A stretch of DNA of 33,634 nt from an uncultured Granulosicoccaceae bacterium (lineage in GTDB: Bacteria; Pseudomonadota; Gammaproteobacteria; Granulosicoccales; Granulosicoccaceae): positions 1 through 33,634 of the forward strand of contig CALFCF010000101.1 in the NCBI GenBank assembly GCA_937951345.1. The letters run 5' to 3'. Below, piece by piece: positions 1 to 33,634 of the stretch. A model generated the notes under the pieces. That model did no database searches, was not told where the DNA came from, and was given only the letters and a program-made list of their open reading frames with translations. The position numbers and the translations under genes were made by a program. The first letter of the stretch is position 1, and each line of letters begins with the position of its first letter.

Positions 1-12
1 ACCCATTGTTCG

Positions 13-261
13 CTAGCCTGCTCTATTCATGAAGGGTTCGTCACCAGAGTCTGGCTACCTAAGCAGGTCGCTCGATTGAGCGAAATTCGTAGAAATCTAC
101 GGGTTGAGCTCAATCGAGTGAGCTGCGACGGCAGACGGGCACTGGGGGTGAATAGAAAACAGTGTGCGAACATCCACAGCGGTGCCAAAACTGCTTTTCT
201 AACTGGAAATTGCTTAGTTTTCATTGTCACTGTTTTCGCCTTCGTGAATAGAGCAGGCTAG
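13..261. mobile_element. MITE-like element, family A, complete copy
   Basis: A 249-bp element bounded by inverted repeats of about 23 bp: the left end begins CTAGCCTGCTCTATTCA and the complement of the right end reads the same with one mismatch in the following bases (TGAAGG against CGAAGG). It has no credible coding sequence. A second copy starts at 33495 and matches bases 13-152 with only two visible differences, and a fragment of the opposite end lies at 12640-12688. The CTAG at both ends resembles the preferred target of IS630-type transposases, so mobilisation in trans by such an enzyme is an inference. No transposase is present in the window. Confidence 0.85.
63..126. repeat. Long imperfect hairpin inside family A element
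   Basis: Arms 63-81 and 108-126 are complementary at 17 of 19 positions. A second small hairpin sits inside the loop (88-93 pairs perfectly with 96-101 around AA). The same structure is conserved in the copy at the right edge of the window. It could fold as RNA when transcribed or as a cruciform in DNA. Which of these matters, if either, cannot be told from sequence. Confidence 0.7.
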
Positions 262-308
262 GCGGCGGAGCATTTTTGTCTGGACGCTCGGTTTTAACTG
301 ACTGTTGT

Positions 309-344
309 CAACCGGGTCGGCCAACCGGGTCGCCAACCGGGTCG
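309..344. repeat. Triplicated 11-bp tandem repeat CAACCGGGTCG
   Basis: The unit CAACCGGGTCG occurs three times, at 309-319, 322-332 and 334-344, with spacers of two and one bases. It lies between the family A element and the first gene. The rest of 262-427 shows no gene. A weak promoter-like TATACT at 384-389 has no good -35 partner. Confidence 0.8.
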
Positions 345-427
345 CGATGCACTGAAACATGCTAGAGTCATTTTAACGGGTTATATACTGACGGACATTT
401 CGGAGCGACATCATTATTTTTCAAGGC

Positions 428-1147
428 TTGGGTAGTTCAGTCAAGAATTACACATCGGCAGCAGCCGGACTTTCCCTGCTCCTGTTCCTGCTGTTCTTTT
501 ATTGGTTCAAGCCGGGTATTGGTTTGTTGGCTGGATACCTGTTGCTGTGCTTGATAGCCGTGTTATCTATCCCCATTTTATATCGATTGGCCGGGTTTTC
601 GCGTCAGGATGAATCACGGTGGCTTGAAGAGCGTGAGGAACGTGACTACCGTGAACTGCTAACTAAGCTCGAGACGACACGTAACCAACTTGCGAAATTG
701 GAAATTAATGAAGGCGTGCAGCAGACCGAACGTCTCACTGATCTTATTGATGATTATCACACGGTCGTAGAGACGCGGTTTTTAGGTAAAAAACACATGC
801 CGCTTGAATATCTTGGTGCTGCTCGACAGGTTCAGAAGCAAGCTGTACAGAATCTATCGGATGTGGTCACTGTAGCGCACAGTATGCAGGCGATAGACAG
901 TAATCGCTCGCGCACTACCAGTTTTGAAAGTCAATTGACTGGGCGCTCTGATAAGCACGACACACTTTATAGCGAGCAGGCCGGGCGAGTCCGCAAACTG
1001 CTTGATGAGAACAACCAGTTGTTTGATGCGTTAACCGAGACCGCTGTCGAAGTGGCTAATATCGACTCGTTCAGTCGCTATGAGCGAATAGATACGTTAT
1101 CCCGTCTAGTCAGTTTGTCGCAAATTGCAAGTAACAGTGGGAAGTAG
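428..1147 (+). CDS. Membrane-anchored coiled-coil protein of unknown function
   Basis: Not recognised. The protein (239 aa from TTG at 428) has two closely spaced hydrophobic segments near residues 13-29 and 32-54. A long charged, helical, probably coiled-coil region follows from about residue 62, rich in Glu, Arg, Gln and Leu, so most of it should be cytoplasmic. The layout loosely recalls XpaC-type proteins found beside TelA genes, but no specific motif supports that name. The start is uncertain: TTG at 428 has only AAGG two bases upstream, while a better GGAG at 402-405 would suit a rare ATT codon at 413 or 416. It leads a same-strand group with the vWA lipoprotein at 1250, the small vWA-like protein and the AI-2E family transporter, suggesting a shared envelope function. 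Confidence 0.6.
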   Translation: MGSSVKNYTSAAAGLSLLLFLLFFYWFKPGIGLLAGYLLLCLIAVLSIPILYRLAGFSRQDESRWLEEREERDYRELLTKLETTRNQLAKLEINEGVQQTERLTDLIDDYHTVVETRFLGKKHMPLEYLGAARQVQKQAVQNLSDVVTVAHSMQAIDSNRSRTTSFESQLTGRSDKHDTLYSEQAGRVRKLLDENNQLFDALTETAVEVANIDSFSRYERIDTLSRLVSLSQIASNSGK

Positions 1148-1249
1148 ACGAGAATTAAAATCTGATGCGATAGGAGCACAGTTGGTTGATGTGCTTGGGT
1201 ATGCAATTGCTGCTATGGATATTTATTCGTTATTAAAGAGGTATAACTA

Positions 1250-2929
1250 TTGATTAGTTTGTTTAACACGCATAGTTGGTATTTACTGTTACTCATGGCC
1301 GCTTTTGTAATGCTATCTGCATGCGGTAAGAAGGTGGATGACCCTGCATCAGCAGCAGAGCATATCCAGGAACTGGTTTTCGATAAAATCCGTCCTGACT
1401 TTGATGAAAATACCCAGCTCGCCAACATAAACTTGCAAAGATCGGAGCTCGTATCGTTGCTGCCTGATTTATCTGAGTATCCGATTGTGTACGGTGAAAG
1501 AGACACTGCGCAAACTGAAGTTGTGGAAATATTTACATCGTCGGAAAAAGCAGGACGTGGTCGAGATGGTTTCTATATCGAGCTTGCAGATGCGTTCAAT
1601 CAGCAGCGGGTAACGTTATCAAACGGAAAACGAGCATCGATTGCGATTCGTAAGATAGCCTCTGGGCTTGGTGCCCAGTTCATGTTAGCTAACCGTTATG
1701 TGCCTGATGCTTTTTCTCCGAGTAATGCGTTGTGGGGAAAAATGCTACAGGCTAATGGTGTCAATGTCGATATTGTGGCTGAACGTACTGCGCCCAATAC
1801 TGCTGGAGTTGTCGTCAAGCGTGATCGTCTTGATGACATCACGACAAACAATCAGCTCGATCTGGAAAAGCTGGTAACCAACGTCAGTAACGGGACGTTT
1901 GCGATGGGATACACCAATCCATTTCAATCAAGCACCGGACTGAATTTTCTATTGACCGTGCTTCATACTTTTGCGAAAGGTAATGAGCAGGAAATGCTCT
2001 CTCCGGCGATTGCCAGTGCGTTCGAGACATTTCAAACAGGCGTGCCCTTTGTCGCACAAACTACGCTGCAAATGCGGGATGCTGCGCAGGGTAGCGGTGT
2101 GCTGGATGGCCTGGTGATGGAGCACCAGACCTGGGTTAACGTCAGAGGTATGAATGACTATACGTTTGTTCCATTTGGCATCCGTCACGATAGTCCGTTG
2201 TACGCTACGCCGGAAGCGGATGCTAACGAGCGGGAAGTATTGTCGCTATTCGCAGAATTTATCAGTAAGCAACAGAAATCGGTTAGCAATTTTGGATTTG
2301 GACGAACGCTCGATTACGAAAGCGCTTACGAAATTGAAGATGTCAGTCTGATTGCGGATGCTCAGCAATTGTGGAAACAGAAAAAATCCGGTGGTCGCCC
2401 GATTGCCGCTGTTTTTGTTGCTGATGTGTCGGGTTCAATGGGCGAAGAACGCATGTTGAATCTGAAGAAAGCGCTAACAGAATCTGCTGACTTAATTAAT
2501 GAATCCAATGCTATCGGATTGGTTTCCTATCACGAGAGGGTAAATGTCGATTTGTCAGTCAGGCCGTTTACCGTGCAACAGAAAGCCTTGTTTATCGGCG
2601 CTGTGCAGCGATTAACCGCTGGTGGTAAGACCGCGACTAACGATGCAGTAGTTGTCGCTGCAAATATGTTGCTGGATTTCAAGAAAGCAAACACTGATCA
2701 CAAATTGATTTTGTTCGTGTTGTCAGATGGAAAAACAAACAGAGGTCTCGAATTCGATGCGGTGCAACGCACACTGGAATTTGCCGGCATTCCCATACAT
2801 ACCATAGCCTACGAGATCAGCTCGGAACATTTGCAGGCACTATCGACGCTATCAGAAGGTGCATATATTGAATCCAGCACCAGTTCTGCTTCATACCGCA
2901 TTGGTAATTTATTGAACTCCGAGATGTGA
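1250..2929 (+). CDS. Lipoprotein with substrate-binding-like region and C-terminal vWA domain
   Basis: A 559-aa predicted lipoprotein. A hydrophobic N-terminus ends in a lipobox (LSAC, Cys25). Residues about 90-370 resemble the periplasmic substrate-binding (PBP type 2) fold seen in 'substrate-binding and vWA' proteins. The C-terminal vWA domain (about 393-545) starts with VFVADVSGSM. Its metal-binding MIDAS looks complete: D392-x-S394-x-S396, a Thr near 461-463 and D493 in LSDG, so it should bind a divalent metal and a protein or peptide ligand. The TTG start is supported by AAAGAGG at 1235-1241, eight bases upstream. It is cotranscribable with the coiled-coil membrane protein upstream and the short vWA-like protein downstream. 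The ligand is unknown; a scaffold or sensor at the inner membrane or periplasm is inference. Confidence 0.8.
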   Translation: MISLFNTHSWYLLLLMAAFVMLSACGKKVDDPASAAEHIQELVFDKIRPDFDENTQLANINLQRSELVSLLPDLSEYPIVYGERDTAQTEVVEIFTSSEKAGRGRDGFYIELADAFNQQRVTLSNGKRASIAIRKIASGLGAQFMLANRYVPDAFSPSNALWGKMLQANGVNVDIVAERTAPNTAGVVVKRDRLDDITTNNQLDLEKLVTNVSNGTFAMGYTNPFQSSTGLNFLLTVLHTFAKGNEQEMLSPAIASAFETFQTGVPFVAQTTLQMRDAAQGSGVLDGLVMEHQTWVNVRGMNDYTFVPFGIRHDSPLYATPEADANEREVLSLFAEFISKQQKSVSNFGFGRTLDYESAYEIEDVSLIADAQQLWKQKKSGGRPIAAVFVADVSGSMGEERMLNLKKALTESADLINESNAIGLVSYHERVNVDLSVRPFTVQQKALFIGAVQRLTAGGKTATNDAVVVAANMLLDFKKANTDHKLILFVLSDGKTNRGLEFDAVQRTLEFAGIPIHTIAYEISSEHLQALSTLSEGAYIESSTSSASYRIGNLLNSEM

Positions 2930-3002
2930 TGTGTACGTTGAAAAACAATCAGGCGGAGTTTCTGCCAGGTTGCAGTGATGCAGTTGACTCACAGAATAAA
3001 TC

Positions 3003-3392
3003 ATGAAGATATTGACGACATTCTCACTTTTTGCGTTTCTACACCTGGTTGGGTGGGGGTTGGCGCATGCCTGGCTCAAAAAAAATCCTCATGAGACCTT
3101 ATTGGTGTTCGATACCTCTTTTTCCATGAAGTCGCATTTTGATGACATGTGGCAGTGGGCCGGTGACTACGCAGCAAATAACCGTTACACGCGAATTGTC
3201 GTGGGCACAGACAAGCAGGAAATAGGCGAATACAATACAAGGCTTTCCCAGGGCGTGGTCTTGAAGTCAGCTTTTGGTAAATTCAGTAGTGAATCACTGG
3301 ATAAGTATAAAGCTGTACGCAATGATAAAAAGATCCTGCTTTCCAATGGTGAGGTTACGCCGGAAAATTGGGAACTAATAGTATTTAGATAA
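3003..3392 (+). CDS. Short vWA-like membrane-anchored protein
   Basis: A 129-aa protein with an N-terminal hydrophobic segment (about residues 3-25) acting as signal or anchor, followed by a truncated vWA-like domain. It begins LLVFDTSFSM, which carries the MIDAS pattern D37-x-S39-x-S41. The later strand that normally reads LSDG reads LSNGEV here, so one metal-ligating Asp is replaced by Asn. At roughly 100 residues after the anchor it is much shorter than a usual vWA domain (about 170-200). It follows a full vWA lipoprotein by 73 bp and precedes an AI-2E family transporter by 21 bp. It may be a reduced partner or paralogue of the upstream protein; that is inference. No upstream ribosome site is strong. 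Confidence 0.6.
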   Translation: MKILTTFSLFAFLHLVGWGLAHAWLKKNPHETLLVFDTSFSMKSHFDDMWQWAGDYAANNRYTRIVVGTDKQEIGEYNTRLSQGVVLKSAFGKFSSESLDKYKAVRNDKKILLSNGEVTPENWELIVFR

Positions 3393-3413
3393 AGGGTACT
3401 CGAGAACCCCGTT

Positions 3414-4655
3414 ATGCGATACGAGCTCGTCAACCGGTTGGTATTGATATTGGTGCTGGTAGCCATATCAGCCATGTTTTTCGTTGTTATAAAACCATTT
3501 CTGGTGGCGATCTTTCTGGCAGCACTTTTTTCCACGCTGTTTCATTCGCTCTATGTTCGAATACTTTCCGCGCTGGGTGGTCGCAAGTCGTTGTCCTCGT
3601 TGGCTACCTTGTTGATCGTGACTTGTTTTGTGTTTATTCCCGTTTTTTTTCTTCTGTCGGCTGTAGTCACACAAGCACTGGATCTGGCTTTTAGTATGCG
3701 CCCATGGGTGCAACGGCAGTTATCGAACCCGGATGCGGTTTCCAACCTTGCGCAATCTATCCCGTTTTATGAGCAATTACTGCCTTATCAGGACGTCGCC
3801 AAGGAAAGGCTTGGGGAAACATTCGGCGCGATAAGTGGTGCGTTTATCGACTTTGCACAGGCTGCGACTGTCAGTACCTTCAACGCATTGCTAATGGGTT
3901 TTATTATTATTTACACCATGTTCTTTTTTTTGAAAGATGGTGAGCGAGTCTTATATTATATTTTGTACTATCTGCCGTTACGGGACGAAGACGAAAAACA
4001 GCTTCTGAGGCGCTTCAAATCTGTCACGCGTGCAACACTTAAAGGTACGGCGGTGATAGGTGTTTTACAGGGAGCTCTGGCAGGTGTTGCACTTTGGTTT
4101 GGTGGCATGCCAAGCGCGTTGTTTCTGTCTGTCGCAATGATGTTTATGTCGGTGGTGCCGGGTATTGGTACGGCGCTTATCTGGTTGCCTGCAACTGTCT
4201 ATATAGCTTTCAACAATAGTCTTTTTATGGGATTGGGCATCGGTGTATTTTGCGCTTTGGTTGTTGGCAGTATCGATAATATATTAAGACCGAAGCTCGT
4301 CGGCAACGACACTCGCCTGCACGAACTTTTGATATTTTTCAGTACGCTGGGTGGGTTGCTGCTGTTTGGTTTTTGGGGGTTTGTCATTGGGCCGATAATC
4401 GCAGCGTTGTTTGTCACTGTATGGCAGTTATATGGAGAGGAGTTCAAGCAATGGTTGCCGACAACTGCATTTATCCCATCAGATGGAATTCATGATTTGC
4501 CGGGGCTGGAAGATAAAAGTTTCGCAAGCAATGAATCCGGGCAAACGATAATTAAGGGACAAGCTGCAGGCGGACAATCAGGCGAATCTGATGTTGATGC
4601 GAAAAGGGAAGTGAAGGTGGCAACACGTAACGATTCTGATGACCCCACAGTATAA
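3414..4655 (+). CDS. AI-2E family (PerM/YdiK-like) membrane transporter
   Basis: A 413-aa polytopic membrane protein of the AI-2E transporter family (PF01594, formerly UPF0118). Hydrophobic segments occur near the N-terminus (two between residues about 8 and 45, one at 60-85), one near 160, and a cluster between 210 and 340. Family-typical stretches are visible: SVVPGIGTALIWLPA and GNDTRLHELLIFFSTLGG, followed by a glycine-rich FWGFVIGPIIAALF. Members have been linked to quorum-signal export, sodium/proton antiport or general efflux, so the substrate cannot be assigned. The last 55 residues form a polar, probably cytoplasmic tail. It is the last gene of the vWA cluster, 21 bp after the short vWA-like gene, and an AT-rich spacer follows it. 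Confidence 0.88.
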   Translation: MRYELVNRLVLILVLVAISAMFFVVIKPFLVAIFLAALFSTLFHSLYVRILSALGGRKSLSSLATLLIVTCFVFIPVFFLLSAVVTQALDLAFSMRPWVQRQLSNPDAVSNLAQSIPFYEQLLPYQDVAKERLGETFGAISGAFIDFAQAATVSTFNALLMGFIIIYTMFFFLKDGERVLYYILYYLPLRDEDEKQLLRRFKSVTRATLKGTAVIGVLQGALAGVALWFGGMPSALFLSVAMMFMSVVPGIGTALIWLPATVYIAFNNSLFMGLGIGVFCALVVGSIDNILRPKLVGNDTRLHELLIFFSTLGGLLLFGFWGFVIGPIIAALFVTVWQLYGEEFKQWLPTTAFIPSDGIHDLPGLEDKSFASNESGQTIIKGQAAGGQSGESDVDAKREVKVATRNDSDDPTV

Positions 4656-4768
4656 AAAATATAAAAATAGATCTTCTATCGACTTATGAATTTAAATAAA
4701 TCAGTGGTTGATGAAATGTGTTTTATATTATTACAACTAATTTGATAGAAAGTACTCTGTGTTTCAAA

Positions 4769-5305
4769 CTAGTTTGATTCAAGAAGATAAGCTAATTCTT
4801 CAACAATTTCTGCGTGTGGGATTTTGTGAAATTCTGCGGGAGCCATCAGTAGTTTGCTTTGCCTGTTGCCACCTCCGAGAATCACCTGATCGCATTCCAT
4901 TACGCGCGCATCTATCCATAACGGTAATGATTTCGGTAGTGCCACTGCAGTCACTCCGCCCAGTTCCATTCCTGTGATCCGGCGTGTGTCTTCCGGCGTC
5001 GCAAATGACAGTCGTCTGGCGCCCAGGCGTTTACGGACAACCTTATTCACATCCAGTCTGCAATGAGCAAGAACAACGCAGGCTGCGAATTTTTTCTCAC
5101 CCTTGGTAGAGCCCACCAGCAGTGTGTTGGCCGAATTCTTTAGATCAAAGTTGTAATTTGCACAAAAATCAGCCGTATCTGCAAGTGATGGATCACATGC
5201 AACCACGGTATAATTGATGTCGAAGTTGGTCAGCGACTGTGCAACATCAGTGTGCAATATGTCTTTTAGTCCAGAGTGGTGTTGCTCTGATTGCTGATCC
5301 TTCAT
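4769..5305 (-). CDS. YbaK/EbsC-family aminoacyl-tRNA deacylase-like protein
   Basis: A 178-aa YbaK-domain protein. This family trans-edits mischarged tRNAs such as Cys-tRNA(Pro). Recognisable features are the strand pattern around residues 61-80 (LLVGSTKGEKKFAACVVLA), the helix VNKVVRKRLGARRLSFAT, the glycine turn TGMELGGVTAVALP and the final LGGGNRQSKL. The family's usual essential Lys before the TLV strand appears to be Asn (N60-T61) here, a pattern I associate with a divergent subgroup, so editing activity is uncertain. The ATG at 5305 has GGAGA nine or so bases upstream. It is transcribed away from pyrC, sharing the 172-bp spacer 5306-5477, and converges with the transporter gene. A 12-bp palindrome, CAAACTAGTTTG (4765-4776), covers its stop codon. 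Confidence 0.8.
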   Translation of the reverse strand: MKDQQSEQHHSGLKDILHTDVAQSLTNFDINYTVVACDPSLADTADFCANYNFDLKNSANTLLVGSTKGEKKFAACVVLAHCRLDVNKVVRKRLGARRLSFATPEDTRRITGMELGGVTAVALPKSLPLWIDARVMECDQVILGGGNRQSKLLMAPAEFHKIPHAEIVEELAYLLESN

Positions 5306-5477
5306 GGGCGAGAGTCTCCAATGCTATTGAGAGTAATCTGTTTTTTTATCGTACCAGCGAAATAATATTGATGTCAGTGTGCTGACAAATCTCTGGAACC
5401 ATTTTCACTATCATCAGTGCCGCGGCATTTACCCGGTATGTAACCGTCATTATTTTGCTTAGTTCGCTAGTTATTTT

Positions 5478-6587
5478 ATGTCTGATGCACCAAAAATAGA
5501 ATCTTTAACGATTATCCGTCCTGATGATTTTCACGTGCATTTTCGCGACGGAGGTGTATTGCGTGCGGTCGTACCATCGACTGCCAGAGATTTCGCGCGA
5601 GCCATAGTTATGCCGAATTTGATTCCGCCGGTGGTTACCGGGGAACAGGCATCTGCTTACAAAGCACGTATTCTCGATTGTGTTCCGGAGGGATCGTTTC
5701 AGCCTCTAATGACGCTATACCTGACTGAAACTACACAACCCGAGAACGTTCGGCAGGCAATAGATAACAAATTAATCCATGCAATTAAATTGTATCCGGC
5801 AGGTGCCACCACAAATTCAGATTCCGGTGTTCACTGTGTCGAGCGTGTCATACCGGTGCTGGAAGTGTTGGCCGAAACCGGTACACCGTTATGCGTGCAT
5901 GGCGAGGTGACTGATCCGGATATCGATATTTTTGATCGTGAAGCGGCTTTCATTGACAAGGTGCTGTTGCCGTTAAGAGAAAGATTGCCGGAATTACGCA
6001 TTGTTATGGAGCATATAACAACGCGTGATGGGGTGGATTTTGTAAAGTCTCAGGACGACAATGTTGCTGCAACAATTACACCGCATCATTTGATGCTAAA
6101 CCGCAATCATCTATTGGCTGGTGGTATTCGCCCTCATTATTATTGCCTACCGATTGTAAAGCGGGAGTCTCACCGACAAGCGCTTAGAGTGGCTGCTACG
6201 AGCGGTGATTCACGATTTTTCCTTGGTACTGACAGCGCACCACATACGCGCGATACCAAAGAGAGTGCCTGCGGATGCGCTGGTGTTTTTAATGCACCTA
6301 ACACGATGGGGTGTCTTGCGCAGGTTTTCGAGGAAGAACAGGCACTTGATAAGCTTGAAATGTTTTCATCATTGGCGGGCAGCAAATTCTATCGCCTGCC
6401 AGCTAATGACTCGCGAATCACGCTTCGACGCTTCGCTGAACCGGTTAAGTTCCCGGCAATGCTCGCGACTGCGACAACATCATCACCTGCTGGATTGGAC
6501 GGTTTTGATCAGGTGACCGGGCCTGATTCATCGATAGTGGTTTTTGATCCGGCTCAACCGGTTTACTGGGACGTCGTCAGAGATTGA
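5478..6587 (+). CDS. pyrC: Dihydroorotase (class II, PyrC)
   Basis: Catalyses reversible cyclisation of N-carbamoyl-L-aspartate to dihydroorotate, third step of cytosolic pyrimidine synthesis. The 369-aa length is slightly above the 348 of E. coli. The binuclear zinc site is complete: H19 and H21 in [10 protein letters not shown], carboxylated Lys K104 in [13 protein letters not shown]141 in VHGEVTD, H179 in MEHITT and the catalytic Asp D252 in [11 protein letters not shown] at 5478 gives an N-terminus that aligns with known PyrC. The next gene, pyrE, starts 60 bp downstream on the same strand, so the two may be cotranscribed, unlike the separate loci in E. coli. No clear attenuator was seen upstream. 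Confidence 0.97.
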
Positions 6588-6647
6588 TCAATGTCTTTCG
6601 ACCCATTACTCTGATTCAACTCAGTCCATCTATAGACAATATCCGAC

Positions 6648-7352
6648 ATGAACACATCCAGTGCAACAGCAGAGTCCTCGGCAGAAATAGCCCGACTGAC
6701 AGCGCGAATGTTGCTCGAAATTGAAGCCGTACATCTCACCGCAGATAAACCTTTTACATTTACATCCGGTTTGGCGAGCCCGGTATATACGGATTGTCGA
6801 AAAATTATCTCTTACCCGCGCGTGCGTTCTGCGTTAATGGATTTTGCGGTTCAACGGCTTGTCAAGAATGTGGGATATGAAGCGTTCGATACGATTGCAG
6901 GTGGTGAGACTGCCGGCATTCCATTTGCTGCGTGGATCGCCGAGCGTCTTGGTTTGCCGATGCAATACGTGCGTAAAAAACCCAAAGGTTTTGGGCGTGA
7001 CGCGCAAATTGAAGGTGATATCAAAGAAGGGCAGCGTGTCTTACTGGTCGAAGATCTGACAACAGATGGCGGTTCAAAAATTCGATTTGTTGATGCGTTG
7101 CGACATGCCGGTGCAGTCTGCGATCATACCTTGGTTGTTTTTTATTACGATATTTTCAAAGACACGCCAGAGAAGCTCGCTGGTCACAACCTGTCATTGC
7201 ATTACCTGGCAACCTGGTGGGATGTGCTGTCGGTATGCCGCGCAGAAAATCGTTTCGATACCGCAACCCTTGATCGGGTGGAAAGTTTTCTGCACGATCC
7301 GTTGGGTTGGTCTGAGAAAAATGGCGGCGAATACCAGCCGGTAACATCCTGA
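6648..7352 (+). CDS. pyrE: Orotate phosphoribosyltransferase
   Basis: Transfers a ribose-5-phosphate group from PRPP to orotate to form OMP in pyrimidine synthesis. The 234-aa protein contains the PRPP-binding signature [13 protein letters not shown], the catalytic-loop region [16 protein letters not shown], and the orotate-binding [14 protein letters not shown]. It is longer than the 213-aa E. coli enzyme and resembles, from memory, the longer type common in Alphaproteobacteria rather than the enterobacterial type; a tree would be needed to settle that. It lies 60 bp after pyrC, giving a compact de novo pyrimidine pair. It ends 15 bp before the converging aminomethyltransferase gene, with no visible terminator between. 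Confidence 0.95.
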
Positions 7353-7367
7353 TGGTTACTTGCGTAT

Positions 7368-9761
7368 TCAGGCTCGTGCGCGACTGCGTGTTGGGTCAAC
7401 AAACGGGATACTGCAAATAGTGGCAAGCAGGCGTTTTTTATAACCGTCGAGCTTGCCAACTTCTATCCTTGATCCTTCCTCGGCAAATTCCATATTGATT
7501 CTTGCCATAGCAATTGCACATTCAAGGTTTGGGGAGCGGGTTGCGCTGGTCACTACGCCGACCTGGCGGCGGTCGACATATACGCCATCACCGTGTTGTG
7601 GCACTTCATTGCCTTCGAACTTAAGCCCCACGAGTTTGCGTCGGGCTGCTTTATCGGCTGAGTTTCGCTGCAGTGCATCACGCCCGATAAATGTATCCTT
7701 CGTTAAATCAACAGCGAAGCCCAAGCCGGCTTCATAAGCGTCTACATCTGGACCAAATTCATTTCCGGCGGCCATAAGCCCGGCTTCGATGCGTATGATG
7801 TCCAGGGCTTCGTTACCCATGGGCTGCAAGCCTAGATCGTGACCTTGCTCTACTAAAGCATCCCATATCGGAAGTGCCGCACGGTGATCGCAAAATATTT
7901 CGTAACCTAGTTCACCCGTGTAGCCAGTTCGTGTAAGTTGGAACGGTTCACCATCGCGGTCGTATAATCTGGCGATTGTAGAGCCGAACCACTTCATCGT
8001 GTCCACGGTCGGCTGATGTGGTTGGGTGAAGCACATTCGTTTTATCAACTCGCGGCTGTTTGGGCCTTGAATCGCAAGATTCGGCATTGATCGAAACAGC
8101 GATTTAATCCAGACATTCAGATTACTTGATTCAGCAAGCTTCTTCAGTTGGTAGCCACTGTCATCACTGCCGCAGCACCAGCGAAAAGCATCCGGTGTCA
8201 GACGAAAGAGTGTACCGTCGTCAATAACAGAACCACTTTCATCGCACATTAAAGCGTACACACCCCGATTGAGCGCGAGTTTAGAAATATTGCGAGTGAG
8301 AGCCAGTTGCAACAGCGCCTCGGCATCAGGTCCGAGTACATCGAACTTGCGCAGCGATGACATATCCTGAATGGTTACTGCGTCACGACAAGCCTGATAC
8401 TCCCCGACAGCTCGTGAACCTTCAAAGTTCGCCGGCACCCATGTATCGCGTGTTACAGCGAAATTTTCCGTCAGTTTACTGGTGCGGGCATGGAATGCGG
8501 TGTGTTCTGTCAAAACAGCCTCTGAATCCGGAGTTGATCTGTATGCTACAGCGTGTTTGATCGATGATTTTGCATCGTAAATTCGCACATGTACATCTGT
8601 CGGATTCCATCCGTTTATGGGGTCTATATCATCCGGGCATGCCGTACTTACACACGCAAGATCAGTCAACGCCTGCATCATGACGAAATCACCCGGTTGA
8701 GACCAGGCTTCGTCCGACCGGATACGATTATCTTCAGGCAGAATCCAGGAGTTAAAAAAGAAATTGATTGCAGGCCACGCGCGCCGTGCATTGATGCCGA
8801 AGGGCTCGTACACTTTGGATATATTATCGGAACAATTTACGTGACCGAAAAAGCCGCGCTCTTCATAGCCTCTGGCTGTGCAAGCAAGTGCGAATGTATC
8901 GTGACGTCCGACAGTGTCCTGTACCACACGCATCAATGGCTTCATGTCCTGATCAAAGAATTTGTCAAACAGCCCGGGACCTGGATATGCTCCACCGACC
9001 ATGGATCGAGTAACAGTGGAATCAATGTAGCGCTCCATACCCGCGTCCAATGCTGAACTTCGCATCGCCATAAAGTCTGAACACTGACGTCCTTCAACAT
9101 CAATGATCTGAACGTACTCGCCTTGTTTAACTTCGTAAGCCAGTGCGGTGGCGCGCGGTACGGTAAATTCATCGCGTATCGTGCCGCCGGCAACGGGCTC
9201 AGGCAGTTGTGGCGAATTTTGTATGCTCGAAGGCACGACACTGATATCCATGTAACCGCCAGCACCACCTTGCGCGATCGTCGAATTGTCATTGTCAGTT
9301 AACAGCCATAAACTGACAGCTTCTTGAATGGCTATCGTGAAAAGTTCACCGGTTGCACTGTCCTTATCGAACACGCGATAGCCTTCGAGAAGATCGGGGT
9401 TGTCGATGAGAGCAGCTGCCGCCTCTGAGGCACCTTGCGCATCCAGCCAGCGACTGATGCTGTCCACTGTAGAAATGGAGGACCCTGATACTGCCTGGAG
9501 CCCGGTTATTTCGGGTGTTTGATCTACTGAAATGCCCAGTGCTTCCAGTGTTGTGCGAGCCGAACCGTTGTAGGGTATTAACCAGACTGAGGTTGCACCC
9601 TCGGTGTTGGTTACGGTCACCAAATCATCGCGTGCGAGATCGAGCAGTAACGGTTCTGCGGGGCGAAGCTGATAATCGAGGCGATTCTCAGGCCGCTGAA
9701 AACCACGATAGACCCGTTCCTTCGAGTCGAAACCGCCATTTGCTGGTGAATGAATAAACAT
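7368..9761 (-). CDS. DUF1989-aminomethyltransferase (GcvT-family) fusion protein
   Basis: A 797-aa two-part enzyme. Residues about 198-395 look like DUF1989, the domain of urea-carboxylase-associated proteins, with QIIDVEGRQCSDFMA, FGHVNCSDNISK and WNPTDVHVRIYD. Residues about 410-797 form a folate-binding GcvT/aminomethyltransferase module with QDMSSLRKFDVLGPDA (candidate catalytic Asp D466), AIQGPNSRELI, LTRTGYTGELGYEIF and the C-terminal barrel VGLKFEGNEVPQHGDGV. The first 190 residues are unassigned. Relatives of the GcvT part demethylate or transfer one-carbon units from amines such as dimethylglycine, sarcosine or DMSP to tetrahydrofolate; the substrate here is unknown. No gcvH or gcvP is nearby, so it is not the glycine cleavage T protein. 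It is divergent from an amidase across a 314-bp spacer. Confidence 0.82.
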   Translation of the reverse strand: MFIHSPANGGFDSKERVYRGFQRPENRLDYQLRPAEPLLLDLARDDLVTVTNTEGATSVWLIPYNGSARTTLEALGISVDQTPEITGLQAVSGSSISTVDSISRWLDAQGASEAAAALIDNPDLLEGYRVFDKDSATGELFTIAIQEAVSLWLLTDNDNSTIAQGGAGGYMDISVVPSSIQNSPQLPEPVAGGTIRDEFTVPRATALAYEVKQGEYVQIIDVEGRQCSDFMAMRSSALDAGMERYIDSTVTRSMVGGAYPGPGLFDKFFDQDMKPLMRVVQDTVGRHDTFALACTARGYEERGFFGHVNCSDNISKVYEPFGINARRAWPAINFFFNSWILPEDNRIRSDEAWSQPGDFVMMQALTDLACVSTACPDDIDPINGWNPTDVHVRIYDAKSSIKHAVAYRSTPDSEAVLTEHTAFHARTSKLTENFAVTRDTWVPANFEGSRAVGEYQACRDAVTIQDMSSLRKFDVLGPDAEALLQLALTRNISKLALNRGVYALMCDESGSVIDDGTLFRLTPDAFRWCCGSDDSGYQLKKLAESSNLNVWIKSLFRSMPNLAIQGPNSRELIKRMCFTQPHQPTVDTMKWFGSTIARLYDRDGEPFQLTRTGYTGELGYEIFCDHRAALPIWDALVEQGHDLGLQPMGNEALDIIRIEAGLMAAGNEFGPDVDAYEAGLGFAVDLTKDTFIGRDALQRNSADKAARRKLVGLKFEGNEVPQHGDGVYVDRRQVGVVTSATRSPNLECAIAMARINMEFAEEGSRIEVGKLDGYKKRLLATICSIPFVDPTRSRARA

Positions 9762-9840
9762 GTAAGCCCGATAATTTTGTTGCTTCTGCTAATCCTTATC
9801 CTGGAGAAGTATTGGCAACCCGGTAGCGAATAGTTCCGGG

Positions 9841-9861
9841 CTAATTGAATAGTTCAACTAG
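9841..9861. promoter_or_regulatory. Palindromic operator-like site
   Basis: CTAATTGAA and TTCAACTAG form 9-base arms around TAG, with one mismatch in the dyad. The site sits in the divergent spacer between the aminomethyltransferase fusion and the amidase, the usual place for a shared operator. No regulator gene adjoins it. The rest of the 314-bp spacer (9762-10075) shows no gene and no clear sigma70 promoter. Confidence 0.4.
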
Positions 9862-10075
9862 CCTGAATGCGTGTCAGTTTGAGGCATCCGTCCGCGGCAC
9901 AAGCATGTACTGCCTCAAGCGAAATATCGGCACGATCTGCTTAGATCTTAGCCGTTTTAGCCTTGGGGGTGGGGTGAAAAGACGCATCGTGCCCAAATGT
10001 TGATGACGTTGTTCGCAGACTCAGTTAGTGTTTGCATTAACGTGCAGACTGTATTGTATTGCCTGAGAGAATTTT

Positions 10076-11521
10076 ATGTCACTGATAAACCATACTGCGT
10101 CAAATTTGATAGATGAGCTGCGCTCTGGAGCAGTCACACCGCTTGATCTACTGGATGCGCTGGAGTCGCGTATCGCCGAGATCGATCCGCAGGTGAATGC
10201 GCTCCCAACACTTTGTTTTGAGCGTGCCCGCAACAACGCACAGGCGCTGATGAAGCAGGCGCCTGCCGAGCGTGGTGTATTGTGTGGATTACCGGTAGCG
10301 ATCAAGGATCTTGAGCCGGTGGCCGGGGTGCGAACCACCTGGGGAAGTCCGATATTCGAGGACTTTGTTCCACAAGCATCCGATTGCATGGTGGATGTTC
10401 TCGAGTCAAATGGAGCGATCGTTTACGCGAAAACCAACACACCGGAATTTGGCGCGGGTGCTAACACGTTCAATGAAGTTTTCGGGCAAACGCTGAACCC
10501 TTGGAATACCGCTATGAGCTGTGCCGGATCCTCCGGCGGCTCTGCAGTGGCTTTAGCAACCGGTATGGCATGGCTTGCGACCGGCTCGGATCTCGGAGGC
10601 TCCCTGAGAAATCCAGCGAGCTTCTGTTCGATTGTTGGTTTCAGGCCCAGTCATGGCCGTATTGCGCGAGGTGCCGCCGGCCCGGGTGCTTATCCCGATA
10701 CGCTCGGTGGTATGAGCTACTCGCCATTCGGTGTGGTTGGTCCCATGGCGCGCAATGTTCCCGACCTGGCACTGTTATTCGATGCAATGATTGGTCATCA
10801 CCCGGGTGATCCTTTATCAATGCCGCGTGATGCGAAAAATTTCAAGGAAGCCGTCGATAGTGGCTGGGTTCCGAAGCGGGTGGCCTTCAGCCCTGATTTC
10901 GGTATAACGCCTGTCGATCCCGAAGTGGCAAAGATCACCGAACAAACAGCGCGTATATTTGAACAACTCGGTGCGACCGTTGAGTACGCTCATCCGGATT
11001 TTTCAGACGTACAGGATATCTTTCAGACAAATCGCGCTATTGGTTTTTACGTAGGCAACAAACAGTTGCTTGAGCATAAGCGAGATATGCTCAAGCCTGA
11101 AGTTATTTGGAATATCGAAAAAGCACGTGAGATATCAATGGATGATATTGCGCGAGTTGAAAATTTGCTCTCGGCATATATCAAACGTGCGACTGAATTT
11201 TTCAACGAATACGATCTACTGTTGTCTCCCGCGACCATTGTTCCTCCATATCCCGTAGAACAACGTTATGTGGAGAACTGCAACGGTATTGAGTTCAGTA
11301 ACTATATTGAATGGCTGACAATCGCTTACGCGATAACCGTAACCGGATTCCCGGCTATCAGCCTACCCGCGGGTTTTACGAACAATGGGTTACCTGTTGG
11401 GTTACAAATGTGTGCCGGGCCAAGGGCTGAGTGGGAACTGTTATCCGCTGCTTCACAGCTTGAACAGAAATTGCAGCTGCAACCGGCTGTACCGATAGAT
11501 CCTATTGTTTCAACGCGCTAG
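10076..11521 (+). CDS. Amidase (amidase signature family)
   Basis: A 481-aa amidase-signature hydrolase that cleaves a carboxamide to acid and ammonia or amine. The Ser-cisSer-Lys triad is visible: K77 in LPVAIKDLEP, cis-Ser S152/S153 in CAGSSGGSAVAL, and nucleophile S176 in SDLGGSLRNPA. The length suits free-standing amidases and GatA, but there is no gatC or gatB beside it, so tRNA-dependent amidation is unlikely. ATG at 10076 gives a normal N-terminus. It is followed 19 bp later by the enolase-superfamily gene, with which it probably forms an operon, and is divergent from the DUF1989-GcvT gene. The physiological substrate is not predictable from the sequence; breakdown of an amide or cyclic nitrogen compound is inferred from context. 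Confidence 0.9.
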   Translation: MSLINHTASNLIDELRSGAVTPLDLLDALESRIAEIDPQVNALPTLCFERARNNAQALMKQAPAERGVLCGLPVAIKDLEPVAGVRTTWGSPIFEDFVPQASDCMVDVLESNGAIVYAKTNTPEFGAGANTFNEVFGQTLNPWNTAMSCAGSSGGSAVALATGMAWLATGSDLGGSLRNPASFCSIVGFRPSHGRIARGAAGPGAYPDTLGGMSYSPFGVVGPMARNVPDLALLFDAMIGHHPGDPLSMPRDAKNFKEAVDSGWVPKRVAFSPDFGITPVDPEVAKITEQTARIFEQLGATVEYAHPDFSDVQDIFQTNRAIGFYVGNKQLLEHKRDMLKPEVIWNIEKAREISMDDIARVENLLSAYIKRATEFFNEYDLLLSPATIVPPYPVEQRYVENCNGIEFSNYIEWLTIAYAITVTGFPAISLPAGFTNNGLPVGLQMCAGPRAEWELLSAASQLEQKLQLQPAVPIDPIVSTR

Positions 11522-11540
11522 TTTTACGTTCCGGCATACA

Positions 11541-12674
11541 ATGAAAATTTCTCGTATACGGGTTTACAAAAAAGATTTGCCTTATGTGGATGGTGTTTAT
11601 CGTTGGGGTAGAAACAACGCGATTGAAATCGCGCGTTCAAGTATCGTGGTCGTCGATACCGCTGAGGGTCTGTACGGATGTGGCGAGTTCTGTCCTTGCG
11701 GTGAAAATTATATGGAGGCACATTCTGAAGGTGTAGAAGCTGCTGCCAGATTGTTGGCCCCTGGGCTTCTTGGTCAGGATGCACGACAGGTATATGCACT
11801 TGAACGCCTAATGGATAACATCATACTCGGACATGGCTATGCCAAGGCACCTTTCGATGCTGCTTTCTGGGATATTCTGGGGAAGGCGACAGGGCAACCG
11901 ATCTGGATGTTGCTTGGAGGTAAGTTAACAAATGGCGCACCCATGTACCGGGTCGCACCGCAGGATACACACGGTGAGACGCAGCTGGCTATGAACAGAC
12001 TGCGCGAGAAAGGTTATCGCCAGTTTCAAATAAAGGTTGGTGCTGACTGGGCTCACGATATCGAACATTTGCATGAGATCGTACCGCTGTTGCAACCAGG
12101 TGAAAAAGCTTTTGCAGATGCTAATCAAGGTTGGCGCATTGATGAAGCATTACGCGTAGCACGTGCAACACGAGACCTGGATTACATCATGGAACAACCC
12201 TGTCGCACGTATCAGGAGTGCAGGCAGCTGAAACAGCAGATTGATATACCTTTGAAGCTCGATGAATGCATTACTGACTTTAACGCAATACAACGTGTAG
12301 TCGAAGACAGAGGTGCCGAAGTTATCTGCCTTAAAATATCCAAGCAAGGTGGGCTATCGAAAGCTCGTCGCATGAGAGACTATCTTGTCGAGCATCGCTT
12401 TGCGGTAGTTTGCGAGGATACCTGGGGTGGTGAAATAGTTACGGCGACTTTGTCGCATCTTGCAGCTTCGACTCCACCTGAGTTTTTGGTGAATGCCACT
12501 GATCTGCATAACTACAACACCTGCTCGACCGGCCGTCCGGGGCCAACAACACAAAATGGATGTTTGTTTGCACCTGATGAACCCGGTCTTGGAGTAGAAC
12601 CAGATTTTGATGCATTGGGCGACCCGGTATTTGATACGGCTAGCCTGCTCTATTCACGAGGGCGAAAACAGTGA
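11541..12674 (+). CDS. Enolase-superfamily enzyme, cis-3-hydroxy-L-proline dehydratase-like
   Basis: A 377-aa mandelate racemase/muconate lactonizing-type enzyme. The N-terminal capping domain is followed by a barrel with metal ligands D193 (FADANQGW), E218 (MEQPC) and D241 (LKLDEC), and general bases K165 (QIKVG) and K265 (CLKISKQGG). Overall sequence character resembles cis-3-hydroxy-L-proline dehydratases and related proline-betaine epimerases, which abstract the alpha proton. This specificity is moderate in confidence. ATG at 11541 fits the family N-terminus (MKISRIRVY); an upstream in-frame start at 11505 would overlap the amidase. The last 11 codons and the stop (from about 12640) lie in the end of a family A repeat, so the natural C-terminus was replaced beyond the usual family end. 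The active site is untouched. Confidence 0.82.
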   Translation: MKISRIRVYKKDLPYVDGVYRWGRNNAIEIARSSIVVVDTAEGLYGCGEFCPCGENYMEAHSEGVEAAARLLAPGLLGQDARQVYALERLMDNIILGHGYAKAPFDAAFWDILGKATGQPIWMLLGGKLTNGAPMYRVAPQDTHGETQLAMNRLREKGYRQFQIKVGADWAHDIEHLHEIVPLLQPGEKAFADANQGWRIDEALRVARATRDLDYIMEQPCRTYQECRQLKQQIDIPLKLDECITDFNAIQRVVEDRGAEVICLKISKQGGLSKARRMRDYLVEHRFAVVCEDTWGGEIVTATLSHLAASTPPEFLVNATDLHNYNTCSTGRPGPTTQNGCLFAPDEPGLGVEPDFDALGDPVFDTASLLYSRGRKQ

Positions 12675-12688
12675 CAATGAAAACTAAG
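12640..12688. mobile_element. MITE-like element family A, truncated end
   Basis: These 49 bases match the reverse complement of the right end of the complete family A copy (bases 213-261) with one visible mismatch, starting with CTAGCCTGCTCTATTCA. The match stops exactly where the family B element begins, and the rest of family A is absent on the far side of that element. The fragment supplies the final codons and TGA stop of the enolase-superfamily gene. Confidence 0.85.
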
Positions 12689-12830
12689 GAACCTCTGATT
12701 TATTGCCTGCGTTGCCAGTGCTGCGTTGAAATTCGGCTCAAAATGCTCATGTATTCGCATATACACTCCGCTTTTTCGCCAAATTTCGCCTTGCCCTGCC
12801 TGCCTCGCCTAGTAAATCAGAGGTTCCTTA
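12685..12830. mobile_element. MITE-like element, family B
   Basis: A 146-bp element ending in perfect inverted repeats that include AGGAACCTCTGATTTA, flanked on both sides by TA, as expected of a TA target duplication. The interior is noncoding and partly self-complementary. I recall similar repeats starting GGAACCTCTGA in other gammaproteobacteria, but this was not checked. It abuts the truncated family A end. The following bases 12831-12999, before the proB stop codon, show only short palindromes and no gene. Confidence 0.82.
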
Positions 12831-12999
12831 GCTCAAATGAGCTAAATGATTTTCAGGCCTGAGAGCCGGTGTTGCCCGTCTCTGTCTGTGCCTTCCCGCT
12901 CGTCGCTGTTCCAGGCAAACGTTGTGCCCCTACTTTTTGCTCCGATTGATTGCGCCTCGCAGAACTCCGTTCGTGGTTTGTTAGCGTAAGACGCGTCGA

Positions 13000-15236
<2,237 letters not shown>

Positions 15237-15399
15237 TTATATTGTAGTGACGTATCAGGTACGCCGCACATATGTTGTGATACTGACGTGGGTAAATTTT
15301 GACGTAAAGTTCGCAACGCAAGATTACATTGATACCGAACTGTGCGATGGTTGGCGCCCATTGTTTCGTTTTTATTGCCTGTCGCTGTAAAGTTAGTGC

Positions 15400-15825
15400 A
15401 TGGCAGGTCAAACTCAAAACTCTGACGGAGACATCCGCAGGTCGGCAATCGCCAATCTGTTATTGTTCCCACTGTGCGACAAGCGTGGCTGGTTAACATC
15501 TGCGCTACTCGGGAAACCTTGCCATGCCAGCATCAAGCATCTCTATCAGTCTAACGCCGACAGTATCTTTTTTGCCTGGTTGCTTGATCTTCCTGCCCAG
15601 ATCGACGCGAGTTCTGCTGCTGCGGCCATTTTGAAGGTTGTTGCTGACCCGACTCGAACAACGTCTGATTTTATGCTGAATGAACCTGATGAGGGGAAAT
15701 ACGCATTTAACCGGCGTTTAATTCATCTGCTCGAGAAAGTCGTGGTCGACAAGTCGTTTTATCAGGCCGAAACACTGCAATCAGCCATCGATCAGGTGGT
15801 CAGGGAGTCAGATCAAGACGAGTGA
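15400..15825 (+). CDS. Hypothetical protein between obgE and rpmA
   Basis: Not recognised. A 141-aa, soluble-looking, mixed alpha protein starting at ATG 15400, with no signal peptide, no membrane segment and no catalytic motif that I can identify. Notable stretches are LLLFPLCDKRGWLTSALLGK and a charged C-terminus (SDQDE). It is encoded on the plus strand between obgE and rpmA, both on the minus strand. It has an open frame of good length and composition like its neighbours, but no strong ribosome site, so it may be a lineage-specific gene. Confidence 0.5.
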   Translation: MAGQTQNSDGDIRRSAIANLLLFPLCDKRGWLTSALLGKPCHASIKHLYQSNADSIFFAWLLDLPAQIDASSAAAAILKVVADPTRTTSDFMLNEPDEGKYAFNRRLIHLLEKVVVDKSFYQAETLQSAIDQVVRESDQDE

Positions 15826-15926
15826 CGATTCGTTGCTTGTGTCATTATTCAAAACGTCCATTGCTTGCGACTTCGCGTAACAGAATCACACTGACCAACA
15901 CCCAAAAAGCGAACGCCGGAAACAAC

Positions 15927-15952
15927 AAAGGATGGCGTTTCCACCATCCTTT
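15927..15952 (-). terminator. Rho-independent terminator after rpmA
   Basis: Perfect 9-bp stem (15927-15935 with 15944-15952) with an 8-base loop. On the minus strand the stem is followed by TTGTTGTTT, so it suits transcription coming from rplU-rpmA. On the plus strand the T run is poor. It lies 72 bp past the rpmA stop codon. Confidence 0.65.
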
Positions 15953-16023
15953 CGTAATCACTTATGTTGTCTGCCTTGCCGGCAGTTTACTAATACCACT
16001 ATGCGCGGCAGACGCGAGACAAA

Positions 16024-16296
16024 CTAACTCGCCGAGGCCGATTCGGGCTCAATGCTGACGAATTTGCGCTTTTGCGGGCCTTTAACCTCAAATTTCACTT
16101 TACCGTCGGTTTTTGCAAAAAGAGTGTGGTCTTTGCCGCAGCCGACGTTTACGCCCGGGTGGAACCGTGTGCCACGCTGACGCACAATGATGTTGCCAGC
16201 CAGTACGGATTCGCCGCCATATTTTTTTACACCCAGACGTTTGGATTCTGAATCGCGACCGTTGCGGGTACTACCGCCTGCTTTTTTGTGTGCCAT
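16024..16296 (-). CDS. rpmA: 50S ribosomal protein L27
   Basis: Ribosomal protein L27, whose flexible N-terminus reaches the peptidyl transferase centre. The 90-aa sequence begins [19 protein letters not shown] and contains the family signature [15 protein letters not shown] followed by GKDHTLFA. Length is the usual 85-90. It lies 114 bp downstream of rplU on the same strand, in the universal rplU-rpmA order, with a terminator at 15927-15952. Confidence 0.98.
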
Positions 16297-16410
16297 GTCA
16301 GTCTACTGATTGTGTTTGTAAGTAAAGTAGTCGTACCGGGTGTGCAGTACACCCGTTGCTTTTCGATGTTATTCGATCTTATTGCGGTATTCTTGAATAC
16401 GCTTTGCCGC

Positions 16411-17331
16411 CTAGCGCGGTTCGCCACCTTTGGCCAGGTTGTCGGCCTGTGCTAACCACTCGTCACGTTCAATGCGCCCGGGAAAGTCGATGGCGTTATT
16501 AACCAGTTCTATATCGCGATCACCGAATTCTGCGATCTGCGAGAAATGGTAAATACCCATTTCATTAAGTTTGTCTTCAATTACCGGGCCTATGCCTGAG
16601 ATTTTCTTCAGGTCGTCGGGATCACCGTTCGGCGCATCCAGATAGCGTAGTGAACGTGCCTCGCCGCCTTCTGCAAGGAGGCGCGCTTGTTCAATCCATT
16701 CATCGCGCTCAATACGACCGGGGAAAGCCAGCGCTTCGTTGACGTTGTTGATATCGTCGGCAGTGAAATCGGCAATTTGACGATAGTGATAAATGCCCAT
16801 CCCGTCGAGCTGCTCCTCGATGACTTTGCCGATACCCAGAATTTTCTTGAGATCATCGGGTTCGCCGTCGGGGGCATCCAGAAACCTTAACGCAGCGGCC
16901 GCAGCTGCCGGAGCCGCAGTTTGCGCTGCAGGCTTGTCAGCGGCTGGTTCTGTTTTGACCGGCTCTTGCTTAGCTGGTGCCGGTTGTTCTGTGGCAGGGG
17001 TCGCTTTCGCCACCATACCGGCGCCCTGGATAGCAGTTATCTCTATCTCGGTGTAATCCTGACGATGACCCATTTGCTTGCGGTGATGCTTGCGGCGTCG
17101 GAATTTGATGATATTGACCTTCTTACCGCGCCCGTGTGCCAATACCTTGGCGGTGACAGAAGCCTCCGGTACCAATGGCTCACCCAGCGTCACAGAAGAC
17201 CCTTCACCGATCGCCAGCACTTGGTCAAGATTGATTGAAGCGCCTTCGTCTGCAGTCAGACACTCGACTCGTATTCTGTCGCCCTGACTGACCCGGTATT
17301 GTTTACCACCGGTTTTTACTACCGCGTACAT
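16411..17331 (-). CDS. rplU: 50S ribosomal protein L21 with two C-terminal H3TH-like modules
   Basis: Residues 1-105 are a normal full-length L21 ([35 protein letters not shown]), which binds 23S rRNA. A 42-residue Ala/Pro/Gln/Lys linker (106-147) follows, then two tandem 80-residue modules, 148-227 and 228-306, about 67% identical by eye. Each contains a helix-hairpin-helix-like core (LKKIxGIGxVIExxL, MGIYH, QIA) and ends in [10 protein letters not shown]. This resembles the predicted H3TH domain of COG3743, which is known, from memory, as an extension of L21 in some Alphaproteobacteria. Total length is three times the E. coli protein (103). No frameshift is present: frame and codon use run continuously from L21 into the extension. 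It heads the rplU-rpmA transcript. Confidence 0.95.
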
Positions 17332-17516
17332 GGTTTACTCCGCAAAATCGTGCTCGCGTCCAGGCCGTCGTTCGACCTGCCCGCCACGGGATGGATTCAA
17401 AATCGTGAAAAGCCGACAAGATTAGCTTTCACTGGAGTATAAGTCAATGAGAAGACGCTGGCTGTGCTACCCGTATTCGGCCCCTGGCTAAGCGACGGTT
17501 CATTCCTGGCCTGATG

Positions 17517-17532
17517 CCGGCGCAGACGCCGG
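17517..17532. promoter_or_regulatory. GC-rich hairpin in the rplU-ispB spacer
   Basis: Perfect 6-bp stem CCGGCG/CGCCGG around CAGA in the divergent spacer between rplU and ispB. It could lie in the leader of either transcript. The remaining 17332-17621 shows no gene. Confidence 0.3.
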
Positions 17533-17621
17533 ACGGGCGCCTGTAATGCAGGCTGCTTACGTTGGGGCGACCCATCGAGAAAATCGTTGAACCTGCCGCC
17601 TGATGTTGCGACCATATCGCT

Positions 17622-18632
17622 GTGAAAGTGAATAATACCGCCGAACGTATAAATGACCTGTCAGAGCAGGTGAGTGCCTGCCGTGAGCTGATTGCGGGCG
17701 ACTTCGCCAGAGTTGACCGGCTTATCCGCGAAAAGCTTGCTTCGGACGTGGTTTTGATTAACCAAATGTCGGCCTACATCATTAGTAACGGTGGTAAGCG
17801 ACTGCGTCCTCAGGTCGTGTTGTTTGCAGCCGGTGCCTGCAACTACGAAGGTGATCTGGCGATAAATCTCGCGGCTATCGTTGAGTTCATTCACACGGCC
17901 ACGTTGTTGCACGACGATGTAGTTGACGAGTCGGCGTTGCGCCGCGGGCAGGAAACTGCCAATTCGGTCTGGGGCAATGAGGCCGCAGTGCTTGTCGGTG
18001 ATTTTTTGTACTCACGCTCGTTTGAAATGATGGTTGAAGTAGGTGAGTTCCGGGTCATGGAAATACTTGCCGCGACAACCAACCGGATCGCTGAGGGCGA
18101 AGTAATGCAACTGCTGAATGTGCACGAACCGGAGATCACAGTCGATCAGTACCTTGATGTAGTGCGCGCTAAAACAGCTAAATTATTCGAAGCTGCGGCG
18201 CGTCTTGGAGCAGTCATTAGTGGATCCGGCGATGAGGTGGAAACCGCACTTGCAAAATACGGTATGCATCTCGGAACGGCATTTCAGATCGCTGATGATG
18301 TATTGGACTACGTCAGTGATTCAGATCAACTTGGAAAAAACATTGGCGACGACCTGGCGGAAGGAAAACCAACTTTACCCATTATCCTTGCCATGCAGCG
18401 CTGTAACAAAGATCAGCAGGTGTTGCTTGCCAATGCAATTCGCGAGGGCGGGTTGGACGATATGCAGGAAGTACTAAAAATCGTTCGAGCCAGTGGCGCT
18501 ATCGAAGCATCGATGCAGGCAGCCCGGCAAGAAAGTGATCGCGCTCGCGAAGCCGTAGCAGTGTTAAAGGAAAGTGATTACAAGAATGCTTTGGGCATTC
18601 TTGCAGACTATGCAGTGGCGCGCCTGTCGTGA
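17622..18632 (+). CDS. ispB: Polyprenyl (octaprenyl-type) diphosphate synthase
   Basis: Adds isopentenyl units to farnesyl diphosphate to build the long side chain of ubiquinone or menaquinone. The 336-aa all-alpha protein has the first Asp-rich motif DDVVD (98-102) followed by SALRRG, and the second DDVLD (225-229), plus GGKRLRPQ for IPP binding. The GTG start at 17622 gives an N-terminus that aligns with IspB; E. coli IspB is 323 aa. It is divergent from rplU, the conserved gammaproteobacterial order. Its 3' end overlaps the converging metalloprotease gene by 25 bp. Confidence 0.94.
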   Translation: MKVNNTAERINDLSEQVSACRELIAGDFARVDRLIREKLASDVVLINQMSAYIISNGGKRLRPQVVLFAAGACNYEGDLAINLAAIVEFIHTATLLHDDVVDESALRRGQETANSVWGNEAAVLVGDFLYSRSFEMMVEVGEFRVMEILAATTNRIAEGEVMQLLNVHEPEITVDQYLDVVRAKTAKLFEAAARLGAVISGSGDEVETALAKYGMHLGTAFQIADDVLDYVSDSDQLGKNIGDDLAEGKPTLPIILAMQRCNKDQQVLLANAIREGGLDDMQEVLKIVRASGAIEASMQAARQESDRAREAVAVLKESDYKNALGILADYAVARLS

Positions 18633-20482
18633 GCAGATCGCTGTAATCGGAAGCGTAATCCCGGTATCAGTAAGATCAGCACCACGATAAAGATAAAGAT
18701 GGGCGATGCACTGGCACTCCCGCCTGCACGTAACGATTCCTGACTGTCTGCAATTCCGGCTGTTAGCTCATCTGTGCCGCCATCATTTAATGTATTTGAC
18801 TGATTTGCAGCGTTCGCTGCCGCAATCGGGCGGGCAGTTGTGTTGACTGACCCTACATTGGTTTGAACAAAATTGTTAAGCGGCTGTATGTCACCTGCCG
18901 ATGGCGAAGAAACCTGGCTTCGCATAATTTGTTGTGCAGACGAAGATAATATTCGCAACCGTATATCGTTTGATAATGTAGTGCGCGGACTCATATCACC
19001 GTACAGACAAGTAAGTCTTGAGACAATCGGGTTGCCACTTTCACTGTTGTTGATGGCGCCGCAATTAGCGGGTAAATCAATAACACTACTGTCGGCCGGT
19101 AAATCAATCAGTGTTCTTACGCCTGGTGCGACTCGCGACGGATCCAGGTTTGTGGCCGTTAACCGCACCACTCGTTCGTTTGCATTCGCAGACGGCAACA
19201 GCTGTTGGCTAATCGCAAGGTCAATGTTGTCTATATTGCAACTGGCAGCTATACCGGGTGCAATGGCTAGCAAACTGCAGTCTGAAAATTCCGGCTGTGT
19301 CCGGCTCGATAATCTCGGCCACATCAGGCGCGAGCTGTTGCTCGCGCAAGCCGCAGTGTTGTCGTGACCTGCACCCAGGTTATGTGCCATTTCGTGTGCT
19401 GCTAGTAGCGCATCAAATTCAAATGGAGTTGACAGACTGACATCAAAACCATCTGTGCGGCACGCCGTACCTATCCAGCCAAGACCGAGAACCCCGTCCG
19501 GGTCACGCAGACCGGTAAACAAATGCACCATGGTCAGGTTGGCAGGCAGTTGCGGATCAGTCTGGCGGATATTTCCAAATACAGCGAGTATGTTTTCCAC
19601 CGAACCTCGCAGGTTGCGTAGTGGGTCTGTTTGCGCGTTGGTGTAATCCACTACAGCTTCCAGCTGTATCGCAACCCCGAGCTGTTGTTGATAAATGCCA
19701 TCAATGACATTTATCAGTGACAACGCTCGATTCAGCCCCTGCCCACCGTGATGGTCGTTGAAGCGACTATCCACAACGATCCCCAAACGCAGGATCCGGG
19801 GTACATTAACTCCAGTTAGCGTGCGCAGATCACTGGTCGCATTGCGGTTCGTCAGGCTTAAACCTGTTGGTGGTGGGGGGTGAAGAAGATAATCGGCAGG
19901 CGCTGATGATGTCGAGTTTTCGATCGTCGATTGTTGAATCCGTTGCATTAACGCTTCATTCTGATCTGCCAGAGACGGTTGCTCAGTTACGCGCGTTATT
20001 CCAGTGATGTTATTCGGTTCAACTGCGAACATCTTGTTGAATGCGTAGATCTGACCCAGGTATGCGCCATTGGGTAGTCGCAGCAGTTTTACCCAAGACT
20101 GCGGATCACCCTCGACTCCACCACTGAGTATTTCAGGTGGCAGCCACAAGCTGTCAGTGGTTTGTGCATCGTGTTGCCACCATTGCACCTGAGCGGCTAA
20201 CGGGCTTGGATGCAATCTCAGTGGTAATACTACTGTTTCACTGTGCAGCGTAATTATCGCTGCCGGGTCAGTTATAGCGTTTTCACTTGCACTCTGATTT
20301 GCATGTGCTGAAAGTGATGCAAGACAACCAAGAAGTAAAAAGACAAGCGTTGTCAAAAACTGGCGAAGACACGCATCAGTTGCGCTGCGACTTTCTGCTA
20401 ACGATCTGACGTCCCGGGTGCTACGGGTATTGTCGATCAATAGCGTCGAGCCTGAGTTGAAGTTGGAGAGATAATGGAGCAA
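18608..20482 (-). CDS. Secreted M12-type zinc metalloprotease with GlyGly-CTERM-like tail
   Basis: A 624-aa exported protease. A hydrophobic signal region lies at about residues 40-61, preceded by an unusually long polar N-terminus, so the true start may be downstream at a non-ATG codon. The catalytic domain (about 220-410) has the extended zinc motif HEMAHNLGAGH (H363, E364, H367, H373) of reprolysin/metzincin peptidases. A variable region follows. The C-terminus, from GGSASAS at 587 through a hydrophobic helix to a basic end, fits a GlyGly-CTERM sorting signal processed by rhombosortase. The substrate is unknown. The TAG stop lies inside the end of ispB; the overlap is 25 bp and no terminator is seen for either gene. 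Confidence 0.85.
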   Translation of the reverse strand: MLHYLSNFNSGSTLLIDNTRSTRDVRSLAESRSATDACLRQFLTTLVFLLLGCLASLSAHANQSASENAITDPAAIITLHSETVVLPLRLHPSPLAAQVQWWQHDAQTTDSLWLPPEILSGGVEGDPQSWVKLLRLPNGAYLGQIYAFNKMFAVEPNNITGITRVTEQPSLADQNEALMQRIQQSTIENSTSSAPADYLLHPPPPTGLSLTNRNATSDLRTLTGVNVPRILRLGIVVDSRFNDHHGGQGLNRALSLINVIDGIYQQQLGVAIQLEAVVDYTNAQTDPLRNLRGSVENILAVFGNIRQTDPQLPANLTMVHLFTGLRDPDGVLGLGWIGTACRTDGFDVSLSTPFEFDALLAAHEMAHNLGAGHDNTAACASNSSRLMWPRLSSRTQPEFSDCSLLAIAPGIAASCNIDNIDLAISQQLLPSANANERVVRLTATNLDPSRVAPGVRTLIDLPADSSVIDLPANCGAINNSESGNPIVSRLTCLYGDMSPRTTLSNDIRLRILSSSAQQIMRSQVSSPSAGDIQPLNNFVQTNVGSVNTTARPIAAANAANQSNTLNDGGTDELTAGIADSQESLRAGGSASASPIFIFIVVLILLIPGLRFRLQRSAHDRRATA

Positions 20483-20635
20483 CGGATTTTGATGCAGGAA
20501 ACAATGTGGGTGGATTATACCCTCTCAGAACTCTTGCCCAGGTTTCCTTATGTTATATCTGCTGTTCGATCTACAGCGAGTTAACACCTTTGTAGTAAAT
20601 TAGCTCTAGGAGTTCACACTTTCCGTAAGGCTCTT

Positions 20636-20666
20636 GGCATCTGATCGGTGCCGGTTTTTGCTTTTT
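20636..20666 (+). terminator. Terminator without an upstream gene (possible sRNA end)
   Basis: A 6-bp stem including one G-U pair (20636-20641 with 20647-20652), loop of five, followed by GG, TTTTT, GC and TTTTTT. The orientation is plus strand, yet both flanking genes are on the minus strand. It would end a transcript begun within about 20520-20630. A possible promoter is TTGCCC near 20530 with TATCTG 16 bases on, which is weak. The 20483-20853 gap holds nothing else but the lipoprotein terminator. Confidence 0.4.
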
Positions 20667-20731
20667 TATTAACGACTTAAACCTTTGAGCAGTCATCGGA
20701 TGTAGTAACCGGTCTTCCATCCGAGCATAAA

Positions 20732-20763
20732 AAAACCCTGTCCAGCAAGCAGAACAGGGTTTT
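20732..20763 (-). terminator. Rho-independent terminator of the PG-binding lipoprotein gene
   Basis: A 10-bp perfect stem (20732-20741 with 20754-20763) with a 12-base loop. On the minus strand the right arm runs into seven T. It lies about 90 bp past the lipoprotein stop codon. On the plus strand the stem is also followed by a short T run, but the minus orientation is clearly stronger. Confidence 0.85.
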
Positions 20764-20853
20764 GATAGGAACGACTCAGTGTTAACAGAAACTCAGGTTT
20801 TACCTTTTATCCTGTGAGTCAATTCGAGTCGCACTAGTCTCAAGGTGCGTCGA

Positions 20854-21951
20854 TTACAGCTTAACGCCGAGTGCCTTGATAGTAGCCATGTCGAGGTTAC
20901 CAACAGGCAAGCCGTTAGCACGCTGGTATGCGCTTACAGCGTTCATTGTGCCTGGGCCTACGCGACCGTCAACTGAACCCGGGTTGTAACCGGCTTTCTG
21001 CAGTGCACGCTGAATAGAAGAAATGTGCTGTGGAGTCGCATTTGTCTCACACAGAATTTCTCGCCAATCCATACGACCTTCGCTAACCAGTTCCTGACGA
21101 GTAACAGTTGTGTACTTGGCAGGGATAGTGATAGAGCGAGTAGAAGATGGAGAAGTTTCTTCAGTTACAGTAACTGTAGAGTACTTAGCCGGAATCTCGA
21201 TAGTCTTGGTAGAAGCTTCTCGGTCAACAACACGCTTAGTTACCGTGCGGTACTCAGCAGGAATTTCACGAGTTCGAGTTGAGGCAGCAGTCTTCAAAAC
21301 CTGCTTGCTGATTGTCTTGTATGTGGCAGGAACTTCAACCAAACACATGATTTCACCAGTTGACTGATCGATCTTAGTGATCGGACCTGTGCCCTTCTTC
21401 CAGGTAGTGTGAGCAGGCTTGTCTATGATGCGCTCAGAAACAGTTTCATAAACAGGAGCAACCTGCTCGGCAACTGTGCGAGCTGGACGAACCAATACGC
21501 GCTCTGTAACTGTCTTGTAAGTAGCTGGTACTGTAACGATTTTAGTTGAAGCTTCTTCAACCAGAACCTTCTTTGTTACTTTACCGTATTTAGCAGGAAT
21601 AACTTCCAGACGCTCACCCGCTTCTTGAACCAGACGCTTCTCAGATACAGTTTTGTACTGAGGTGGCAGCCATACGCGAGTAAAGCACTGACCTGGGTTT
21701 GCACCCGGAGGCAGAAGATCTGACGCACCGTAGTTGCCGGCATTACCTGCAGCCTGAGCTGCTGCCAATTTAGCTTCTGCACTCTGCAGCTGCTGTGATT
21801 GAGCACTGAGTTGTGCCTGACTTGCGTCCAATTGCTGCTGAAGCGCTGCTTCTGCATTCCCTGATACATTTTTTCCGGTGCTTCCGCAGGCAGCAACGGT
21901 CATCATTACCGCAACTGATGCTAACGCCCCGAGGTGTTTAGTCATCTTCAT
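20854..21951 (-). CDS. Repeat-rich lipoprotein with C-terminal peptidoglycan-binding domain
   Basis: A 365-aa lipoprotein. Signal peptide with lipobox VAAC (Cys22), then an Ala/Gln-rich coiled coil (about 32-72). A block of eight degenerate units of about 23 residues follows (about 87-310), each centred on PAxYxTVxxRVL (for example VPATYKTVTERVL and IPAEYRTVTKRVV). It ends with a PG_binding_1-type domain (about 312-365, LQKAGYNPGSVDGRVGPGTMNAV). It probably tethers the outer membrane to the cell wall, as an inference from domain order. The fourth unit carries an insertion with Cys (EIMCLVE), and Cys also occurs near CFTRVW and LCETNAT, so disulphides are possible. ATG at 21951 is preceded by GAGG about 10 bases upstream. 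A strong terminator follows, suggesting a well-expressed single gene. Confidence 0.85.
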   Translation of the reverse strand: MKMTKHLGALASVAVMMTVAACGSTGKNVSGNAEAALQQQLDASQAQLSAQSQQLQSAEAKLAAAQAAGNAGNYGASDLLPPGANPGQCFTRVWLPPQYKTVSEKRLVQEAGERLEVIPAKYGKVTKKVLVEEASTKIVTVPATYKTVTERVLVRPARTVAEQVAPVYETVSERIIDKPAHTTWKKGTGPITKIDQSTGEIMCLVEVPATYKTISKQVLKTAASTRTREIPAEYRTVTKRVVDREASTKTIEIPAKYSTVTVTEETSPSSTRSITIPAKYTTVTRQELVSEGRMDWREILCETNATPQHISSIQRALQKAGYNPGSVDGRVGPGTMNAVSAYQRANGLPVGNLDMATIKALGVKL

Positions 21952-22361
21952 TAGATACTGTCCTCATTTACAATTCTAAGTTCGACTTCGTACATGCGTT
22001 TTGTTCGCCACCCATCGAAGTCAATAATGTGGCTAATTTAAGTGGCAAACGATTTCCGTTGCACGAAATTGATAACGGCAGTTTCTTTGAGGAGCTAAAC
22101 AAAATTAGACTTTGTACCCTCGCAAATACCTACTACTTCACACGTTGGAAAATTGCGATGAAACCTAGTGCATTTATTGGCGTTTTGGTGCGCTTTCTCC
22201 ACAGATATAATGCTGCGCCATGCGTGAAAGAAGAAAAAAACATGCCAGAAAAGCATTGCGTGACAAGGAGGGATATTGCTGTTTATGTGTCAGAATGTAA
22301 CAGCTGAATGTAACAGCGGTGATCAGGAATTAACGGTCGCGTTAAAGTTGGATTTAGCGAA
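21952..22361. other. 410-bp spacer with no convincing gene
   Basis: This spacer upstream of the lipoprotein gene must hold its promoter on the minus strand. On the plus strand a TATAAT stands at 22206-22211 with only a weak -35. A 12-bp direct repeat, GAATGTAACAGC, occurs at 22293-22304 and 22306-22317. Open frames here are short and have no recognisable features. Confidence 0.5.
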
Positions 22362-23033
22362 TTAAATTACACGCCATTCCCCCGATTGCAGCGAGTCAAT
22401 GGTCCATTCACCGATGGAATATCGAATCAGTCTCAGCGTTGGCAGGCCCACTGCGGCCGTCATGCGTCTTACCTGTCGGTTCCGCCCTTCAGTCAAAACG
22501 ATGTTTATCCAGCCATCAGGTACTGTTTTACGGTATCGGACAGGCGGTTCGCGCGGCCATAGCCAGTCGGGTTCATCTGTTTGCCGGGCTGTTAAAGCCT
22601 GTGCATGACCGTCATTCAATTTCACTCCCGATAGTAGTTTTCCCAGAGCCTGGTCGCTGATAGTGCCCTCGACCTGTGCGAAGTAGGATTTCGGTAGCTT
22701 GAAGCGTGGTTCAGCAATGCGTGATTGCAAAACACCATCGTTCGTCAGTAATAGTAATCCCTCACTGTCGCGATCCAGTCTGCCTGCGGGGTACACGCCT
22801 TTGACTGGAACATAGTCGGCCAGTGTCGAACGTGAGGCAGCGTTCTTTGATTGGGTCTGTTCTTGTTCCTTATTATCTGGAGCGGAAGGCGTTGTAGATG
22901 ATCGATCAGTGAACTGGCTCAGTACTCCAAAGGGTTTGTTTAACAAGATCACTGTGCGTTTTGCTGCAGCTGATGGCGCGTTACTTTTTGAGGAGTGGCG
23001 CCTGTTATTATTTGATTGTCTGTGCTTTTTCAT
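22362..23033 (-). CDS. rluE: 23S rRNA pseudouridine synthase, RluE-like
   Basis: A 223-aa RsuA/RluE-family enzyme; RluE makes pseudouridine 2457 in E. coli 23S rRNA. The start strand VILLNKPFGVLSQF is followed by a Ser/Gln/Lys-rich insertion (about 44-69). Then come the catalytic motif YPAGRLDRDSEGLLLLTND (nucleophile D87) and the family signature EGRNRQVRRMTAAVGLPTLRL. There is no N-terminal S4 domain, consistent with RluE; instead the first 25 residues are basic and low-complexity. It overlaps the exonuclease gene by four bases (ATGA), so translation is likely coupled. Confidence 0.88.
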   Translation of the reverse strand: MKKHRQSNNNRRHSSKSNAPSAAAKRTVILLNKPFGVLSQFTDRSSTTPSAPDNKEQEQTQSKNAASRSTLADYVPVKGVYPAGRLDRDSEGLLLLTNDGVLQSRIAEPRFKLPKSYFAQVEGTISDQALGKLLSGVKLNDGHAQALTARQTDEPDWLWPREPPVRYRKTVPDGWINIVLTEGRNRQVRRMTAAVGLPTLRLIRYSIGEWTIDSLQSGEWRVI

Positions 23034-23941
23034 TTGCTGAAAAATGTTTGAATCAAACGCTCTATACGCCGATCGCTGAATCCCTGACGTTTCAGAAAAC
23101 GTTGAAATCCCGCCATATTTTCAGATTCGCGTTTTAACAGGGCCATACTTACCGGTAGATCGTTGACGGGCAGCAGTCCGGTGAGTTGACGCGCCAGTCG
23201 TACGTCTGCCTCGTGGGTCGCAAGCAAGTCGGCAACCCGGGCGGCGCCCCGGAATTTCATATCGGCAACCTGATCTTGATTGCAAAACAGGTTATCCAGT
23301 GTTTGCCATTTTTTTAGTAGCTTCGCTGCGGTGGCCATACCAACTCCGGGAATGCCGGGTATGTTGTCAACCTTGTCACCGCAAAGCGCAAGCAGGTCAG
23401 CGATTTGTTGGGGCTTCACACCAAAGCGTTTTTCAATGCCTTTGGCATCCATCAACTCACGTCGCGCAAAATTCCAGTAAACATCACGTTCACCGATGAA
23501 CTGGGCCAGGTCTTTATCAGCCGAGACAATGCAGCTGACGAAGCCGCGTTTAGCGGCTGTTGATGCCAGTGTGCCGATAATGTCGTCAGCTTCATATCGA
23601 GCACGGACAAACTGTTTAAACCCGAGCAGTTTTACAGCCTGTTGGCAAAGTGCAAATTGGTGCTTAAGGTCATCAGGTGCTGGATCACGGTTGGCCTTGT
23701 ATTCAGGGTAAATCCGGTTGCGCGCCGATGTGGCAAGACTCTTATCGAAAGCGCAAACCATGTATCGTGCATCGGTCTGCTCATACAGTTGTGCCAGGAA
23801 ATCCAAAAAGCCATAGAGGGCATTGACCGGTTCACCGCGCGAAGTCCTGATGGAGTCCGGCAAGGTGTGCCAGGCCCGAAAAATATAAATGCTGGAGTCA
23901 ATCAGATAGAGCGTTTTCTCGGGTTGTCGTTTGGCTGCCAC
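23030..23941 (-). CDS. 5'-3' exonuclease (Xni/PolI N-domain family)
   Basis: A 303-aa free-standing flap-type nuclease related to the 5'-3' exonuclease domain of DNA polymerase I. Acidic metal-site motifs are LIDSSIYIFRAWH, CAFDKSL, YEADDIIGTLA and SADKDLAQFI. The H3TH DNA-binding segment reads CGDKVDNIPGIPGVGMATAAKLL over about residues 170-192. At 303 aa it is longer than E. coli Xni (about 250), which lacks part of one metal site, so this may be a different branch with full activity. It likely cleaves 5' flaps or RNA primers. Its stop overlaps the rluE-like start. The upstream spacer 23942-24245 is 304 bp. Confidence 0.88.
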   Translation of the reverse strand: MAAKRQPEKTLYLIDSSIYIFRAWHTLPDSIRTSRGEPVNALYGFLDFLAQLYEQTDARYMVCAFDKSLATSARNRIYPEYKANRDPAPDDLKHQFALCQQAVKLLGFKQFVRARYEADDIIGTLASTAAKRGFVSCIVSADKDLAQFIGERDVYWNFARRELMDAKGIEKRFGVKPQQIADLLALCGDKVDNIPGIPGVGMATAAKLLKKWQTLDNLFCNQDQVADMKFRGAARVADLLATHEADVRLARQLTGLLPVNDLPVSMALLKRESENMAGFQRFLKRQGFSDRRIERLIQTFFSK

Positions 23942-24245
23942 CTGATTGATCTACAAGAGAGCTGACGCGGTAAGGCTGTGGGCTAGTCCGTGTTCGATGC
24001 CTTTGTCAGACGCAGGCTCAACAGAGGATTTGGCGCAAACACTGGACAGCTTGATAAGCGCAGGGAACAGGTAATCGACGTCGCCGGGCTCAGCGGTGCA
24101 TTTTGGCCCGGCGGGTAGCAACTGCGATACGGGAATTCGGTGAGGCGTTGCAGGCGGTGCGGGGATAGCGGGCGTAGGGATAGGCTGCCTGAGCATCGCC
24201 AGGTCAGCCTTTACGCCTTTACCATCGGCTAGATGGGCTAGATGG
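23942..24245. other. 304-bp spacer between rpmE and the exonuclease gene
   Basis: An open minus-strand frame crosses this spacer and continues over rpmE in another frame, giving a Pro/Ala-rich translation with no known motif; I do not accept it as a gene. Near the rpmE end, GCTAGATGG is repeated directly at about 24228-24245. No convincing terminator or promoter is visible. Confidence 0.4.
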
Positions 24246-24455
24246 CTATTTTTGAGTGCCGCCGTAGCGTCGCTTGAACTTGTCCACCTGGCCCGCGGTG
24301 TCGATGGTTTTTTGCTTACCAGTGTAGAACGGGTGACAGTTCGAGCAAACCTCAACACTGAGATTTTCCGTGTGCGTCGATCCGGTTGTGAAGCTGTTCC
24401 CACAACTGCAGCTGACCGTAATTTCCTGGTATTTGGGGTGTATTTCAGGTTTCAT
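24246..24455 (-). CDS. rpmE: 50S ribosomal protein L31 (zinc-binding type)
   Basis: A 69-aa ribosomal protein L31. The start [20 protein letters not shown] at ATG 24455 matches the family; a longer frame opening upstream at 24524 adds 23 non-homologous residues and is rejected. Zinc-ligand cysteines are present (CSCGN and [13 protein letters not shown]), so this is the C+ form that holds zinc and can be displaced by a C- paralogue under zinc limitation. It stands alone between the exonuclease gene and hemW. Confidence 0.96.
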
Positions 24456-24560
24456 CTGTGTACTCCAGCGGACTCCCGGCTGTGCCGGACCCTTTGTAAG
24501 GGGTGCAAGAGTGTAGGGGCACAAACAGAAAAATTCAAGTTGTTAATATCGATCGTGTAG

Positions 24561-25784
24561 CTAAACCGGTGACATAAAATGTTCGAGCAGGTCGTTTAAA
24601 AAGTCCAGACCACGATCGGTCGGTCGAATCGAGACAGCAGAATAGTTCAGCAGACCGGCTGCTTCGGCGGCGTCCAGGGCCTTTTTCCATGGCTGAATAT
24701 CGATTCCGGTGTGTGACCGGAAGATCAGCGGGTTGAACCCGTCGACCAACCGCAGCGCGTTCATCATGAACTCCAGGCCGGTATCTGCCAGCGGAATCTC
24801 ATGCTGCTCAATCACACAATCTGGCCGGCCTGCTGTCGCCAGGTAGTGCTCGGGCTTTTTCTGTTTGATGCGCCGGGTGATGGTCGCGGTGTCAGCACGG
24901 CTTATCTTGCCATGTGCGCCGGCGCCAATTCCGATGTAGTCACCGAACTGCCAATAATTTCTATTGTGTTCCGAAACAGCCCCGTTTCTTGCCCAGGCTG
25001 AAATTTCATAGCGTCTGTAGTCGTGTTGCCGCAGCTGCTCCGAAATTGCCTGTTGCATGTCGTGCAACGCGTCATGGTCAGGAAGTTCAGGCGGGTATTT
25101 ATGAAAAAGCGTATTCGGTTCGAGCGTAAGTTGGTACAGCGACAGGTGTTTCGGATCAACGTTTATCGCCTGTTGCAGATCTTCTAATGCCTGATTGACT
25201 GTTTGACCGGGTAGTCCGTACATCAGGTCCAGATTGAAATTATCAAAGCCGGCTGCCCTTGCCAGCTCTGCTGCACGCAAACTTTCGTCGGATCCGTGCA
25301 CCCGGCCGAGCGCCTTGAGGTGATGATCGTTGAAACTTTGAATACCTAGTGATAACCGGTTGATACCTGCTGCGTTGAAGTCAGCAAAGCGTTGTTGCTC
25401 GAATGTGCCCGGGTTGGCTTCCAATGTGATTTCAATACCCGGTGGTAACGTCAGCAATGCGCGGACGCCACTAAGCAGGCGGTCGATGGCGCTGGCAGAG
25501 AACAGGCTTGGTGTGCCACCACCGATGAATACAGAGCTTATCTGACGCCCCCATATGTCCGGTACTTCACTTTCCAGATCGTGAAGAAGCGCTTCGATGT
25601 AAGTGTTTTCAGGTAGTTCGCCGCTTGGCGCCTTGTGCGAATTGAAATCACAGTAGGGACATTTCGCAATACACCACGGTATGTGTATATACAGTGATAA
25701 CGGTGGTAGCTCGCTGAAACTGCGTGTCTGCGGCAGGGCTTGCGGATCGTAGTGTCCGATATTGGTCGTGTCGGGATCGTTCAC
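24561..25784 (-). CDS. hemW: HemW-like radical SAM heme chaperone
   Basis: A 407-aa radical SAM protein of the HemN/HemW group. The iron-sulfur motif CxxxCxxC is at C38, C42 and C45 (HIPWCIAKCPYCDF), followed by SVFIGGGTPSLF for SAM binding, and the HemN-type C-terminal domain. HemW lacks the extra N-terminal residues of true coproporphyrinogen dehydrogenase HemN and acts in heme delivery; the short N-terminus and location after rdgB fit HemW. It is the third gene of rph-rdgB-hemW, 17 bp after rdgB. Confidence 0.93.
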   Translation of the reverse strand: MNDPDTTNIGHYDPQALPQTRSFSELPPLSLYIHIPWCIAKCPYCDFNSHKAPSGELPENTYIEALLHDLESEVPDIWGRQISSVFIGGGTPSLFSASAIDRLLSGVRALLTLPPGIEITLEANPGTFEQQRFADFNAAGINRLSLGIQSFNDHHLKALGRVHGSDESLRAAELARAAGFDNFNLDLMYGLPGQTVNQALEDLQQAINVDPKHLSLYQLTLEPNTLFHKYPPELPDHDALHDMQQAISEQLRQHDYRRYEISAWARNGAVSEHNRNYWQFGDYIGIGAGAHGKISRADTATITRRIKQKKPEHYLATAGRPDCVIEQHEIPLADTGLEFMMNALRLVDGFNPLIFRSHTGIDIQPWKKALDAAEAAGLLNYSAVSIRPTDRGLDFLNDLLEHFMSPV

Positions 25785-25801
25785 GCTCTTCGAAAGCCGG
25801 T

Positions 25802-26413
25802 TTACAGGTAGTGAGGCAACTGACTGATCAGTGTTTGTAACGCCTGGCCGCGGTGACTCACGCGACTTTTTTGTTCACGCTCCAGCTCGGCAGCAGCACA
25901 CTGTTGAGCAGTGGCGAAAAACAAGGGGTCGTAGCCGAAGCCGCCACTGCCGGCTGGTGCTTCCAGTATCCGGCCTTCCCAGCTGCCCTCGGCGATCAAT
26001 GGAGCCGGGTCTTGCGCGTGCCGCATAAGCACCAGCACGCATCTGAACCGGGCGGTGCGTTTTTCAGAGTCTATTCCTTTGAGCTTCTCCAGGAGTAATT
26101 CATTGTTAGACTGATCTCCAGATCCGCGTTTGTGCATTTCTGCAAATCGTGCTGAGTAGATTCCCGGTTGCCCTGACAGTGCGTCAACCTCAATGCCGGA
26201 GTCGTCAGCGAGCGCGGCATGTCCGGTATGCGTTGCGGCGTTGCGTGCCTTGATTAACGCATTTTCGATGAACGTCAGACCGGTTTCTGCAACATCAGCC
26301 ACATTGAACTCGGCTTGCAGGCGCAAGTTGATGTTGTGCGATGCGAGCAGCTCGTCAAGCTCATCAAACTTGCCGCGATTCCCGCTGGCAAGAACAACAG
26401 TGTGTGATTGCAA
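25802..26413 (-). CDS. rdgB: XTP/dITP diphosphatase (RdgB/HAM1)
   Basis: Hydrolyses noncanonical purine triphosphates (dITP, XTP) to monophosphates, keeping them out of DNA and RNA. The 203-aa protein has the family's nucleotide-binding start VVLASGNRGKFDEL, the ADDSGIEVDALSGQPG loop, GSGGFGYDPLFF and the C-terminal SRVSHRGQAL. Length is close to E. coli RdgB (197). It is 17 bp from rph upstream and 17 bp from hemW downstream, so all three are likely one transcript. Confidence 0.97.
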   Translation of the reverse strand: MQSHTVVLASGNRGKFDELDELLASHNINLRLQAEFNVADVAETGLTFIENALIKARNAATHTGHAALADDSGIEVDALSGQPGIYSARFAEMHKRGSGDQSNNELLLEKLKGIDSEKRTARFRCVLVLMRHAQDPAPLIAEGSWEGRILEAPAGSGGFGYDPLFFATAQQCAAAELEREQKSRVSHRGQALQTLISQLPHYL

Positions 26414-26430
26414 CTGTGACGTCCCCGGAA

Positions 26431-27153
26431 TCAGTTGTTGTTTGACAGGGCCTGTTGTTGCAGGGCGAGTATATCGTTGATCCCGCCGGACGCCAGCGAT
26501 AACAGTTGATCGAGCTCATCCCGCCTGAATGCATGGCCTTCCGCGGTGCCTTGTACTTCAATAAAGCCACCGGCTTCATTCATGACAACATTCATATCGG
26601 TTTCGGCAACAGAGTCTTCCGCGTAGTCCAGATCCAGTACGGGCTCACCCCGGTAGATGCCAACAGAGATAGCGGCGATCGAGCCGTGTATCGGGTTTTT
26701 TTTAAGCCCGCCTGACTTGACTAATGCCGCTACCGCATCAGATAGTGCGACAAATGCGCCACTGATTGACGCGGTGCGCGTTCCTCCATCAGCCTGTATA
26801 ACATCGCAATCCAGCGTGATTGTATTTTCGCCGAGTGCCGATAAATCAATCGCGGCACGCAGAGATCGGCCGATGAGGCGTTGAATTTCAACGGTGCGGC
26901 CGCCTTGTTTTCCTGAGGTCGCCTCGCGGCGCATACGCGTATTAGTGGCGCCGGGCAGCATGCCGTATTCCGCGGTCACCCAACCCTGACCTTTACCTTT
27001 AAGGAATGGCGGGACCCGTGACTCCACGCTGGCAGTGCATATAACCTTGGTGTCTCCAAACTCGGTCAGCACCGATCCGGCTGCATGCTTAGTGTAGTTG
27101 CGGGTGAATTTAACCGGGCGCAACTGGTCATTCTGTCTACCACTGGGTCTCAT
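26431..27153 (-). CDS. rph: Ribonuclease PH
   Basis: A phosphorolytic 3'-5' exoribonuclease that trims tRNA 3' ends and helps degrade structured RNA. The 240-aa sequence shows the RNase PH fold: [37 protein letters not shown], the phosphate-site Arg segment [31 protein letters not shown], and [17 protein letters not shown]. It is full length, unlike the frameshifted gene of E. coli K-12. It heads the rph-rdgB-hemW group and is divergent from yicC across 97 bp, as in many gammaproteobacteria. Confidence 0.97.
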
Positions 27154-27250
27154 GAATTTTTTCGGTCCTTAGGGTGTGCGTGTCGATCACAGTGGTGATA
27201 GTGTAGCCGTGAACTGCATTTACCAATCAACAATTTTTAATCTCCTATCT

Positions 27251-28117
27251 ATGTTGAAAAGTATGACGGCCTTTGGTCGCAACCACTCGACCACTGATGC
27301 CGGGGAATTTCTCTGGGAAATTCGTTCAGTGAATCATCGTTATCTGGAGCTATCGCTGCGTCTGCCCGAAGTTATGCGTTTTATGGAACCGGTTGTCAGG
27401 AGCCGGCTCACAGAACGCCTTAACAGAGGCAAAGTAGACGCAACGCTGCGTTATCGTGCTGTAACTGCAGACCAGCGAAGCGTAGTGGTTAATCACACGC
27501 TCGCAGCGGACATCGTTGCAAGCGCAGTCAGTCTGGTGCCGGACACGGTTGCAGCAACAGCGATTGACCCGATGGCAGTACTCGCCTGGCCCGGGGTAGT
27601 CAGTGATCAGGTAGCTGAGGAGAACACACTCCAGCAACACGCAATCAACGCACTCGACGCAGCACTCGATGATTACCTTGAGGCTCGTGGCCGGGAAGGG
27701 CAGCGATTGAAGGTACTGCTGCAGGAGCGTTGCCAGAGGATTGAATCGATTGTTACCCGACTGCGCGAGTTACGGCCGCTGGTGGTTGAACGTCAGACAC
27801 AGAAACTGCGTAAGCGGATCGAAGAGTTATCCGTAGAAGTTGATCAACAGCGGCTGGAGCAAGAGTTGGTTTTTCATGCGCAGAAACTTGATGTTGATGA
27901 GGAGCTTGATCGACTTTCAGCTCATGTGGATGAGATGCAGAATATTTTTAATCGCGATGAACCGGTTGGCAGGCGGCTTGATTTTTTAATGCAGGAACTC
28001 AACCGTGAAGCAAATACCCTCGGTTCCAAATCACATGACAGCGAAACAACCAACCTGACTGTGGAGCTTAAGGTCTTGATTGAGCAGATGCGCGAGCAGG
28101 TGCAAAACCTTGAATGA
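27251..28117 (+). CDS. yicC: YicC-family endoribonuclease
   Basis: A 288-aa YicC protein, a family shown in E. coli to be an endoribonuclease that acts on small RNAs. The start MLKSMTAFGRN at ATG 27251 matches the conserved N-terminus; an earlier in-frame ATG at 27176 adds 25 nonconserved residues and is rejected. Typical features are WEIRSVNHRYLELSLRLPE near the start, a long charged helical middle, and the C-terminal GRRLDFLMQELNREANTLGSKS. Length equals E. coli YicC (287). It is divergent from rph, and its stop overlaps the start of the next gene. Confidence 0.95.
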   Translation: MLKSMTAFGRNHSTTDAGEFLWEIRSVNHRYLELSLRLPEVMRFMEPVVRSRLTERLNRGKVDATLRYRAVTADQRSVVVNHTLAADIVASAVSLVPDTVAATAIDPMAVLAWPGVVSDQVAEENTLQQHAINALDAALDDYLEARGREGQRLKVLLQERCQRIESIVTRLRELRPLVVERQTQKLRKRIEELSVEVDQQRLEQELVFHAQKLDVDEELDRLSAHVDEMQNIFNRDEPVGRRLDFLMQELNREANTLGSKSHDSETTNLTVELKVLIEQMREQVQNLE

Positions 28118-28541
28118 TCATGTGCCGCCACCTGAAACAGGCGTCAAAAAAAGCCGAATACATTCTGTATTAACAGCGCTACCGCTTTTGATGGTTATTG
28201 TCGGTGTTGGTTATCACCTGTCACAGGAAAAACAGCAACGTGAAAGCCAACTGTTACTTGATGAATCAGTACAGATGTCCGGAACTGTGGAAGGTTTGAG
28301 CGAGTTGCAACCATTAAGCGGTGATGAGGGCAAACATTTTTTCTGGTTTGAGTCTAATGGCAGCAAGCGTGGCGGCCGCATAACGCCAGCTAACAGTCAA
28401 TTGCTGACTGACTTGTCATCGGGCGAAACGGTTGATGTCTGGTTAGCACCCACTGTACCGGGTTCGCGAACGAAATGGGTTTATCGGGTCAGACACCGTG
28501 GAATCGATCTGTTACCAGAACCAGTCGGCAAGGACGATTAG
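28110..28541 (+). CDS. Hypothetical single-pass membrane protein after yicC
   Basis: Not recognised. From TTG at 28110 the product is 143 aa: a short polar N-terminus, one hydrophobic segment (about residues 19-37), then a charged helix (SQEKQQRESQ) and a compact beta-rich domain. This is consistent with an inner-membrane anchor facing the periplasm. TTG is chosen because it overlaps the yicC stop by eight bases with AGCAGG upstream; an ATG at 28080 would extend ten codons further into yicC. Function is not inferred. Confidence 0.55.
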   Translation: MNDHVPPPETGVKKSRIHSVLTALPLLMVIVGVGYHLSQEKQQRESQLLLDESVQMSGTVEGLSELQPLSGDEGKHFFWFESNGSKRGGRITPANSQLLTDLSSGETVDVWLAPTVPGSRTKWVYRVRHRGIDLLPEPVGKDD

Positions 28542-28647
28542 CGGAAAAAATTAACCTTACGTTCAGAAGGTCTGATTAGCGAAATCCGCCTGTTAAGTTG
28601 GTTTAATAAGTGATCAGCGGGAATGGTCATGAGAGTAATATTACCCA

Positions 28648-28689
28648 AAAGTTGACTGAGCAAGGTTATGGTTTCGAGTGGTCAACTTT
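28648..28689. repeat. Inverted repeat in convergent spacer
   Basis: AAAGTTGAC (28648-28656) and its exact complement GTCAACTTT (28681-28689) flank 24 bases. It lies in the 227-bp spacer between the membrane protein gene and the histidine kinase, where transcripts converge. There is no T run, so it is not a classical terminator. Confidence 0.45.
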
Positions 28690-28768
28690 ACCGATAAACA
28701 TCAGGTGAGCAGCTTCTGCATAGCGGTGAAATACCAAAGCGGCAGCTGAAATATGCCGACTGAATATA

Positions 28769-30310
28769 TCAGGCTGCCGGATCCACCGAAGTCGTCGGTG
28801 CCGGCAAATTGGAATGTACGGGTTGATTCGCAGGCTCTGATGTTGGTTTGCCCGATGTCAGTCTGCCGGAGTTGGAAGTCTGACTAAATCGGACAGTAGC
28901 CAGCAGTCCTGATTGCTGCTGGGGATTGTCTGCAAGTGTAAGGGTGCCACCGTGTATCCGCGTAATCGCATGAACCAGGCTAAGCCCCAAACCGTTGCCC
29001 GGCGAGTTGCGCTCGTTTTCAAGTCGCACAAATCGTTCAAGCACTTTGCTACGATTTTCAGGCTGAATGCCAGGGCCGTTGTCTGCAACACTGATTTCAA
29101 ACCAGTCATCACTTTGCGTTAACTTCAGGGCAACCTCTCCCGGCTTCGGTGTGTATTTGATGGCATTGTCGAGTAAATTGGTTACTGCCTGGCCTATCAA
29201 ATGTTTATTGCAGTAGAGTTCCGGATTGTCGGGTAAGTCAGCGGTAAACAGTAAGCCCTCTTCTTCAGCAACTGCTTCATAGAGTTCAGATAATTCTGTT
29301 AGCAGATCACCTATCTTTGCATTCGACCATTCGGTTTGATCGATGCCGGCTTCGAGTCGCGCAATACTGAGCATGGCGTTGAACGTATGGATCAGCGTAT
29401 CAGCGTCGCCAATAGCTTCATTCATAACAGCGCGATAGCTCTCTGGATCACGCTCGTCAAGCAGTGTAACCTCCAGTCGATTGCGCAGACGGGTCAATGG
29501 GCTGCGCAAGTCGTGCGCAACATTGTTGGTAACTTGTTGCATCCCTGCCATCAAATCTTCGATGCGGTTTAACATCTGATTCAGTTTTGATGCGATCTCA
29601 TCGAACTCGTCGTCTCGCTCTGTAACACGCAGTCGCTGACCCAGGTCGCCACTCATAATTTCGCTCGCCGTGCGGTTGACCGAGTCAATACGACGCAGTA
29701 CTGCAGTGCCAATCCAGATACCGCCAATCAGAGAAAATAGTAATGTAAGGAATGTGGCGATTGCTACAAGTACAAACGTGCGGTCGATCAGTTCTTTTTC
29801 ATCGCTGATAGTGTGTCCTATCGTGAGTGTTAAACCATCCGAGAGTTTAAGCTCAGCTACTCGCACCGGTAGAAATCGGCGTGGACTTCCTGGCGCTAAA
29901 TCTACAACATCACCCATGTTGCGCGTACTGGTGGTTCGCTCGGCTTTGAGCAGTATCGCGCCTTCGCCATTGGCCGGTGCTATCGGTGTGCCGCGCGTCA
30001 GAGAGTAGAATCGTTCGTAGGTATCTATCTGGTTACGTCTTTGAATAGCTTCGAGTAGTTCTTCAACCGCGCCGGATTTATACAGGTTTATCAGATAGTC
30101 CGTTTCGAGACGGAGACGGGTATCGACCTGAGATTCAATCTGATCGCGTGTAGACCAGTAAATGAAACCGAGAGTCGCTGCTGATAGCAGCCCGAATAGT
30201 GTTGCATAGATGAGCGCCAGTCTGAATGCAGTGGTTCGAAACAGGCGTGCGGACGGTAACCATCGCCTGATGATTACGAGCATTTTACGGGTTGTTCGAT
30301 TTAACGCCAT
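28769..30310 (-). CDS. Sensor histidine kinase
   Basis: A 513-aa inner-membrane histidine kinase. Transmembrane helices at about 29-52 and 179-203 enclose a periplasmic sensor of about 125 residues. A HAMP linker follows (about 204-255), then the HisKA dimerisation domain with phospho-His H266 in NNVAHDLRSPLTRLRNRL, and the ATPase domain with N box DNAIKYTPKPGEV, G1 VADNGPGI and G2 NSPGNGLGLSLVHA. The last 45 residues are a Ser/Pro/Thr-rich tail. It should phosphorylate the response regulator at 30760, but the two genes are 449 bp apart instead of adjacent, with a MITE-like element between. The signal is unknown; the divergent DegP-like protease suggests envelope stress. Confidence 0.93.
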   Translation of the reverse strand: MALNRTTRKMLVIIRRWLPSARLFRTTAFRLALIYATLFGLLSAATLGFIYWSTRDQIESQVDTRLRLETDYLINLYKSGAVEELLEAIQRRNQIDTYERFYSLTRGTPIAPANGEGAILLKAERTTSTRNMGDVVDLAPGSPRRFLPVRVAELKLSDGLTLTIGHTISDEKELIDRTFVLVAIATFLTLLFSLIGGIWIGTAVLRRIDSVNRTASEIMSGDLGQRLRVTERDDEFDEIASKLNQMLNRIEDLMAGMQQVTNNVAHDLRSPLTRLRNRLEVTLLDERDPESYRAVMNEAIGDADTLIHTFNAMLSIARLEAGIDQTEWSNAKIGDLLTELSELYEAVAEEEGLLFTADLPDNPELYCNKHLIGQAVTNLLDNAIKYTPKPGEVALKLTQSDDWFEISVADNGPGIQPENRSKVLERFVRLENERNSPGNGLGLSLVHAITRIHGGTLTLADNPQQQSGLLATVRFSQTSNSGRLTSGKPTSEPANQPVHSNLPAPTTSVDPAA

Positions 30311-30443
30311 CGGTCAGTATTGGCTACGCAGTAAACGTTTGCCGTGCTGGTGGACGATTGTTGTTGTCAGTCAGGGGTGGCTGACATGACAAGAATAACG
30401 CAAGTACAACCAGGTGCAAGCTGCGAGCGTAGCCTGAGGTTGG

Positions 30444-30458
30444 ACTGGCGTCGCCAGT
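30444..30458. repeat. Short hairpin between regulator and kinase genes
   Basis: ACTGGC and GCCAGT pair around GTC. A second inverted repeat follows: ATCAGGTTT (30480-30488) with AAACCTGAT (30508-30516). Both lie in the leader a regulator-kinase transcript would carry before the kinase start. Confidence 0.5.
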
Positions 30459-30571
30459 AATCAGATTTGATCGGGTTTGATCAGGTTTTAGATGAGAGAG
30501 AGCATACAAACCTGATAATGATGGTTCGGGCTGCTCTCGCGTCACGTACCTGACACACGCTAAAAAACTTA

Positions 30572-30697
30572 GAAGCCTCTCAAAACTGATCGGGGACGCC
30601 GAGTCCAGCACGCTGATGCTTCGTTGTGTGTCGTTCTGCGCTACTCGAGCGACACACGCCTTATCTGAGCGCACAACCTCAGTTTTGAGATGGCTTC
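30572..30697. mobile_element. MITE-like element, family C
   Basis: A 126-bp element with inverted ends GAAGCCTCTCAAAACTGA and its complement carrying one extra base. An internal hairpin pairs GTGTGTCG (30626-30633) with CGACACAC (30650-30657). No protein is encoded; a 116-codon open frame at 30324-30674 starts inside it and has no recognisable features. It is inserted in the 449-bp gap between the response regulator and histidine kinase genes. Only one copy is seen in the window, so mobility is inferred from structure alone. Confidence 0.65.
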
Positions 30698-30759
30698 AAG
30701 TAATGTGTGTGAATCCTGCTTCTACCGGATAACCGGCATCGAGTCATCAGACTTGAAAA

Positions 30760-31458
30760 CTAACCGGCAGCATCAACGCTGCGCGTCTCATCTTGCAGCT
30801 TATAGCCAGCGCCACGCACAGTGTGCAGTAACGGTGAGTCAAAGCCTTTGTCTATTTTGCTGCGCAGGCGACTTATCTGCACGTCGATCACATTTGTTTG
30901 CGGATCAAAATGATAGTCCCATACATTTTCAAGCAGCATACTTCGCGTAACTACCTGACCGGTGTGCTGCATCAGGTATTCAAGTAAACGAAATTCGCGT
31001 GGCTGTAAATTTATGTTTTTACCTGAGCGTGTGACTTTGTGTTTAACAAGGTCAAGCGAAAGGTCACCGACTCGCAGAACGGTTCCTGACCCCCCGGATT
31101 GTGCCCGACGAGTTAGTGCCTGAAGTCGTGCTGTCAGTTCGCTGAGGGAATACGGCTTTGTCAGATAGTCGTCACCACCCGCTTTTAAACCCGTAACGCG
31201 CTCATCTACTGCATCAAGTGCACTTAAAATGAGTACAGGTGTGTTGTTGCCGGCTCGGCGGATCTCTTCGATCAACGATAAGCCGTCGCGCTTGGGCAGC
31301 ATGCGGTCAACGATAAGCGCATCAAATGCGTTGTCGCTAGCCATATGCAAACCGGTGTCGCCATCCGCTGCATGCTCTACCGTATGACCACTTTCTGTAA
31401 GGCCTTTAACGAGATAGCTTGCAGCTTCCGTGTCGTCTTCTACTAGTAATATCCTCAT
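30760..31458 (-). CDS. OmpR-family response regulator
   Basis: A 232-aa two-component response regulator. The receiver domain (1-120) has the acidic pocket E7-D8-D9 (LLVEDD), the phospho-acceptor D51 (VDRMLPKRDG), S79 and K101 (LTKPYS). The OmpR-type winged helix (about 130-225) reads LQPREFRLLEYLMQHTG, VTRSMLLENVWDYHFDP and VDVQISRLRSKID. It resembles the CzcR/QseB/TctD type, but the exact regulon is not predictable. It is divergent from the DegP-like gene, sharing 31459-31652, and upstream of the kinase on the same strand. Confidence 0.95.
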   Translation of the reverse strand: MRILLVEDDTEAASYLVKGLTESGHTVEHAADGDTGLHMASDNAFDALIVDRMLPKRDGLSLIEEIRRAGNNTPVLILSALDAVDERVTGLKAGGDDYLTKPYSLSELTARLQALTRRAQSGGSGTVLRVGDLSLDLVKHKVTRSGKNINLQPREFRLLEYLMQHTGQVVTRSMLLENVWDYHFDPQTNVIDVQISRLRSKIDKGFDSPLLHTVRGAGYKLQDETRSVDAAG

Positions 31459-31636
31459 AGCGTCCCCATATTAGCTTTGAGCTGGAGCGTTCGTAGTGAC
31501 GGATCTGTAATATCCGTTAGTGAATTTTCTGTAATGCAACATAATCAAAGATTTCACTGTCAACTGCCACGTCACCACCAGGTGTACAACACAACCACTT
31601 GACCAAAAATTAACAAACTACGCGTAACACATTCGC

Positions 31637-31642
31637 AAGGAG
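31637..31642 (+). promoter_or_regulatory. Ribosome binding site deciding the DegP-like start
   Basis: AAGGAG ends ten bases before ATG 31653. The alternative in-frame ATG at 31788 has no comparable site, so the long N-terminus looks genuine. Confidence 0.7.
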
Positions 31643-31652
31643 TATCGTCAAC

Positions 31653-33260
31653 ATGTGGAACAAGATTCCAACATTATTGCAGATACCTGTTACCAACAGG
31701 AATACAGCGAGCCCGACAAAATCGGACAAATCCGGGCACAAACCTCAACAAAGCGGCCTATTGCACACGATCCGGATATTTAGTTCTATGAATGATGCTG
31801 CATATTGCACCAATGACAGAAAATCGGCAGGACAACCCTCTGAAAACGGGAAACGGGCCCCAATAACCGCAAAAAGGCGATTATATCGAATATACACTGC
31901 CGCCCTTTTCGCATTAGCCGCATTGGTTTCTCAAACAGCGCTCGCTGACAGTCTGCCGAACTTTTCAAAACTTGTTGAAGAGGAAGGCGACGCAGTAGTC
32001 AAAATTGCTGTCTTTTCCGGAGGCAATGCCAACCCCGCGGCAGAAATCAGTCCCGAGCAACTTGAACAGATGCCGGAATTTTTGCGACGTTTTTATGACC
32101 CCCGTCAGCAACGACGCAGCAGTGGTTTTGGTTCAGGATTTATTATTTCAGATGACGGTATCGTTATAACGAATGCACACGTCGTCGATGGGGCAAGTCG
32201 TATTCGTGTATCACTAGCTGATCAGCGTGAATTTGATGCTGAAGTTATCGGTAGCGACAAGCGTAGTGATATTGCAGTTGTGAAAATAGATGGTGCGAAT
32301 TTGCCGACTGTGAAGCTTGGTGATTCTGACAATGTCAGAGTAGGCGAATGGGTACTCGCAATCGGCTCACCGTTTGGTTTTGAACACACTGCGACTCAAG
32401 GAATTGTGTCGGCTGTTGCGCGTAACCTTCCGGATGAAACGTATGTACCTTTTATACAATCAGACGCGGCTGTAAACCCCGGAAATTCCGGTGGCCCGCT
32501 ATTCAACACGGACGGCGAAGTGATAGGTGTGAACTCGCAAATCTATTCGCGTACTGGCGGTTATCAAGGTCTGTCATTTGCTGTCCCGATTAACGTAGCA
32601 AAATCGATCGCTGAGCAATTACAGAGCAAAGGTTACGCTAGTCGCGGGTGGCTGGGTGTTGCTATTCAGGATGTTGATCGATCGCTTGCAGAATCATTTG
32701 GCCTTGATAGGCCAACCGGTGCGCTGGTTTCGCAGATCATTGCCAACAGTCCTGCAGAAGCCGCTGGATTGAAAGCTGGCGACATCATATTGAGTTTCAA
32801 CGAAAAGACTGTTGACAGTTCAAGTAAGCTGCCTCCCATTGTTGGTGCAGTAATACCTGAAACAACCGTACCAGTCGAAATTTTGCGCAACGGTGTTGAA
32901 AAAACCATGCAAGTCAAGATTGCTGAGCTTGAAGAGGAAAAGCGCGTTGTCAAAGTAAAAGACGTTGCACCCAATGACGGTCTGGGCGTTACAGTTGAGG
33001 AGCTGGCACAATCTGATCTCGAGCAGCTTGGTCTTGAAAATGGTTTGCTGATAAAAAGAGTTGAACCGGACAGTCCTGCGGAAGAATCCGGTTTGCAACC
33101 AGGGGATATTCTTGTGTCGATCAATCAGCAAACGGTGGAATCAGTTGACCAGCTTGCATCACTGGCAAAGAATTTACCGCGTGAAAAATCGTTACCGATT
33201 CTGGTGCAACGGGGCGACAATCGAACGTTTATACCTCTGACTATTCCAGATGAATCGTAA
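31653..33260 (+). CDS. DegP/MucD-like periplasmic serine protease (HtrA family)
   Basis: A 535-aa HtrA protease/chaperone for damaged envelope proteins. The trypsin-like domain has the triad H176 (ITNAHVVDG), D206 (SDIAVVKID) and S279 (NPGNSGGPLF). Two PDZ domains follow (about 345-440 and 450-530, including VEPDSPAEESGLQPGDILVS). The signal peptide-like stretch KRRLYRIYTAALFALAALVS ends near ALA98, but is preceded by about 74 polar residues, an abnormal n-region; still, the upstream ATG has a strong ribosome site. The protein may instead stay anchored by this helix. It is divergent from an OmpR-type regulator and is a plausible target of it, by analogy with CpxR-degP. Hairpins follow the stop codon. 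Confidence 0.94.
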   Translation: MWNKIPTLLQIPVTNRNTASPTKSDKSGHKPQQSGLLHTIRIFSSMNDAAYCTNDRKSAGQPSENGKRAPITAKRRLYRIYTAALFALAALVSQTALADSLPNFSKLVEEEGDAVVKIAVFSGGNANPAAEISPEQLEQMPEFLRRFYDPRQQRRSSGFGSGFIISDDGIVITNAHVVDGASRIRVSLADQREFDAEVIGSDKRSDIAVVKIDGANLPTVKLGDSDNVRVGEWVLAIGSPFGFEHTATQGIVSAVARNLPDETYVPFIQSDAAVNPGNSGGPLFNTDGEVIGVNSQIYSRTGGYQGLSFAVPINVAKSIAEQLQSKGYASRGWLGVAIQDVDRSLAESFGLDRPTGALVSQIIANSPAEAAGLKAGDIILSFNEKTVDSSSKLPPIVGAVIPETTVPVEILRNGVEKTMQVKIAELEEEKRVVKVKDVAPNDGLGVTVEELAQSDLEQLGLENGLLIKRVEPDSPAEESGLQPGDILVSINQQTVESVDQLASLAKNLPREKSLPILVQRGDNRTFIPLTIPDES

Positions 33261-33277
33261 ATAGTTTAATGAAGCTG

Positions 33278-33306
33278 GCACGATCAGCCTTATGTGCTGA
33301 TCGTGC
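33278..33306 (+). terminator. Hairpin after the DegP-like gene, probable terminator
   Basis: A perfect 11-bp stem (33278-33288 with 33296-33306) and seven-base loop, 17 bp past the stop. The T-rich ATTTTATTT comes about 14 bases later, so termination is plausible but not canonical. An alternative stem AGCCTTA/TAAGGCT (33286-33292 with 33307-33313) overlaps the first and cannot form together with it. Confidence 0.55.
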
Positions 33307-33338
33307 TAAGGCTACCGGCTATTTTATTTCCGGGGCAG

Positions 33339-33353
33339 TAAATCAGAGGTTCC
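33339..33353. repeat. Solitary family B terminal repeat
   Basis: TAAATCAGAGGTTCC matches the right end of the family B element, but no element interior or opposite end is found nearby. It may be a remnant. Downstream, at 33415-33438, CGTCTGATCTTCG is repeated in tandem; the rest of 33354-33494 shows no gene. Confidence 0.6.
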
Positions 33354-33494
33354 CTTGGTTAATCAATTTCATGGCAACTAATTCCAGGGCAATCAATTCC
33401 TGGACAAAATTTCTCGTCTGATCTTCGCGTCTGATCTTCGCTAGTCTGGTCAAGAAATATTAACTGCCGAAGTTAAGCTTTAAATCTTACGTCA

Positions 33495-33634
33495 CTAGCC
33501 TGCTCTATTCATGAAGGGTTCGCCACCAGAGTCTGGCTACCTAAGCAGGTCGCTCGATTGAGCGAAATTCGTAGAAATCTACGGGTTGAGCTCAATCGAG
33601 TGAGCTGCGACGGCAGACGGGCACTGGTGGTGAA
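33495..33634. mobile_element. MITE-like element family A, cut by window end
   Basis: Begins CTAGCCTGCTCTATTCA and matches bases 13-152 of the window with two visible substitutions (33523 and 33629 regions), in the same orientation. The right end lies outside the window. The internal long hairpin is preserved unchanged, which fits a recent origin of both copies or selection on structure. Confidence 0.85.

Follow-up and report, generated by a model that had tools for sequence, protein, structure and literature searches.

Proteins of the TelA and XpaC families are widespread, and their mechanism is described as unknown (PMC12791056). A TelA mutant of Listeria is more sensitive to nisin and tellurite (PMC12791056), xpaC-yaaN is part of the core sigma-W set in Bacillus subtilis (PMC3498285), and XpaC-like and telA1 genes are upregulated in a Lactococcus study of CesSR envelope stress (PMC3139573). 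Furthermore, TelA and TerF, a von Willebrand factor A (vWA) protein of the Ter system, have been proposed to form sub-membrane structures (PMC7824862).

The locus considered here lies in a stretch of 33,634 nucleotides from an uncultured Granulosicoccaceae bacterium, which in its full length is referred to as the window. Its genes A, B and C recall the XpaC-TelA (YaaN) operons of the 'toxic anion resistance' or envelope-stress kind, in that relatives of the module lie beside TelA, both in Clostridia-type loci and in four gammaproteobacterial loci, and in that A and XpaC both look, as judged by eye, like membrane proteins with helical tails. The window module differs in having no TelA, the lone TelA match of the genome being located elsewhere, and we know of no counterpart of B and C in XpaC-TelA pairs. 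A further likeness is offered by TerF and related vWA proteins of the Ter system, where a vWA domain occurs in an envelope or stress context together with TelA (PMC7824862). In its N-terminal part B folds like the type II solute-binding proteins HitA, Sbp and ModA, which serve ferric ion, sulfate and molybdate (Foldseek E 1.5e-9 to 1.1e-7), but here the fold is fused to a vWA domain and no ABC transporter genes recur beside gene B. B also differs from TerF in being an exported lipoprotein with a solute-binding domain, features which TerF presumably lacks.

Table 1. Positions in the window of the genes and gene parts discussed in the text.
Feature	Positions	Strand	Basis
Gene A, membrane protein with helical C-terminal part	413..1147	+	ORF, family alignment, profile
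Translation start of gene A: SD-like CGGAG 401-405, AUU 413-415 (or 416-418), predicted	401..418	+	sequence comparison
Gene B, lipoprotein with type II solute-binding domain and vWA domain	1250..2929	+	ORF, 559 aa
Solute-binding region of B, about residues 79-350	1484..2299	+	structure model, Foldseek
vWA domain of B with complete MIDAS, about residues 385-542	2402..2875	+	Pfam, alignment
Gene C, N-terminal helix (residues 2-27) and miniature vWA fold with degenerate MIDAS	3003..3392	+	ORF, 129 aa
Gene D, AI-2E/PerM family transporter, local neighbour	3414..4655	+	ORF, 413 aa

The reading frames of A, B, C and D are all open on the plus strand at the positions initially assigned to them (428-1147, 1250-2929, 3003-3392 and 3414-4655), and the four genes are thus adjacent and codirectional as first described. 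A, B and C are genes and not chance reading frames, because relatives encode the same proteins. Our comparison covered 81 loci, 64 of the A-B-C type and 17 others. Among the former, profile matches to C were found in all 64 and to A in 63, the contig of the remaining locus beginning inside B, and wherever all three genes were found they were colinear on one strand. The surroundings differ between loci: besides A, C, an A-like gene and TelA, no family adjoins B in more than 12 of the 81, and the flanking genes in Granulosicoccaceae and other groups revealed no further partner recurring across lineages. A and B were found in the identical 32 of 95 relatives' genomes, and their distribution is patchy, with 32 of 48 genomes in the window's family and 5 of 369 in a class sample. 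As far as gene order and sequence can tell, A-B-C is one module, inherited as a unit in scattered bacteria. A sequence scan of the locus for promoter- and terminator-like sites yielded no more than the level expected by chance.

The fourth gene, D, is judged to be a local neighbour. Its assignment to the AI-2E/PerM transporters is well founded (Pfam AI-2E_transport, 159.1 bits against a cut-off of 34.3, E 2e-46), and the initial annotation had joined it to A, B and C in a four-gene envelope sensing or export module in which D would be the transporter. As such a module would have it, only 21 bp separate C from D in the window, and D comes after C in the two further genomes of the genus as well. 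Nevertheless, a relative of D lies near B in no more than 4 of the 81 loci: the one in the window, two from the same genus and one from another genus, there about 2.4 kb from B; from the other 77 it is absent within the stretches compared, many of which end at contig ends. Moreover, AI-2E_transport is a general family, because it occurs in 13 of 14 control genomes. On these neighbourhood data D was rejected as a module member, the proposed combination of ligand binding, vWA and export loses its transporter, and we give the four-gene reading almost no credence. What is retained from the comparison of gene neighbourhoods is the association of A, B and C across genomes. Local co-transcription of D with C in the window is possible, since D starts so shortly after C.

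Of the three proteins, conservation is strongest in B. Identity to the window protein is 60-76% for B (14 others), 22-65% for A and 25-52% for C (21 others each). By its lipobox (Cys25, codon 1322-1324), B is predicted to be extracytoplasmic. The structure model (mean pLDDT 88.5), from whose secondary structure the limits of the solute-binding region were taken, displays a type II solute-binding fold plus a vWA domain, and Foldseek matched the former to HitA (6ivy, E 1.5e-9) and a sulfate-binding protein (1sbp, E 6.5e-9); the Pfam model SBP_bac_11 remained below its cut-off on B (17.1 bits against 25). MGYTNP and other cleft motifs are invariant in 32 of 32 aligned rows. Pfam VWA matches residues 388-536 (52.8 bits against a cut-off of 23.8, E 7.5e-14), and the five positions which we take to form the MIDAS (D392, S394, S396, T461 and D493) are likewise invariant in all 32 rows, in agreement with the original description of a ligand-binding-like region joined to a vWA domain with an intact MIDAS. 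Profile comparison of B with solved structures matched vWA regions and nothing else.

The description of C as a miniature vWA-like protein also holds, and C is tied to vWA by fold comparison alone. Its AlphaFold2 model (pLDDT 91.2) places a small vWA fold behind the N-terminal helix, the best Foldseek match is a vWA domain (E 7e-4, the sole match with E below 0.001), and VIA-align Z scores are 8.5-9.8 in the 50 rows displayed, most of which bear the name of a vWA/I domain. Pfam VWA did not match C, the profile of C had no match among solved structures at E up to 0.1, and comparison of C with B by profile found no usable similarity (0.3%, and 0.5% in a second comparison). In the DxSxS motif of C, D37 is kept in 41 of 41 sequences and S39 in 40, and the third position is serine in 15 (alanine in 23, glycine in 3); the loop-3 position is aspartate in 34 of 41 and asparagine in the window, so that the five-residue MIDAS is not intact. 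With such a degenerate site, and with no C in any of the 17 loci of the second type, mostly Clostridia, C is not a universal partner of B.

Systems of the vWA/AAA+ (MoxR) type provide a model for another reading, in which the vWA domains of B and C would form a chaperone pair of a metal- or cofactor-insertion or assembly module. The complete MIDAS in B and the second vWA fold in C are compatible with this, as is a weak profile match of B to a cobaltochelatase subunit (E 2e-8, far below the cut-off of that model). However, no AAA+ ATPase is named among the flanking proteins tested, no additional family is frequent beside B, as described above, and the lipobox would place B outside the cytoplasm, all of which makes this reading decidedly improbable.

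Protein A is less readily classified. Neither A nor C is matched by any Pfam or NCBIfam model above cut-off, XpaC (PF10112) does not match A, and hhalign comparison with 22 XpaC sequences did not support A as an XpaC homologue (1.5%; reversed control 5.3%); a relationship too remote for detection would still be compatible with this profile comparison. Solved structures gave no profile match to A at E up to 0.1. Against PHROGs, A alone matched, weakly (E 0.0069) and with no stretch passing, and B and C had no match. The helical C-terminal part of A is probably cytoplasmic.

The start codon of gene A deserves separate consideration. In Escherichia coli, infC and pcnB are the sole genes started by AUU, and this start is linked to discrimination by the initiation factor IF3 (PMC9410913). 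Gene A would share this codon and differs from both in encoding an uncharacterised membrane protein. The first assignment had placed its start at TTG 428 (239 aa), whereas relatives favour ATT 413 (244 aa) or ATT 416. Two of the 63 A loci are cut, and in 25 of the 61 assessable ones an ATT is placed behind a Shine-Dalgarno (SD) sequence without an SD-supported ATG, GTG or TTG, under cut-offs which the analyst chose after earlier looks at the data; genes B and C, readable in 62 and 63 of 64 loci, served as control. ATT is kept at one alignment position in many A loci, including those of the culturable Thiothrix fructosivorans (L145) and T. caldifontis (L135), and other loci have ATG, GTG or TTG. 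Gene A therefore probably starts at AUU, a very rare start signal, as judged from these alignments.

A further comparison is with the 17 loci without C. An A homologue lies upstream of B in 16 of them (hhalign of A against the gene before B, 90%, E 1.5e-6; reversed control 0.4%) and TelA lies downstream of B in 15, giving the order A-like membrane gene, B, TelA. TelA is also found beside A-B-C, divergent to A, in 4 of the 64 A-B-C-type loci, all gammaproteobacterial; Pfam TelA was confirmed for 2 of these 19 B-linked TelAs. Together with one other row, the B-linked TelAs form a group set off from canonical TelA (100/100), in a tree in which five rows labelled unlinked (L210-L214) duplicate linked genes and from which two of 23 TelA loci (L193 and L194), missed by the linked-TelA profile, were left out. 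Their omission makes the separation look cleaner than a fuller sample might. The single TelA match (PF05816) of the window's genome lies on contig C76 and not on C101, adjoins XpaC in an XpaC-TelA-SPFH-like gene row, and falls in the canonical group, apart from the B-linked TelAs. TelA is missing from 5 of 26 B-carrying genomes searched, all five of the A-B-C type (5 of 24) and two of them from Maritalea porphyrae strains. In the window's family, where 26 of 32 genomes with the module and all 16 genomes lacking the module have TelA, the two are independent of each other. The absences, together with TelA in the module-less genomes, give no support to a dependence of the module on TelA. TerC was encountered a single time, upstream of A in one Maritalea locus (L127:5550-6323).

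On this gene content, the window holds a TelA-less variant of a TelA-type envelope neighbourhood. The initial statement that no described system has this composition holds only in part, because relatives adjoin TelA, which is a known kind of neighbourhood; no paper describing the set A-B-C was found in the literature searched, which does not establish its absence from print. The same data bear on an explanation without any TelA-type stress link, in which B would be a ligand-dependent scavenging or signalling lipoprotein that A and C merely stabilise or localise, for instance in an envelope scaffold or in adhesion. The A-B-C-type genomes devoid of TelA and the patchy distribution suit this explanation; the recurrence of TelA adjacency in two distant groups, with a TelA group of its own, argues against it, as does the conservation of B and of its cleft motif. 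We consider it rather unlikely.

Our preferred reading, put forward tentatively and at somewhat less than an even chance, is that A-B-C acts as a sensor in the envelope and protects the membrane, as a device of the general kind to which the TelA neighbourhoods belong. From its anchor on the outer face of the membrane, B would close its cleft around a small ligand; the folds most similar to this region bind oxyanions, metals or small organic molecules. Closure could expose or orient the metal (MIDAS) face of the vWA domain, which may then bind a partner protein at an acidic residue; the simplest candidates for this partner are the mini-vWA of C and a loop of A. Protein A would relay the signal across the membrane to its own helical cytoplasmic part, which would act at the membrane and drive a protective response. 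In Clostridia and in a few gammaproteobacteria it would do so together with TelA, and in the lineage of the window without a TelA dedicated to it. The weak AUU start might keep A scarce, its amount depending on translation initiation (IF3). A role in anti-phage defence would fit the patchy distribution, and a part in biological conflicts has been proposed for TelA and Ter proteins (PMC7824862). However, at E up to 0.01 no PADLOC model matched any of the three proteins or a linked TelA, and metabolic and envelope genes make up most of the flanking genes tested, with no defence gene named among them, so that such a role seems very improbable.

A bolder version of the sensor reading, unlikely to hold in full, sees in A-B-C an undescribed trans-envelope signalling device, in which the ligand-gated B would talk via its MIDAS to C and to A as a two-helix relay, the AUU start and IF3 would couple envelope sensing to translation initiation, and the Clostridia core would hand over to a TelA subfamily of its own. 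The module consists of three small components that lend themselves to testing, and two of these lack any family model. Should the AUU start prove true, gene A would join infC and pcnB as another conserved gene started by AUU, with IF3 control open to test. By pairing a TelA subgroup with an extracytoplasmic ligand-binding/vWA protein, the module gives a hint at what TelA/XpaC systems may sense.

The four adjacent genes A to D, which the initial annotation had read as one envelope sensing or export cluster, were confirmed as real open reading frames on the same strand of the window, which spans all of contig C101 in a draft genome of 4.49 Mb, with intergenic gaps of 102 bp (A-B), 73 bp (B-C) and 21 bp (C-D). 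Among 95 relatives, A and B were each found in 32, with identical genome lists, the carriers being 32 of the 48 genomes within the family and none of the 47 outside it, and A, B and C were all present in 21 of 21 loci (20 fetched loci and the window). The B alignment was furthermore scanned against 84,980 species genomes, yielding 94 relatives, the best 80 of which, together with the window, form a set of 81 loci of two types. In the A-B-C type (64 loci), labeled Pseudomonadota except for one MAG labeled Aquificaceae, C follows B in every locus and A precedes B in 63, the exception being L128, whose contig begins inside B; no disruption of order was found in the 81-locus set among loci having A, B and C. 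A relative of D lies near B in only four of the 81 loci (those of the window, of two congeneric genomes and of one other genus, where it is about 2.4 kb from B), and thus the module is A-B-C, and the AI-2E transporter D, excluded as a member, is merely a local neighbor. The earlier interpretation is therefore partly supported: the neighborhood search across genomes bore out the co-inheritance and colinearity of A, B and C but not the inclusion of D, which reduces the membership from four genes to three. The flanks of the module vary by lineage and are mostly unrelated genes, e.g., transporters, outer-membrane proteins, and purine or folate genes. A sampling of the class shows the module to be rare: with E capped at 1e-60, it was found in 5 of 369 genomes, one of them that of the window.

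Features in the window and at two other loci
Feature	Location	Strand	Remarks
249-bp element	window 13-261		
16-nt unit, tandem copies	window 304-344		between 249-bp element and A
Probable AUU start of A	window 413-418	+	
Gene A	window 413-1147	+	membrane protein; listed start 428 (TTG)
Gene B	window 1250-2929	+	lipoprotein, solute-binding and vWA
Gene C	window 3003-3392	+	mini-vWA
Gene D	window 3414-4655	+	AI-2E/PerM transporter
XpaC-TelA pair and SPFH-like gene	L003 334-3730		contig C76, window's genome
TerC-family gene	L127 5550-6323		Maritalea porphyrae record

The second type comprises 17 loci, mostly labeled Clostridia, in none of which C was found. A gene of similar size lies upstream of B in 16 of them, the seventeenth (L161) beginning inside B. 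Profile comparison of this gene with A gave 90% (E 1.5e-6), and 89% with more sequences (reversed control, 0.4%); judged from these profiles, it is a homolog of A. The Clostridia-type profile also matches 15 of the 64 A-B-C-type loci, counted per locus.

In a Pfam scan of the four proteins, the VWA match of B and the AI-2E_transport match of D exceeded the cut-offs, SBP_bac_11 in B stayed under its cut-off, and neither A nor C had a match above cut-off; against NCBIfam, none of the four exceeded the cut-offs. The ligand-binding-like region and intact metal site (MIDAS) first ascribed to B hold up: its predicted structure (mean pLDDT 88.5) resembles vWA domains and, among type II solute-binding proteins, HitA and those for sulfate and molybdate. 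All 32 of 32 aligned rows share the MIDAS residues as well as the motif MGYTNP of the cleft without variation. The lipobox cysteine, C25, is present in all 15 rows of the first B alignment; by eye, Clostridia-type B has a longer hydrophobic N-terminus in place of the lipobox. C, described at the outset as a miniature vWA-like protein, is likewise modeled as a small vWA fold preceded by an N-terminal helix (pLDDT 91.2), with a best Foldseek match at E 7e-4, the sole one below 0.001, and structure-alignment Z values up to 9.8. Its MIDAS is degenerate: of 41 aligned rows, 15 keep the third serine and 34 the loop-3 aspartate, which the window's C lacks. By eye, A has a helical tail and, close to its N-terminus, two hydrophobic stretches; no relative of solved structure turned up in profile searches, and a profile comparison with XpaC, considered as a possible homolog, found no similarity.

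Upstream of A lies a 249-bp element whose 23-bp terminal inverted repeats are 96% complementary and which has no evident encoded protein. It is present in at least 40 near full-length copies in its own genome, the window copy included (a lower bound, 40 of 154 candidates having been scored), the others being 94-97% identical. It looks like a high-copy MITE, and several copies, including that of the window, lie at contig ends. Separately, a 16-nt unit with CAACCGGGTCG occurs in three tandem copies.

Two points go beyond the initial annotation, the start codon of A and a connection to TelA. The listed TTG start of A is not conserved among relatives, which align with ATT where L075 has ATG. A probably starts at AUU, a codon kept in many relatives, others having ATG, GTG or TTG. 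Loci were aligned on the first membrane helix of A (61 of 63 assessable), and the zone 40 to 16 codons upstream of this landmark was searched with a Shine-Dalgarno (SD) threshold of -5 kcal/mol or better. Seventeen of the 61 loci lack ATG, GTG and TTG throughout the zone and offer an ATT whose SD duplex reaches the threshold, one of them (L090) doubtful since its ATT is unusually close to the helix. Eight, including the window, combine a canonical codon lacking SD support with an SD-supported ATT; 33 have an SD-supported canonical codon, two of which (L089 and L106) also have a better-supported ATT; one has only ATC, and two have nothing. In 17 loci selected for ATT at one position, mean SD energy at this position is -7.7, compared with about -0.7 to -1.5 at the ten codon positions -40 to -31; the three positions after ATT score just as well, owing to overlap of the windows. 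As controls, the homologous first codon of C is ATG, GTG or TTG in 61 of 63 loci, and such a codon lies 12-45 codons before the B lipobox in 61 of 62. Since the loci are interrelated and cut-offs were fixed after first looks, this sequence evidence for AUU is strong but not independent. In E. coli, infC and pcnB are said to be the only genes with AUU starts, against which IF3 discriminates (PMC9410913).

The TelA connection arises from a protein of about 380 amino acids encoded downstream of B in all but two Clostridia-type loci (15 of 17); of those two, L150 carries another gene after B, and L156 ends inside B. The same protein cluster adjoins A, on the opposite strand, in 4 of 64 A-B-C loci (Motiliproteus, Parendozoicomonas and two Reinekea). 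Of these 19 B-linked proteins two were scanned, and both matched Pfam TelA above cut-off. In a tree of 40 rows, from which two TelA loci lacking a profile match were excluded, a branch supported at 100/100 separates all 19, along with five duplicate rows for linked genes and L209 (a partial TelA whose genome carries A-B-C on another contig), from the remaining 15 rows, which include the TelA of the window's genome. That genome has one TelA match, on a contig other than C101, adjoining an XpaC gene (PF10112, E 1.2e-28). After this XpaC-TelA pair (L003) comes a gene for a protein that, judged by eye, is SPFH-like and ends in a GYF-like stretch at its C-terminus. TelA occurs in 21 of 26 B-carrying genomes; the five without it, all of A-B-C type and including two Maritalea porphyrae records, indicate that TelA is no prerequisite for A-B-C. 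Within the family, TelA is present in 26 of the 32 module carriers and in all 16 non-carriers, several genomes in these presence counts being incomplete drafts. One Maritalea porphyrae record has a TerC-family gene, a further Ter-type neighbor, upstream of A-B-C. The window's A-B-C lacks two tested defining features of the XpaC-TelA module and is therefore not placed as a member; it is filed with TelA-type envelope neighborhoods, outside that module.

The link of A-B-C to envelope stress comes from published reports on TelA/XpaC genes, which describe greater sensitivity of a Listeria TelA mutant to nisin and tellurite (PMC12791056), xpaC-yaaN within the core sigma-W set (PMC3498285), increased XpaC-like and telA1 genes in a CesSR study (PMC3139573) and proposed sub-membrane structures (PMC7824862). 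Co-inheritance, the folds, the complete metal site in B and exported anchoring signals are the observations from which a mode of action can be proposed. B would capture a ligand outside the cytoplasmic membrane, its metal site would signal to C and/or A, and A would work on the cytoplasmic side, alone or together with TelA. As Clostridia-type loci lack C, C is not the universal partner of B; A or its homolog could be.
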